A stretch of DNA of 54,237 bases from Erysipelotrichaceae bacterium (GTDB taxonomy: Bacteria > Bacillota_I > Bacilli_A > Erysipelotrichales > Erysipelotrichaceae): assembly GCA_017445225.1 (NCBI GenBank), contig JAFSUN010000009.1, positions 1 to 54,237 on the forward strand. Reading direction: 5' to 3'. Shown here piece by piece: positions 1 through 54,237 of this stretch. Numbering within the stretch: position 1 is the stretch's first letter; every line of letters starts with the position of its first letter. The position numbers and the translations under genes were made by a program. The notes beneath the pieces are model-generated. The model saw only the letters and a program-made list of their open reading frames with translations. It was not told where the DNA came from and did not search any database.

Positions 1-238
1 AGCTTTGGCTGTTGTTTTACAGTCAGATACACTACCCCTCACCCCAGAATATTATACCACATACTTGATTTATATTCTAGTGCGGATCTAATATAACAGG
101 CTTTCTTTATGTTAGAACTCTTTTCTGAAAAAACATTTTTTGAAAGAACACACCTTCTGGAGTGATGGTTATTTTGTCTGTTCTATTGGCGAGACAAACC
201 CAGATACTGTTAGAAAGTATACTGAAAACCAGGGATGA
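1..238 (+). pseudogene. tnpA: IS200/IS605-type TnpA transposase remnant
   Basis: The last 28 codons before the TGA at 236-238 translate to a tail with FWSDGYFVCSIG and RKYTENQG, which is the C-terminal signature of single-strand IS200/IS605 transposases (Y1 family). Upstream the matching protein is spread over several frames: LQSDTLPLTP is in frame 2 near base 30, and FFMLELFSEKT is in another frame near 100. In-frame stops such as the TAG near 111 break it. I read this as a decayed transposase whose 5' part is outside the window. Family assignment rests on the tail motif; the upstream pieces are weaker. Confidence 0.7.
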
Positions 239-290
239 TGGCATTCATCCCATCGACTGAAGATCAATGGGTTTTCTGCCAGAATTTATA
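1..290 (+). mobile_element. Right end of a decayed IS200/IS605-like element
   Basis: Directly after the tnpA remnant lie two stem-loops. The first pairs 232-238 (GGGATGA) with 245-251 around a 6-base loop. The second pairs 249-256 with 264-271 with one mismatch and is followed by TTTTCTGCC. Subterminal hairpins after tnpA are how IS200/IS605 elements mark their right end, since they lack terminal inverted repeats. The exact end, near 285-290 in an AT-rich stretch, cannot be fixed without an empty site. Confidence 0.55.
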
Positions 291-439
291 TAAAAAACTC
301 CCTTTAAGCACCCGTCAAAAACAATTGTGTCTTTCGGGGAAGCCTCACAGGGAGTAACAAGCCTATTAACAGATATATTATTTCATACTGGTCAGCAGAC
401 TGTCAATTACTTTTATCGTGATCCACCCCGTTTATAAAT
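291..439. other. Intergenic stretch with nothing recognised
   Basis: This AT-rich stretch lies between the IS remnant and the stop codon of the HAD-family gene on the other strand. I found no ORF with a ribosome-binding site and no convincing terminator for the HAD gene. Confidence 0.4.
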
Positions 440-2281
440 TCAATCGATGATGCGGAATCCCAGCTTGTCAGCAATTCCGGCGATCCGCCAGTCGTAGGCT
501 TCCAGCTGTTCATGGAATGTGGTTTCCAGGGTATGAACATACGGTTCATCGCCTTCATACCAGCTGCCGAAGATCTGGGACTGGCCGTGTTTCTCATAGC
601 GCGGTTTGGCCGTGATGCCCTTGGCACCCCACTTGCCCTGGAAATGGATCTTCTTATCACCGATATGGAAGACGGCATCCTTATACATCACGGTACCGTC
701 ATCGGAATAAGGCTGATGGAACCAGTCGCATTCCATCCGAATGTTTTCGGAAACCACCGGTTCTTCCCCTTCCAGATAATACATGCCGACCCCGTCACCC
801 TCAGCATTGATGAACACTATGCAGGATTCCCTGCGGCCATCCGGGCGGATGCCGTGATCCAGCACCAGAATGTAGGACATGATGGCGCCGACATCGCGGT
901 CTTCATCAGACGACATGAAGACCTTGTCAAAGCTGCCCAGGAATCTTACCGGCTTGCCATTGTAGGTGCCGGTCACGATGGACGGCTGAATGATCTGGGC
1001 AAAGTTGCAAAGCTTGCCCATGCGCTGAATGATGCAGTAGTCAAACGGTTCGGCCACCAGATCCAGAAAATCCCCTTCCTTCCAGTAGCCTCTTAAGCCC
1101 TTTTCATCCCACACATAACGGTACTGGGAGAAAGGCTCCTCGGTTCCATAGCCGTAGGTCCAGGGATCTTCCGACAGCAGGCGGAATTCTCCGGTAGGCT
1201 CCTTCTGCGCCATGTCGTCACCATGCTCAGGACTCTGGACGCCAAGGGAATTACAACTTAAGCGCGCACAGCCGCCGAAGCGGTAGCTGGACCGGTTGCC
1301 GTGGCGGACAAACAGGACCGGCGGCTTATCCGGACCGTCCGTATAGATCGAGCCATAGGCATCGACCAGCGCCATCTTGCCGTGATGGTCAAAGTCGTTA
1401 TCCATGATCTGCGGCCGGTTTTCAAAGAAGTCCTTCTGATGCTTGGTCACGATGATGTACTTTTCCATGTTTTTTCTATCCTCCTCAAGTGGTTCGATCA
1501 GGCCGAGTTCGACCAGCTTGTAATAAATGCCATCCTCCAGGACATCGCCGATCACTTCCTCGGCGATCTCCTTTAATCCATCCCAGCTGTTGCCCATTGC
1601 ATATCCATGTCCGACTGCCTTCAGCATCTCCACATCATTATAGGAATCGCCGAAGCAGTAGCAGTCCTCCTTCCGGAGATTTTCCCTTTCCAGATATCTT
1701 CTGATGCCCTCTCCCTTATCGGTTCCAATGCCGTTATAGTCATAGCAGGTCTGCTCAGGAAACGGGTTGGTGATGTTGAGCTTATCCTTAAAGCGTTCAT
1801 ACATCATCTCACCGATCTGGTGATCAGGGGTCGTCACCATCATCATGATCGTCGGCAGATCGGTTCTTTCCTTAATGTCCTTGTATTCGGTCTCATCATC
1901 CCAGCCTTCAACAAAGTACTCATGCAGATATTTTCCCAGGCCGTTGGTAAAGATGTCATAGCCGTTTTCCAGATAGTAGATGGAGCCGGTCTCCTCACAG
2001 GCCTGCATTACATCTTTTACCAGATCCGGATCGATCTGCAGAAAGGCCGTCGGCCAGTCTTTCAGTTCAAAGATGGCACCGTTGCACATCATGTAGCCGC
2101 TGACCGGAATGCTCATGATCGATTCCGGCAGCATCGATTTCATTCTGCCGGAAGCGATGATCACCCGATGTCCCTTCTCCTGCAGACGTCTTAAACTGTA
2201 GACCGTCCGTCTTGAAGGGTTTTTCATGCCCCGGGGTACATCGATTATGGTTCCGTCAATATCGAAAAAAAGTGTCTTCAT
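440..2281 (-). CDS. HAD-superfamily (Cof-type) phosphatase fused to an uncharacterised C-terminal domain
   Basis: The start is the ATG at 2281, behind AAAAGGAGCGGCC; the in-frame ATG 21 codons upstream has no such site. Residues 1 to about 265 are a Cof/IIB-type HAD phosphatase: the nucleophile motif DIDGT near residue 7, then IIASGR, and later GDSYNDVEML, the acidic magnesium site. Such enzymes hydrolyse small phosphorylated metabolites in the cytoplasm. Residues 272 to 613 are about 340 residues rich in aromatic and beta-type sequence that I do not recognise. Typical Cof proteins are about 270 residues long, so this is more than twice the usual size. A strong Shine-Dalgarno sequence precedes the in-frame ATG of residue 272, so the second half may also be made separately. 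It lies downstream of the NAD genes but has its own promoter. Substrate unknown. Confidence 0.8.
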   Translation of the reverse strand: MKTLFFDIDGTIIDVPRGMKNPSRRTVYSLRRLQEKGHRVIIASGRMKSMLPESIMSIPVSGYMMCNGAIFELKDWPTAFLQIDPDLVKDVMQACEETGSIYYLENGYDIFTNGLGKYLHEYFVEGWDDETEYKDIKERTDLPTIMMMVTTPDHQIGEMMYERFKDKLNITNPFPEQTCYDYNGIGTDKGEGIRRYLERENLRKEDCYCFGDSYNDVEMLKAVGHGYAMGNSWDGLKEIAEEVIGDVLEDGIYYKLVELGLIEPLEEDRKNMEKYIIVTKHQKDFFENRPQIMDNDFDHHGKMALVDAYGSIYTDGPDKPPVLFVRHGNRSSYRFGGCARLSCNSLGVQSPEHGDDMAQKEPTGEFRLLSEDPWTYGYGTEEPFSQYRYVWDEKGLRGYWKEGDFLDLVAEPFDYCIIQRMGKLCNFAQIIQPSIVTGTYNGKPVRFLGSFDKVFMSSDEDRDVGAIMSYILVLDHGIRPDGRRESCIVFINAEGDGVGMYYLEGEEPVVSENIRMECDWFHQPYSDDGTVMYKDAVFHIGDKKIHFQGKWGAKGITAKPRYEKHGQSQIFGSWYEGDEPYVHTLETTFHEQLEAYDWRIAGIADKLGFRIID

Positions 2282-2324
2282 GGCCGCTCCTTTTCCATTC
2301 CCCATTATTTCACATTCTAAAAAT

Positions 2325-2354
2325 ATTCTATCATGAGTCACCATTACAAGGCAA
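2325..2354 (-). promoter_or_regulatory. Promoter of the HAD-fusion gene
   Basis: Read on the minus strand: TTGCCT, an 18-base spacer, TAGAAT. The -35 box overlaps the run of T that follows the nadD terminator hairpin, so the end of one unit and the start of the next share bases. Confidence 0.5.
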
Positions 2355-2378
2355 ATCCCGGAACAGGCATTCCGGGAT
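2355..2378 (-). terminator. Terminator after nadD
   Basis: A 9-bp stem (ATCCCGGAA/TTCCGGGAT) with a 6-base loop lies just past the nadD stop codon. The following T run is short (TTTGCC), so termination may be incomplete. Confidence 0.6.
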
Positions 2379-2383
2379 CGTTG

Positions 2384-2950
2384 TTAACGATTATTAAGAT
2401 ACTGACGGTAGAGGTCCGCCGCCTTCTCATCGATCATTGCGGCAATGGCCTGGGGATCGTTGATGTGCTGGCGGATGTAGCTGCTGGAGATGTCGATCAT
2501 CGGCATCTTCATGATCACGTAGTCGCTCTTATCCAGTACTGCCATCTTACGCTTCAGGAATGCTTCCCCATAGGGTTCCCGGGGCATGATGATGAACGGA
2601 TACCCGAGCATCTCCCGGTAGTGTTTCCAGCGCGAGAAGCATCTGAGATTATCCCCTCCCAGGATCAGATGCAGGGAGTCATCGGGATATCTCTTTTTCA
2701 ATTCCCTGAACAGCAGATAGGTATAGGGAATGTCATTCAGGTCCCTTTCCAACAGAAGGCCTTCAATGTTCAGAACCTCGGCCATCTGCAGTCTCAATGC
2801 CAGCGGCGAGATGTTCTGCTTGTCCCAGTAGTTGCCGGTAGGAACCAGCAGCACCTTATCGCAGAGATCCTGCTTCAGGCATTCCCTGATGATGGCTTCA
2901 TGGCCCTTATGGAGCGGATCAAAGGATCCGCAATAGACGCCGATCCGCAT
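2384..2950 (-). CDS. nadD: Nicotinate-nucleotide adenylyltransferase
   Basis: This enzyme joins nicotinate mononucleotide and ATP to give deamido-NAD, the step before NadE. The 188-residue protein has the nucleotidyltransferase signature GSFDPLHKGH at residues 8-17 and ISSSYIR at 154-160, the two ATP-binding motifs of the family, and is of normal length. The start overlaps the nadE stop by one base (TGATG), so translation is probably coupled. The position after pncB and nadE supports NadD over other nucleotidyltransferases such as CoaD. Confidence 0.9.
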   Translation of the reverse strand: MRIGVYCGSFDPLHKGHEAIIRECLKQDLCDKVLLVPTGNYWDKQNISPLALRLQMAEVLNIEGLLLERDLNDIPYTYLLFRELKKRYPDDSLHLILGGDNLRCFSRWKHYREMLGYPFIIMPREPYGEAFLKRKMAVLDKSDYVIMKMPMIDISSSYIRQHINDPQAIAAMIDEKAADLYRQYLNNR

Positions 2951-3705
2951 CAGTCTTCCTTTTTGTAGACGGGAATGTTGAACTTGTGACGGGAACCGCG
3001 GTGCAGACGGCTGATGATCTTTTCTTCCTCTTCGCTGACCGGTAAGCCGTTCATTACCCGGGCGATGGCATTGTAGCTGACGCCCAGCTTCTCCTCATCG
3101 CTCATTCCGGACAGGCCGTCATCAGGCGTGCGGTATAAAACCTTTTCCGGTACGCCCAGCACCTCACCGACCTTGATGACCTCTTCCACGGTCAGGCTGT
3201 AGATCGGCGCGATGTCATAGACGGAATCACCGCCCTTGGTGAAATATCCAACATAAAGTTCACAGGCATTGGAAGTGCCGGGAACGATGTAGGTACCCCC
3301 CTTAACCGCGCTTAACAGCGCCGCCATGTAGTAGACGGACATCATCCGCATGCGGGGCTTGATGTTGATGTCGGAGTTCTTTACGGCTTCTTCGTCATAT
3401 TCGCCCAGCAGGTCGATCTGCTTCTTGAAGGTATCGTAGGTATCGGTCAGATCGATGTTGAGCAGTTCAAAGCCGAACTTATCGGCTACCAGTTTGGCCC
3501 CGGCGGCATCGATCGGCTTAGAGTGGCACGGCAAAGTCAGGCCAACGACATTTTCCGGCCCGATGGCCGCGCACATCAAAGCGGCGACGACAGCGGAATC
3601 CTTGCCGCCGCTGACCCCTAATACCGCTCCCTTGAGATGATTGGTTTCATAGTAATTACGGATGAATTCAACGATTCTGTCCTTTTCTCTTACGGCATCA
3701 AACAT
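2950..3705 (-). CDS. nadE: NAD synthetase, ammonia-dependent type
   Basis: It amidates deamido-NAD to NAD with ATP. The PP-loop SGGKDS is at residues 32-37, and the C-terminal half carries PGTSNACELYVGYFTKGGD, the acceptor and ammonia-site region of NadE. At 251 residues it has only the synthetase domain, with no glutaminase domain, so it should use free ammonia. It overlaps the end of pncB by 8 bases and touches nadD by one base. The three genes form the Preiss-Handler route from nicotinate to NAD. Confidence 0.92.
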   Translation of the reverse strand: MFDAVREKDRIVEFIRNYYETNHLKGAVLGVSGGKDSAVVAALMCAAIGPENVVGLTLPCHSKPIDAAGAKLVADKFGFELLNIDLTDTYDTFKKQIDLLGEYDEEAVKNSDINIKPRMRMMSVYYMAALLSAVKGGTYIVPGTSNACELYVGYFTKGGDSVYDIAPIYSLTVEEVIKVGEVLGVPEKVLYRTPDDGLSGMSDEEKLGVSYNAIARVMNGLPVSEEEEKIISRLHRGSRHKFNIPVYKKED

Positions 3706-4912
3706 ATTTTATTACCTCGTTTTCCATTCTCCAGCTGACGCTTCTCTTCAGATAATGTACGTACTTTTCATTCTTGCACATGCCCTTGCCCTCGACGTCG
3801 GACAGCTTGGCAACATCCTGCCCGTTGCACAGCGTCACCTTCATGACGATGTTCAGCGGCTTTACACAGGTATCATTGGCGATGTAGGTGCCGATGCCGA
3901 AAGCGACATTGCATTCGTTATGGAAGTACTCATAGATGGTCGTGGCCTTTTCAAAGTTCAGGCTGTCAGAGAACAGCAAAGTCTTGTTCTTGGGATCAAC
4001 TCCGAGCTTCCTATAGTGTTCAATGATCTTGTCGCCCCAGACGTACGGGTCGCCGGAGTCATGACGGACACCGGTAAACAGCGTAGCATAGGTCAGGTCG
4101 AAGTCTCTCAGGAAACAGTCGGTGGTGATGGTATCCGTCAGAGCAGTTCCGTTGAGCACGCCATATTCATCCACCCAGGCCCGCAAGGCATAGTAATTGG
4201 AATAAGCGGGATTGTGGCGGTGATCACCCTGCCCGGTGCACATGATCCACTCATGGGCCATGGTACCTACCGGCTTGATCTCGTATTTCCGGGCCAGATA
4301 GACGTTTGAGGTTCCCAGGAAATTGGAATTGCCCAGATAGGCCTTGGCCAGATGGGAGACGGCCAGTTCCTGAGCCTCGGCTGACAGTCTTCTTCGCAAG
4401 CCGAACTCTGAGAAGGTCGCCAGCATGTACTCATTCTTGGAAAGCCGGTCAATCTTTTCCTGCAGTCTTTCCCGGAAACTTTCCATCAGCTGCTCGTAGT
4501 CATACTGCATTCGGAAGTAAACCTCATTGACGATGGCCAGGGTCGGCACTTCATACATCGAGGTATTCAGCCAGGTACCGCGGGTCTCGATCTTCAGACC
4601 GCATTCGTCATCGTCTGATATTTCAAAGTCTTCATAGCGCGGCTTCCAGAGTCTTAAGAAGTCCACATAGGAACCCTTCAGCCAGCGGATGGAATGCAGA
4701 TATTCCAGTTCGTCTTCCTTGAAGGAAAGCTGGCAGTACAGTCTGATCTGCCTCTTGATCTCCTCCAGCATTTCGGGAGTAAAGTGGACATCGGTATTGC
4801 GGCACTTGAAGGTCCAGGTCGTCTTATAACTGGGAAACTGGTGATAAATGGCCTGCCCCATGGAGAACTTGTACAGGTCGTTTTCCAGCAGGCTGTTGAT
4901 AATCTGTTCCAT
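3698..4912 (-). CDS. pncB: Nicotinate phosphoribosyltransferase
   Basis: It converts nicotinate and PRPP to nicotinate mononucleotide, the entry step of NAD salvage. NDLYKFSMGQAIYHQFP near the N terminus and VRHDSGDPYVWGDKI in the second half are family signatures. I start at the ATG at 4912, preceded by GTGAGG with an 8-base spacing; an ATG ten codons upstream has no good ribosome-binding site. The protein is then 404 residues, normal for bacterial PncB. It is the first gene of pncB-nadE-nadD. No de novo quinolinate genes are present in the window. Confidence 0.92.
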   Translation of the reverse strand: MEQIINSLLENDLYKFSMGQAIYHQFPSYKTTWTFKCRNTDVHFTPEMLEEIKRQIRLYCQLSFKEDELEYLHSIRWLKGSYVDFLRLWKPRYEDFEISDDDECGLKIETRGTWLNTSMYEVPTLAIVNEVYFRMQYDYEQLMESFRERLQEKIDRLSKNEYMLATFSEFGLRRRLSAEAQELAVSHLAKAYLGNSNFLGTSNVYLARKYEIKPVGTMAHEWIMCTGQGDHRHNPAYSNYYALRAWVDEYGVLNGTALTDTITTDCFLRDFDLTYATLFTGVRHDSGDPYVWGDKIIEHYRKLGVDPKNKTLLFSDSLNFEKATTIYEYFHNECNVAFGIGTYIANDTCVKPLNIVMKVTLCNGQDVAKLSDVEGKGMCKNEKYVHYLKRSVSWRMENEVIKYV

Positions 4913-5002
4913 AACATCATCCTCACTTTTCAACAACTTCATTTTACCATCATTGTGACGGTTTTACTTAACAATAAGCAGGAAATCGGCCTGTAAAAAG
5001 AA

Positions 5003-5026
5003 AACACCCCCGGTTGCTGCGGGGAT
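5003..5026 (-). terminator. Terminator at the end of the efp-hup operon
   Basis: On the minus strand a 7-bp stem (ATCCCCG with CGGGGGT, one G-U pair) and 7-base loop follow the hup stop codon, then GTTTTCTTTTT. It separates the HU gene from the pncB operon. Confidence 0.75.
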
Positions 5027-5046
5027 GCTGCGGTATCGGTTTAATC

Positions 5047-5337
5047 TTATTCCTTATCGCCTTTGATCTTCAAGCTTCGGCTGGGCTTGAAGGCCAAAGT
5101 CTTGCTGGGCAGGATGTCAATGCGGGTCGTCGTATTGGGAATGACCCCCTTCTTGCCGGCCCTCTCCTTCAGGTAGAACTTGCCGAAACCGGTCAGTTCC
5201 ACTTCATTGTCATGATTGACTTCACTGATGATCTCATCGATCAGATAATTCAGATAGGAAGTAGCATCCTTCTTGGTGATGTCAAATTCTTCCGACATTC
5301 TTTCGGCCAGGTCCTTGCGGAATATGCTCTTGCTCAT
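5047..5337 (-). CDS. hup: HU-family DNA-binding protein
   Basis: This is a histone-like protein that binds and bends DNA as a dimer. The 96-residue sequence has the HU fold pattern: KKDATSYLNYLIDEI helices, then VELTGFGKFYLKER and a basic arm ending in a proline-containing strand. HU proteins are about 90 residues. It starts two bases from the gpsA stop codon (TAAATG) and ends the operon. The arm contains PNTTTRIDILPSKTLAFKPS in place of the usual RNPRTG-type core, so it is a divergent HU/IHF member. Confidence 0.85.
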   Translation of the reverse strand: MSKSIFRKDLAERMSEEFDITKKDATSYLNYLIDEIISEVNHDNEVELTGFGKFYLKERAGKKGVIPNTTTRIDILPSKTLAFKPSRSLKIKGDKE

Positions 5338-6333
5338 TTAATTGCCTTCTTTCTTCAGATCTCTCATCATCAGGTCTCTGATGGCGATCGACGGTTTCTT
5401 ACCGGCGAACAGGACATTGTATACTTCGGTAGTGATCGGCATCTCAATGCCGTGGGCATCTGCTTCACCCTTGATGATCTTACAGGCATTGACGCCTTCG
5501 ACGGTCTTGGTATTGGTACGCCAGAATTCTTCCGCGCTGTCATTGATGCCGATGGAATAGCCGGCCTGCCAGTTACGGGAATGCCGGGAAGTGCAGGTAA
5601 CGATCAGATCACCCATCCCGCACAGGCCCATGAAGGTTTCCTTTCGACCGCCGAAATGGACACCGTAGCGAGTCATCTCCGCCAGTCCTCTGGTCATCAG
5701 GGAAGCCTTGGCATTATCACCCAGGCCCAGACCATAGAGAATGCCGGAAGCGATGGCGATGATGTTCTTGAGGGAGCTGCCGTACTGGCAGCCAATCATG
5801 TCGGTATTGAGGTATACGCGGAAATAGTCATTGGCAAAGGCCTTTTGCAGTTTCTTTCCGTATTCCTCATCTTCACAGACGATGTTGACCGTCGTCTGCA
5901 TGCCCAGGATCACCTCTTCGGCATGGCTGGGTCCCAGTAAGGCTGCGTAGCATTCCAGCTTGTCGCCAAACACTTTCTTGAATTCTTCCGACAGGAGCCC
6001 ATGGTTTTCCGGGTTGAAGCCCTTGGCCAGGTTGACGATGATGATCTTCTTATCAATCAGTTCGGCGATCTGTTTTCCGACTTCCACGGAAACGTTGCTG
6101 GGGGTGGCCATGACCACGAAGTCATAGCTGTCAATGTCCTTCAGTTCATTGACGGCTACCATCTCCCTGGGCAGAATGACGTTGTCAAAATACTTGTTGT
6201 TGGTATGGTTGTAGTTGATCTCCCGGACGGTGTTGGGGTTACGGGCGTAGACGGTCACCTGATGACCGTTGTCACACAATACCTTGCCGACGGCCAGTCC
6301 CCAGCTGCCGGAGCCTACGATTAATGCCTTCAT
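5338..6333 (-). CDS. gpsA: Glycerol-3-phosphate dehydrogenase [NAD(P)+]
   Basis: It reduces dihydroxyacetone phosphate to sn-glycerol 3-phosphate for phospholipid synthesis. The Rossmann motif GSGSWG is at residues 7-12; LLGPSHAEE and GSSLKNIIAIASG, which carries the catalytic lysine, follow, and the length of 331 is typical. Its start overlaps the der stop by one base, and hup follows at once. The der-gpsA-hup order matches the arrangement in Bacillus subtilis. Confidence 0.95.
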   Translation of the reverse strand: MKALIVGSGSWGLAVGKVLCDNGHQVTVYARNPNTVREINYNHTNNKYFDNVILPREMVAVNELKDIDSYDFVVMATPSNVSVEVGKQIAELIDKKIIIVNLAKGFNPENHGLLSEEFKKVFGDKLECYAALLGPSHAEEVILGMQTTVNIVCEDEEYGKKLQKAFANDYFRVYLNTDMIGCQYGSSLKNIIAIASGILYGLGLGDNAKASLMTRGLAEMTRYGVHFGGRKETFMGLCGMGDLIVTCTSRHSRNWQAGYSIGINDSAEEFWRTNTKTVEGVNACKIIKGEADAHGIEMPITTEVYNVLFAGKKPSIAIRDLMMRDLKKEGN

Positions 6334-7640
6334 CAGTTCTTCTTCCTCGCCAGTATTCTTATCGGGTTGCCTTCAAAGCCGAAGGCTTCTCTTAAACGGT
6401 TCTCCAGATAGCGCTGATAGGAGAAATGCAGCAGCGTCTCATCATTGACGAACAGCACGAAGGTTGGCGGGGCTACCGCAACCTGGGAAGCGTAATTGAT
6501 CTTCAGCCGGCGGCCGTTATGGGTCGGCGGCGGCGTGGTTATCTGGGCATCGGAGATCACCTCATTGAGCAGTGAGGTGCTGATGCGCTGCTGGGAATAG
6601 TCATAGACTTCGTTGATCAGCGGGAACAGGGTCTGAATGCGGCTGCGGTTCTTGGCGGAAACGAAAGCCACCGGCGCATAATCCAGATAGACGAACTGCT
6701 TGCGGATCTCCTTGGTCACCAGATCCATGGTGTACTGATCCTTCTCGACCAGATCCCACTTGTTATAGACGATGATGATGGCCTTGCCGGCCTGATGGGC
6801 GTAGCCGGCCACATGCTTGTCCTGCTCGCTGATGCCCAATGAGCCATCCAGAACGAACAGAACGACATCGCACTTGTCGATGGCCTTCATCGCCCTTAAT
6901 ACGGAATACTTCTCAATACTCTCGTAGATCTTGCCTCTCTTGCGGATGCCGGCGGTATCAACGGCCACATAGGAGACACCATCCTTTTCAAACGGTGTAT
7001 CGATGGCATCACGGGTGGTTCCCTCAATCGGGGAAACGATGACGCGCTGCTGGTTGATCATCGCATTGATCAGGCTGCTCTTACCGACGTTCGGCCGGCC
7101 GATGACCGCAAATCTGATCATGCCTTCATATTCTTCCTTTTCCTCATCGCCGAGATAAGCAACGATCTCATCCATCAGGTCACCGATGCCGATGCCGTGG
7201 ATGCCGCTGACGGGAAGCGGATCGCCCAGGCCGAGCATGTAGAATTCATAGATGTTGTCCCGCTGTTCGATGTCGTCGATCTTGTTAACGGCCAAAATGA
7301 CCTTCTTGCGGGTCTTCTGCAGCATTCTGGCGATGTACTGATCGTCATCGGTAACGCCATCGCGGCCGTTCGTCAGCATGATGATCAGGTCCGACTCATC
7401 AAGAGCCAGTTCCACCTGGGCCTTTATTTCTACTTGAAAAGGTTGATCCTCAATTTGGATGCCACCTGTATCAATGACATTAAAACTTTTGGTCAACCAT
7501 TCACACTTACCATAAATACGGTCACGGGTCACTCCCGGGGTATCGTCCACGATGGAAACTCTTTCTCCCACCATCCGGTTAAACACCGTGCTCTTGCCGA
7601 CATTGGGACGGCCGACTATGGCAACAGTTCCAATCGACAT
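6333..7640 (-). CDS. der: Ribosome-assembly GTPase Der (EngA)
   Basis: Der is an essential GTPase in 50S subunit maturation. It has two tandem G domains: GRPNVGKST at residues 10-18 with a DTPG motif, and GRPNVGKSS near residue 181 with DTAG. NKID and NKWD specificity motifs follow in each, then the C-terminal KH-like domain. Length 435 is standard. It lies between cmk and gpsA in the same operon. Confidence 0.97.
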
Positions 7641-7652
7641 GAAATCACTCCC

Positions 7653-8312
7653 TTACTCTCTGCTGGCGATAATTTCCATTATGGCGTCAGTCACTTCGAT
7701 TATCGACATGTTGGAGGTATCGATCTCCACGGCGTCATCCGCCTTTCTGAGCGGCGAATTCTTGCGGTGGGTATCCTGATAGTCCCTTTCGATAATTTCC
7801 TTCTTAAGAGTCCTCATGTTGCTTTCGAGGCCTCTTCTGGCATTTTCCTCATATCTTCTTCTGGCGCGGCATTCAACGGAAGCCGTCATGAAGATCTTTA
7901 CTTCGGCATCGGGCAGAACGACCGTTCCGATGTCGCGGCCATCCATTACGTAGCCCTTGTTTTCCGCGATCTTCTGCTGGAGTTCCACCAGCTTCTTTCT
8001 GACCACGGCATAGGCGGAAACGGTGGAAGCCAGCATCGAGATCTCATCGGTCCGGATGAGCTTGCTGACATCTTCACCGTACAGAAGCACCTTTTCATCG
8101 GGGGTGAAATCGATCTGGATCTCATTCATCTCCCGGGCCAGTTCTTCTTCATCTTCGTAGTTTATTCCCTTGCGCTTGACATCCAGGGCAACGCAGCGAT
8201 ACATCGCTCCGGTATCAAGATGCCGGTAATTCAGACGGTGACACAGTTCCTTGGCGATGGTGCTCTTGCCGGAGGCACTGGGTCCGTCGATCGCAATATT
8301 GATGTCTTCCAT
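7653..8312 (-). CDS. cmk: Cytidylate kinase
   Basis: It phosphorylates CMP and dCMP. The P-loop GPSASGKST is at residues 10-18, YRHLDTGAMYR follows, then VMDGRDIGTVVLPDAEVKIFMTAS and the lid RRRYEE. The 219-residue length is normal. Its start codon overlaps the stop of the long acidic gene by one base, so the two are probably translationally coupled. It is followed by der. Confidence 0.96.
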   Translation of the reverse strand: MEDINIAIDGPSASGKSTIAKELCHRLNYRHLDTGAMYRCVALDVKRKGINYEDEEELAREMNEIQIDFTPDEKVLLYGEDVSKLIRTDEISMLASTVSAYAVVRKKLVELQQKIAENKGYVMDGRDIGTVVLPDAEVKIFMTASVECRARRRYEENARRGLESNMRTLKKEIIERDYQDTHRKNSPLRKADDAVEIDTSNMSIIEVTDAIMEIIASRE

Positions 8313-10810
8313 TACAGTAAACCCCTCTGCTGTGCGAAGAAGTATCCGATGACCAGCAGGATGACGAACAGTGCCAGAATCAGCAATGTCACGACGACAT
8401 TGAGGATCCTGTCAGTCCTGGATACGGTATTGTTAACGTTATTGAGTTCGTTCTCATATTCGGAAACCTGGAGCTTCAGCTGCTGGGTCTGTTCAAACAG
8501 TTCTTCGCGTTTCTGTCTCTCTCTTTCAAGTTTCTCATTCAGTTCATCGATGTGGCGGGAATCCTCAACGTAAACGGTCTTGACCGGCTGATCTTCGGAT
8601 TCTTCCGGCTGCGGCTGATACTGTGGCTCCTCATCATCATCCAGGCCATACTGCTTCATGTTGGCAATGGCACTGGCGATGGAATCGGTATCGACCGGTT
8701 CCTCGGCCTCTTCTTCGGGTTCCTCATTGATGGCGAAATCATCATCGTCATCATCAGCGATGCTGAAGAAGTTGGCGAAGAATCTCGGCTTCTTGACTTC
8801 AGCGGCAGCTTCTTCCTTTTCCCGGGTCTCTTCTTCGATCTTGTTCAGTTCCTTGAAGACATTGACCTGGGTATTTTCATCATTACGTAATCCGGCTTCG
8901 ATGTTATGAGTCTTGACGTCTCTGATGATGCTTTCGATCTCGGAGAACTGATCCTTCTCGTCTTCGGCATCCTCCAGGGAGAACTGGGTGCTCATTTCAT
9001 CGAGTTCCTTCCTGGCAGCGACATCAAACTTCTCCGCGTCGCCTTCAACATTGAAGGTGGGCAGCTTTTCGGCTTCTTCCTTGAACTTGAAATCGCCGTC
9101 CTCAAAGTCTTCCAGGAAGTATTCCTTGGTATCTTCCGGCTCTTCTCCGGCTTCAGCCTGCGCTTCTTCGGCCTGATCATCTTCCGCGATCAGACGGTTG
9201 AGCTCTTCCAGTTCACTGTTATCAAACGGAACTTCTTCAACTTCCGGCTTCTTTGGGTTAATGATATCCTCAGCGGTGACTTCTTCGATCTGCGGTTCCT
9301 CGGCGGCTGCCGGTTCTCCGGCTGCTTCTGCCGCTTCCTCAACAACCGGTTCTTCAGCCGGTTCTTCATCGGCTTCCAGTTCGATCTCGGCATATTCTTC
9401 CTTTTCTGCATTGATCGGCTGGACATAATCAGGATTGGTCTCGTCAAAGTCTTCGGCCATTCTGGCAACCTTCTCAGCCGTCTCGGAAATCTGATCATCT
9501 ACCTGTTCGTAGGATTCAACTTCGTCCCCGATGAAAGGCAGCTGGCTGCTGTAATCCGGCTCTTCTTCAATTGCATCCATGTCGGAGATGGTATCGGTAT
9601 TGTCAAACTTCTCGTTTTCGTCGTAGACCAGACCGTACTTCTCTTCGATCTCCTGATTATCATAGTATCCGGCATTGATGATTCCGTCGGTCGGTCCGAA
9701 GACACTGGACACCTTCGGCAGTTCACCGGTAAACTTGCCGGCGATCGTCTGCTTTCTGGTTTCATCAGCCAGTTCCGTGCTCTCTTCGATGCCGGTCTGT
9801 TCATACTGAACATCGTCGATCAGATCGGCAGTTTCTTCACTGAATTCATCAACCGCTGCTTCCGCAAACTCATCAGCGTTATCCCTGATCTCTTCCGCGG
9901 TCTCCTCAGCAGCCTCTGCAATCTCTTCAGCTGCTTCTGCATACGGCTTTTCCAGTTCTTCGATCTCATCGCTCAGGTCGATGACTTCGCTGTCTTCCAT
10001 TACTTCCTCGCAGCTTTCACAGACAGCCGGGATCTCGGCAGTACCGGCAAATTCAACATCGGTATTCTCCTCGATCACTTCATCATCAGGATAGCCTTCC
10101 AGCGGCTCCACCCTGACTTCCTCGCTGTCAGTGTCCAGAGTATCTACTCTGATCTCTTCAATGTCGTCAACGGCGATCTGCTCTTCGCTGACTACGGCAT
10201 CCTCACTGATGTCTTCCAGGGCTGCCGGTTCTATAATCATTTCTGTACTATCTTCCAATACTTCAGGGGAAACAGCTTCTTCTGTTTCCTGTTCACAAGC
10301 TTCTTCAGCTTCCTTTGTGTAGATATCAATATTTTCCATATCCTCGCTTAACAAACGACTTTCTCCGGAATCATCATCCGGTCTGTCTTCTTCCTCCGGT
10401 TCTATTTTCTTTATATTCTCAACAGGATCGGCATCCTGGTTTTTCAAAGATAATTCCCCGTCAGAAGCTTGATCTTCGTGAGGATTATCCGAAGCTTTTT
10501 TCAAAGCTTCCAGATTCAGTTTTTCCGTAGCAGCTGCCGCTTCCCTGATCCGGTTGCGCAGCTGATCAGACAGTATTTCCGTTCCCTGGCTGCTTTCGTT
10601 TTCAGCCATGGCCATAAGCCGAATGGTGTTTTCCAGGTCAAAATCACTGCTGACACCCAGATTCGGAAATTCCTTCTCCAGATTTCTCAGGAACTCTTCC
10701 TGTTCCCTGATCATCTGTTCGTATTTTTCCGAAATCGCTTTGGAGGTATCAACATTTCTCTTAGTGACAGGCTTTTCCTGTTTCTTCTCCCGGACTTCTT
10801 CGGCCATCAT
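8312..10810 (-). CDS. Large acidic protein with a C-terminal membrane anchor, function unknown
   Basis: I do not recognise this 832-residue protein. It begins with a short basic stretch (REKKQEKPVTKRN). Most of the remainder is low-complexity, very rich in Glu and Asp, with hardly any predicted fold. Near residues 745-800 is a charged coiled-coil segment (ELNEKLERERQKREELFEQ), then one hydrophobic segment (VVVTLLILALFVILLVIGYF) and a seven-residue tail. That makes it a tail-anchored cytoplasmic protein with almost nothing outside the cell. It sits between efp and cmk and overlaps the cmk start by one base. Two adjacent ATGs (10810 and 10807) are possible; AGGGTG fits the second slightly better. 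A role as an acidic scaffold at the membrane is only a guess. Confidence 0.8.
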   Translation of the reverse strand: MMAEEVREKKQEKPVTKRNVDTSKAISEKYEQMIREQEEFLRNLEKEFPNLGVSSDFDLENTIRLMAMAENESSQGTEILSDQLRNRIREAAAATEKLNLEALKKASDNPHEDQASDGELSLKNQDADPVENIKKIEPEEEDRPDDDSGESRLLSEDMENIDIYTKEAEEACEQETEEAVSPEVLEDSTEMIIEPAALEDISEDAVVSEEQIAVDDIEEIRVDTLDTDSEEVRVEPLEGYPDDEVIEENTDVEFAGTAEIPAVCESCEEVMEDSEVIDLSDEIEELEKPYAEAAEEIAEAAEETAEEIRDNADEFAEAAVDEFSEETADLIDDVQYEQTGIEESTELADETRKQTIAGKFTGELPKVSSVFGPTDGIINAGYYDNQEIEEKYGLVYDENEKFDNTDTISDMDAIEEEPDYSSQLPFIGDEVESYEQVDDQISETAEKVARMAEDFDETNPDYVQPINAEKEEYAEIELEADEEPAEEPVVEEAAEAAGEPAAAEEPQIEEVTAEDIINPKKPEVEEVPFDNSELEELNRLIAEDDQAEEAQAEAGEEPEDTKEYFLEDFEDGDFKFKEEAEKLPTFNVEGDAEKFDVAARKELDEMSTQFSLEDAEDEKDQFSEIESIIRDVKTHNIEAGLRNDENTQVNVFKELNKIEEETREKEEAAAEVKKPRFFANFFSIADDDDDDFAINEEPEEEAEEPVDTDSIASAIANMKQYGLDDDEEPQYQPQPEESEDQPVKTVYVEDSRHIDELNEKLERERQKREELFEQTQQLKLQVSEYENELNNVNNTVSRTDRILNVVVTLLILALFVILLVIGYFFAQQRGLL

Positions 10811-10827
10811 GTCACCCTGAAAAGCTC

Positions 10828-11385
10828 TTAAGCTCTTCCGCAGTATTTTCCGTCGATCGTGGATACCAGAATGACTTCATCCTGTTCGATGAACAGCGGA
10901 ACCTTGACATTCCAGCCGGTCTCCAGCACGGCATTCTTGGAGGCGCTGGTAGCGGTATCGCCCTTGACGGCGCCTTCAACTTCGACGATCTGCAGAGCTA
11001 CCTTGTCAGGCAGCTGGATGCCGAGGATCTCACTCTCATAACTGGTAATGCTGACGTTGTCATTCGGTTTCAGGAAGTTGAGTTCCCAGGTCAGGTTGGC
11101 CTTTGGGATCTCGATCTGATCATAGGTAGCGTTATCCATGAAGACCAGTTCGTCACCGGCATCATAGAGATACTGCATTTCCTTCTTTTCAATGGCGGCC
11201 GGTTCAACCTTGTCACCGCCGGTGAAAACGACATCCTTGATCGTTCCGGTGCGCAGGTCCTTAGCATGGGCCTTGACGACCATCTGTCTCATGGCTGTCT
11301 TGTTCAGCGATGTGCTCAGAGTAATGTAGAGATTACCCTCGTAAATGAATGTTGTTCCCGGTTTTAAGTCATTAACCAAAATCAT
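10828..11385 (-). CDS. efp: Translation elongation factor P
   Basis: EF-P relieves ribosome stalling at polyproline. All three beta-barrel domains are present in 185 residues, with MQYLYDAGDELVFMDN and the C-terminal VSTIDGKYCGRA. The domain I loop that normally reads KPGKG around the modified lysine is instead NKTAMRQ (residues 28-34), so the usual modified-lysine position is a methionine by my alignment to the B. subtilis protein. Mollicutes have a similar loop, as I recall. No modification enzyme gene is nearby. It heads the efp-hup operon. Confidence 0.93.
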   Translation of the reverse strand: MILVNDLKPGTTFIYEGNLYITLSTSLNKTAMRQMVVKAHAKDLRTGTIKDVVFTGGDKVEPAAIEKKEMQYLYDAGDELVFMDNATYDQIEIPKANLTWELNFLKPNDNVSITSYESEILGIQLPDKVALQIVEVEGAVKGDTATSASKNAVLETGWNVKVPLFIEQDEVILVSTIDGKYCGRA

Positions 11386-11486
11386 ATCTAACCGCCCCTT
11401 TCAGGTATGTGATTATCAATCAAATCAAAGCACGCAAAAATGCTCTACGGAATCATTATATCAAACTTCCTTTTTATGATAAACAC

Positions 11487-11520
11487 TTTTTTATCCCGTT
11501 GGCCAAAACGGGATAAAAAA
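11487..11520 (-). terminator. Second terminator between comG and efp
   Basis: A 14-bp perfect stem (TTTTTTATCCCGTT at 487-500 with its complement at 507-520 of this kilobase) encloses a 6-base loop. It has A and T runs on both sides and can work in both directions. It follows the first comG terminator in tandem. Confidence 0.75.
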
Positions 11521-11558
11521 CCGCTGAAAATCCGGCAGTTTTCCACCGTTTCAGCGGT
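11513..11558 (-). terminator. First terminator after the comG operon
   Basis: A 10-bp stem (ACCGCTGAAA/TTTCAGCGGT) is followed by TTTTTTATCC on the minus strand. The comGG stop codon TGA lies inside the stem, so translation to the end would cover one arm. Confidence 0.75.
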
Positions 11559-11919
11559 ATTTTTCCACAAAATCACCGATGTCATCAAACACCAGCTCCC
11601 TTTTTCTTTCAAATTCTCCACACCTGATGACGATCTCGGCCGTCAGGTCCCGATACTTGACAGTAACTCTAATGTCGTCGATGACGAATGATTCATCCTT
11701 TTCCCGGTATCCCCGGTAGCTGTCCTTGATCCGGTTGACTATCAGGATCTCGGCCCGGTTCATTTTCCGGATGGCCGGCAGATCCTTCTTGAATCGGTAA
11801 TAGGTCACATGTCCTGCCGTAATGACGGAACAGATGGAAATGATCATTGACAGGATCAGCAGCGCATGGATCGAGATGAATCCCCTACTCTTTATGCCAA
11901 TAGGCGACCGGCCAGTCAA
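11551..11919 (-). CDS. comGG: Minor pseudopilin, ComGG position
   Basis: The N-terminal region carries a prepilin-type segment, KSRGFISIHALLILSMIIS, followed by about 90 residues of variable sequence. The residue five after the cleavage glycine is His instead of the usual Glu, as in GspK/ComGG-like tip pseudopilins. No ATG lies near the motif: the frame offers TTG at 11919 (used here, with GGGA six bases upstream) or ATT at 11901. The ORF overlaps comGF, and its stop lies in the terminator. Identity rests on gene order and the prepilin motif. Confidence 0.6.
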   Translation of the reverse strand: MTGRSPIGIKSRGFISIHALLILSMIISICSVITAGHVTYYRFKKDLPAIRKMNRAEILIVNRIKDSYRGYREKDESFVIDDIRVTVKYRDLTAEIVIRCGEFERKRELVFDDIGDFVEKYR

Positions 11920-12292
11920 AAGCGATCCCGTCCTTCCGATATCTGAGATAGATGATGTCATCTTCATCCGCAAACTCCACTTCTTCGATGCCGTGAACGA
12001 AATCTACCGTCCCGGGCTGGGAGATCAGCTTGCCGTTGACGATGTGCAGGCAGAAATCCTCCCCCTGCTTGCGGTAGACGATCTGATCGGCTTCCACGGA
12101 GACAATGTCGTTGACCGCCAGTTCCAGCTGCAGCTGATAGATGCCGATCTCATCCTGATAGTAGACCCGGTCAGCTTTCAGCAGATTTCGCAGTCCTCTG
12201 ATCAGGGGACTGCTCAGCAGCGTGATCAGGGAAAGGATGAAGAGCGCCAGAACCACTTCGATCAGGGTGAACCCTCTTCGGCCGGCGGCAAT
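11885..12292 (-). CDS. comGF: Minor pseudopilin ComGF, apparent ATT start
   Basis: The conventional start (GTG at 12256) would cut the prepilin signal in half. Reading the same frame upstream gives AAGRRGFTLIEVVLALF, a perfect type IV prepilin motif with Gly, Phe and Glu5. The only possible initiator before the in-frame TGA is ATT at 12292-12290, and GAAAGGAG lies 10 bases before it. The protein would then be about 135 residues. ComGF is a minor pseudopilin of the competence pilus, processed by ComC. It overlaps the comGE end and the comGG start. Confidence 0.75.
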   Translation of the reverse strand: MAAGRRGFTLIEVVLALFILSLITLLSSPLIRGLRNLLKADRVYYQDEIGIYQLQLELAVNDIVSVEADQIVYRKQGEDFCLHIVNGKLISQPGTVDFVHGIEEVEFADEDDIIYLRYRKDGIAFDWPVAYWHKE

Positions 12293-12516
12293 AACGGTTC
12301 ATCTCCTTTCTCTTCCAGGGGTTTTATCCGCTTTTCGGGATCCCAGATCTTCCGATAGTCCTCATCCTGCCACAGTTCCTTCATTTTGTCATCCTCTATC
12401 CGGTAACGGAAGGAATGCCTGCTCAGGGCTGCCGACTGTAACAGCTGAGCGACCAGACAGAATACTGTCAGGGATATCAGCAGATCCAGCAGGATGAACC
12501 CCCTAGCGTTTGACAT
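12262..12516 (-). CDS. comGE: Minor pseudopilin, ComGE position
   Basis: The 84-residue protein starts MSNARGFILLDLLISLTVF, a prepilin segment with Asp in place of Glu5. It is short and has a charged C-terminal half ending LLPPAEEGSP. Its position between comGD and comGF assigns it as comGE; sequence alone would not. It overlaps both neighbours, so the operon is translated as a coupled unit. Confidence 0.7.
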   Translation of the reverse strand: MSNARGFILLDLLISLTVFCLVAQLLQSAALSRHSFRYRIEDDKMKELWQDEDYRKIWDPEKRIKPLEEKGDEPLLPPAEEGSP

Positions 12517-12817
12517 AGAGCCTCCCGGTGCCCAGGGAGATGATCACTTTTTCATGGCAGATGACCAGTGTATTGGCCTTGCGGGCATTCCCCCTGCGGT
12601 TAAAGTACAGCTGCAGGTTTTCCCGGTCATTTTCATAAAGAACGCTCTTGCAGTCGCGGATCGCCTCAAACTGGGCATCGGTGATCTCATCGACGACCTG
12701 GGCCACGGTGGTGACGTTGCGGAATCTATGAGCCGTCGGCAGAGCCAATAAGGTCAGTACCGAGATCAGAAACAGTACCAGCAGGCTTTCCAGCAGGGTA
12801 AAACCTCTAATCCGCAT
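12503..12817 (-). CDS. comGD: Minor pseudopilin ComGD
   Basis: The start is the ATG at 12817, overlapping the end of comGC by 11 bases and preceded by GGGGAGG; longer in-frame starts lie within comGC. The product begins MRIRGFTLLESLLVLFLISV, a typical prepilin peptidase substrate with Glu5, followed by a small beta-rich globular part. It should be processed at the membrane by a prepilin peptidase, which is not in this window. Confidence 0.82.
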   Translation of the reverse strand: MRIRGFTLLESLLVLFLISVLTLLALPTAHRFRNVTTVAQVVDEITDAQFEAIRDCKSVLYENDRENLQLYFNRRGNARKANTLVICHEKVIISLGTGRLYVKR

Positions 12818-13100
12818 GAGCCTCCCCGTTGGAAATATAGATGTGAGCTCCATTGGGACAGGTCCCCTGCGCATCGGTGAGATAACCCTCAGCGATCAGA
12901 TCATCAACATCCCCGGGCATTTCCCCGTTTTCCAGGTCATAGAGCAGGATCTGGGAATTGATGATCTCCAGCAGGGCCTCACAGCCCTTGTTGTTGATGA
13001 TGCGCTTCTTCTGAGCGATATTGGGAACGGTGATCAGAACGATGATGGAAACGACGGTCAGGACCAGGATCATCTCCAGTATGGTAAATCCTTTCTTCAA
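12807..13100 (-). CDS. comGC: Major pseudopilin ComGC
   Basis: This is the main subunit of the competence pilus that binds or draws in external DNA. The protein starts MKKGFTILEMILVLTVVSIIVLITVPN, the prepilin motif with Glu5 and the hydrophobic N-terminal helix. It is 97 residues, the usual ComGC size, with Cys residues at CEALL and TCPNG that could form a disulfide. Confidence 0.9.
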   Translation of the reverse strand: MKKGFTILEMILVLTVVSIIVLITVPNIAQKKRIINNKGCEALLEIINSQILLYDLENGEMPGDVDDLIAEGYLTDAQGTCPNGAHIYISNGEAHAD

Positions 13101-13111
13101 ATTGCCTCCTT

Positions 13112-14077
13112 TCAGATGCCTTCGAGCAGCTCTAATGGCATTAACAGGACCAGGTAGGACAGCACGATGATGACGGTCACCAGTCCATAGCAGACTCCCT
13201 GCATGATAACTGACGTCCTCTTGACGATCGTCTGCAGGCGGATCTCCACCATCTCCATGTAGTCCTTCAGAGCACCGTCGAAGTCACCGGTCTTCAATCC
13301 CATAATGCACAGCGGATGAAACTCATCATCAAAGTATTCCAGTTTCAGGCTGTCCTGGAAATTCTCTCCCTTTTCCAGCAGATCCTCCAGATGATAGCCT
13401 AACAGGGCCGTAAGGCGGTTTTCCTGCTGGCTGCGGATGATTCCGACAGCCTCCGGAAGTCTGATCCCCCTTTCCAGAAGACTGCTCAGGCGGCGTGAAA
13501 ACTCGCTGGTCACGTACATCCGGATCAGCCGGTCCTTCTTCTTACCGTGCAGCCAGGCCCAGAGATAGGTCTCCTTCTTTCTTCTGACGACGAGATACAG
13601 CAGAAAGCTGACGGTGCCCAGAGCCAGAAAACCGGTTATCTCACTGATGGAGATGATCCGGAAGACGGTCATGATGGCAGTTGTCTTCTCCTGCGGCAGG
13701 GCCAGTGAGGAAACGATGCTGGGGATCATCACCTGCTGAAAGAAGACTAACAGGATGAAGGAAAGCACCACCAGCAATATCTGATAGCCCAGCGAGCCGG
13801 CGGTCTTCTTTAAAAGTCCCTTCTCCTTCAACACTTCCTGCCGGGAGACCTCGATGGCCATGGGCAGGGAAAGATGATCAAGATAGAAACCGATCTTCCT
13901 TTCCAGACGGGTGGCCTTGAGGATGCTCTTCAGCGGTATGCCGTCATTCAGACAGTCGGCTATCTTTCTTATTCCGGCCGTGGCGGGATAGAGCTTTTCC
14001 ATGACCTCAATGGCTTCCTGCAGGCTGTATTCCCTTTCACACAGCCGGGCCAGAAACAGCCACTGATGATCAGCCAT
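13112..14077 (-). CDS. comGB: Pilus inner-membrane platform protein ComGB
   Basis: The frame is open to 14152 but the first 25 codons overlap comGA. I use the ATG at 14077, 13 bases after the comGA stop, giving about 321 residues, close to other ComGB proteins. It has the GspF/PilC layout: two repeats of a helical domain, each followed by membrane segments (LLVVLSFILLVFFQQVMIP, ITGFLALGTVSFLLYLVV and VTVIIVLSYLVLLMPL). The platform works with ComGA to assemble the pilus. The upstream ribosome-binding site is weak, which suggests coupling to comGA. Confidence 0.88.
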   Translation of the reverse strand: MADHQWLFLARLCEREYSLQEAIEVMEKLYPATAGIRKIADCLNDGIPLKSILKATRLERKIGFYLDHLSLPMAIEVSRQEVLKEKGLLKKTAGSLGYQILLVVLSFILLVFFQQVMIPSIVSSLALPQEKTTAIMTVFRIISISEITGFLALGTVSFLLYLVVRRKKETYLWAWLHGKKKDRLIRMYVTSEFSRRLSSLLERGIRLPEAVGIIRSQQENRLTALLGYHLEDLLEKGENFQDSLKLEYFDDEFHPLCIMGLKTGDFDGALKDYMEMVEIRLQTIVKRTSVIMQGVCYGLVTVIIVLSYLVLLMPLELLEGI

Positions 14078-14090
14078 GAGCGCTGACCGG

Positions 14091-15035
14091 CTACCTGATG
14101 ATCTCATTTTCCAGAGCAATGGCCAGCTTGCGCTCCATGGTTTCCACCTCAATGTTACGGTCCCGCCGGAATCTTTCCAGATCTTCTCCCGTCAGGATGT
14201 CGTAGACACAGGTATAGCCGCTGGTATCTCTCAACGGGCACAGCCGCTGGTTGACGATGCCCAGCAGGGAATCAAACAGATGGTTTTCATCGACTCCCAG
14301 TTCCAGCAGGCGGTAAATGGCACCGGTGGTGCTGCGGGCATGCAGACTGGTCACCACCAGACAGCCGGTCAGCGCTGCCCGTACGGTCATCCTGGCCGCC
14401 TTCTCGTCCCTGATCTCCCCGATCATGATGATGTCGGGATTGTGCCGCAGGATCTGCTTGATGCCCTCGTCATAACTGAAGCCGATCTTCTCGTTGATCT
14501 CCAGCTGGATCATGTTCTCATGGACGGCCTCGATTGGATCCTCCAGGGAATAGATCGTCCGGTTTCTGATCCTGGACAGCAGCGAATACATCGTAGTGGT
14601 CTTGCCGCTTCCCGTTAAACCGGTAAACAGTATCAGTCCGTTTCTTCTTTCCAGCCAGCCGTCAAAGATCGTCATGGCACTCTTATCATAGGTCAGTTCA
14701 TCGAGGCTGAAGCCCTCGTGACAGTTCAGGATTCGCAATACCCCGCTTTTTACCTTTCTGGTAACGATGCAGGCAAAGCGGAAATCCAGATAGCGTCCCT
14801 GATGATAAAGAGCGAAGGATCCGGACTGCGGCCGGTTGATCTCCGTAAGATCCATGTTGGACCGGAACTGGAGATAGTTAAAGAGGCGTTCGTCAGCTTC
14901 GGAAGGCTCGACACTGACGAGGCCGTTTAATCCCCTTATCTGAATCACCGTCCGGTCCGGATAAATGGACAGATGGACATCGGTGGCCCGCTGCCCAAGG
15001 GCCATGTCCAGCAGTTCTTCAAATCTTTCTTCCAT
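14091..15035 (-). CDS. comGA: Pilus assembly ATPase ComGA
   Basis: This is a GspE/PilB-type secretion ATPase that powers competence pilus assembly at the cytoplasmic face. Walker A GLTGSGKTTT lies at residues 139-148, an Asp box (YSLEDPIE) follows, then Walker B IIMIGEIRD and the His box TSLHARST. At 314 residues it is shorter than B. subtilis ComGA, lacking an N1 domain. AGAGGA precedes the start. It is the first gene of comGA-GG. Confidence 0.95.
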   Translation of the reverse strand: MEERFEELLDMALGQRATDVHLSIYPDRTVIQIRGLNGLVSVEPSEADERLFNYLQFRSNMDLTEINRPQSGSFALYHQGRYLDFRFACIVTRKVKSGVLRILNCHEGFSLDELTYDKSAMTIFDGWLERRNGLILFTGLTGSGKTTTMYSLLSRIRNRTIYSLEDPIEAVHENMIQLEINEKIGFSYDEGIKQILRHNPDIIMIGEIRDEKAARMTVRAALTGCLVVTSLHARSTTGAIYRLLELGVDENHLFDSLLGIVNQRLCPLRDTSGYTCVYDILTGEDLERFRRDRNIEVETMERKLAIALENEIIR

Positions 15036-15082
15036 CGTTTTTCCTCTGCCTACTAATAGCCCTTCGGCGGAGAGAAAACCTG

Positions 15083-15105
15083 AAAAAAACCGGTCAGTGA
15101 CCGGT
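15083..15105 (-). terminator. Terminator after the MBL-fold gene
   Basis: A 7-bp stem (ACCGGTC/GACCGGT) with a 3-base loop is followed by TTTTTTT on the minus strand. It separates the MBL gene from the comG operon. I found no clear ComK box or competence-type promoter in the 47 bases left before comGA. Confidence 0.8.
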
Positions 15106-15107
15106 GA

Positions 15108-15701
15108 TCAGATATAGGGATTGTATGACAGTTCGTGCCCGACGGTCGTTGAGGGACCGTGTCCGGGATAGACTTTCATGTCATATGGCAGTCTGCCTAA
15201 GACGGTTAAGGACTGCTGCAGCTTGGCCCAGCTGCCGGAATAAAGATCCGTCCTTCCGACGCCCTCATAAAAAAGCGTATCACCGGAAAACAGACGGCCG
15301 TCGATGATGAACATCAGGCTGCCTTCGGTATGCCCCGGGGTAAAGAGGACCTGAACGTCAAAGGAGCCGATCTTCAGGCTTTCTTCCTCGATGAAGACGG
15401 GACGGGTCTTGACGGTGGCAGTGATGCCGGCCAGGCTGTTGATCTCGGGATCATCCAGCAGAACCAGGTCATCGCGGCTCATGTAGACAGGACAGCCAAA
15501 TTCACTGACCAGCCGGTCAACGGCACCGATGTGATCAAAATGCCCGTGCGTCAGCAGGATCCCCTTCAGTTCGCAATTGCCGACCCTCTCGGCGATCCTT
15601 CGCCAGCTACCGGCCGCATCGATCAGCAGGGCTTCGTTCCCCTTCTTCAGCAGGTAGCAGTTGGTTTCAAAGGAACCCAGTACCAGTGTTTCGATTTCCA
15701 T
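15108..15701 (-). CDS. MBL-fold metal hydrolase, YqgX/glyoxalase II-like
   Basis: The metallo-beta-lactamase motif THGHFDHIG is at residues 51-59, with PGHTEGS and SGDTLF further on and a final PGHGPSTTVG, giving a full set of metal ligands. At 197 residues it matches the short hydroxyacylglutathione-hydrolase-like group that includes B. subtilis YqgX, which also lies upstream of comGA. Its substrate is unproven. It follows rpmG after a terminator. Confidence 0.85.
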   Translation of the reverse strand: MEIETLVLGSFETNCYLLKKGNEALLIDAAGSWRRIAERVGNCELKGILLTHGHFDHIGAVDRLVSEFGCPVYMSRDDLVLLDDPEINSLAGITATVKTRPVFIEEESLKIGSFDVQVLFTPGHTEGSLMFIIDGRLFSGDTLFYEGVGRTDLYSGSWAKLQQSLTVLGRLPYDMKVYPGHGPSTTVGHELSYNPYI

Positions 15702-15710
15702 GCGCTAAAA

Positions 15711-15734
15711 AAGAAAAAGGCTTGAAGGCCTCTT
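15711..15734 (-). terminator. Terminator at the end of rpmG
   Basis: A 7-bp stem with one G-U pair is followed by TTTTTCTTTTTT on the minus strand. The stem overlaps the rpmG stop codon. Confidence 0.55.
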
Positions 15735-15882
15735 ACTTCTTCTCCTTATGTATCGTCATCTTGTTGCAACGTGGACAGTACTTTTTGATTTCCATTTTTT
15801 CAGGATGCTTTCTCTTGTTACGAGTGCCCAGGTAGTTTTCTTCGCGACATTCAGTACATTTGAATATAACGTTTTCTCTCAC
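15733..15882 (-). CDS. rpmG: Ribosomal protein bL33, zinc-ribbon type
   Basis: This gene encodes 49 residues beginning MRENVIFKCTECREENYLGT, with Cys pairs at 9/12 and 36/39 (CTEC and CPRC). That marks the zinc-binding form of L33 in the large subunit. The start is GTG, with TGGAGGGATAGATC just upstream. A promoter with matching boxes lies at 15914-15943. Length and sequence fit bL33 fully. Confidence 0.93.
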   Translation of the reverse strand: MRENVIFKCTECREENYLGTRNKRKHPEKMEIKKYCPRCNKMTIHKEKK

Positions 15883-15913
15883 GATCTATCCCTCCAGTTC
15901 AGTTTGCTTGAAT

Positions 15914-15943
15914 ATCATACCACAGATGCCGGTAAAAAGACAA
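15914..15943 (-). promoter_or_regulatory. rpmG promoter
   Basis: Minus strand: TTGTCT, an 18-base spacer and TATGAT, about 30 bases before the GTG start. It lies back to back with the ispG promoter region. Confidence 0.6.
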
Positions 15944-15983
15944 TACTTTTTTTTCTAAACTCTGTAATTGAAAATCAATTTAT

Positions 15984-15991
15984 GTGATAAT
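15984..15991 (+). promoter_or_regulatory. Extended -10 element for ispG
   Basis: TGTGATAAT here has the TG of an extended -10 box, 25 bases before the ispG ATG. No good -35 box is visible at the right distance. Confidence 0.35.
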
Positions 15992-16016
15992 GACCTTGTA
16001 AAAAGTGAGGCCTACC

Positions 16017-17075
16017 ATGTTCAAGAGAAATCAGACCAGAAAGATAAACATCGCCGGGTTAACGCTCGGCGGCAGTGATGAAGTAATCATTCAGTCCATG
16101 TGCAATACCCCAACCAGGGACGTTGAGGCCACGGTTGCCCAGATTAACCAATTGGCGGCGGCCGGCTGTCAGCTGATCAGAGTCGCCGTCCTGGATGAAA
16201 CCGACGCCAGAAGCGTTAAGGCGATCAGGGAGAGGATCTCCATTCCCCTGGTCTGCGACATCCACTTCGACTATAAGCTCGCCCTATTGTGTCTGGAAGC
16301 GGGCTGCGACAAGGTCCGCATCAATCCCGGCAACATCGGCTCCCGGGAAAACGTTGAAAAGGTCGTAAATGCCTGCCGCCAGCGCAATGTTCCCATCCGC
16401 ATCGGCATCAACAGCGGATCCATCGAAAAGGTATTGCTGGAAAAGTACGGACACGTCTGTCCGGAAGCGATGATTGAAAGTGCTCAGAAGCACATCGACA
16501 TTCTTGAAGACCTCGGTTACCGCGACATCTGCCTGTCCTTCAAGAGTTCCAACGTGCCGATGACCATCGAAACCTACCGTCAGGCCGCCCAGAGATGGGA
16601 TTATCCCCTGCACCTGGGCTTAACGGAAGCCGGTACCAAGGACTACAGCCTGATCAAGTCCTCCGCGGCGCTGGGCGCCCTGCTGAATGACGGCATCGGC
16701 AACACCATCCGCATTTCGATCTCCGATGATCCGATCGAGGAGATCAAGGCGGCCAAGAAGCTGTTAAAGGCCTTTGATCTGATCCATGACGTTCCCGATC
16801 TGGTGAGCTGTCCGACCTGCGGGCGCACCCAGTGGGACTTCATGAACGTCGTCAATGAGATCACCGACTACCTGGAAACCGTCCACAAGGACATCAAGGT
16901 CGCCGTCATGGGCTGTGCCGTCAACGGTCCGGGAGAAGCCCGGGAGGCCGATATCGGCGTGGCCGGCGGCAAAAAGGAAGCCATCCTCTTCCGCCATGGC
17001 GAGATCATACGCAAATTCCCCCAGGAGGAGATCCTGGCGGTTCTGAAGAAGGAAATCGATACATTCGTAAAGTAA
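16017..17075 (+). CDS. ispG: 4-hydroxy-3-methylbut-2-en-1-yl diphosphate synthase (IspG/GcpE)
   Basis: This is the [4Fe-4S] enzyme of the MEP isoprenoid route that makes HMBPP from MEcPP. The TIM-barrel half has IQSMCNTPTRD and HFDYKLAL; the C-terminal half has SCPTCGR and MGCAVNGPGEA, carrying the three cluster cysteines. I choose the ATG at 16017, with GTGAGG seven bases before; a GTG at 16005 is less likely. At 352 residues it is the normal single-chain bacterial form. It points to isoprenoid synthesis by the MEP route. Confidence 0.95.
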   Translation: MFKRNQTRKINIAGLTLGGSDEVIIQSMCNTPTRDVEATVAQINQLAAAGCQLIRVAVLDETDARSVKAIRERISIPLVCDIHFDYKLALLCLEAGCDKVRINPGNIGSRENVEKVVNACRQRNVPIRIGINSGSIEKVLLEKYGHVCPEAMIESAQKHIDILEDLGYRDICLSFKSSNVPMTIETYRQAAQRWDYPLHLGLTEAGTKDYSLIKSSAALGALLNDGIGNTIRISISDDPIEEIKAAKKLLKAFDLIHDVPDLVSCPTCGRTQWDFMNVVNEITDYLETVHKDIKVAVMGCAVNGPGEAREADIGVAGGKKEAILFRHGEIIRKFPQEEILAVLKKEIDTFVK

Positions 17076-17076
17076 C

Positions 17077-17823
17077 ATGAAACCCCTGAAACGCGTCTTA
17101 GGATGCCTCAGAAAGGCTGACAATGATTTCAAGCTGATAAGCGACGGCGATCGGATCGCGGTCGGTCTTTCCGGCGGCAAGGATTCCAGCGCCCTTCTAT
17201 ACTGCCTCAACCTCTATAAGCAGTTTTCCAAGAAGCAGTATGAAATCGTGCCGGTCTACATCGACCTGGGCTTTGAAAACAGTGCCATGACACCGGTGCT
17301 TGAATACTTTGAAGAACTTGGCTGTCCGGTAAAGGTCGTCAAGTCGCAGATCCTGGACATCCTGAATCTCAATCTGGATAACAACGGAACCATTCAGTGC
17401 TCCCTATGCGCCAAGTTAAGAAAAGGCGCCCTGGTCAATGCGGCCAGGGAAGCCGGCTGCAACAAGATCGCCCTGGGCCATCATGGCGACGATGCCGTCG
17501 AAACGCTGCTTCTCAACATGATCCACGGCGGCCGAATCGCCACCTTCTCGCCCAACACCTATCTCTCCAACAGCGGTGTCATCCAGTTACGACCGCTGAT
17601 CTACGCCCTGGAAAGCGACATCAGGAGAATGGTCAATGATCTGGGAATTCCGGTCTACAAGAACACCTGTCCCCGGGACGGCTATTCCCAGCGCCAGGAC
17701 ATGAAGGACCTGCTGAAGGAAATTTATAAGAAATACCCCCAGGCCAGGAATAACTTCCAGCTGATGCTGCGCAACATCGATCAGCTGGAGCTCTTGGAGC
17801 CGGTGGAAGAAAAAAGTGAATGA
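17077..17823 (+). CDS. ttcA: TtcA-family tRNA 2-thiolation protein
   Basis: This is an ATP-dependent PP-loop enzyme; TtcA thiolates cytidine 32 in tRNA using an iron-sulfur cluster. SGGKDS is at residues 32-37, followed by CSLCAKLRKG with Cys109 and Cys112 and ALGHHGDDAVETLL. Enterobacterial TtcA has a second CxxC near the C terminus; here only one cysteine (NTCPRDG) is seen. The start follows the ispG stop by one base. Substrate by homology only. Confidence 0.8.
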   Translation: MKPLKRVLGCLRKADNDFKLISDGDRIAVGLSGGKDSSALLYCLNLYKQFSKKQYEIVPVYIDLGFENSAMTPVLEYFEELGCPVKVVKSQILDILNLNLDNNGTIQCSLCAKLRKGALVNAAREAGCNKIALGHHGDDAVETLLLNMIHGGRIATFSPNTYLSNSGVIQLRPLIYALESDIRRMVNDLGIPVYKNTCPRDGYSQRQDMKDLLKEIYKKYPQARNNFQLMLRNIDQLELLEPVEEKSE

Positions 17824-17846
17824 AGCATCCTCGGGATGCTTTTCTT
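17823..17846 (+). terminator. Terminator after ttcA
   Basis: AAGCATCC and GGATGCTT form an 8-bp stem with a 3-base loop, followed by TTCTT. The stop codon is directly before it. Confidence 0.75.
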
Positions 17847-17853
17847 ATGCAGA

Positions 17854-17876
17854 GAAAAAGCGGCTTAATGGCCGCC
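17854..17876 (-). terminator. Terminator after rbfA
   Basis: Minus strand: GCGGC and GCCGC with a 6-base loop, then TTTTTCTC, six bases beyond the rbfA stop codon. It ends the rimP-rbfA operon and faces the ttcA terminator. Confidence 0.75.
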
Positions 17877-17881
17877 TGTTT

Positions 17882-18229
17882 CTACTTGTTTTCGGAATTC
17901 AGTTCCTCGATGATGGCTTCGATCCGGTTGCCCTTTTCCAGGGAATCATCGATGATGAAGATCAGATCCGGACATCTTCTGGTATCCAGTTTATGGGATA
18001 CATAGCTTCTGATCTTGCCCTTGGCCCGGTTGAGAGCCTCGAGGCCTTTAGCACCGTCTCTCTTGGTGCCGAGGAAGGTCACGAAGACCTTGGCGATCGA
18101 GAGATCATTGGTCACTTCCACATCGGTGATGGTGGCAAAGCCGATATCGGGATCACGCAGTTCAAATGTCAGCATTTCCGAGATGGAGCGCTTGATGATG
18201 CTGGCAACCCGGTCTTTCTTGTATGACAT
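17882..18229 (-). CDS. rbfA: Ribosome-binding factor A
   Basis: RbfA is a KH-fold factor for 30S maturation and cold adaptation. The 115-residue sequence has RVASIIKRSISEML at the N terminus and the IAKVFVTFLG strand region. It is the last gene of rimP-nusA-rnpM-infB-rbfA, separated from infB by two bases. Confidence 0.93.
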   Translation of the reverse strand: MSYKKDRVASIIKRSISEMLTFELRDPDIGFATITDVEVTNDLSIAKVFVTFLGTKRDGAKGLEALNRAKGKIRSYVSHKLDTRRCPDLIFIIDDSLEKGNRIEAIIEELNSENK

Positions 18230-18231
18230 GG

Positions 18232-20067
18232 TTACTCCTCCACGACCTGCTGGCTTTCAAAGGCTTCGATGACGTCGCCTTCCTTGATGTCGTTGAAACG
18301 CTCAATGGTAAGGCCGCATTCATAGCCCTGGTTGACTTCCCTGACGCTGTCCTTGAAGCGCTGCAGGGAACCGATGACGCCGGTATAGATGACGACACCG
18401 TCTCTGATCAGGCGCACGCTGCTGGTTCTCTTGATGACACCGTCATCGACCATGCAGCCGGCAATGGTACCGATCTTGGAGACCTTGTAGGTCTGCTTGA
18501 CGGTTGCCTGACCGGTAATGACTTCCTCGAATACCGGAGCTTTCAGACCCTTCATCATCATTTCCAGCTCTTCCAGAGCCTTGTAGATGATGTTGTGCAG
18601 ACGGATGGTGACGCCGCTTTCCTCAGCCAGCTTCTTGATGGTGGCATTCGGACGGACGTTGAATCCGTAGATGATGGCGTTGGAAGCATTCGCCAGCATG
18701 ATGTCGCTTTCGCTGATGGCACCGGCGGTCGCTCTGATGACGGTCGCCTTGACGCCGTCAACGTTGACCTTTTCCATGGAGCTCTTGACCGCTTCGGCAC
18801 TGCCGGTAACGTCAGCCTTGACGATGATGTTGACTTCCTTGACATTGCCCTGCTTGATCTGTTCAGTCAGATCGTCAAAGCTCATGGCGGAAGTGCTTCT
18901 TCTCTCTTCTTCGATCTTCTTCTGAGCGCGCTGGTCAGCGATCTTGCGGGCCAGTTTTTCATTTTCAAAGGCCTTGAAGTGATCGCCGGCTTCCGGAACG
19001 TTGTCCAGACCGATGATCTCAACCGGCATGGACGGTAAGGCGCTCTTGATCTCGCGGCCCTTGTCATCGGTCATCTTTCTGATGCGGCCGATGCAGGTTC
19101 CGGCAACGACCATGTCACCGGTCTTCAGAGTTCCGTTCTGTACCAGCAGGGTGGCGACCGGTCCTCTGCCCTTGTCCAGCTTGGCTTCCACTACCGTACC
19201 GGTAGCAGCCTTCTTGGGATTGGCCTTCAGTTCCATGATCTCAGCCTGTAAAAGGATCATCTCCAGCAGGGAATCAATGCCAATGCCCTGCTTGGCGGAG
19301 AGCTTGGCAAACATCGTGCTGCCGCCCCACTCTTCCGGCATCAGATCATAGTCAGCCAGTTCGGTATAAACACGGTCGACATTGGCGTTGTGCTTGTCGA
19401 TCTTGTTGACGGCCACGATCATCGGAACACCGGCCGCCCGGGAGTGGTCGATGGCTTCCTTGGTCTGCGGCATGACACCGTCATCGGCAGCGACGACGAT
19501 GACGACGATGTCGGTCATCTTGGCGCCTCTGGCACGCATGGCGGTAAAGGCCTCATGGCCCGGGGTATCCAGGAAGGTTACCCGCTGGCCTTTTACTTCG
19601 ACTTGATAGGCACCGATGTGCTGCGTGATGCCGCCGAATTCACTGGCGGTAACATGGGTCTTTCTGATGTTGTCCAGCAGGGTCGTCTTGCCGTGGTCAA
19701 CATGTCCCATGATGGTAACGATCGGAGCTCTGGGGACCAGGTCCTCTTCGTTATCGGGAACATCGTCTTCCAGGCTGTTTTCATCCACTTCCTCTTCCTT
19801 GGTAATGGAAACATTGTACTGCATGGCGATCAGCTGGATGGTCTCATCATCCAGAGAATTGTTGATGGTGACCATCTGTCCCATCATGAACAGGAATTTG
19901 ATGATGTCGGCAGGAGACTTGTTGATCTTCTCTGCCAGTTCTTTAACCGTGATGCCATCTTTGTAGGTGCAGTCCCTGGCCTCTTCCTTCTTGCGAGGCA
20001 CAAAGCCGGTACCGTAATCTCCCTTTTTGTTTCTGTTTCTGTTGTTTCGATTATTAGTCTTAGCCAT
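18232..20067 (-). CDS. infB: Translation initiation factor IF-2
   Basis: IF-2 is the GTPase that brings initiator tRNA to the 30S subunit. I use the ATG at 20067, eight bases after AAAGGTGG; a GTG four codons upstream lies on that site. [10 protein letters not shown] lies near residue 121, DTPGHEAF and NKIDK follow, then domains II, III and IV. The protein is 611 residues, with a short basic N terminus, so it is like the shorter IF-2 of Mollicutes and relatives. The ylxQ (L7Ae-like) gene usual in bacilli is missing upstream. Confidence 0.95.
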
Positions 20068-20091
20068 TAACAGCACCACCTTTCTATCTAA

Positions 20092-20346
20092 CTATTTGAT
20101 CAGTTCGATCAGCTGATCGTAAATTTCAGCCGGGACTTCCGCCTCCAGATGCTTATTCAGCACCTTTTTCTTTCTGGCGGTTTCGATGACCTCCCTGTCG
20201 AGTTTCAGGTAGGCCCCGTGCCCGTTCTTCTTTCCGGTCGTATCGACCACTATTTCCCCCTCTGGAGTTCTGACAATACGGATGAGTTCCTTCTTGGGGA
20301 AACGCTCGTTGGTCACGACGCACTTTCTCATCGGTATCTTACGCAT
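20092..20346 (-). CDS. rnpM: RnpM/YlxR RNA-binding protein
   Basis: The 84-residue protein has RKIPMRKCVVTNERFPKKEL and GHGAYLKLD, the signature of the YlxR family (DUF448). In B. subtilis this family was reported to bind RNase P RNA. Its position between nusA and infB is conserved in Firmicutes. Confidence 0.88.
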   Translation of the reverse strand: MRKIPMRKCVVTNERFPKKELIRIVRTPEGEIVVDTTGKKNGHGAYLKLDREVIETARKKKVLNKHLEAEVPAEIYDQLIELIK

Positions 20347-20354
20347 GGATCCTC

Positions 20355-22082
20355 CTAGTTATCGTAGAATTCATCGTAATCGTCGTAATCGACGTCCTCA
20401 TCATACCAGTGATCATCGTCATCGTTGTTGAATTCCTCAAGCTCTTCTTCGGAGTATTCCGGCTTGATGTCGTAGTCTCTGGCCTTGAGGGCTTCGAGCT
20501 TCTTCTTGAGTTCCTCGTTTTCCTCTTCTTCCTTGCTGGCCTTCTTCTTGCGTGAGGATGAAGTCTGCTTGCTGGCCTTCTTGGCATCGGCCAGTTCTTC
20601 GTACTTGGAAACGTATTCGTTGGCCTTGATCTCCAGCTTCGGCTTGCGCTTCTTCGTGGTTTCCTTTTCTTCCGGCTCTTCGGTTTCCTCTGCCTTGACT
20701 TCTTCCTTCACCGGCTCAGGCTTGACTTCAGCGACCGGCTGTTCTTCGACAACTGGTTCAGCCTTCTCTTCCTGCGGCTTTTCTTCAACAGCCACTTCTT
20801 CAATGGCCGGCTGTTCTTCAATAACCGGTTCAGCCTTTTCAGCCTCTTCAGCAGCCTTTCTGGCTTCTTCTTCAGCCTTTCTGGCAGCTTCTTCAGCAGC
20901 GAGGGCTTCTTCTCTGGCTCTTTCCTCAGCTTCCTGTCTTTCAATGGCTTCCAGACGGCGCTTGGTCTCTTCCCTGGCAATGAACTGCTGCATGGCACCG
21001 TACCAGTCAATGCCCATGGCTTCGACATCGCTCTGGGTCTTGATGTCGATCTTACGGCCCAGCAGCTTGACAGCCAGCTTGACGTTGATGCCCTTCTTGC
21101 CGATGGCCAGGGACAGCTGGTTGTCCTCAACGACGATCAGCAGGTTCTTGGGATCATCCTGCGGGATGATGGAAAGAACATTGGCCGGCTTCATGACGTT
21201 CTTGATGAACTGGACAAAGTCCGGGCTCCATTCAAAGATGTCGATGTTCTCATGGGACTGCGGATTGCCGTTCTGAGTGATCTCGGAAATGACTGAGAGG
21301 ACGCGGGCGCCTCTCGGGCCGATGCAGGCACCGATCGGGTCAACGTTCGGATTATTGGAGAAGACGGCCATCTTGGTTCTCTCGCCGGCTTCTCTGGCAA
21401 TGGCCTTGATCTCCACGGTACCGTCATAGATCTCGGTAACGCTGGATTCAAAGAGTCTCTTGACCAGGTTGGCACTGCTGCGGGAGACGATGACCTGAGC
21501 ACCCTTGGTATCCTTGGAAACGGCCTTGATGATGACCTTGAGTCGCTGGCCGTCAAAGTACTTCTCACCGGGGATCTGATCAGCCTTGGTCATTAAGGCC
21601 AGGGTCTTGCCCAGATCAACGAGGACGAACTTGTCCTCTACGGTCTGAACGGTTCCGTAGACCAGATCATCGATCTTGTCGATGTATTCGTCATAGACCA
21701 TCTGCTTGCTGGCTTCCTTGATCTTCTGCAGCATGACATTCTTGACCAGGGAAACGGTAGAACGGCCAAAATCCTCAATGCCGACCTCATCTTCAATGAT
21801 GTCGTCAACATTGTAGCTTTCGCTCAGTTCTCTGGCATCTTCCAGGGAGATCTCCAGATCCGGGTCCATGACTTCGGTGTCGATGACCTTTCTCTGCTGA
21901 TAGAGTCTGATCACGCCCTTATCATCGATATCAACTCTGACCATGGCATCCGGGCAGGAAATATGCTTGCGGTATGCCTTAGCCAGACCTTCCTTTAAGG
22001 CGCTGACGACAACATCATAGGAGATCATCCGGTTTTCCTGGATGTTGCTCAGTACAGCTGCCAAATCTTTTACATTCATCAT
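20355..22082 (-). CDS. nusA: Transcription factor NusA with a long charged C-terminal tail
   Basis: NusA binds RNA polymerase and nascent RNA in pausing, termination and antitermination. The N-terminal domain, S1 domain (VYGTVQTVEDKFVLVDLG) and two KH domains (IGACIGPRGARV; LSLAIGKKGINVKLA) fill the first 340 or so residues. The remaining 235 residues are unusual: Ala-Glu-Lys helices, then Glu/Pro repeats, a Lys-rich block (RKKKASKEEEE) and a very acidic end (NNDDDDHWYDEDVDYDDYDEFYD). Firmicute NusA is usually about 370 residues. Start at the first of two ATGs. Confidence 0.94.
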   Translation of the reverse strand: MMNVKDLAAVLSNIQENRMISYDVVVSALKEGLAKAYRKHISCPDAMVRVDIDDKGVIRLYQQRKVIDTEVMDPDLEISLEDARELSESYNVDDIIEDEVGIEDFGRSTVSLVKNVMLQKIKEASKQMVYDEYIDKIDDLVYGTVQTVEDKFVLVDLGKTLALMTKADQIPGEKYFDGQRLKVIIKAVSKDTKGAQVIVSRSSANLVKRLFESSVTEIYDGTVEIKAIAREAGERTKMAVFSNNPNVDPIGACIGPRGARVLSVISEITQNGNPQSHENIDIFEWSPDFVQFIKNVMKPANVLSIIPQDDPKNLLIVVEDNQLSLAIGKKGINVKLAVKLLGRKIDIKTQSDVEAMGIDWYGAMQQFIAREETKRRLEAIERQEAEERAREEALAAEEAARKAEEEARKAAEEAEKAEPVIEEQPAIEEVAVEEKPQEEKAEPVVEEQPVAEVKPEPVKEEVKAEETEEPEEKETTKKRKPKLEIKANEYVSKYEELADAKKASKQTSSSRKKKASKEEEENEELKKKLEALKARDYDIKPEYSEEELEEFNNDDDDHWYDEDVDYDDYDEFYDN

Positions 22083-22095
22083 AATATTAACCCAC

Positions 22096-22557
22096 CTATA
22101 GTTTTACAGCTCTTCTGATGAAGCGGATGTCCGCTCTCTTCACGGATGCTGTTTTCCTTCTGCCTTTAATGAAAAATTCGATCTTCAGTACGCCGTCTTC
22201 ATATTCCAGAAGTTTTCCTTCGTACTGATCGTAGCCGTCCTTAGGATCGACGAGATCGGCGTGCACGTATTCACCTACGGAATTGATGATGTCCTCATCA
22301 TTCTCGAGCTCATACTCGGCTCCGAATGAACAGACATCGAGGTTATACGGTTCTGCGGAATAATCAATTCGGTCCAGTACTTCTGACAGTTCCCGGCTTA
22401 CCAGTACGCAGGTGTCCATGTCCATGGATCCGTCGGCCTTCATGATGCTGATCTCCAGGGTCTTCGGATTGCCCGGAATCAGCTTGATGGCATGTCTGGT
22501 GATACCGTTTTTCAAAAATACGCTTTCAAGTTCCTTGTCTAAATCCTTAATCTGCAT
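22096..22557 (-). CDS. rimP: Ribosome maturation factor RimP
   Basis: RimP assists 30S assembly. The 153-residue protein has the two-domain form, with LEISIMKADGSMDMDTCVLVSRELSEVLD in the first domain and the small SH3-like second domain (EGKLLEYEDGVLKI). TGGAGGAAAG precedes the ATG. It is the first gene of its operon and is preceded by a strong promoter and a leader hairpin. Confidence 0.92.
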   Translation of the reverse strand: MQIKDLDKELESVFLKNGITRHAIKLIPGNPKTLEISIMKADGSMDMDTCVLVSRELSEVLDRIDYSAEPYNLDVCSFGAEYELENDEDIINSVGEYVHADLVDPKDGYDQYEGKLLEYEDGVLKIEFFIKGRRKTASVKRADIRFIRRAVKL

Positions 22558-22575
22558 CTTTCCTCCAGGAATAAC

Positions 22576-22601
22576 ACAAGGAGTGGCTGACCACTCCTTG
22601 T
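22576..22601 (-). promoter_or_regulatory. Leader hairpin of the rimP-nusA operon
   Basis: A perfect 11-bp stem (ACAAGGAGTGG with CCACTCCTTGT) and 4-base loop lie between the promoter and the rimP ribosome-binding site. With a start site about 7 bases past the -10 box, the mRNA would begin only a few bases before this stem. No T run follows on the minus strand, so it does not look like a terminator. It may stabilise the 5' end or regulate translation. Confidence 0.45.
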
Positions 22602-22613
22602 TTGTACGTCAAT

Positions 22614-22642
22614 ATTCTAACTAAACTGAAACACGTTTTCAA
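22614..22642 (-). promoter_or_regulatory. Promoter of the rimP-nusA-infB operon
   Basis: Minus strand: TTGAAA, a 17-base spacer and TAGAAT, a near-consensus housekeeping promoter. Confidence 0.7.
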
Positions 22643-22719
22643 GAAAAATCGTTATTTTTTTCCAAGCAGCCGGTGCATTGCCTGATTATCTGAAAAAATA
22701 TAACCAACAGATGTGGTAA

Positions 22720-23289
22720 TCATGCTTTTTTTTCATCGTTATCAGAATTCACAATCGCTTCAAGATCCTCCATGGCATAAGCGCGGATAAATACAAGATA
22801 CACGATCAGCACAAGAAGCACAGGCCAGACAAATACCCAGTGCATAAAATACATAAATATGGTTAAGGGAATGAGTGTAAGACAGCAGACAGAAAGAGTC
22901 TTAACTTCTTTTCTTTTCGCTTTTATCTCGTTATTCCTGATAGAAATCAGTATGTCCTTTATTCTGGAGTCAATGTTGATGATGGATTGTTCGGTTGAAG
23001 AAAGCCGGGAGTTGATCTCGCCAAGGTCATAGGATACCTGATCGATTCTGCTTTTCATATCTTTGTCAAATTTGCCGTTTCCCTCAAAGACCTCCTCCAG
23101 AGAAAGATTGAATACATTGCAGATATTTACAATATCATCCATTGACGGTAATGATTCACCGCTTTCCCAGCGTCTGACAGTTCTTTCAGAGACATTTAAT
23201 GCATCCGCCATTTCTTCCTGATTAAAGTTTTTCTGTTTTCTCAAGGTAATAAGCATTCTGCTGATTTTTTCTATATCAAGTGTTCTCAT
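22720..23289 (-). CDS. XRE-type helix-turn-helix protein with two membrane segments
   Basis: Residues 8-65 form a Cro/CI-type HTH (NQEEMADALNVSERTVRRWESGESLPS). A coiled-coil-like stretch follows (residues 75-125), then two hydrophobic segments near 133-168 (LTLIPLTIFMYFMHWVF and PVLLVLIVYLVF) and a short charged end. This is a membrane-tethered DNA-binding protein. Codons are much richer in A and T than in the flanking genes. The ATG follows AAAGGA at a good distance. It has no linked target gene that I can see. A 13-codon ORF overlaps its start. Confidence 0.8.
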   Translation of the reverse strand: MRTLDIEKISRMLITLRKQKNFNQEEMADALNVSERTVRRWESGESLPSMDDIVNICNVFNLSLEEVFEGNGKFDKDMKSRIDQVSYDLGEINSRLSSTEQSIINIDSRIKDILISIRNNEIKAKRKEVKTLSVCCLTLIPLTIFMYFMHWVFVWPVLLVLIVYLVFIRAYAMEDLEAIVNSDNDEKKA

Positions 23290-23317
23290 GATTTCCTTTC
23301 ACAAGTCTTTTTTTCAT
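23276..23317 (-). CDS. Possible 13-residue leader peptide
   Basis: ATG at 23317 with GAGGTGA nine bases upstream opens MKKRLVKGNHENT and stops at 23276, inside the start of the HTH gene in another frame. The good ribosome-binding site and overlap suggest translational coupling. A peptide this short could be chance. Confidence 0.3.
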   Translation of the reverse strand: MKKRLVKGNHENT

Positions 23318-23385
23318 TTTGTATCTTCACCTCGTAATTAATGATATCACCGAGTTCTCCTGGCCAACAGGGCATCTTTGACCTA

Positions 23386-23409
23386 AAACCGGCCAGAATT
23401 GGCCGGTTT
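23386..23409 (-). terminator. Symmetric hairpin, probable terminator
   Basis: A 10-bp perfect stem, AAACCGGCCA with TGGCCGGTTT, and a 4-base loop. On the minus strand GGTTTTAGG follows. It lies downstream of the decayed reading frame at 23437-23600 and may once have ended it. Confidence 0.5.
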
Positions 23410-23436
23410 CCTCACAAATGCTGCAGTGTCTCATGT

Positions 23437-23600
23437 ACGGGTATATAGACAAAAGAACCGTATCAAATATAAATTACCTTTTTTCCAGCGCTTGAACATA
23501 TATCCAACAATCCAAACCAGATAACACCCTGTTTAACAGAATTATGAAAGCTTTTTATGACCTCTTAACTTTATACAACGACAGAAAAAGATTCCTCTGT
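23437..23600 (-). pseudogene. Possible remnant of a membrane protein gene
   Basis: Minus-strand frames here give NSVKQGVIWFG in one frame, then VGYMFKRWKKGNLYLIRFFCLYTRT ending at a TGA in another, as if joined by a frameshift. A hairpin follows the TGA. I cannot name a family, and chance reading in AT-rich DNA is possible. Confidence 0.2.
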
Positions 23601-23665
23601 TTCCATAGGCAATTACCTGAGAGAAAACAGATGAAATTAACCACTCATCATATTAGTTGAAACTC

Positions 23666-24991
23666 TTACTTGTTTTTTGCGTGTTCCTTCTTCCACTGCT
23701 TGATCTGATTGTTTCTCTCCAGGAAGCGAGCTTCCAGACCCTGCTTGGTAGGTTTGTAGTATTCCCGGCCCACTAATGAATCAGGCAGGCACTGCATGTT
23801 GGTGAGCTTGTCTTCCGTATCATGGGCATACTGATAGCCCTTGCCGTAATCCAGATCCTTCATCAGGGAGGTAACGGCGTTTCTGATTACCAGCGGTACC
23901 GGTTCATCCAGCATGTTGAGGGCATCCTTCTTGGCTGATTCATAGGCCATGTAGAGGGAATTGCTCTTGGGGGCTAAGGACAGATAAACGACTGCCTGAG
24001 TAAGATGGACTGAGCATTCCGGGTAGCCGATGAAATGGCAGGCCTGATAACAGGCGACCGCCAGTTCCATGGCCCGCGGATCGGCCAGTCCGACATCCTC
24101 TGAGGCAAATCTCACGACTCTTCTGGCGATGTACAGCGGGTCTTCCCCGGCTTCCAGCATCCTGGCCAGCCAGTAGACCGCCGCATCGGGATCGGAATTG
24201 CGCATCGATTTGTGCAGAGCCGAAATCAGGTTATAGTGTTCCTCCCCCTTCTTGTCATAGAGGAGGGATTTCTTCGAGGTTACCTGTTCGATGATTGCCC
24301 GGTTGACGACGATCTCATCGTTTTCATAGTCGCCGTTCAGCACGGCCATTTCCAGGGTACCCAGAGCGACTCTGGCATCGCCGTTGGAAAACGCCGCCAA
24401 TAGCTGCAGATCCTCATCCTCAATGTGGATCTTCTGATTGGGGAAGCCCCGGGGATCGGTTATGGCTCTTCTTAACAGCTGAACGATGTCATCGATCTCC
24501 AGCTGCTTTAATACGAAGACCTTGCATCTCGATAAAAGAGCGCTGTTGACTTCGAACGAGGGGTTTTCGGTGGTGGCGCCGATCAGGATGATGCTCCCCT
24601 TCTCCACGTACGGCAGGAAGGCATCCTGCTGAGCCTTGTTGAAGCGGTGTATTTCGTCAACGAACATGATGGTGCGGGTACCGATCTGGTGACTGGCTTC
24701 CGCCTTCTTCATGACTTCCTTGATCTCCTTGATGCCGCTGGTCACGGCGGAGAAGTTGATGAACTGGCTTCTGGTGCAGTTGGCAATGACCGAGGCGATG
24801 GTAGTCTTGCCGACACCCGGCGGACCCCAGAAGATCATCGAGGTGACCGAATCGGCTTCGATCATCTTCCTTAGAACCTTGCCCGGTCCCAGCAGATGCT
24901 GCTGACCGACGATCTCGTCCAGGGTCTGCGGACGGATGCGGGCGGCCAGCGGTTTTCTGGCATAATCAGTGAATAAACTGTATTCGTCCAT
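23666..24991 (-). CDS. rarA: Replication-associated recombination protein A (MgsA/RarA)
   Basis: This AAA+ ATPase, related to clamp loaders, acts at stalled forks. Walker A GPPGVGKTT lies at residues 56-64 and Walker B MFVDEIHRF near 109-117; the C-terminal tetramerisation domain contains RRVVRFASEDVGLADP. The 441-residue length is normal. Ten bases separate it from polC, so both are probably one transcript. Confidence 0.95.
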   Translation of the reverse strand: MDEYSLFTDYARKPLAARIRPQTLDEIVGQQHLLGPGKVLRKMIEADSVTSMIFWGPPGVGKTTIASVIANCTRSQFINFSAVTSGIKEIKEVMKKAEASHQIGTRTIMFVDEIHRFNKAQQDAFLPYVEKGSIILIGATTENPSFEVNSALLSRCKVFVLKQLEIDDIVQLLRRAITDPRGFPNQKIHIEDEDLQLLAAFSNGDARVALGTLEMAVLNGDYENDEIVVNRAIIEQVTSKKSLLYDKKGEEHYNLISALHKSMRNSDPDAAVYWLARMLEAGEDPLYIARRVVRFASEDVGLADPRAMELAVACYQACHFIGYPECSVHLTQAVVYLSLAPKSNSLYMAYESAKKDALNMLDEPVPLVIRNAVTSLMKDLDYGKGYQYAHDTEDKLTNMQCLPDSLVGREYYKPTKQGLEARFLERNNQIKQWKKEHAKNK

Positions 24992-25001
24992 GATCCACCT
25001 C

Positions 25002-28000
25002 CTAGAAAGAGAACAGCGTCAGCTGATCTTCTTCGCTGAGCACATCCAGCACGCCGATCCGTTCCATGAAGGCCAGCTGGGTATTGTTTACCTGGGTACG
25101 CTTCTGCAGGTCCTGACGGGAAGTAAAGAACTGTTCCTCCCTGGCCTTGACGATGCTGCGGGCCACGTTTTCACCCAGTCCGTCGATCGATACGAAGGAC
25201 GGGATCAGACCGTGATCGTCATCAGGGTCAACGGTAAAGTAAACTGCATCGCTCTTGGCCAGCGAGATGTTGTTGAAGTGATAGCCTCTTAAGTGCATCT
25301 CCAAAGCGATCTCCAGGGTATTCTCCAGATCTTTTTCCTTCTGGGTAGCGGTTTTCTTGGCGATCTTTTCCCGGACTTCCTTCAGGCGGTAGTAGATGGC
25401 ATCTTCACCCTTCATCATGGTTTCGATGTCATAGGCATCGCAGCGGCAGGTAAAGTAGACCGCATAGTGCTGGGCCGGATAATTTACCTTGTACCAGGCA
25501 ATGCGGACGGCCATCATGACGTAGGCCACGGCGTGGGCCTTCGGGAACATGTACTTGATCTTATTGCAGGAATCGATGTACCAGCCCGGAACGTTGTTGG
25601 CGGTCATGTCGCTGATCCACTCGGGTGTCAGACCCTTGCCCTTTCTGACCTTTTCCATGATGTCAAAGGATTCCTTGGGATCCATGCCCTTGGCGATCAG
25701 ATAGCCCATGATGTCGTCACGGCAGGCAATGACGTCTCTCAAGGTACAGATGCCCTGGTCAATCAGGCTTTCGGCATTGCCTCTCCAGACGTCGGTACCG
25801 TGAGTCAGACCGGAAAGAGCCACCAGTTCGGCGAAGGTCGTCGGCCGGGTCTTTTCTAGAATGCCCCGGTTGTTCTTGGTGCCGAACTCCGGTAAGCCGG
25901 CGGCTCCGGTCTTATCGGTCCAGCGTCCCTGCGGGTCGTTGAGGTTCAAGGCTTCCGTGGAATTGAAAAGCGAAATGGCCTTGGGGTCATTTAAGGGTAT
26001 CGTATGAATGTCGACCTTGGTAAACAGCGGCAGCAGTCTCATGACCGTCGGGTCCACGTGTCCCAGGATGTCGAGCTTCAGAATGTTGTCGTGCAGATCG
26101 GCAAACGCAAAGTGGGTGGTCAGCCATTCGGCAAACGGGTTGTTGGCCGGATACTGGATCGGCGTAAAGTCGAGTACGTCCTTGTTCTTGGGGATGACGA
26201 CGATGCCGCCCGGATGCTGACCGGTGGTGCGCTTGACATCCATGCACATGAAGCTTAAGAAGTCCATGAAGGCATTGCTCATTAATGGCTTGCCGGCATC
26301 ATCCAGCAGTTCCATCTCCTCGCAATAGCCCTTGATGTAGCCGTAGGCGGTCTTCTGGGCCACGGTGCCGATGGTACCGGCCCGGTAGGTATGGCTGTCA
26401 CCGAAGATTTCCCTTATCAAAGCCATGGCCCGGTTCTGGTAGTCGGCCGAGAAATTCAGGTCGATGTCGGGAACCTTGTCGCCATGGAAACCCAGGAAGG
26501 TTTCAAACGGGATGTTGTTGCCATCGTGCTCCATTAATTCCCCGCAAACCGGACATCTCTTTTCCGGCAGGTCAAAACCGTTGGCATATTCGTTGTTGGT
26601 AAAGAACTCACTGTGCTTGCACTTGGGGCAGACGTAGTGAGGAACCAATGGATTTACCTCGGTGATCTTGGCCATCGTGGCGATGAAGCTGGAGCCGACG
26701 GAACCCCGGCTGCCGACGACATAGCCGTCCCGGGTACTCTGGGCCACCAGCAGATGGGCAATGTAGTACTGAACGGTATTGCCGGAGGCGATGACGCTGG
26801 CCAGTTCCCTTTCAATGCGCTTGGAGACGATTTCCGGCAATGGATTGCCGTATTTCTCATAAACGGTTTCATAGATGATCTGCGTCAGTTTCTCTTCGGC
26901 TCCCTCGATCTCCGGTACCGCCAGCTTGGTGGGGATCGGGAAGATCATTTCAATGGAGTCGGCGATCTGTTTGGGATTGTCGATGACGAATTCCCGGGCC
27001 CTTTCGCCTAAGAAGCTGAAGGCCTCCATCATTTCACCGGTGGTCATCAGATGCTGATCAGGAGCCTTGAACTTCAGCCTTCTCTCGCGGTTGAGCGGGT
27101 AGAGCGGATGTCTCATGCCGCCGATCCGCTTGGCCATGATGTAGACGTCACGGGCGATCTTCTGATTGGGGTTGATATAGTAGACATCATTGTCGGCGAC
27201 GATCGGCTTGCCGATCTTATCAGCGATCTTAATGATGTTCTTAATGACGGTTTGAATTCTCTCCAGGTCAACGGAAGAACCTTCTTCCATAAGCGGCGTG
27301 TAGCAGCTGACCGGCTGGATCTCCACATAGTCGTAGAACTGCATGCACTTCTCCAGGTCTTCATCGCTGCGGTTCATGGCCATCTCCACCAGCTGGGAGG
27401 AGAGGTTGCTGGAGCCTACCAGGATGTTTTCCCGGCGCTTTTCGATCTCGCTGCGGGTGATCCGCGGTTCGGCCACGATGTCGCTGTCGGCCTTCTTGGC
27501 GTTGTCCTTGGCAAAATAAGTAAGATATTTGGTATGGGAAAGCGACACCAGGGTATAGATGTCCTTGATGCCCTTCATGTTCTTCGCCAACAGCGTCACG
27601 CTGTAAGGCCTGGCCTTCTTGAAGTTATCGTCACGCTGGTTTTCCTGCAGCTGACGGAAGGTCATCGTCTGATAGCCTTCGATCGACGGCAGCATCTTCA
27701 CCAGGATCTGGGCCAGGACGTCGGCATCATAGTCGCCGCGGTGAGCCACTTCATCGTCATAGCTGACGCCATAGTTCTTGGCGATCAGGCCCAGACGGTA
27801 GTACTTTCTGTTCACCAAAACCTGTCGGGCTAGATTCAAAGTATCCAGGCAGACGTTGGAAAGCTTCTTCCGGCCGCTGGCTTGGAGTTTTTCATTGAGG
27901 AAATTGAAGTCGAAGTCGGCGTTGTGGGCGACCATGACGCGGTCACCGATGAATTCGAGGATGCTGCCGATGGCCTCTTCAAAGGTCGGGGCATCCGCCA

Positions 28001-29315
28001 GCATTGCATTGGTGATGTTGGTCTTCTGCTGAATGAACGGCGGCAAGGGTACCGGCGGCTTGATGAAGGTCTGGAAGTGTTCGACGATCTGATTGTCGCG
28101 GACGATGACACCGCCGAATTCGATGATGTGGTCGTACTTGGTGGACAGACCGGTGGTCTCCAGGTCATAGACCATGTATTCCGCTTTTGAAATCAGGGAA
28201 TCATCGGGATTGGTAACGATGTTGAGTTTCTCATCGACGACTTTCATCTCCACGCCATAGATGACCTTGAAGTCCTCACCGCCCTGCTTTCTGATCTGGC
28301 TGTGAGCTCCCTGCATGCGCGGGTAGGCCTGAACGACACCGCTGTCACAGATGGCGATGGCCTTCTGGCCGAACTGATAGGCCTTGTTGATGAGATCGGC
28401 GGCTTCGCAGATGCCGTCCATTTCCGAACGGTTGGTATGAACGTGCAGGTCAATGTGCTTTTCACCCGGCCAGTCATCGACTCTTTCCCAGGGATCATAG
28501 TCCAGTTTCTTCAGAGTGACGACATCGACGACGACGCCCTTTTCATAGTCATCCCACTTGACGTTGCCGTAGACATCATAGACCTGCTTCTCCTTGACGG
28601 CATGCATTACCTCCTTGGTAATGCCCTTCCTGTCGCTTTCAATGCGCTTGATGCAGATGGCATCGGTATAGTCGGAAACCATGATCTTCTGCATCTCATT
28701 GCCGTTGCGGAAGGTCCGGTATTCCACCGAGTAGACGATGCCGGTAAAGACGACCTTATCCATGCCTCTGACCAGACGGTTGATCGGGAAGCGGCGGAAG
28801 CCTTCGGTATCGACACCGATTTCTTCAGCCCCGGCCGGCTCCATCCTTCTCGCTCTTCTGACAGGTTTCTTTTCTTCGGTTACGGGAGCTATGGGTTCAT
28901 TCTTTATATTGGTTATGTTCTGTCGGAAGCCTCTGTTGTTCAGATAATCCCTTAACAGGGCCAGCCGGCGGTCATCGGTTTTCAGACAGATGTCACCGCC
29001 ATTGATCTCCGGGATCAGGCCGCTGACATCCTCGCCGGTTTCCCGGGAGAAGCTGTCGAGGTAGTTCATGATCTCGGTGATGCTGCTTTCGCACCGGCGG
29101 GCGGAGATTCTCAGATCTACTTCGCACTCCAGCATCTTCTTCAGACAGTCTTTCAGATCCTGGTAGGTTTCATGGGGAAGGATCGCCGCCGTGGAGATCA
29201 TGATGATCACATACTGTCCCCTGACCCATTGCGGGCGCATCAAAAAGGCTTCCCGGAAATGCGGGAAGTGTTTTTCATTCAAGCCGATCTGCTTCAGGAA
29301 ATTCATGATATCCAT
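25002..29315 (-). CDS. polC: DNA polymerase III alpha subunit, PolC type
   Basis: This is the Gram-positive replicative polymerase with built-in proofreading. In order: N-terminal domain; OB fold near 180-270; PHP part 1 (HVH at 291-293); DEDDh exonuclease from about 380 (YDLETTGL); PHP part 2; zinc-binding region (VCPKCKHSEFF and CPVCG); polymerase core (DKVPDIDLNFS, VGSRGSVGSSF, MFPKAHAVAYVMMA); and the C-terminal tail ending in a clamp-binding sequence QLTLF. At 1437 residues it is full length. The PHP motifs are damaged: Ser325 stands where B. subtilis has His, and further ligand positions differ. GGTGA within the end of rnc is its ribosome-binding site. Confidence 0.97.
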   Translation of the reverse strand: MDIMNFLKQIGLNEKHFPHFREAFLMRPQWVRGQYVIIMISTAAILPHETYQDLKDCLKKMLECEVDLRISARRCESSITEIMNYLDSFSRETGEDVSGLIPEINGGDICLKTDDRRLALLRDYLNNRGFRQNITNIKNEPIAPVTEEKKPVRRARRMEPAGAEEIGVDTEGFRRFPINRLVRGMDKVVFTGIVYSVEYRTFRNGNEMQKIMVSDYTDAICIKRIESDRKGITKEVMHAVKEKQVYDVYGNVKWDDYEKGVVVDVVTLKKLDYDPWERVDDWPGEKHIDLHVHTNRSEMDGICEAADLINKAYQFGQKAIAICDSGVVQAYPRMQGAHSQIRKQGGEDFKVIYGVEMKVVDEKLNIVTNPDDSLISKAEYMVYDLETTGLSTKYDHIIEFGGVIVRDNQIVEHFQTFIKPPVPLPPFIQQKTNITNAMLADAPTFEEAIGSILEFIGDRVMVAHNADFDFNFLNEKLQASGRKKLSNVCLDTLNLARQVLVNRKYYRLGLIAKNYGVSYDDEVAHRGDYDADVLAQILVKMLPSIEGYQTMTFRQLQENQRDDNFKKARPYSVTLLAKNMKGIKDIYTLVSLSHTKYLTYFAKDNAKKADSDIVAEPRITRSEIEKRRENILVGSSNLSSQLVEMAMNRSDEDLEKCMQFYDYVEIQPVSCYTPLMEEGSSVDLERIQTVIKNIIKIADKIGKPIVADNDVYYINPNQKIARDVYIMAKRIGGMRHPLYPLNRERRLKFKAPDQHLMTTGEMMEAFSFLGERAREFVIDNPKQIADSIEMIFPIPTKLAVPEIEGAEEKLTQIIYETVYEKYGNPLPEIVSKRIERELASVIASGNTVQYYIAHLLVAQSTRDGYVVGSRGSVGSSFIATMAKITEVNPLVPHYVCPKCKHSEFFTNNEYANGFDLPEKRCPVCGELMEHDGNNIPFETFLGFHGDKVPDIDLNFSADYQNRAMALIREIFGDSHTYRAGTIGTVAQKTAYGYIKGYCEEMELLDDAGKPLMSNAFMDFLSFMCMDVKRTTGQHPGGIVVIPKNKDVLDFTPIQYPANNPFAEWLTTHFAFADLHDNILKLDILGHVDPTVMRLLPLFTKVDIHTIPLNDPKAISLFNSTEALNLNDPQGRWTDKTGAAGLPEFGTKNNRGILEKTRPTTFAELVALSGLTHGTDVWRGNAESLIDQGICTLRDVIACRDDIMGYLIAKGMDPKESFDIMEKVRKGKGLTPEWISDMTANNVPGWYIDSCNKIKYMFPKAHAVAYVMMAVRIAWYKVNYPAQHYAVYFTCRCDAYDIETMMKGEDAIYYRLKEVREKIAKKTATQKEKDLENTLEIALEMHLRGYHFNNISLAKSDAVYFTVDPDDDHGLIPSFVSIDGLGENVARSIVKAREEQFFTSRQDLQKRTQVNNTQLAFMERIGVLDVLSEEDQLTLFSF

Positions 29316-29316
29316 C

Positions 29317-29997
29317 TTATTTCACCATCTTTCCCAACGCTTCCTTGGCGGCGTTCTGCTGAGCCTGCTTCTTGGAATGTCCGCTGCCCTTTCCCAGCAG
29401 GACTTCGTCCAGGTAAACCCCCACGACGAACTCCGGATTGTTGCTGGGGCCCTTCTCACTGATGACGCGGTACTGGACCGCCTTGCGGATGTCAGCCTGC
29501 ACGTATTCCTGCAGCTGGGTCTTATAGTCCATGATACCGGTGCTTTCCGGATCCTTCAGGATCGGGGTAAAGACCGGTTCGAAGATCTTGTTGACGGCTT
29601 CCATGCCCTTGGTCAGATACAGGGCTCCAATGAAGGCCTCAAAGGTATCGGCCAATATTGAGTCACGGTCTCGCCCGCCGCTTTTTTCTTCACCGACGCC
29701 CAGGCGGATGAAGCGTCCCAGATCCAGGATTCTCATGATGTGGGCAAAGGTCTGCTCGCAGACGGTCTTGGCCCTGATCGTCGTCATCTTGCCCTCGCTT
29801 AACGGCGGGGTCATCTTGAACAGTCTTTCCGATACCCAGATCTGCATGACCGCATCGCCCATGAATTCCAGTCTTTCGTTATCGTGGCGCGCCTGGCGGT
29901 GCTCATTCAGATAGGAAGTATGGGTAAAGGCTTCCTCGATCAGCTGGGAAGGTTCCATCTCTATGTCATATGTCTTAAGCCATTCATAAATATTCAT
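29317..29997 (-). CDS. rnc: Ribonuclease III
   Basis: RNase III cuts double-stranded RNA, including rRNA precursors. The signature ERLEFMGDAVMQIWVSERLF is present with the acidic catalytic residues, and a double-stranded RNA-binding domain ends the protein (YLDEVLLGKGSGHSKKQAQQNAAKEALGKM). Two starts are possible: ATG 30012, which the promoter would leave almost leaderless, and ATG 29997, used here, which leaves a leader of about 17 bases. In B. subtilis rnc is linked to smc; here it is linked to polC. Confidence 0.93.
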   Translation of the reverse strand: MNIYEWLKTYDIEMEPSQLIEEAFTHTSYLNEHRQARHDNERLEFMGDAVMQIWVSERLFKMTPPLSEGKMTTIRAKTVCEQTFAHIMRILDLGRFIRLGVGEEKSGGRDRDSILADTFEAFIGALYLTKGMEAVNKIFEPVFTPILKDPESTGIMDYKTQLQEYVQADIRKAVQYRVISEKGPSNNPEFVVGVYLDEVLLGKGSGHSKKQAQQNAAKEALGKMVK

Positions 29998-30020
29998 AAT
30001 AATCACGTCCATCTTCTATT

Positions 30021-30049
30021 ATTTTAGCATAACACCGGGGCATTATTAA
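30021..30049 (-). promoter_or_regulatory. Promoter of rnc-polC-rarA
   Basis: Minus strand: TTAATA, a 17-base spacer and TAAAAT. The predicted transcription start is near 30014, next to the first rnc ATG. Confidence 0.55.
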
Positions 30050-30121
30050 CCTTTCTGTACCGCGGACTTGCAGAAAAAAAGCGGCAGAACTTTGGGAAAT
30101 TTTGTGATATCAGCCCCTCAC

Positions 30122-30150
30122 TTGAGTAATTCCTGCATAAGTGATATCAT
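30122..30150 (+). promoter_or_regulatory. Promoter of the cohesin-like surface protein gene
   Basis: TTGAGT, a 17-base spacer and TATCAT. A start near 30157 leaves a leader of only about 11 bases, which still holds the AAGGAG ribosome-binding site. Confidence 0.55.
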
Positions 30151-30167
30151 AAACGAAGGAGATGCCT

Positions 30168-31265
30168 ATGAAAAAGTGTTTTTTAGTTACAGTATTGATT
30201 ACCCTATTGATCAGCCTGTTGCCGATAAATGCCGCTGAGAGTCCTTCGATATCGATCACCGGTTCGGACAGCACTCACCACGGTGAGTTCATCCTGATGG
30301 AGGTCCATGTCGACGGTGACAAAGTCAATAACATCACCGGCAAGATAACCTATGAAAAGAACGACCTGGCCATCTTTGACCTCGTCCAGACCACTGAACT
30401 GCCCAACTGGGACATTACGATCGATACCGCCACCGCCGGTACCGTAAGTTTCTCAGCCAAGGCCAACAGCAAGGCCGTCGAAACGGACTTCATCAGTGTT
30501 GATACTGTCCTGTTCAAGATGCGTTTCATCGTCAAGAGCGATGACATCACCTCGGCCAAGATCGCTACCTCCAAGGTAACCAGTGTCGTCAAGGAAATGG
30601 TCGTCGACAAGAGCAACATCCTGAACAAGGAAGAAATTGATTACGCCAAGAAGTATAACAAAGATCTCGAAAAGTGGCCGATCGATCTGCCCAACAAGCC
30701 TGATCCCATTCCGGTACCTGATCCGATCTACGGTGAGAAGGAAGTTGAAAAGACCCTGAATCTGGACAACAGCACCCTCAAGGTCGCTGTCAGCAAGAAG
30801 CTTTCCAGCAATTCCTACCTTTCAGCGGTAACCGTCGCCAACGGTACCATCAATCCTTCCTTCAACAAGCTTACCAACATCTATACCATCGATGTTGAAG
30901 GCAGCGAAAAGGTCAGCATGAATGCCGTTGCCGAGTATCCGAATTCCGTCGTTTCCATCTCCGAGGAGACCAATAACCAGATCGTCGTCTCGGTAACCAG
31001 TGAAACCGGAATCATCAGTTCCTATGTATTCAACGTGGCCAGAACCGAAAAGGATCCGGCCGGCAATGAACAGAAAGCTACCCCGGGCAAAACCGAGAAG
31101 ACCAGCTTCATCGACCGGATCTCCAACAGTCTCGGCATCAAGCTCACCCTGGTGAACAACACGATGCTGCTGTTGCTGGGGGCCCTGTCACTGATCTCTC
31201 TGGTCATCATCGGAATCGGCCGCTATTACGTCTACGTCGGCAGCCACGAGGAAGTTGAAGACTGA
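30168..31265 (+). CDS. Membrane-anchored surface protein with cohesin-like and cadherin-like domains
   Basis: Exported protein of unknown role. A signal peptide (KKCFLVTVLITLLISLLPINAAE) is followed by a cohesin-type beta-sandwich at about residues 28-150 (ITGSDSTHHGEFILMEVHVDG; DLVQTTELPNWDI). Next is a Pro-rich linker, then a cadherin-like beta-sandwich at about 215-300 (YLSAVTVANGTINPSFNKLTNIYTIDV). A membrane helix (TMLLLLGALSLISLVIIGIG) and short inner tail end it. The second ATG at 30168 is the start, since AAGGAG abuts the first. A cohesin-like domain in a membrane protein need not mean a cellulosome. A terminator follows, so it is transcribed alone. Confidence 0.8.
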   Translation: MKKCFLVTVLITLLISLLPINAAESPSISITGSDSTHHGEFILMEVHVDGDKVNNITGKITYEKNDLAIFDLVQTTELPNWDITIDTATAGTVSFSAKANSKAVETDFISVDTVLFKMRFIVKSDDITSAKIATSKVTSVVKEMVVDKSNILNKEEIDYAKKYNKDLEKWPIDLPNKPDPIPVPDPIYGEKEVEKTLNLDNSTLKVAVSKKLSSNSYLSAVTVANGTINPSFNKLTNIYTIDVEGSEKVSMNAVAEYPNSVVSISEETNNQIVVSVTSETGIISSYVFNVARTEKDPAGNEQKATPGKTEKTSFIDRISNSLGIKLTLVNNTMLLLLGALSLISLVIIGIGRYYVYVGSHEEVED

Positions 31266-31267
31266 AC

Positions 31268-31294
31268 AAGCATCATTAACTGATGCTTTTCTTT
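31268..31294 (+). terminator. Terminator of the surface protein gene
   Basis: AAGCATCA and TGATGCTT pair around a 5-base loop, followed by TTCTTTC. Confidence 0.75.
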
Positions 31295-31300
31295 CACGTT

Positions 31301-31336
31301 AAAGGGAATGCCTTGCGGCCATTCCCCTTTTCTTTT
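31301..31336 (-). terminator. Terminator after mrp, possibly bidirectional
   Basis: GGGAATG and CATTCCC form a 7-bp stem with a 9-base loop. T-rich runs lie on both sides: CTTTTCTTTT on the plus strand and TTTAA on the minus. It lies between converging genes. Confidence 0.55.
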
Positions 31337-32116
31337 CTAAAGATTTCTGATCTTTTCAATGAGTCCGTTAAGTTCCGGAAGGACGACGGCTTCAACATTG
31401 CCGTCATCGCAGGCCGCGGCATTCTTCGGATCCAGCGGCAGCTTGACGATGGTATCGACATTGGCGTTCCTGATGAGATGATCCTTGTTAGGGAACAGTT
31501 CGATCTTCTTGCCACAGTCATCGCAGACGACATAACTCATGTTCTCAACGACGGCCAGCACCGGTACCTCCATCTGATCAGCCATCGAAACGGCCTTTTC
31601 CACGATCATGGATACCAGGTCCTGCGGAGTGGTGACGATGATGACACCGTCAACCGGGAAGCTCTGGAAGACCGTCAGCGGTACATCGCCGGTTCCCGGC
31701 GGCATGTCGATGAACATGTAGTCCACCTCACCCCAGGCAGCTTCACTGTAGAACTGCTTGATGATGGAATTGATCATCGGTGAACGCCAGATGATCGGCT
31801 TGTTGGGATCGTCCAGCAGCAGGTTGCTGGAAATGACCTCGACACCGGTCCGGGTCACGGCCGGGATGATACCGTCATCACCGGCATAGAGGATGCCGTT
31901 AAGTCCGAACAGGTGGGGAATGCTGGCCCCGGTGACATCTGCGTCCAGTACGGCACACTGATAGCCCTTCTTCTGCATGGAACTGGCCAGCACACCGGTT
32001 ATAAAGGATTTGCCGACGCCGCCCTTGCCGCTGACGACGGCGATGATCTTTTTGATCTTGCTGTGGGCATTGGCCTCGACGGCAAACTGTTTTCTGAATT
32101 CATCTCTTGCACTCAT
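31337..32116 (-). CDS. mrp: Mrp/ApbC-type P-loop ATPase, iron-sulfur cluster carrier
   Basis: This family of MinD-like ATPases holds and passes on Fe-S clusters. The deviant Walker A SGKGGVGKS is near residue 30, DADVTGASIPHLFG follows, and DMPPGTGDVPLTV is the family signature. The expected CxxC pair is present as VVCDDCGKK. I start at ATG 32116, six bases after AAGGAG; the ten residues upstream lie in the kinase gene. It has no N-terminal DUF59 domain. It overlaps no gene but follows the kinase stop by one base. Confidence 0.9.
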   Translation of the reverse strand: MSARDEFRKQFAVEANAHSKIKKIIAVVSGKGGVGKSFITGVLASSMQKKGYQCAVLDADVTGASIPHLFGLNGILYAGDDGIIPAVTRTGVEVISSNLLLDDPNKPIIWRSPMINSIIKQFYSEAAWGEVDYMFIDMPPGTGDVPLTVFQSFPVDGVIIVTTPQDLVSMIVEKAVSMADQMEVPVLAVVENMSYVVCDDCGKKIELFPNKDHLIRNANVDTIVKLPLDPKNAAACDDGNVEAVVLPELNGLIEKIRNL

Positions 32117-32117
32117 G

Positions 32118-33563
32118 CTAATCTCCTTCAACGACAGGAAGTTCAAACCAGAAGTCCGCTCCCTGATTTATTTCGCTTTCTACCCCATATTCGGCCTTGT
32201 GCAGATCCAATATGGTCTTGACGATCGACAGTCCCAGTCCCGATCCGCTCTGAACTCGGGCCTGCTTGTCAGCCTTGTAATAGCGCTGCCAGATCAGATT
32301 GAGATCTTCCCTGGCAATGCCTTCGCCGTGGTCGATGACTTCAAACCGTACCCGGTCGCCCTTGCGGCGGCATTTCAGGATGATGGTCTTGTCCTCACCG
32401 ATATGGGCAACGGCGTTATTCAAAAGGTTGTAGAACACCTGTTCCAGCCGCTGGGAGTCGCCCTTGACATAGATGTCATCGGTATCGGCGTCAAACACGA
32501 AGTTATAGCCGTGGGCTTCCATCATCTTGGAATAGGTATTATAGGTCCTGGCTGCCAGTTCCGAGACATTGACATCATTGAAGTTGATCTCGGCGGTGCC
32601 GGACTGCAGTTTGGAAATGTCCAGCAGGTTGTTGACCAGCGATGTCAGCCGGTTGGCTTCATCGATGATGACCTGGACATTTTCCGGAGTATTCTCACCG
32701 GGAACATCCCGGATGATCTCTCCATAGCCGGAGATCATCGTTAACGGCGTTCGCAAGTTGTGGGATACGTTGGCGATCAGATCCTTGGTGACCTGGTCGA
32801 CTCTCTTGAGCTGTACGGTCGTCTCATTGAGCTTGTCGGTCAGGTTTTCGATTTCCTGATAGCCCCGCCCTTCAAAGACGACGTCATAGTTACCGGTAGC
32901 CATCTTCTCCACGTTGCCGGTCAGTTCTTCGATCGGTTTGGAGATCCGCCGGGAAACGATGATCGACAGCAAGACGGAAAAGACGAACATGATGACGGTA
33001 ATGATGATCAGCTGCGATCTTATCGTCGTAATGGTACTGGTAACCGGCAGCAGCGTGCCGATCACCAGCAGCAGATAGTTGTTCTGACTGCCGTTAAGCC
33101 GGCTGACATGCATGATGGCCTGTGACTTGCCGGTATCCCGCAGCGAGAAACTGTCTTCACTGATCCGGCGGTTCATGCCGTTATAGTAGATCAGGGTATC
33201 ATTCTTGTCACTGACGTAATTAAGAATGCTCCTGATGTCTTCGTTGGTAAAGGTGCGGAAGATGGAATTGATGACCGGCATGTTGCTGGACATGTAGATC
33301 CTTCTGGTAACGGTATCGATGATGACGGTCGTTACTTCCGAATTCCGGCTGATCTCCTCCAGCTGTTCGCTGTCACCGTTATTGATCAGGGCAGCGACGT
33401 TATAGGCGGTATTTCTGACCTGACGGCTTCTGACGGCCTTGTAGGTGGAATCCATGAAGTAGATTTGGAAGATCCATAACAGGGCGATCATGATCGCCAC
33501 AAAGGTCAGAAAATATCTCAGCAGATAGGCATGAATGCCGCTGGTTCTTCTATTGGACTTCAA
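32118..33563 (-). CDS. Sensor histidine kinase
   Basis: This partners the response regulator just upstream. TM1 is at about residues 12-36, then an extracellular sensor domain to about 180, TM2 at 183-205, a HAMP segment (SRRISKPIEELTGNVEKMATG), HisKA with His268 in VSHNLRTPLT, and an HATPase domain (NLLNNAVAHIG; DHGEGI; GSGLGLSIVK). The residue after the phospho-accepting His is Asn instead of the usual Glu or Asp. The start overlaps the regulator gene by 14 bases. The signal is unknown. Confidence 0.93.
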   Translation of the reverse strand: MKSNRRTSGIHAYLLRYFLTFVAIMIALLWIFQIYFMDSTYKAVRSRQVRNTAYNVAALINNGDSEQLEEISRNSEVTTVIIDTVTRRIYMSSNMPVINSIFRTFTNEDIRSILNYVSDKNDTLIYYNGMNRRISEDSFSLRDTGKSQAIMHVSRLNGSQNNYLLLVIGTLLPVTSTITTIRSQLIIITVIMFVFSVLLSIIVSRRISKPIEELTGNVEKMATGNYDVVFEGRGYQEIENLTDKLNETTVQLKRVDQVTKDLIANVSHNLRTPLTMISGYGEIIRDVPGENTPENVQVIIDEANRLTSLVNNLLDISKLQSGTAEINFNDVNVSELAARTYNTYSKMMEAHGYNFVFDADTDDIYVKGDSQRLEQVFYNLLNNAVAHIGEDKTIILKCRRKGDRVRFEVIDHGEGIAREDLNLIWQRYYKADKQARVQSGSGLGLSIVKTILDLHKAEYGVESEINQGADFWFELPVVEGD

Positions 33564-34224
33564 AGCGGTAACCTACCCCTCTGACCGTTACTATGAACTT
33601 CTGATAGGGACCCAGGGATTTTCTTAACAGCTTGATGTGGGTATCAAGGGTCCGGTCGTCGCCATAGTAATCATAACCCCAGACTTCGGTAAGCAGTTTC
33701 TCACGGGAAAGCGCGATGTTGCGGTTGCGCGACATGTAGAACAGCAGTTCGTATTCCTTCGGTGACATGTCGGTCCTGACCCCGTCCACGGTAACGATGC
33801 GGGCACTGTAGTTGATGGTCAGCCCTTCAAAGCTGGCGATGTCACTGCCGGCGGCACCGGAGGTTCCCCGGCGGGACAGAATGGCCTGGATCCTCATCAT
33901 CAGTTCCTTGACCGAAAACGGCTTGACGACGTAGTCATCGACACCGACTTCAAAGCCATGGATGCGGTCGTATTCCTCACCCCGGGCACTCAGCATGATG
34001 ACCGGAGTCTTCTTGAACTTTCTGATGGCCTTGACCGCACTGAAACCGTCCAGTTCCGGCATCATCACATCCATGATGATCAGGTCATAATCGTGGTTTT
34101 CAGCCTTCTCGATGGCAGTAAAGCCGTCGGAAGCCTCATCAACTTCATGACCCTCAAACTGGGCATATTTCTTGATCATCTCTCTGATCCTTACTTCATC
34201 ATCAACTATCAATAATCTGGCCAT
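33550..34224 (-). CDS. OmpR/PhoB-family response regulator
   Basis: The receiver domain (residues 1-115) has the acidic pair DD at 8-9, the phospho-acceptor Asp52 (IIMDVMMPELDG) and KPFS near 102. A winged-helix DNA-binding domain follows (residues 125-224; SPKEYELLFYMSRN, RTLDTHIKLLRKSLG, RGVGYRFE). It resembles PhoP/WalR-type regulators. A cluster of GTTCA repeats upstream is a likely site for its own control. Confidence 0.95.
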   Translation of the reverse strand: MARLLIVDDEVRIREMIKKYAQFEGHEVDEASDGFTAIEKAENHDYDLIIMDVMMPELDGFSAVKAIRKFKKTPVIMLSARGEEYDRIHGFEVGVDDYVVKPFSVKELMMRIQAILSRRGTSGAAGSDIASFEGLTINYSARIVTVDGVRTDMSPKEYELLFYMSRNRNIALSREKLLTEVWGYDYYGDDRTLDTHIKLLRKSLGPYQKFIVTVRGVGYRFEVQ

Positions 34225-34242
34225 GTTATCACCTCAGACATA

Positions 34243-34276
34243 TTCTGAACAGATTCCGTGAACTTTTTCTGAACAG
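34243..34276 (-). promoter_or_regulatory. Direct-repeat operator upstream of the response regulator
   Basis: On the minus strand GTTCA occurs three times, at offsets of 11 and 13 bases; two copies extend to CTGTTCAGAA (34243-34252 and 34267-34276). Repeats spaced about one DNA turn apart are the usual binding mode for OmpR-family regulators. Autoregulation is inferred. Confidence 0.45.
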
Positions 34277-34295
34277 GTTCTAATTGTTTGCTGAA

Positions 34296-34550
34296 TTAAC
34301 CCTTCAGGCCTTCAGCCTGGCGTTCCATGTTCTCAACGACGATGTCATAGATCTCACCGAGAGAAGCACAGTATTCCAGGACCTTCCAGGGTTCATTGGT
34401 ATGGAAATGGATCTTGATCAGATCCTCATCGCCGACCGCCAGCAGGCAGTCACCCTGGAAGTTCTCGACGAAATAATCGTGGATCTCATCTTCATCCAGA
34501 TCTTCTCCGGCAATAAGCAACTGGGTATCAAACTTGTATTCCAACATCAA
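34296..34550 (-). CDS. Stand-alone FakA-middle-domain-like protein
   Basis: The 84-residue protein has LEYKFDTQLLIAGE, VGDEDLIKIHFHTNEPWKVLEY and YDIVVENMERQ. These match the segment between the DhaL kinase domain and the C-terminal domain of FakA-like fatty acid kinases, which I know from memory. Here it stands alone: AGGAGGT precedes its ATG and no kinase domain is attached or nearby. It could be a regulator or a relic of a FakA-type gene. It lies last in the murF-ddl-alr operon. Confidence 0.7.
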   Translation of the reverse strand: MMLEYKFDTQLLIAGEDLDEDEIHDYFVENFQGDCLLAVGDEDLIKIHFHTNEPWKVLEYCASLGEIYDIVVENMERQAEGLKG

Positions 34551-34563
34551 GGTTACCTCCTGT

Positions 34564-35127
34564 TTATTTTTTCATCAGTGTCAGTCCTGCCCTGACCAGC
34601 GATATGGCTGCATAGATGCAGAAGTAGGAAATGCCCAGCGAGGCGATCGTCATCACGGCCCGGTTGATGTCCGTGAACTTGAAGGCTTCGCTTAAGCCGC
34701 CGGCATTAAAAATCATGTTGGCCAGCATCAGTACCGCCAGTAACAGACAGGCGGCCGCCAGGAGGAAGTTTCTCTTCGGCGTCAGCTGCAGGCCGCGGGT
34801 ATACATGCTGCCGCTTTTGGGCAGATCGACGTTTTCAACGCAATCCAGATTCTTCATGAAAACCAGCCGGTAATAGACCTCGGAAGCTGCCAGGACGATG
34901 ACCGAAACGATCACGGCGGCCAGCCACTTGTTGAAGTTAAAGCCCAGCAGCGAGAAGATCAGCAGGGCAATGATGTGGCGGTTCTGCAGCAGCATGAAGA
35001 TCCGCTCGGAATCGCGGTCAACGATCCAGGCCTTCTTCTGGCGGGGACTGCCGATGATGGTCCTCCCCTTTTTATCACGGTAGATCCCGAATCCCTCGGG
35101 AGTAAGTTCTGAAAGTTTCTGTTTCAT
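34564..35127 (-). CDS. Integral membrane protein, unknown function
   Basis: I do not recognise this 187-residue protein. It starts at ATG 35127, two bases after the alr stop, with GTGAGG upstream; an ORF start at 35205 lies inside alr. A soluble N-terminal part of about 45 residues (YRDKKGRTIIGSPRQKKAW) leads to four hydrophobic segments: ALLIFSLLGFNF, AAVIVSVIVLAASEVYY, FLLAAACLLLAVLMLANMI and VMTIASLGISYFCIYAAISLV. Its place in the cell-wall precursor operon is the only clue. Confidence 0.75.
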   Translation of the reverse strand: MKQKLSELTPEGFGIYRDKKGRTIIGSPRQKKAWIVDRDSERIFMLLQNRHIIALLIFSLLGFNFNKWLAAVIVSVIVLAASEVYYRLVFMKNLDCVENVDLPKSGSMYTRGLQLTPKRNFLLAAACLLLAVLMLANMIFNAGGLSEAFKFTDINRAVMTIASLGISYFCIYAAISLVRAGLTLMKK

Positions 35128-35129
35128 CT

Positions 35130-36266
35130 TTACCTCACAATGTGCTTCTTGACCCGGGTCCGGATGAAGCCGCAGGCGATGTCGCTGCCGACGGTTCCGG
35201 CCCATTCGGCGATGTCTTCCATGGTGATACGTTCATTACCGTCACAGCCGATCAGCGTGACCTTGTCCTCTTCCTTAACGCCGGGGATGTCGGTAACATC
35301 GATCATCAGCTGGTCCATGCAGATCCGGCCGACCACCGGAGCGCGATGGCCGCGTACCAGTACCTGGGCCTTGCCGGTCATGCAGCGGGGATAGCCGTCG
35401 GCATAGCCGACCGATACCGTCGCGATCCTTCTGACCCCTTCGGTAAAATACAGCCGTCCATAGGAAATGCCTTCATCAGGCTGCACGTCCTTGACCAGCT
35501 CGACCTTGCTGTAATAGCTGAGCACCGGCTTGGTATCATAGCGCTTCTTCACTTCACCGACTTCATAGCCGTACATGACGAAGCCCGGCCGGACATAGTC
35601 ATACTTGAACTGCGGATAGTTCAGGATGCCGCTGCTGGCGGAAAGATGGGTACGGCCGGGATCCAGTCCCATGGCCTTTACCCGGTTGACGAAACCGGAG
35701 AATCTTTCATTCTGCAGCTTGGAAAAGTGCACGTCGGTCTTCTTAAAGGAATCGGCCACGCACAGATGGGTATAGGTACCGTTGATGATGAGATTCTCGC
35801 TGGAGTAGATCTCCCTGATCTCTTCATCGGGGCATTCGGTATTGATGCCCAGCCTTCGCATGCCGGAGTCCGTCTTGACTTCGACCCGGACCTTGCGGCC
35901 GTGATCCCCGGCCCACTTATTGAGCCTTCTGGCATGTTCAAGGGAGACGATGGACATGATGGCATCGAGCTGACAGGCATGTTCCCATTCCACTTCATCA
36001 ACATAACTGAGAATGAGAATGTCGCCGTTGACGCCGTAATCCCGTAACTGCTGGGCCTCCATGGTGCAGGCCACGCCGAAATCATAGACGCCGCAGCTGT
36101 TAAGCCAGCTGGCCATTAAAGGACCGCCATGGCCGTAGCCGTCCGCCTTGACGATGGCCAGGATCTTCTGATCAGGTCCCAGGAATTTCTTTAACTGTTC
36201 GATGTTATAGGCAAAACTGGACCGGGATAATTCGATCCAGCAGCGGTTGTACTGACTGTTAGTCAT
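35130..36266 (-). CDS. alr: Alanine racemase
   Basis: This PLP enzyme makes D-alanine for peptidoglycan. ILAIVKADGYGHG near residue 38 holds the PLP lysine, SGMRRLGI is the family motif near residue 135, and CMDQLMIDV carries the conserved aspartate. The 378-residue length is normal. The start overlaps the end of ddl by 8 bases. It could also racemise serine, as VanT-type racemases do, but it has no membrane domain. Confidence 0.9.
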   Translation of the reverse strand: MTNSQYNRCWIELSRSSFAYNIEQLKKFLGPDQKILAIVKADGYGHGGPLMASWLNSCGVYDFGVACTMEAQQLRDYGVNGDILILSYVDEVEWEHACQLDAIMSIVSLEHARRLNKWAGDHGRKVRVEVKTDSGMRRLGINTECPDEEIREIYSSENLIINGTYTHLCVADSFKKTDVHFSKLQNERFSGFVNRVKAMGLDPGRTHLSASSGILNYPQFKYDYVRPGFVMYGYEVGEVKKRYDTKPVLSYYSKVELVKDVQPDEGISYGRLYFTEGVRRIATVSVGYADGYPRCMTGKAQVLVRGHRAPVVGRICMDQLMIDVTDIPGVKEEDKVTLIGCDGNERITMEDIAEWAGTVGSDIACGFIRTRVKKHIVR

Positions 36267-37302
36267 GGGCCACCATCTCGATCAGTTCACTGATCAGGCT
36301 GCGGTAGCTCTTGCCGGCGGCCACGAACATGGCCGGATAGAGGCTGTGGGAAGTAAAGCCCGGAATCAGATTGATCTCATTGAAGACCAGGCGGCTGCCC
36401 GACAGGAAGAAGTCGACCCGGCCCATCACATTGACGCCCAGAGCCTTGGCGACGATCAGCGACAGCTTTCTCACCTCTTCGGTCTGTTCAGCCGTCAGAT
36501 TCTTGGACGGAACATAGATCTTGGTCTTGTAGCCGTCGTATTTCTCGGCATAGCCGTACATTTCGGTTTCCACGACGACCTCATACATCAAGCCGGTCTC
36601 ATCTTCACCAAGGACGCCGCAGCCGACTTCGGTACCGGCGATGAATTCCTCAACGAGGATCTTGTCGTCATAGCGGAAGGCATCTTCACAGCAGGTCACA
36701 AATGAGAAGTAATCGGTAGCCTTATGGGCCCCGAAAGAGGAGCCTTCCTTGCTGGGCTTGACATAACAGGGCATGCCGAGCTTCTGTTCAACTTCCGCGA
36801 ATACCGTGCGGTAATCGGGATGGCTGTTCTTCTTCAGCACCAGATATCTGGCCATCGGTACGCCATAGGATTCAGCTATGATGTGGGTGAATTCCTTGTC
36901 CATGGCGATGGCACTGGCCGTCATGTCGCAGGACACGCAGGGAATGCCGTTAAGCTGACACAGTCCCTGAATGGTTCCGTCTTCCCCATTGCGCCCGTGC
37001 AATACCGGGAAGATGACATCGACGCGGTCGATCTCACCGCTGGTCAGGTTATAGAAACCGTGATGGAACGGATTCGGAGACAGGATGACTTCATCCCTGT
37101 TGTCATCTTTTTCCCAGTCACCGTTGATGATTTTCTCTTCCTTGCCGTAATAGTGGTACCAGCGGCCATCCATCGTGATGCCCACCAGATACCTTTCATA
37201 TATTTCATCCATGTTCTCCAGGACGGAAGTAACGGACATCAGGGATACCGGATGTTCATGACTCTGTCCGCCGAAGAGAACGGCTACTTTTCTCTTTTTC
37301 AT
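36259..37302 (-). CDS. ddl: D-alanine–D-alanine (or D-Ala–D-Ser) ligase
   Basis: This ATP-grasp enzyme makes the terminal dipeptide of peptidoglycan precursors. VLFGGQSHEHPVSL opens it; PVLHGRNGEDGTIQGL, KPSKEGSSFG and FNEINLIPGFTSHSLYP follow. Stretches such as GITMDGRWYHYYG and MYGYAEKYDGYKTKIYVPS recall VanG and VanC ligases, which join D-Ala to D-Ser, as much as housekeeping Ddl. Sequence reading does not settle the specificity. Length 347 is normal. It lies between murF and alr with short overlaps, so it is made with them. Confidence 0.88.
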   Translation of the reverse strand: MKKRKVAVLFGGQSHEHPVSLMSVTSVLENMDEIYERYLVGITMDGRWYHYYGKEEKIINGDWEKDDNRDEVILSPNPFHHGFYNLTSGEIDRVDVIFPVLHGRNGEDGTIQGLCQLNGIPCVSCDMTASAIAMDKEFTHIIAESYGVPMARYLVLKKNSHPDYRTVFAEVEQKLGMPCYVKPSKEGSSFGAHKATDYFSFVTCCEDAFRYDDKILVEEFIAGTEVGCGVLGEDETGLMYEVVVETEMYGYAEKYDGYKTKIYVPSKNLTAEQTEEVRKLSLIVAKALGVNVMGRVDFFLSGSRLVFNEINLIPGFTSHSLYPAMFVAAGKSYRSLISELIEMVAHD

Positions 37303-38651
37303 AGACTGCCCTCCAGTTCATTGATCAGATCGATAAACTTCATGCCATTGCTGGCTTTGAATAATATTATACTACACGGCTTTAATAATTTCTCAACTTC
37401 ATTTTTCAGCTCCTGGCGGTCCGCGAACCAGCGGTTGGGAATGTTCTGACTGTTAAGTTTTTCATGCAGATTGCGCATTTCCTCCCCGAACAGCAGCGTG
37501 TTCTCGAAGCGCGAGAAGTCGATCCGCTCGGCAATGGCGGCATGCATCCTGCCGGAATCGGGTCCCAGTTCCAGCATGTCGCCGAGAACGGCGGTCTTAT
37601 GCCAGCGTTCATCATAGTCTGACAGTAACTCCAAGGCAGCGCAGAGCGAGCCGGGGTTGCTGTTATAGCAGTCGTCAATGACCGTTGCCTCCCGGATCTT
37701 TCTTAACTGGAGGCGGTGCGGAGTCAGCTGCAGCTTGCTGAAGGCCTTGTTGATTTCCCCAGCGGTCAGACCGAAATCCAGGGCGAGAATGATGCTGGCA
37801 GCCGCGTTGAGTACCTGGTGGCGTCCGAGTACCGGCAGGCTGAAAGTCTCATCAATACCCCGGATCCTGAAGCTCATGCCGGCTTCGTGCATCTCCACGT
37901 CCCTGATCTGCCAGTCGCAGTCTTCCTGATAGCCATAGCTGAAAGAACGGATGTCATAGCTCTTTATCGCCTTCTTAAGGCCATAGGCTTCCCCGTTATA
38001 GACGCAGAAGCCGTATTTCAGATCCCGGTTGATCCGCGCCTTCTGGGCAGCGATGTTGTCCAGAGTCAGAAAGTTCATGATGTGAGCCGGCGCGATCGAG
38101 GTCACGACCGTATAGTCCGGTCTGACGATATCGACCAGATCATCCATCTCTCCGAAGTCGGAAATGCCCATTTCCACGACGGCAATTTCGTCCCTGTCTT
38201 CAATTGAAAGTATGGTTAGAGGAACTCCAATCTCGTTATTCTTGTTGCCAAAGGTCTTGTGGACGCGGTACTTCTCCGCCAGAACGGCACTGAGCATGTC
38301 CTTGGTCGAGGTCTTGCCGCTGCTGCCGGTAACGCCGATGATCCGGCAGTTCAGTGACTGACGGTAATGAGCGGCCAGCTTCTGAATGGCCTTCAGCGTA
38401 TCATCTACTTCGATGATGTTGCCTTCCGGTCTTCCTTCTTCCCCCTGCTGCCAGAAGGAAGCGATTCCCCTTTCACATAAGCCCCTGACAAAACTGTGTC
38501 CGTTGACCCGGGCACCCTTAAAGGGAACAAAGATCTCACCCTCTCTGGCATCACGTGAATCGATCTCCACGCCGTTGATGACAGCCCGGGGATCTCCATA
38601 TACCTTTCCGTTTACGGCTGATGCGATTTCCTCTAATGTGTAATTGCGCAT
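37299..38651 (-). CDS. murF: UDP-N-acetylmuramoyl-tripeptide–D-alanyl-D-alanine ligase
   Basis: It adds the dipeptide made by Ddl to the cell-wall precursor. The N-terminal substrate domain (GVEIDSRDAREGEIFVPFKG) is followed by the P-loop GVTGSSGKTST at residues 106-116, then NKNNEIGVPLT, VVEMGISDFGEM and DCYNSNPGS. Length 450 is normal. AAGGAG six bases before its ATG directly follows a terminator hairpin. It starts murF-ddl-alr. Confidence 0.95.
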   Translation of the reverse strand: MRNYTLEEIASAVNGKVYGDPRAVINGVEIDSRDAREGEIFVPFKGARVNGHSFVRGLCERGIASFWQQGEEGRPEGNIIEVDDTLKAIQKLAAHYRQSLNCRIIGVTGSSGKTSTKDMLSAVLAEKYRVHKTFGNKNNEIGVPLTILSIEDRDEIAVVEMGISDFGEMDDLVDIVRPDYTVVTSIAPAHIMNFLTLDNIAAQKARINRDLKYGFCVYNGEAYGLKKAIKSYDIRSFSYGYQEDCDWQIRDVEMHEAGMSFRIRGIDETFSLPVLGRHQVLNAAASIILALDFGLTAGEINKAFSKLQLTPHRLQLRKIREATVIDDCYNSNPGSLCAALELLSDYDERWHKTAVLGDMLELGPDSGRMHAAIAERIDFSRFENTLLFGEEMRNLHEKLNSQNIPNRWFADRQELKNEVEKLLKPCSIILFKASNGMKFIDLINELEGSL

Positions 38652-38662
38652 ATCTACTCCTT

Positions 38663-38686
38663 AAAAAGCACTAATGAATAGTGCTT
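38663..38686 (-). terminator. Terminator just before murF
   Basis: AAGCACTA and TAGTGCTT make an 8-bp stem with a 5-base loop, followed by TTTTTAAGGAG on the minus strand. The T run ends at the murF ribosome-binding site, so no room is left for a separate murF promoter after it. Confidence 0.75.
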
Positions 38687-38698
38687 ATCTGAATATCA

Positions 38699-38739
38699 CA
38701 GTTCTATGGGAACTGAGGGCCGCCATGGCTAGCCCTCAG
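38699..38739 (-). repeat. Two further hairpins at the end of cdaR
   Basis: CAGTTC/GAACTG (38699-38715) and CTGAGGGC/GCCCTCAG (38713-38739) are inverted repeats overlapping by three bases. The second includes the cdaR stop codon. Neither is followed by a T run. With the terminator at 38663 they form a row of three hairpins, two of them mutually exclusive. Confidence 0.6.
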
Positions 38740-40096
38740 TAACCTGAATTTCGATTTCCGTGCGGCCGTCAGCGATCGCATAGGTAACGTAGCCGTTGTC
38801 GCCTCTGGCGATCAGCGGTACGCTCTGAGTACCGACGACAACATTGGCAACGTCCATCTCAACCTTGACGTTGTTGACGTTGATGGCAGCCAGGTTATTG
38901 GCGGTACCGGATACCAGCACGTTGATGTAGGCATCGTCGATGTTGGTCGGCAGGCACTTGTAGTTGCCGGTATTATTGATCCATTCCAGCGGAACCTTTT
39001 CAATGATCTTGGTGGTCAGTTCACCGACCTTGATCTCCATGTTGACCTTGGTGATGCTCATGGCACTGGCACCGCTTGGCAGGTTCAGAGCCGTGGACAC
39101 TGAGGTATCGGAGGTGATGGAGCTGACATCCAGATCAATGTAGATGGCATCGATCATTTCCAGAATGTTTTCCGGACCGTAGATGGTCACGGTGCTGTAA
39201 TCCAGGGTAATGGAATCAATGGCCAGTCCTTCAGCCATGATACCGGTCGGCCGGACGATGATCGGAGTATCCTTACTCGGTGAAGAGACCGTAACGGTGG
39301 TTACGACCTTTTCAGGGATGATGTCACAGCTGATCTGCTGGCCCTGCTGGTCATAGGCCACCAGGCGGGCATCCTTGGTAAAGGTGCCGCTGACACCGGT
39401 AACATCGATCAGCGCCTTGACCATGGAGATCTGATCGATCGTATCCTGAGAAGCTCTGACTCTGACCTGGGTAGTATCAAAGGTCGGAATGCCCAGGGAA
39501 TAGATGTTGCTCATGTTCTTGGTATTGATGAACTCATAGGAGATGTTGAACATGCTGGTGGTCTTCTTCTTGATGACCACGCTGACACTCGGTGAGTCGA
39601 TGACGTTGACTGACAGACGGGAAATGAAGTTCGTCGGTGTCAGCTTTACGGTATAGGTTCCTTCGGTAAGACCGGACAGATCAGCGGTCAGACGGGAATT
39701 GACCTGGCTCTTCTGCAGGTTGATGTCGCTCATGTCGCCCATGACGATGACATCAGCCGTAGCCGGGATGCCGCTGATCTCATAGATCTCGCTGTTATAG
39801 ATGATCTGAACCGGAATGTCGGAGATCTGGGAAGCCTGGGTAACGCCCAGCGAATTGTTGGAGTCGGCATTTACCGAGAAGTAGATGACGACGGCAATGA
39901 TCAGGGCAGCGAACTTGCTGAACTTGGAATCAAAGACGACCTTATTCAGCAGTCCGAATATTCTTCTTAAGAAAGTGATGATGGTATTTTCAACGCTGGC
40001 ATAGGTCCTGACGACGCGCTGCGAGTTATCGGCGATTCTCTGGGCCAGTTCCAGTTTTTCGCGGGAGTCCTTCTGAGTATTCTTCTTGATGGCCAT
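38729..40096 (-). CDS. cdaR: YbbR-domain protein CdaR, regulator of diadenylate cyclase
   Basis: CdaR is a membrane-anchored extracellular protein that controls CdaA. The N-terminal 60 residues are cytoplasmic; a transmembrane segment (FAALIIAVVIYFSVNA) follows near residue 65, then four YbbR-type beta domains of about 85 residues (for example GIPATADVIVMGDMSDINLQKSQV). Length 455 matches the four-domain form. The start abuts the cdaA stop. Confidence 0.9.
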   Translation of the reverse strand: MAIKKNTQKDSREKLELAQRIADNSQRVVRTYASVENTIITFLRRIFGLLNKVVFDSKFSKFAALIIAVVIYFSVNADSNNSLGVTQASQISDIPVQIIYNSEIYEISGIPATADVIVMGDMSDINLQKSQVNSRLTADLSGLTEGTYTVKLTPTNFISRLSVNVIDSPSVSVVIKKKTTSMFNISYEFINTKNMSNIYSLGIPTFDTTQVRVRASQDTIDQISMVKALIDVTGVSGTFTKDARLVAYDQQGQQISCDIIPEKVVTTVTVSSPSKDTPIIVRPTGIMAEGLAIDSITLDYSTVTIYGPENILEMIDAIYIDLDVSSITSDTSVSTALNLPSGASAMSITKVNMEIKVGELTTKIIEKVPLEWINNTGNYKCLPTNIDDAYINVLVSGTANNLAAINVNNVKVEMDVANVVVGTQSVPLIARGDNGYVTYAIADGRTEIEIQVTEG

Positions 40097-41268
40097 TACT
40101 CATTTCCTCCTTCCGCATTCTTATCTTCTTCGGTTTCAGTCTTAGCCGGGGTCACGGTTCTGATCTTGATCGGAATCTTGCTGGTCTTGGAGAGCTCACT
40201 GCTTTCCTGTCTTTCCCTGGCAATATCGTTGACGACTTTTCTGACGATGCCGTTGCCGGAGTTCTTATGGCGGTGGAGAATTCCAAAACCTTCGGAAGCC
40301 TCGGGTTCCTTCTGCTGAGCTTCTTCGAGTTCAGCCTTGAAATCAGTCGACTGGAAGGTCTTCATCTGTTTCTGATCATGAGTACCCGGGGTTACGAAAT
40401 CCAGTTCCGGAGCGCTGATGTCGGTATTGAGCATCAGGGAATCGACGGTAACGGAAGCACTCTTGGTGACGGTTGAACGGCTGGCTCTGACGGTCTCCTT
40501 GTTCAGGATCACCTTTTCCAGGAAATCTCTGAGTTTCTGTTCATTCATCTGAATGATCTTGCCGCCCATGGTAACGGCGACCTTGCCGGTCTCTTCACTG
40601 ATGACGATGGTAACGGCGTCGGTAACTTCACTGATGCCGATGGCCGCCCGGTGTCTGGCTCCGTATCGGGAAGGCAGATCCATGGTAGTCGGCGGGAAAT
40701 AGGCGGAGGCACAGGCCAGCTTGTCGCCCTGAATGATGACGGCACCGTCATGCAGCGGGGCGGACTTGACGAAAATGGAACACAGCAGTTCGGCGGAAAC
40801 CAGGGAGTTCATGCTGACACCGGTCTTGATGTAATCGTTGAGGGAATGTCCCTGCTCCAGGGTGATCAGGGCACCGGTCTTGGAAGCAGAAAGATTGGCG
40901 GTAGCCGCCACCAGTTCCTCGATCAGTCTTTCCTTCTCGCCGCTGCTCAGAACGGAGATACGGGCCAGGGCATTGCTCTTGCCGAGTCTTTCCAGGATCG
41001 ATCTGATCTCCGGCTGGAAGATGACGATGATGGCCAGAAAGCCCCAGGAGACGATGTTGTTCATTAACCAGGCAACAGTGGTCAGGCCGAAGTATTCAGC
41101 CAGTCCTCTGACCAGTAAGATCAGGATGACGCCCTGGAAGATCTGGACGGTCCTCTGTGAGCCTCTGGCAGCCTTGATTATATAATTTATGATGACCCAG
41201 ATAATCAGGATGTCGATGACCATGCGGACATATCTGACTATTGTTTCAGCAGTTACGGCAATATCCAT
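40096..41268 (-). CDS. cdaA: Diadenylate cyclase CdaA with a long C-terminal extension
   Basis: It makes the second messenger c-di-AMP from two ATP. Three N-terminal membrane segments lie within residues 15-85, then the DAC domain with DGA at 174-176 and RHR at 205-207. Most CdaA proteins end near residue 275; this one has about 115 more residues (from about 270), hydrophilic, with no fold I recognise. The order cdaA-cdaR is standard; the usual third gene glmM is replaced here by murF. Possible -10 box TATAAT at 41296-41301. Confidence 0.93.
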   Translation of the reverse strand: MDIAVTAETIVRYVRMVIDILIIWVIINYIIKAARGSQRTVQIFQGVILILLVRGLAEYFGLTTVAWLMNNIVSWGFLAIIVIFQPEIRSILERLGKSNALARISVLSSGEKERLIEELVAATANLSASKTGALITLEQGHSLNDYIKTGVSMNSLVSAELLCSIFVKSAPLHDGAVIIQGDKLACASAYFPPTTMDLPSRYGARHRAAIGISEVTDAVTIVISEETGKVAVTMGGKIIQMNEQKLRDFLEKVILNKETVRASRSTVTKSASVTVDSLMLNTDISAPELDFVTPGTHDQKQMKTFQSTDFKAELEEAQQKEPEASEGFGILHRHKNSGNGIVRKVVNDIARERQESSELSKTSKIPIKIRTVTPAKTETEEDKNAEGGNE

Positions 41269-41295
41269 TTAAAAAACCTCTTTTCACACTTTGTT

Positions 41296-41304
41296 ATTAT
41301 ATCA
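41296..41304 (-). promoter_or_regulatory. Extended -10 element of cdaA-cdaR
   Basis: Minus strand: TGATATAAT, an extended -10 box, about 28 bases before the cdaA ATG. The -35 region is poor. Confidence 0.45.
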
Positions 41305-41317
41305 TATCTCCGTGATG

Positions 41318-41956
41318 TTATTTACCCTTTTCTCCAAACAGTTCCTTATTAAGCACGTTAAGATACAGCGAACGGTACAGCAGAACGGTTCCCAGACAGC
41401 TTACCCCCAGCATGACGGCACCGATGACTCCACCTACCAGATAGTTATTGATACCGATGAAACTGACGATCGTGTAGATGAAATACTCATTCATCAGGCA
41501 GATAAAGATGAAGATGACGGCACAGACGCTGACACCGATCAGCTGCCAGCGCAGGTAGTGATGGACCGTTTCCAGCATTCTGGCCTTTTTCATTTTTCCA
41601 TCGCTGATGCGGTCAGCCATGTAATGCGCAAAGAAAACTGCCAGCAGTGCATTGAGGAAGACAAAGCGGGTCACGCAGAAGAGCAGTACATTGAGGGAGA
41701 TCATCATCGCGGCCGTCCACTTCTCGGGCAGCGAGTAGAAACTCTGCTTCCAGCGGCGCCAGAAGATGACGAATACGGCCACGGTAAGTCCTAAAATGAC
41801 CAGATCCATCGGCCACAGTATCCAGTTGACATAGACGAAAAGCTGTTCTCTTAAGACATAGTAAAGATAGTGTATCAGAGCCGGGATCATCCAGATGATA
41901 CTTATCAGGGTGATGACGGCGAACAGTTTCCGGCTAAAGCTCATTTCTTCCTTCAT
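41318..41956 (-). CDS. Polytopic membrane protein, unknown function
   Basis: I do not recognise this 212-residue protein. About six hydrophobic segments are visible, for example LFAVITLISIIWMIPALIHYLYY, LVILGLTVAVFVIFW, AMMISLNVLLFCVTRFVFLNALLAVFF, LIGVSVCAVIFIFICLM and GGVIGAVMLGVSCLGTVLLY. Two in-frame ATGs (41956 and 41944) both have ribosome-binding sites. It has its own promoter and reads towards cdaA; no terminator is obvious, so transcription might continue. Confidence 0.75.
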   Translation of the reverse strand: MKEEMSFSRKLFAVITLISIIWMIPALIHYLYYVLREQLFVYVNWILWPMDLVILGLTVAVFVIFWRRWKQSFYSLPEKWTAAMMISLNVLLFCVTRFVFLNALLAVFFAHYMADRISDGKMKKARMLETVHHYLRWQLIGVSVCAVIFIFICLMNEYFIYTIVSFIGINNYLVGGVIGAVMLGVSCLGTVLLYRSLYLNVLNKELFGEKGK

Positions 41957-41976
41957 ATTCGTGCTTCCTCGTGACT

Positions 41977-42005
41977 ATTCTAAAACAAAAAAGATCAAAG
42001 TACAA
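41977..42005 (-). promoter_or_regulatory. Promoter of the membrane protein gene
   Basis: Minus strand: TTGTAC, a 17-base spacer and TAGAAT, just upstream of the ATG at 41956. Confidence 0.5.
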
Positions 42006-42044
42006 ATGCCGGCCGTAAGATCGCGTCATTTGACACCATTAATC

Positions 42045-42073
42045 TGTTAAAAAGAAGAGTCCGGTATTATAAT
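42045..42073 (+). promoter_or_regulatory. Promoter of the TraB-family gene
   Basis: TGTTAA, a 17-base spacer and a consensus TATAAT, 20 bases before the ATG at 42094. It faces away from the promoter at 41977. Confidence 0.6.
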
Positions 42074-42093
42074 GGAACACGAGGACTGAAACA

Positions 42094-43257
42094 ATGAATT
42101 CTGACAACCTGATTACCCTGGAATACCAGGGAAAGACGATAACCCTGATCCCTACCGCCCATGTCTCCAATGACAGTGCGGAGTTTGTCAGGGAAACCAT
42201 TGACCGCCTACAGCCTGACTGCATCTGCATTGAACTGGATCAGGACCGCTTTAATACGCTGACTGATCCCGAGAAATACCGCAATACCGACATTACCAAA
42301 ATCATCAGGGAGAAGAAAGTCGGCTTTATGCTGGTCAACATCATTCTCTCCAATTATCAGAAGAAACTGGCCAAACAGCTCGGCAGCAAGACCGGCCGGG
42401 AAATGATGGTGGGCATCGAAAAGTCCAAGGAACTCAATGTTCCCCTGGTGCTGGCTGACCGCCGGATCCAGACCACCTTCAAACGGGTCTGGGCCAATCA
42501 GACCCTGGCGGACAAGTTTAGAATGCTGACCTCGATCATCGCTTCCCTGCTGGAAGATGAGGACATTTCCGAGGAAGAACTGCATAATCTGATGCAGAAG
42601 GACATGCTGGAAGGAGCTCTCAGCGAAGTCAGCAAGGCCTTCCCGAAGATCACCGATGTCCTGGTGGTGGAAAGAGACCGCTACCTCACCGAGAAGATCC
42701 GGACGGCACCCGGCAACAACATCGTTGCCATCATCGGGGCTGCCCATTCGATCGGCATTCAGAAATACATCAATGAGGAATTCTCCATTGAAGGCTATGA
42801 CGAAGTACCGCCCAAGACGCCTCTTCAGAAGCTGGCCGGCTGGATCATTCCCGCCGCGATCGTCATTGCCATCGCCCTTTCCTTCCACAGCAATCCTGAC
42901 ATGGGCTGGCAGCAGATCAAGCGCTGGGTCCTGTTCAACGGCTCGCTGAGTGCCTTAGGTACCCTGGCGGCCGGCGGACACATCATCAGCGCCCTGGTAG
43001 CCTTCATCGCCGCCCCCGTCACTTCCCTGAACCCCTTAATGGCGGCCGGTTGGTTTGCCGGTCTGTGTGAAGCGCGCTTAAGAAAGCCGACGGTCAGGGA
43101 CTTTGACAGCCTGAGTTCCGATCTCAATGACTGGAAAGGATTATGGAAGAACAAGGTATCCCGGATCCTGATGATCGTGATCTTCGCCAATCTCGGCAGT
43201 ACCCTGGGAACCTTCATCAGCTCCCTGGACATCTTCAGCAACCTCTTCAATCACTAG
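42094..43257 (+). CDS. TraB/PrgY-family membrane protein
   Basis: The founding member PrgY blocks peptide pheromone in Enterococcus, and eukaryotic TIKI relatives are proteases. Residues 1-240 form the soluble domain, with IPTAHVSNDSAEFV, CIELDQDRF and VAIIGAAHSIGI, the conserved His and Glu motifs of the family. The remaining part has hydrophobic segments (IIPAAIVIAIALSF, LSALGTLAAGGHIISALVAFIAAPVTSL, ILMIVIFANLGSTLGTFI). A cleavage or shutdown role is inferred from the family only. GAGG nine bases upstream supports the start. No pheromone gene is evident nearby. Confidence 0.85.
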   Translation: MNSDNLITLEYQGKTITLIPTAHVSNDSAEFVRETIDRLQPDCICIELDQDRFNTLTDPEKYRNTDITKIIREKKVGFMLVNIILSNYQKKLAKQLGSKTGREMMVGIEKSKELNVPLVLADRRIQTTFKRVWANQTLADKFRMLTSIIASLLEDEDISEEELHNLMQKDMLEGALSEVSKAFPKITDVLVVERDRYLTEKIRTAPGNNIVAIIGAAHSIGIQKYINEEFSIEGYDEVPPKTPLQKLAGWIIPAAIVIAIALSFHSNPDMGWQQIKRWVLFNGSLSALGTLAAGGHIISALVAFIAAPVTSLNPLMAAGWFAGLCEARLRKPTVRDFDSLSSDLNDWKGLWKNKVSRILMIVIFANLGSTLGTFISSLDIFSNLFNH

Positions 43258-43263
43258 AAAGAA

Positions 43264-43293
43264 AGCTGGGTCAGCCATCTGATCCGGCTTTTA
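43264..43293 (+). terminator. Terminator after the TraB-family gene
   Basis: An 11-bp stem including two G-U pairs, with a CCAT loop, is followed by TTTTAATT. It also works on the minus strand for the 83-residue gene, whose stop codon overlaps it. Confidence 0.65.
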
Positions 43294-43542
43294 ATTAACG
43301 CAGTTACTTCTCTTGATCTGTTCCACGAACCACTTGCCGTCCTCCAGGAAGAGGTAGCGGTACTGGCTGCCGATCAGGCAGGTATACCGCATCCCCACCC
43401 CATTGCCGTAGAGGGAAGCGGCGGGCACGATCTGGGTGATCCGGTCGATCGGGTAACGGGAACCGTCATCCCAGATGATGTAGAGAGGCTTGATGGAACC
43501 GTTCTTGCCATAGATGCAGATCACGTCAACATAGTGTTTCAT
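43291..43542 (-). CDS. Small hypothetical protein (83 residues)
   Basis: I do not recognise this protein. It reads KHYVDVICIYGKNGSIKPLYIIWDDGSRYPIDRI and later YTCLIGSQYRYLFLEDGKWFVEQIK, a compact, mostly beta-stranded pattern with no signal peptide or membrane segment. GGGAGG stands at a good distance before the ATG, and a near-consensus promoter lies upstream. It is divergent from the LexA-like repressor gene, which makes it a candidate target of that repressor. Confidence 0.75.
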   Translation of the reverse strand: MKHYVDVICIYGKNGSIKPLYIIWDDGSRYPIDRITQIVPAASLYGNGVGMRYTCLIGSQYRYLFLEDGKWFVEQIKRSNCVN

Positions 43543-43560
43543 ATCATACCTCCCTCTTAA

Positions 43561-43589
43561 ATATTACCATTTACTAGAATTATATTCAA
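43561..43589 (-). promoter_or_regulatory. Promoter of the 83-residue gene
   Basis: Minus strand: TTGAAT, a 17-base spacer and TAATAT. Its -35 box lies 15 bases from the divergent repressor promoter. Confidence 0.6.
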
Positions 43590-43596
43590 CTATGAA

Positions 43597-43628
43597 AACA
43601 TAACTTGATTACTTTTCAATAAGATGTT
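43597..43628. promoter_or_regulatory. Possible operator of the LexA-like repressor
   Basis: An extended dyad has AACAT at 43597-43601 and ATGTT at 43624-43628, with TTGA/TCAA nested inside and a one-base offset. It spans the -35 box of the repressor promoter. A shorter repeat, TATG-AAAA-CATA, lies at 43591-43602 between the divergent promoters. Dyad symmetry is imperfect. Confidence 0.3.
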
Positions 43629-43633
43629 ACTAT
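43605..43633 (+). promoter_or_regulatory. Promoter of the LexA-like repressor gene
   Basis: TTGATT, a 17-base spacer and TACTAT, with the ATG 23 bases further. Confidence 0.5.
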
Positions 43634-43655
43634 TATCTTAAGAAGGTGACATGAC

Positions 43656-44264
43656 ATGAGTTTTGCTGAGAATCTGCGCTACATGAGAAGAAAAGCCAAC
43701 TGCTCCCAGAACCAGCTGGCTGCTGACCTGGGATATAAGTCCTTTACGACCATTCAGAAATGGGAAGACGGTTCTGCCGTCCCCCCCTACAAGACCATCA
43801 CCCGCATCGCCGAGTACTTCGGGGTTACCGTGGAAGAGATGATGGACGGCAAGGTCCTGCAGCTGCCGAATCTGGAGATCCCGGTCCTGGGCGTCGTCAG
43901 AGGCGGTGAGCCGATCCTGGCCGAACAGAACTATCTGGGCTTTGAACACGTCATTCCCGATGATGCCCGTCGGGGAGAATGCTTCTACCTGCAGATCGTC
44001 GGCGATTCCATGAAGGATGCCCGGATCCTGCCGGGCGATCTGATCTACGTCAAGAAGCAGGAATACCTGAATAACGGTGACATCGGCGTCGTCATGATCG
44101 ACAACGAAGCCACCGTCAAGAAGGTCATCTTCACCAAAGACGGCATGACTCTGCAGCCGGCCAATGACGAATACTCCCCCATCGTCCTGACCAAGAAGGA
44201 CATCGAGGAACGCCAGGTCCGGATCATCGGCAAGGTCCTGCACAACCGCATTAACTTTTCCTAA
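43656..44264 (+). CDS. HTH-S24 self-cleaving repressor (LexA/CI-like)
   Basis: Residues 1-60 are an XRE helix-turn-helix (SQNQLAADLGYKSFTTIQKWEDG). A linker and an S24 peptidase domain follow, with Ser118 in GDSMKD and the lysine in EATVKKV near residue 155, the catalytic pair of LexA, UmuD and CI proteins. The cleavage site, usually Ala-Gly, is Gly83-Gly84 here (VVRGGEPI). The start at 43656 has AAGGTG seven bases upstream. ATGACATGA at 43651 is a two-codon ORF overlapping the start. No prophage genes lie nearby, so a chromosomal stress regulator is likely. Confidence 0.85.
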   Translation: MSFAENLRYMRRKANCSQNQLAADLGYKSFTTIQKWEDGSAVPPYKTITRIAEYFGVTVEEMMDGKVLQLPNLEIPVLGVVRGGEPILAEQNYLGFEHVIPDDARRGECFYLQIVGDSMKDARILPGDLIYVKKQEYLNNGDIGVVMIDNEATVKKVIFTKDGMTLQPANDEYSPIVLTKKDIEERQVRIIGKVLHNRINFS

Positions 44265-44290
44265 AAACTGATCGGCCGATCAGTTTTCTT
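44264..44290 (+). terminator. Terminator of the repressor gene
   Basis: A perfect 24-base palindrome (AAAACTGATCGG and its complement, 44264-44287) is followed by CTTT. It begins at the last base of the stop codon. Confidence 0.75.
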
Positions 44291-44316
44291 TACGCGCTGT
44301 TTCGTCCTTTTTACGC

Positions 44317-44322
44317 TATAAT
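44317..44322 (+). promoter_or_regulatory. -10 box of a probably leaderless gene
   Basis: A consensus TATAAT ends six bases before the ATG at 44329, which puts the predicted start of transcription on the start codon. No clear -35 box is visible 16-18 bases upstream, and no ribosome-binding site precedes the ATG. Confidence 0.45.
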
Positions 44323-44328
44323 CATCTT

Positions 44329-45123
44329 ATGAACAGAAACGAAGAAGCCAGGGAACTATCCATCTATGAGACCACCGATAGAAACGGTGAAGCGATCATC
44401 GTCGCTGACAGCGGCAGCGCCTTTCAGTCGGCTTCCTATCTGGATCCGGCCAAACGGTATGATCTGGTCTTTGAATATCCGAAGCAGTTCAACCGCGCCT
44501 TCTCCCTTAATCCGGATGCCCGGAAAATGCTGATCCTGGGGGGCGGCGGCTACGGCTACCCGAAGTACGTCATTTCCCACTATCCGGATGTTTCCGTCGA
44601 CGTCGTGGAGATCGACCGGCAGGTCTACTTAATGGCCTGCGAGTACTTTTTCCTGGATGAGCTGATTGAGGAATATGAACTGGATCTCAATCACCGCTTC
44701 CGCAACATCACTGCCGATGCCGAAGCATACCTTAAGAAGACGGTTGAGAAATACGACATAATCATAAACGATCTTTACGACGATCTTGACCCCGTCTATT
44801 CCCTGCTCACTCTGGAGGCTTGCCGGCTGATGAAGCAGCATCTGAATGCCGACGGGGTCTACGTCATCAATCTGGCCGGTTACCGCAATCTCAACAAAAC
44901 GGAATATCTGCTGGATGTCCTTAAGACACTGCATGAATGCTTTGAAAACGTTCAGATCGTCAAGGCCTTCTATTATCCCCATACGAAAACCGGCAACTAC
45001 GTGGTCTTTGCCGGCGACGGTAAGATAAAACTGCCGGAATCGCTTCCCTATTCTCTGGAAGGTTCCACGATAATAACTGACATTGCGGAACTGCGGAAGC
45101 AGTATGAGAAGTTCCTCGGTTGA
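44329..45123 (+). CDS. Spermidine synthase-like protein
   Basis: This is a class I methyltransferase-fold protein of the SpeE group. LILGGGGYGYPKYV gives the nucleotide-binding loop, VDVVEIDRQVY the next acidic residue, TADAEAYL the following one, and DIIINDLYDD stands where spermidine synthases have the aminopropyl-transfer Asp. The 264-residue length fits. Many Firmicutes carry SpeE-like proteins of unknown substrate, so polyamine synthesis is not proven. No speD or other polyamine gene is nearby. Confidence 0.75.
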   Translation: MNRNEEARELSIYETTDRNGEAIIVADSGSAFQSASYLDPAKRYDLVFEYPKQFNRAFSLNPDARKMLILGGGGYGYPKYVISHYPDVSVDVVEIDRQVYLMACEYFFLDELIEEYELDLNHRFRNITADAEAYLKKTVEKYDIIINDLYDDLDPVYSLLTLEACRLMKQHLNADGVYVINLAGYRNLNKTEYLLDVLKTLHECFENVQIVKAFYYPHTKTGNYVVFAGDGKIKLPESLPYSLEGSTIITDIAELRKQYEKFLG

Positions 45124-45149
45124 TCACCCATCCCCTCTTAAGCAGAAAA

Positions 45150-45175
45150 ATCCGGGCAAGAGCCCGGATCTTTTC
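45150..45175. terminator. Bidirectional terminator
   Basis: ATCCGGGC and GCCCGGAT pair around a 4-base loop. CTTTTC follows on the plus strand and TTTTTCTG on the minus, serving the two converging genes. Confidence 0.75.
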
Positions 45176-45180
45176 AGTTG

Positions 45181-47025
45181 TCAGGATATTGAATTGATGA
45201 TTATTCGCTGGCCGGCCGGGGTATAGATCACGAGGGTACCCGGAGTACTGCTGGAGGTCTTGTTGTAGATGACCTTAAGATAATAGTAGGCCGGCTGGTT
45301 GGCAGTCGGTGTCGGTTCAGACGGCAGAACCGTGAGGTTGCTGGAATGGGTGTTCTTGACCCTCTGATTAAGCCTGATCATTATCTCAAACTTTCCGGTG
45401 CCGTTCAGCTTGATGTTGCCGTCTTCATAGGAGACGCCCGTGCCGTAGATGGAGAAGGTCAGACTGGGCTCAATGGTGATCTCAACTTCACCTGACTTGA
45501 TGGTCATGCCGTTGTATTCATAGGTAAAGTAGATGGTCTTGGTCATTACCCGCATGTAGCCGTTGTCATTGGTACCGCGGTTAGTGACATACAGCTCATT
45601 ATCGCTGCCGTTATAAAACAGAATGTCATCGGAAGCTACCAGTTTCAGTTTCCTGTAATCGACGGGTACGAAGGTATCCTTGCCCTTCTCGGTGATGCGC
45701 AGCTCGGCATCGAGCTTATAGACCGGGCGGTTCTGTGAGCGGTAGAACAGATACAGCCGGCCGTCCGGCTTGTCGCCTTCAAAGTCGATCAGCAGCGTGT
45801 ATTCATTGACGTAGACCCTGACGGTGGCCATCACCTTGCCGTCAGCGAGGATCTGAATATCACACTTGCCGCCTTCATTGCCGTATACCTTGCCCTTGCT
45901 GTCGACGGTAGCGATGATGCTGTCGGTTGACTTGAAGGTGATCTTGGAGTTGGTCTTATAAGGGTTGGTGGTGTAATTGATCTGATAGTGGTCTCCCACG
46001 GCGATCGTTACTTCGTTCTTTTCCGGTTTGATCGAGCGGCACTTGGAGTCGACAATGACCGTCATCGTCGCCTTGACGGTACCGCTGGCAGCAGCGGTGA
46101 TCGTGCACTTGCCGTCCTTGACGGCCATGATGAAGCCCTTACTGTCAACGGTGGCGATCTTCTTGTCCGATGAGGTATAGACATAGTCATCGGTATGATC
46201 GGCCGGGGTAACATTCAGCTTGGACTGGAACGATTCACCGACTGCCAGAGTGATCTGGGAGTTTTCAAAGTCCATGTACTCGATCGGAACGATCACATCG
46301 ACCTGCACCGTGGCAGTCTTGCCGGACAGCGAAGTCGCCGTGACATTGGCGGTACCCGCCTGGACACCGGTGACATTTCCCTGATCATCGACCATACAGA
46401 TCGAAGGATCACTGGACTGGTAAGTAATTGTCTCAGCCCAGTTATCCGGCTTGATGTAAAGTTCCATCAGCATCGTATCGCCCCGCTTGAGGAAGACCTG
46501 CGCATAGGTAAAGTACATTTCATTAATGGGAACGAACTTGATGAATTCCGCCTTCAGAACGGTGTTGTCCGTGAACTCGTCATCCTTGGTCTTCAGATTG
46601 CCGTCCTTATCCTTCCAGCCGATGAAGGCATGTTCGGCTTTCTCCGGCGCCTGCGGGAACATCAGATGCCCGTTTTCAATGGCGATCTTTGCATATTCAA
46701 TTCCTTCGACCAGGAAGGTCACGTATTTGATCTCCTTCCATCGTGCCGTCAGCGTGATCGGTTTTTCGACCGGTGCCGTGAAATCATAGACGGCATTACC
46801 CAGATACCAGTCATCAAAGCGGTAGCCTTCCCGGAGGGGATTGGCCGGCCGGCTGACCGGTTCGCCCTTCTTGACCTTGACGGCCTGCACTGCCGATCCG
46901 CCCTGAGTATCGAAAGTTACGCTGACTGAAGAATTCAGAACAAAGTACAGCACGCCGGCTGCCAGCGCCAAGGCAACAGCCACGATGGCAATGATGGCAG
47001 TTTTACTGCTTTTCTTCTCGGACAT
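45181..47025 (-). CDS. Membrane-anchored surface protein with InlB-repeat and Ig-like (Big_2) domains
   Basis: It starts at ATG 47025, seven bases after GGGAGG; a longer ORF start has no site. A short basic N terminus and one membrane segment (TAIIAIVAVALALAAGVLYFVL) anchor it with the rest outside. Then come an InlB/Listeria-Bacteroides repeat (VTFDTQGGSAVQAV; GYRFDDWYLG) at about 35-95 and three Big_2 modules between 170 and 425 (YQSSDPSICMVDDQGNVTGVQAGTANVTA; YTSSDKKIATVDSKGFIMAV; KSTDSIIATVDSKGKVYG). An unrecognised 190-residue C-terminal region ends it. No LPXTG is present. An adhesin or wall-contact role is inferred from domain type. Confidence 0.82.
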   Translation of the reverse strand: MSEKKSSKTAIIAIVAVALALAAGVLYFVLNSSVSVTFDTQGGSAVQAVKVKKGEPVSRPANPLREGYRFDDWYLGNAVYDFTAPVEKPITLTARWKEIKYVTFLVEGIEYAKIAIENGHLMFPQAPEKAEHAFIGWKDKDGNLKTKDDEFTDNTVLKAEFIKFVPINEMYFTYAQVFLKRGDTMLMELYIKPDNWAETITYQSSDPSICMVDDQGNVTGVQAGTANVTATSLSGKTATVQVDVIVPIEYMDFENSQITLAVGESFQSKLNVTPADHTDDYVYTSSDKKIATVDSKGFIMAVKDGKCTITAAASGTVKATMTVIVDSKCRSIKPEKNEVTIAVGDHYQINYTTNPYKTNSKITFKSTDSIIATVDSKGKVYGNEGGKCDIQILADGKVMATVRVYVNEYTLLIDFEGDKPDGRLYLFYRSQNRPVYKLDAELRITEKGKDTFVPVDYRKLKLVASDDILFYNGSDNELYVTNRGTNDNGYMRVMTKTIYFTYEYNGMTIKSGEVEITIEPSLTFSIYGTGVSYEDGNIKLNGTGKFEIMIRLNQRVKNTHSSNLTVLPSEPTPTANQPAYYYLKVIYNKTSSSTPGTLVIYTPAGQRIIINSIS

Positions 47026-47117
47026 AAACAACCTCCCTTTCCTGTAAGCAGAACACGCATGCAGTAATGACCACATGCTTTTTCCTTCAATTTTAAATTC
47101 CTGTAACTCTTTAATTA

Positions 47118-47147
47118 ATTATATGCATATCTTCTCCCATAAAGCAA
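47118..47147 (-). promoter_or_regulatory. Promoter of the Ig-like surface protein gene
   Basis: Minus strand: TTGCTT, an 18-base spacer and TATAAT. The predicted leader is about 85 bases. Confidence 0.55.
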
Positions 47148-47172
47148 TCCGCCTGCGCCCTTTACCGGCCGT

Positions 47173-47204
47173 AAAAAAGCTCCGGTCGGTGATAACCGGA
47201 GCTT
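47173..47204 (-). terminator. Terminator after the transketolase pair
   Basis: AAGCTCCGGT and ACCGGAGCTT form a 10-bp stem with a 12-base or shorter loop, followed by TTTTAC on the minus strand. Confidence 0.75.
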
Positions 47205-47230
47205 CAGGTAATGATCAGTTTCTGGTATTT

Positions 47231-48166
47231 CTACTTCAGGGCAGCCAGGACTCTTTCGGCGATCTTGCCGCTTGACAGGCCATACTTGTCCAGCAGCTGC
47301 TTCGGAGTTCCGCTTTCACCGAAGACGTCATTGACACCGATGAACAGCTGTCTTCTCGGGCATTCAGCGACCAGGGTTTCGGCCACGGCACTGCCCAGTC
47401 CGCCGATCACGGTATGCTCTTCCAGTGAGACTACGAGATTGCTGGCGGCCGCGTACTTCAGGATCAGTTCCTTATCGAGCGGCTTGATGGTGTGGATGTT
47501 GATCAGAGTCGGATCAACGCCCTTTTCCTTCAGCAGATCAATGGCGCCCAGGGCTTCTTGAACCATTAAGCCGGTGGCTACGAACAGTACCGGGCTGGTT
47601 CCTTCGTGGATCACGACACCCTTGCCGATTTCGAATTTATAGTCAGGATTGTCGTTGATGTTCTCAACGGCGAATCTTCCCATTCTCACATAGCACGGTC
47701 CCTGGTAATCGGCAATGGCTCTGATGCAGGCTTCGGTCTCGATGCCGTCACAGGGCTGAATTACCGTCATGTTCGGGATGGCTCTCATTAAGGCGATGTC
47801 TTCATTAGCCTGGTGGGTCGCACCGTCTTCACCAACGGTCAGTCCGGCATGGGTAGCGCAGATCTTGACGTTGGCATTGGTATAGGCCACGCTGTTTCTT
47901 ACCTGATCCCAGGCTCTTCCGGCGGCGAATACCGCGAAGGTTGAGGCATAGGGGATCTTGCCATTGAGGGCGAAGCCGACAGCGGCATCCATCATGTTGG
48001 CCTCGGCAATGCCGAAGTCGAAGTGCCTTTCCGGAGTGACCTTCTTCATTTCGGAAGTCTTGGTGCTGCCGGCCAGGTCAGCATCCAGAGCGACGACCTT
48101 TTCATTTTCCAGTGCCAGTTTGGCTAAGGCTTTTCCATAAGCTTCTCTAGTAGCGATTTTTGACAT
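47231..48166 (-). CDS. Transketolase, C-terminal subunit
   Basis: This is the pyrimidine-binding and C-terminal half of a split transketolase. ATREAYGKALAKL opens it, FDFGIAEANMMDAAVGFAL contains the catalytic Glu of thiamine diphosphate activation, and EEHTVIGGLGSAVAETL lies in the C-terminal domain. At 311 residues it needs the partner encoded just upstream. Its ribosome-binding site overlaps the stop codon of that gene. Together they move two-carbon units in the pentose phosphate pathway. Confidence 0.93.
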   Translation of the reverse strand: MSKIATREAYGKALAKLALENEKVVALDADLAGSTKTSEMKKVTPERHFDFGIAEANMMDAAVGFALNGKIPYASTFAVFAAGRAWDQVRNSVAYTNANVKICATHAGLTVGEDGATHQANEDIALMRAIPNMTVIQPCDGIETEACIRAIADYQGPCYVRMGRFAVENINDNPDYKFEIGKGVVIHEGTSPVLFVATGLMVQEALGAIDLLKEKGVDPTLINIHTIKPLDKELILKYAAASNLVVSLEEHTVIGGLGSAVAETLVAECPRRQLFIGVNDVFGESGTPKQLLDKYGLSSGKIAERVLAALK

Positions 48167-48168
48167 CT

Positions 48169-48978
48169 CTATTCACCTCCCAGATCTTTTAAGGCAATGG
48201 CCAGTTCCGCATCATTCGGGGCCTTGCCGTGCCAGCCGGCCTGATTTTCCATGAAGCTGACACCCTTGCCCTTGACGGTTTCGGCGATGATGACGGTTGG
48301 CTGACCCTTGACCTGTTCAGCAGCCTTGCAGGCAGCGGTTACGGCTTCGATGTCATGTCCGTCAACGGAGAAGACATTCCAGCCGAAGGCAGCGAACTTG
48401 GCACCCAGCGGCGCGTTGTTCATGACGTCCTCATTGCGGCCGTCAATCTGCAGACCGTTGTGGTCCAGGATCATCAGCAGATTATCCAGCTTGTAGTGGG
48501 CAGCGGCCATGGCAGCTTCCCAGATCTGGCCCTCATCGCATTCGCCGTCACCGCAGATGCAGTAGGTCCGGAATTCATTCTTATCCAGTTTGTTTGCCAG
48601 AGACATGCCGACAGCTACGGAGAGACCCTGACCCAGGGAACCGGTAGACATGTCAACGCCCGGGCATTCCAGCATGTTGGGATGACCCTGAATGTTGGAG
48701 TCGATGAGACGGAAGGTCATCAGATCATCATAGGTAATGAAGCCCTTCTCGGCCAGTACGGAATATAAGGCCGGAGAGGCATGACCCTTGGACATGACGA
48801 ATTTGTCCCTCTGAACATCGTGCAGATTTTCAGCATCAATGTGCATGACATTGAAATAGAGCGCAACAAGAATGTCGGTACAGCTCAGGGATCCACCCGG
48901 ATGACCGGCCTTGGCATTGTGAACCATTTTCACAATGTTCTTGCGCATGTTATTCGCAATCTTCTTTAAATCTTCCAT
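48169..48978 (-). CDS. Transketolase, N-terminal subunit
   Basis: This is the diphosphate-binding half: GHPGGSLSCTDILVALYF, the GDGECDEGQIWEAAMAAAHYKLDNL motif that binds thiamine diphosphate and magnesium, and DHNGLQIDGRNED. At 269 residues it is the usual size of the split form. It has its own promoter, directly after the end of the lactate dehydrogenase operon, and AGAGGT precedes the ATG. Confidence 0.93.
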   Translation of the reverse strand: MEDLKKIANNMRKNIVKMVHNAKAGHPGGSLSCTDILVALYFNVMHIDAENLHDVQRDKFVMSKGHASPALYSVLAEKGFITYDDLMTFRLIDSNIQGHPNMLECPGVDMSTGSLGQGLSVAVGMSLANKLDKNEFRTYCICGDGECDEGQIWEAAMAAAHYKLDNLLMILDHNGLQIDGRNEDVMNNAPLGAKFAAFGWNVFSVDGHDIEAVTAACKAAEQVKGQPTVIIAETVKGKGVSFMENQAGWHGKAPNDAELAIALKDLGGE

Positions 48979-48999
48979 TATTGTATTACCTCTGTTCTT

Positions 49000-49028
49000 A
49001 TTATATCAAAATCACCTGCTAATTAATC
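49000..49028 (-). promoter_or_regulatory. Promoter of the transketolase pair
   Basis: Minus strand: GATTAA, a 17-base spacer and consensus TATAAT. The -35 region overlaps the stop codon of the upstream dehydrogenase gene. A TTGATT at 19-base spacing is an alternative. Confidence 0.45.
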
Positions 49029-50423
49029 AACAACTTTACCGGGATTGATGATATTGTTGGGGTCAAAGACCTTCTTGATGCCCTTCATCAGTTCGATCTG
49101 CCTGCTGCCGAGAGCCTCCTTCAGGAATTCCTTCTTGGCATGTCCGATCCCATGCTCACCGCTCGTTAAGCCATTTAAGGCCTTGGCCTTATCGTAGAGT
49201 TTCTGCATGACTTCCCGGACCGTAACCTCCCAGACTTCATCAGGGAGAGCGTCCTTGCAGACGTAGACGTGTAGGTTGCCGTCGCCGGCATGGCCGAAGG
49301 TCCGGATCCTTACCTGATAGTCAGCAGCCAGCTGCTTGACGTATTCCACATATTCATAGACCTTATCGATGTTGACGACGACATCGCACTCATCCATGGT
49401 CGTGGTGGAATTCTTGATGGCTTCCAGGAAGGCGCCTCTGGCATTCCAGATGCTCTCCTGTCTCTCATCGGTGTTGGAGATCAATACGTCGATGGCGCCC
49501 CGATCCAGCACCAGCCGGCAGGTATCGTCGTACATCTTCTCGATGTCCTGACGGCTGTCGCCCGAATAGGAAACGATCAGATAGGCGGCGTAATCCTTGC
49601 TGGGGAACTGCTTGCCCAGATATTCAACGGAATCCTCAATGACTTCCCTTTCGCAGAATTCCAGGGTTGTCGGCCGGTTGGGCAGAGCCAGGATCCGCGG
49701 CACGATGCTCAGGCAGGACTTCAGATCGTTGAACGGGATCAGCAGCGAGATCATTTTCTTGGGCTTGGCCAGCAGCTTCAGATACAGCTTGGTGACGATG
49801 CCCAGGGTTCCTTCCGAGCCGATCAGCAGATCCTTCAGGCTGTAGCCGGAGGAGTTCTTGGCGATCTTGCCGCCCAGTTCAATGACGGAACCGTCCGCCA
49901 GGACGACCTCCATGCCCTTGACATAGTCACGGGTGACGCCATATCTGACCGCCCGCATGCCGCCGGCATTGGTCATGACGTTACCGCCCAGTGAAGCGCT
50001 CTTTTCACCCGGATCCGGGGCATACAGCAGACCGTACTTATCGACCTCGGCCGCCAGTTCCATCAACCGGACCCCCGGTTCAACAACGGCCGTCAGGGTA
50101 TTGACATCGATCTCCAGGATCCGGTTCATCAATTCCACTGACAGCAGGACACCGCCGTGAATGGTTACCGAACCGCCGCACAGACCGGTGCCGGCTCCCC
50201 GGGGAGTCACCGGAATCAGATGCTCATTACAGTATTTCAGAATGGCGCTGATCTGCTCGCGGTTGATAACTTTGATCAGTACTTCCGGGGCAAAACGGCC
50301 GTATTCGGTCATCTCGTCACGGGTATATTCCTCGTTGATGTCTTCGTATTCCACCTGCTCCCTTCCGACGACGGAAATGAAGTAGGCGATATCATCCATA
50401 TTAATTTTATGGTAATTCATCAT
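49023..50423 (-). CDS. lctD: FAD-linked lactate dehydrogenase (GlcD/LctD family)
   Basis: This flavoprotein oxidises a 2-hydroxy acid, most likely lactate. The PCMH-type FAD domain has PRGAGTGLCGGSV near residue 93 and GGNVMTNAGGMRAVRYG; the C-terminal cap ends with FGHAGDGNLHVYV and SGEHGIGHAKKEFL, as in GlcD, D-lactate dehydrogenase and LctD. The gene follows etfB and etfA with a 4-base overlap, the order of lctBCD in Acetobacterium woodii, where the complex uses ferredoxin to drive lactate oxidation with NAD. Substrate is by family. Confidence 0.85.
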   Translation of the reverse strand: MMNYHKINMDDIAYFISVVGREQVEYEDINEEYTRDEMTEYGRFAPEVLIKVINREQISAILKYCNEHLIPVTPRGAGTGLCGGSVTIHGGVLLSVELMNRILEIDVNTLTAVVEPGVRLMELAAEVDKYGLLYAPDPGEKSASLGGNVMTNAGGMRAVRYGVTRDYVKGMEVVLADGSVIELGGKIAKNSSGYSLKDLLIGSEGTLGIVTKLYLKLLAKPKKMISLLIPFNDLKSCLSIVPRILALPNRPTTLEFCEREVIEDSVEYLGKQFPSKDYAAYLIVSYSGDSRQDIEKMYDDTCRLVLDRGAIDVLISNTDERQESIWNARGAFLEAIKNSTTTMDECDVVVNIDKVYEYVEYVKQLAADYQVRIRTFGHAGDGNLHVYVCKDALPDEVWEVTVREVMQKLYDKAKALNGLTSGEHGIGHAKKEFLKEALGSRQIELMKGIKKVFDPNNIINPGKVVD

Positions 50424-51601
50424 CTGCCCTCCTGCACTAATCTGAGCAATTCCGGAAGGATCTCATAGAGATCTCCCACCACGGCCACATGGGCGATCCT
50501 GAAGATCGGCGCATTGCGGTCGCTGTTGATGGCTATTATCAGGTCGGACTTGTTCATGCCGGTGGTAAACTGAATGGCTCCCGATACCCCGCAGGTAATG
50601 ATCAGCCGCGGCTTGACGCTTCTCCCCGACAGGCCGATCTGATGGTGGTTGTCACCGATCCCCTTCTCCACCATCGGCCGGGTATAGCCGACGGTGCCAC
50701 CCAGGGCTTGTGCCAGTTCTCTCACCATCTGCAGGCCCTTCTCATCTCTTACCCCGCTGCCGGCCACGACAATGATCTCAGCATCGGCGATGTCATTTAC
50801 CGGCGGCAGACGATCATAGGAGATGATCCGGATGCGGCTGGCCAGCTGTTCAGCCGTCAGCGTGCGCACTTCCATCACCCCCTGCGGGTTTTCGACCTTG
50901 CCCAGGGAGTTCATCACCTTGTAGCGGACGGTCGCAAACTGCGGACGGTTGTTGGTGGTCTTGATCTGTGCCATGATGTTGCCGCCGAAAGCCGGACGGA
51001 TCTGGATCAGGTCGGAGTCTTCGCGCATTTCCAGCACCGTGGTATCCGCCGTTAAGCCGGTCCTGAACCGGGTAGCTACGCTGGGGGCCAGAGAACGGCC
51101 GACCGTCGTAGCGCCGACCAGCACGCTGGAGGGCTTCAGGTAGTTGATGGCCTCTTCAAAGGCATTGGTATAGTTGTCGACCCGGAAGTATTCCAGTTCC
51201 CGATGGTCATATACCAGCACCCGGTCAACGCCATAAGCCAGCAGCTCTTCCGCCTTCTGACGGATCCGATAGCCGATCATCACGGCATAAACGGGATAGT
51301 TCATGATAGCCGCCAGCTCCCTGGCCTTGCCGATCAGTTCATAGGTAACCGGATGGATCAGGCCGTCATCATGTTCGACGTAGACAATGATGCCCCGATA
51401 GTCATCCTTGTTGAGTTCTTCATAGCGGTTTTCTTCCAGACTGATGGCTTCCACCGGACAGTTGTTCAGACACAGTTTGCAGAGTTTGCAGTTGGCATTT
51501 ACTTCCACCCGGCCGTTTTCCACGCTTAAGGCGCCGAAGGGACAATTGGCCACGCAGTTAAGGCACAGTACGCATTTTTCGTGATCAATTACGATTCCCA
51601 T
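50420..51601 (-). CDS. etfA: Electron transfer flavoprotein alpha subunit with N-terminal ferredoxin domain
   Basis: I start at ATG 51601, after GGAGG in the end of etfB; the longer ORF start lies inside etfB. Residues 5-60 hold two [4Fe-4S] motifs, CVLCLNCVANCP (Cys10 to Cys20) and CKLCKLCLNNCP. The EtfA domain follows, with GLSGRSVKPRLIITCGVSGAIQFTTGM, the C-terminal FAD site. Added ferredoxin domains are typical of EtfA in bifurcating lactate dehydrogenases. It forms a heterodimer with EtfB and passes electrons from the dehydrogenase. Confidence 0.92.
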   Translation of the reverse strand: MGIVIDHEKCVLCLNCVANCPFGALSVENGRVEVNANCKLCKLCLNNCPVEAISLEENRYEELNKDDYRGIIVYVEHDDGLIHPVTYELIGKARELAAIMNYPVYAVMIGYRIRQKAEELLAYGVDRVLVYDHRELEYFRVDNYTNAFEEAINYLKPSSVLVGATTVGRSLAPSVATRFRTGLTADTTVLEMREDSDLIQIRPAFGGNIMAQIKTTNNRPQFATVRYKVMNSLGKVENPQGVMEVRTLTAEQLASRIRIISYDRLPPVNDIADAEIIVVAGSGVRDEKGLQMVRELAQALGGTVGYTRPMVEKGIGDNHHQIGLSGRSVKPRLIITCGVSGAIQFTTGMNKSDLIIAINSDRNAPIFRIAHVAVVGDLYEILPELLRLVQEGR

Positions 51602-51602
51602 T

Positions 51603-52403
51603 CTAACGTACCTCCACAAACTTCTCGCTGACCAGCTTGTCATAGAGCTGACGGGCACTGCTAAGGCCATCGCCGTCATAGACCTCGCTGATCAGTTCAC
51701 TGTTAGGTTCAAAGATGCCCTCGACCTGGGTGGCGGAGCCACTAGCCCCATAGTGGTCGGGGTCATTATCCGGCAGATCATCCAGGGTGATGATCCTGAT
51801 TTCCTTCTTCTCAGAAGCCTTCTGCAGGCGGTAGCTGGGCAGCCGGGGCTGATAGATGCCCTTTTCCACCGTGATCAGGCAGGGATATTCCATCGCCACC
51901 GTCAGCAGATACTCATTGAGATTCTGCTTTACGGCGATCTCCTTCTCACTGATCTCATCGATCTGCCGGCACCAGCTGACATGGGGAATGCCGAGATATT
52001 CGGATACCGACGGACCGACCTGGGCGGTATCGCCGTCGGTGGTCTGGCGGCCGCAAATGATCAGATCATAGTCTTCATCGATGTGTTTTATGCCCTGCGC
52101 CAGGGTATAGCCGGTGGCCTTGACGTCAGCACCGCCAAAGCGCCGATCGCTTAACAGATAGCCGTCATCAACGCCCATGGCCATGGCTTCCGCGATGACC
52201 TCCTTCGCTGACAGCGGCCCCATTGAAAGAGCCGTCAGCCGGCAGCCGGTCTGCTCCTTGATCCGGATGGCCGTTTCCAGGGCATAGAGATCGTAGGGAT
52301 TCATCTTGGTATCGGCACTTGACCGTAACAAAACCCCGGTCTTGGGGTCAACCTTGACCTTCTGGGAGTCCGGTACCTGCTTGATACAGACAATTACGTG
52401 CAT
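51603..52403 (-). CDS. etfB: Electron transfer flavoprotein beta subunit
   Basis: MHVIVCIKQVPDSQKVKVDPKTG opens it, the common start of bacterial EtfB. The signature QTTDGDTAQVGPSVSEYLGIPHVSW follows, with the nucleotide-binding region DLIICGRQ. At 266 residues it is normal. It heads the etfB-etfA-lctD operon behind a promoter at 52434-52462. In bifurcating Etf proteins the extra FAD lies in this subunit near the NADH site. Confidence 0.94.
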   Translation of the reverse strand: MHVIVCIKQVPDSQKVKVDPKTGVLLRSSADTKMNPYDLYALETAIRIKEQTGCRLTALSMGPLSAKEVIAEAMAMGVDDGYLLSDRRFGGADVKATGYTLAQGIKHIDEDYDLIICGRQTTDGDTAQVGPSVSEYLGIPHVSWCRQIDEISEKEIAVKQNLNEYLLTVAMEYPCLITVEKGIYQPRLPSYRLQKASEKKEIRIITLDDLPDNDPDHYGASGSATQVEGIFEPNSELISEVYDGDGLSSARQLYDKLVSEKFVEVR

Positions 52404-52433
52404 ATTGTTATTCCTCTCATTTTCGTCAATTTG

Positions 52434-52462
52434 ATTATACCTTTACCGCCCGATAAAGAAAA
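52434..52462 (-). promoter_or_regulatory. Promoter of the etfB-etfA-lctD operon
   Basis: Minus strand: TTTTCT, a 17-base spacer and consensus TATAAT. The -35 box is also the T run of the rimO terminator. Confidence 0.55.
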
Positions 52463-52479
52463 GACATGTTTCCATGTCT
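52455..52479 (-). terminator. Terminator after rimO
   Basis: AGACATG and CATGTCT pair around a 4-base loop just after the rimO stop codon, followed by TTTCTTTATC. Confidence 0.75.
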
Positions 52480-53780
52480 CACTGTTGCGGTTTCTTATGA
52501 TGGACACCCTTCCAGTCGTAGATGTTGATTTCCGTGATCTCCACGTCCGCAAAACTTCCCAGCTCCAACGGCTCCTCACTGGTAAAGGTGATGTGACCGT
52601 CGATGTCATCGGGAGCATAGTGGCGGCTGCGGCCGGTGTAGGTAGTGCCGAAATAGTCAACGCTCTCGACCAGAACTTCCTGAACGGTATTCAGGTAGCG
52701 GCGGTTGTTTTCAATGGTGATCTGCTGCTGCAGGGCCATTAAGCGGTCCAAACGGCTCTGAGCGATGCGGTCGGAAACCCGGGGATGAATGTCATAGGCG
52801 GCGGTATTCTCTTCCAGAGAGTACTTAAAGGCGCCCAGGCGGTCCCATCTGACCTCCCTGACATAATCCATCAGCAGTCCGAAATCCTCTTTTCTCTCAC
52901 TGGGGAAGCCGACGATGACCGTCGTTCTCAAGGTCGGATCCTCGCAGGTTTCCCGGATCTTTTTGACGATGCTCTTGAGCTTGGCGACGTTACTGGCGCG
53001 GTACATCTTCCTTAACAGCCGGTCACTGCCGTGCTGGGTCGGGATGTCGAAGTAAGGCAGGACCTTATCCAGACGGACCATCGTTTCGATCAGCTCGTCA
53101 TCCATCTCGTCGGGATACATGTACAGCACCCTGATCCAGTGAAAGTCCATCTCATTTAATTTTGTCAGCAGTTCCTTGAGCATCGGCTTGCCGTAGAGGT
53201 CGATGCCGTACTTGGTGGAATCCTGAGCGATCAGATTCAGTTCCCTGACCCCCATCTTCTGCAGCTTTTCGGCCTGCTTAAGAAGATCTTCCATGGTCTC
53301 CGACTTATAGCGGCCTCTGATCAATGGAATGGCGCAGAAGGCACAGCGGTTGTTGCAGCCATCGGAAATCCGCAGATAGGCCGTCCAGGGCTTGGTTGCC
53401 AGTACCATGTCCACTTCCCGGTCTTCACTGCCCTTAAGCTCATCCTTCAGAATTTCTTCCAGATGCGGATATTCATTGAGGGAAATGAAGCGGTCCACTT
53501 CCGGGATCGCCGCTTCCAGGTCTTCCTTATATCTCTGAGCCAGGCAGCCCATTACCAGTAACTTCTTGCATTTAAGCTGCTTGTAGTCTGCCATTTCCAG
53601 AATGGCATCAATTGATTCCTGCTTGGCATCATTGATGAAGGCACAGGTATTGATAAGTATGGCGTCCGCCTTAGCCGGGTCATCCACAAACTCGTGACCC
53701 TGCTTTCTTAAGAATTTCATGGCCAGCTGCGTATCCATCAGATTCTTGCTGCAGCCTAAGGAAACAATTCCGATCTTCAT
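52479..53780 (-). CDS. rimO: Ribosomal protein uS12 methylthiotransferase RimO
   Basis: This radical SAM enzyme adds a methylthio group to an aspartate of S12. The N-terminal UPF0004 domain has SLGCSKNLMDTQ with the first cluster cysteine; the radical SAM motif CNNRCAFCAIPLIRG carries Cys-X3-Cys-X2-Cys; a TRAM domain closes the protein. VSLGCSKN at the start separates RimO from MiaB (which reads GCQMN). I start at ATG 53780, after GGGTGAT; the ORF opens six codons earlier without a good site. Confidence 0.92.
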   Translation of the reverse strand: MKIGIVSLGCSKNLMDTQLAMKFLRKQGHEFVDDPAKADAILINTCAFINDAKQESIDAILEMADYKQLKCKKLLVMGCLAQRYKEDLEAAIPEVDRFISLNEYPHLEEILKDELKGSEDREVDMVLATKPWTAYLRISDGCNNRCAFCAIPLIRGRYKSETMEDLLKQAEKLQKMGVRELNLIAQDSTKYGIDLYGKPMLKELLTKLNEMDFHWIRVLYMYPDEMDDELIETMVRLDKVLPYFDIPTQHGSDRLLRKMYRASNVAKLKSIVKKIRETCEDPTLRTTVIVGFPSERKEDFGLLMDYVREVRWDRLGAFKYSLEENTAAYDIHPRVSDRIAQSRLDRLMALQQQITIENNRRYLNTVQEVLVESVDYFGTTYTGRSRHYAPDDIDGHITFTSEEPLELGSFADVEITEINIYDWKGVHHKKPQQ

Positions 53781-53839
53781 TCTAATCACCCACATCATTC
53801 TACCATATCAGAGGAAAAGAGGTCAGAAAAAGCGGCATA

Positions 53840-53868
53840 ATTATCCCTTATGGCTTTCTGTCAGGCAA
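53840..53868 (-). promoter_or_regulatory. rimO promoter
   Basis: Minus strand: TTGCCT, a 17-base spacer and GATAAT. The predicted leader is about 45 bases. Confidence 0.5.
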
Positions 53869-53887
53869 ATTATTTTGATTTTTATTG

Positions 53888-53916
53888 TTGAACACTTCGT
53901 TTTTGTATGCTAATAT
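53888..53916 (+). promoter_or_regulatory. Promoter of the tRNA genes
   Basis: TTGAAC, a 17-base spacer and TAATAT, with TG one base before the -10 box. tRNA-Pro begins 14 bases further. Confidence 0.65.
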
Positions 53917-53930
53917 ATTAAGGCGGTTGA

Positions 53931-54007
53931 CGGGATGTTGCACAGCTTGGTAGTGCACCTGGTTTGGGACCAGGGGGTCGCAGGTTCAAATCCTGTCATC
54001 CCGACCA
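53931..54007 (+). tRNA. tRNA-Pro (UGG)
   Basis: All four stems pair: acceptor CGGGATG/CATCCCG, anticodon stem CCTGG/CCAGG around TTTGGGA (anticodon TGG), T stem GCAGG/CCTGT. CCA is encoded. Length 77. Confidence 0.95.
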
Positions 54008-54011
54008 TGAT

Positions 54012-54088
54012 GGCGGGATAGCTTAGTTGGTTAGAGCGTTCGGTTCATACCCGGAAGGTCGTGAGTTCGACTCTCACTCCCGCTACCA
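54012..54088 (+). tRNA. tRNA-Met (CAU), probably elongator
   Basis: Acceptor GGCGGGA/TCCCGCT closes with a G-U pair; the anticodon stem TTCGG/CCGGA encloses TTCATAC (anticodon CAT); T stem GTGAG/CTCAC. CCA is encoded. The anticodon stem lacks the three G-C pairs of an initiator tRNA. Confidence 0.9.
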
Positions 54089-54117
54089 TTTGTTTAGCTG
54101 ACGGCAAGCAAGAACAC

Positions 54118-54191
54118 GGACCCTTAGCTCAGTTGGTCAGAGCGGTGGACTCATAATCCATTGGTCCTATGTTCGAGTCCTAGTGGGCCCA
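54118..54191 (+). tRNA. Damaged or chimeric CAU-anticodon tRNA
   Basis: D arm and anticodon arm are normal (GTGGA/TCCAT around CTCATAA, anticodon CAT), as in tRNA-Ile2 or tRNA-Met. The acceptor GGACCCT faces TGGGCCC, with mismatches A3-C70 and T7-T66. The T stem CTATG/CCTAG has another mismatch. ATTG stands where ACCA is expected, unlike the two upstream tRNAs. It may be a tRNA pseudogene or a join of two tRNAs. Confidence 0.6.
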
Positions 54192-54217
54192 TTGTAGTAT
54201 TATCCGGAGTTAAAGGT

Positions 54218-54237
54218 ATGGCGCAAGCGAATAAGAA
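54218..54237 (+). CDS. Possible start of a reading frame cut by the window edge
   Basis: ATG at 54218 follows CCGGAG with an 8-base spacing and opens MAQANK before the window ends. Only six full codons are visible, so this may be chance. Confidence 0.25.

Follow-up and report, generated by a model that had tools for sequence, protein, structure and literature searches.

The accepted role of GpsB is that of an adaptor for wall enzymes, so that its retention in wall-less bacteria is a puzzle. For example, the minimal cell JCVI-syn3.0 keeps a putative GpsB/DivIVA protein, MMSYN1_0353 (PMC4993169); cmk is gene 0347 in JCVI-syn3A (PMC6609329). The GpsB ligands PBP1, YpbE and YrrS share the motif SRxxR(R/K) (PMC6335420), and S. 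aureus FtsZ and PBP4 carry the GpsB-docking motif (S/T/N)RxxR(R/K) (PMC11062636). For Bacillus PBP1, Ser7 caps the helix and Arg8 enters the GpsB groove, where it pairs with Asp31, which is held by Tyr25; backbone amides touch Asp35, and Arg11 pairs with Glu17 (PMC6335420). YpbE of B. subtilis has an N-terminal cytosolic part of 56 residues with the sequence SRVERR, then a single membrane helix and a large extracellular LysM domain, and binds GpsB with a Kd of 13 uM (PMC6335420). YrrS/RagB, also of B. subtilis, has a short N-terminal GpsB-binding motif, one membrane helix, an extracellular disordered region and a folded domain, and acts on RodA (PMC12457691). FacZ, a GpsB antagonist of S. aureus, has one membrane helix at the N terminus, a membrane-proximal coiled coil, and a basic, disordered cytosolic arm with a C-terminal motif of the GpsB-docking class (PMC10914604). 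Searches of the open-licence literature gave no paper on Erysipelotrichaceae GpsB and, by titles and the opening lines of abstracts, none on GpsB in naturally wall-less bacteria.

The locus analyzed here encodes a member of a family that shares features with all three. Members of its family have a single membrane helix, and those of one related group (f10) begin with MSRVERH or MSRMERH, similar to YpbE. Unlike YpbE, proteins of the family end a few to about 40 residues past the helix, usually have a long cytosolic linker, and contain no LysM domain by Pfam. With FacZ they have in common the membrane-proximal coiled coil and the disordered cytosolic arm, but the layout is reversed, with a C-terminal anchor in all 100 loci, an N-terminal motif, and an arm that is usually acidic. 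The family may thus consist of GpsB-docking membrane tethers, like FacZ and YpbE in a different layout, a reading that we hold to be evenly balanced.

The window is the whole stretch of DNA analyzed, 54,237 nucleotides of an Erysipelotrichaceae genome. Its relevant features are:

5047..7640 (-): der, gpsA and HU genes; a similar cluster reaches gpsB in other lineages
7653..8312 (-): cmk (cytidylate kinase), overlapping the acidic ORF by 1 nt
8312..10810 (-): acidic tail-anchored protein, 832 aa, an expanded member of the family kept directly upstream of cmk
8327..8560 (-): continuous helix, aa 751-828; conserved juxtamembrane coiled coil and C-terminal anchor (hydropathy segment 799-817)
8846..8929 (-): block B, IIRDVKTHNIEAGLRNDENTQVNVFKEL, aa 628-655; family-wide mid motif YLDxFIxEVKxYN..G.R..DTQ.NIL
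9662..9721 (-): short linear motif LPKVSSVFGPTDGIINAGYY (VSSVFGPTDGI), aa 364-383, in the disordered region; it recurs in congeners
10667..10729 (-): block EKYEQMIREQEEFLRNLEKEF, aa 28-48, conserved in two genera, that of the window and its sister
10736..10810 (-): N-terminal 25 residues; site of GRSRxxRYxxLR in relatives, a motif absent in the window copy
10828..11385 (-): efp (elongation factor P); this adjacency is not conserved across the family

The original prediction described an 832-residue, mostly disordered protein rich in Asp and Glu, with a C-terminal coiled coil and a membrane helix at the very end, and our analysis bears this out. Asp and Glu make up 31.1% of the protein and Lys and Arg 8.4%; for sixteen further genes of the window the Asp and Glu content is 11-23%. 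In a charge-hydropathy plot, residues 49-750 are placed well into the disordered region (mean hydropathy 0.399, boundary 0.508). A single-sequence AlphaFold2 model of residues 623-832, by its nature weak evidence, contains one continuous helix (751-828, pLDDT mostly 86-97) that runs into the membrane segment; the rest of the model is of low confidence. The helix is nevertheless the stretch most conserved among relatives. The ORF starts with ATGATG, 17 nt past the efp stop. At its other end, the stop codon shares one base with the start codon of cmk (TAATG), and the ORF contains GAGGGG, a likely Shine-Dalgarno sequence for cmk. We consider the ORF a genuine gene because tail-anchored homologues or positional equivalents occur in all relatives in which the sequence upstream of cmk could be read. 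Opposite it is an antisense ORF of 481 aa (8906-10351, (+)), probably a by-product of the GAA/GAG-rich codons.

With cmk as the anchor, an ORF with a C-terminal membrane segment was found directly upstream of this gene in 100 of 100 Erysipelotrichaceae loci (the L140 ORF lies 398 nt from cmk, and a few ORFs are cut by contig ends). The ORF is thus present in close relatives, and the original view of such a protein as rare in bacteria does not hold. The close relatives with named records are metagenome-assembled genomes of Erysipelotrichaceae or Erysipelotrichia, many from goat, sheep or rumen samples. Complete copies range from 208 to 1635 aa (median 309), and length correlates with acidity (rho 0.52). 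Long acidic versions occur in the window's genus, in its sister genus and, separately, in some other genera.

An alignment of 40 members has three conserved blocks: LSRVKKYEELR at the N terminus, with the motif Arg invariant throughout; NEYLDxFIxEVKxYNxxKGxRxxEDTQxNIL in the middle; and, at the C terminus, the coiled coil with the membrane segment. The second and third of these are present in the window copy, which also has a genus-level block, EKYEQMIREQEEFL, and lacks the N-terminal motif. A search with the window protein gave matches in 13 of 41 genomes, its own included, mostly via the C-terminal region; a genome scan with this single protein as query returned no relative. Homology to a known family was also looked for, and none matches. 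When scanned against Pfam and NCBIfam, the window protein gave nothing above the curated cut-offs, and the 40 members gave scattered matches, each in few members, to unrelated coiled-coil or membrane families (best E 2.7e-5, RIFIN). A PDB profile search gave nothing (best E 0.19). In a class-wide profile search convincing homologues were confined to Erysipelotrichaceae, and the lower-scoring matches look like chance matches to coiled-coil or membrane proteins. As judged from sequence, this is a family of putative membrane tethers encoded directly upstream of cmk and without a Pfam or NCBIfam model.

A motif [S/T]-R-x-x-[K/R] lies near the start of 95 of the 99 copies with complete 5' ends, compared to 12 of 651 background ORFs (1.8%). 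An example is the 20-residue N-terminal peptide of a canonical member (locus L058), MEKLSRVKKYEELRKSIETD. It is missing from four copies: that of the window, that of a congener (G008, locus L048), L051, where the ORF appears to be broken, and L109, where N masks the sequence. The motif resembles the published GpsB-docking consensus (S/T/N)-R-x-x-R-(R/K); it departs from it in that the second basic residue is usually Lys and is followed by an aromatic one. The strict published consensus is matched in some members only (e.g., SRVQRR in family f7). A hidden alternative start was considered for the window copy, and no in-frame upstream start restores the motif. The sole [STN]R..[KR] match in the window protein is a juxtamembrane SRTDRI at residue 797, not N-terminal. 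G008 has SRTNR at its juxtamembrane site, and GpsB was not found in this genome. We also considered whether class A PBPs of these bacteria carry the same motif and rejected this: in the copies read, the N terminus is a short basic tail that lacks it.

We compared the strict motif with the presence of GpsB (a PF05103 match above cut-off, of the short N-terminal type) in 91 genomes, leaving out six with ambiguous PF05103 matches. Both are present in 49 genomes and neither in 31; 11 have GpsB only and none the motif only (Fisher's p 2e-15, a value that ignores kinship). On a single-gene cmk tree, a model in which the two traits are dependent beats the independent model (LR 21.5, p=2.5e-4). A "loose" motif rule gives LR 32.6; we do not rely on it, as it was set after seeing the data. 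Parsimony places about 4 changes of GpsB, or about four independent co-losses; these events are few, but all of them agree. The GpsB-less genomes are mostly one clade (27 of 31), the remainder being G008 and three genomes of family f16. Within f16, G404, G259 and G199 have both the motif protein and GpsB (G199 by the loose rule only) and G188, G209 and G306 have neither. In the genus of the window, both occur in G001, G003 and G005 and neither in G008, which is 97% complete. GpsB was not found in the window's own genome, weak evidence of absence at 75% completeness. The scaffold or division role that was originally thought conceivable gains support for the family, from the GpsB-ligand-like motif and from its co-occurrence with GpsB.

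Loss of the cell wall was considered as a cause of the co-occurrence and rejected, as the presence of PBPs does not follow the pattern. Transpeptidase domains are absent from f8, f5, the tested f16 genomes and G191, and f8, f5 and G191 nevertheless have both proteins. Families f4 and f9 and the genomes G242, G248 and G353 have transpeptidases and neither GpsB nor the motif protein.

The motif may instead dock another conserved cytosolic partner, such as DivIVA or another divisome protein, that was lost in the same lineages as GpsB. The co-occurrence is correlative, and several gene losses may coincide in the large GpsB-less clade. We think this explanation unlikely. In f8, f19 and most of f5 we detected just one PF05103 protein, and it is of the GpsB type. 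The chemistry of the motif fits the solved GpsB complexes (PMC6335420). DivIVA in particular is unsupported, as G008 has a DivIVA-type protein and neither GpsB nor the motif, so that the motif follows GpsB.

GpsB docking also agrees with the groove residues of the adaptor, as Tyr25 and Asp35 are kept in 45 of 46 GpsB sequences and Asp31 in 42 of 46. Four f5 GpsBs (L290, L340, L365 and L367) have Asn in place of Asp31, and there the partner motif is without its second basic residue. This is suggestive of a joint change, probably within one clade.

Profile matches were convincing only inside the protein's own family, so we compared other families of the class by position; the case for homology between the f1 proteins and theirs is made by position, architecture and motif, with no contribution from profile scores. 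Tail-anchored ORFs with the motif, about 86-380 aa long, lie upstream of cmk in f2, f3, f7, f8, f10, f18, f19 and most of f5. In f9 a tail-anchored ORF is present at this site without the motif, and f12, the exception to the pattern, has GpsB and no such ORF at cmk. Where readable, the neighbor of cmk in f4, f11, f14, f15, f17, f20, f21 and f22 is mostly rluB-like, an assignment made by sequence reading and not by profile match. In f16, a UGA-reading family, the ORFs upstream of cmk in genomes that keep GpsB have the motif and no membrane segment (L297, L303, L315); by this pattern, docking on GpsB may outlive tethering.

The short f8 members contain only 4-15% Asp and Glu and keep the motif and the anchor. 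These members bear on the possibility that the protein is an acidic membrane brush with no role for GpsB, in which an anchored polyanionic linker would bind basic proteins, polyamines or cations, or crowd the membrane, and the motif would serve some other partner. Such a brush would be in keeping with the acidic composition, the extreme spread of lengths and its correlation with acidity, and with the window copy and that of G008, which are without the motif yet have an anchor and an acidic linker. However, acidity is not the common feature of these proteins, as the f8 members illustrate, and the motif tracks GpsB. We regard the brush as rather improbable.

The link with cmk alone is general across the family: cmk lies within 50 nt downstream in 98 of 99 complete copies, and only 39 of the 99 have efp closer than 200 nt. 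The position looks like part of an ancient conserved cluster. In f8 and one UGA-reading Mollicute-like genome, gpsB itself is in the gene cluster of the tether, in the order tether-cmk-der-(gpsA)-HU-...-gpsB. The 1-nt overlap and the conserved cmk adjacency could also point to an accessory factor for translation or nucleotide metabolism, coupled to efp and cmk. We consider this highly improbable given the minority of copies with efp nearby, the lack of any nucleotide- or ribosome-binding domain in the Pfam and NCBIfam scans, and a cluster that elsewhere also includes der, gpsA, HU, dnaD-like, recU-like and gpsB genes. The same efp counts leave unsupported the earlier suggestion that the dose of the protein is tied to translation and nucleotide supply.

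For the GpsB-docking tether, the sequences contain a C-terminal anchor, a conserved helix before it, a disordered linker that varies greatly in length and is usually acidic, and, in most copies, the motif. The N-terminal peptide would form a short helix capped by Ser or Thr, and the invariant Arg would enter the acidic groove (Tyr25/Asp31/Asp35) in the N-terminal domain of GpsB. The anchor could then tether GpsB hexamers to the membrane at a division or growth site, or GpsB could gather many copies of the tether. The disordered linker would set reach and crowding. The pair may have a role in division or shape that goes beyond wall synthesis, because wall-less relatives retain both proteins without any penicillin-binding protein; such a protein was looked for in f8 and in the wall-less Mollicute-like bacteria and not found. 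We propose tentatively, as something possible though doubtful, that GpsB and its tail-anchored partner form a peptidoglycan-independent module for division or shape that survives in the wall-less Mollicute-like and f8 bacteria, where the groove would be kept for the partner.

At the sequence level, the window copy is derived: it has grown to 832 aa and lost the N-terminal motif. It probably no longer docks on GpsB, as in G008, and probably acts as an acidic membrane tether via its remaining conserved blocks. The family points to a division-linked tether, of which the window species carries a lengthened, motif-less form. A conserved partner with a docking-like motif beside cmk, in some lineages with gpsB in the cluster, makes the puzzle of GpsB in wall-less bacteria directly testable. 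From under 100 to over 1600 residues, these proteins also form a natural series for studying how the function of a disordered tether depends on its length and charge, and the lineages that lost the motif are a built-in contrast.

Other genes surround this locus. Directly upstream of efp (11551-15035, (-)) there is a competence-pilus-like set with several short pilin-like ORFs, a T2SSE ATPase and a T2SSF protein. An NAD salvage set (NAPRTase, NAD synthase and a nucleotidyltransferase) lies downstream of the HU gene (2384-4942, (-)). In two loci of the window's genus (L327 and L331), gpsB lies beside pgsA-like and cinA-like genes, compared to a ponA neighborhood in other genera, and in L327 a recA-like gene follows next after these neighbors.
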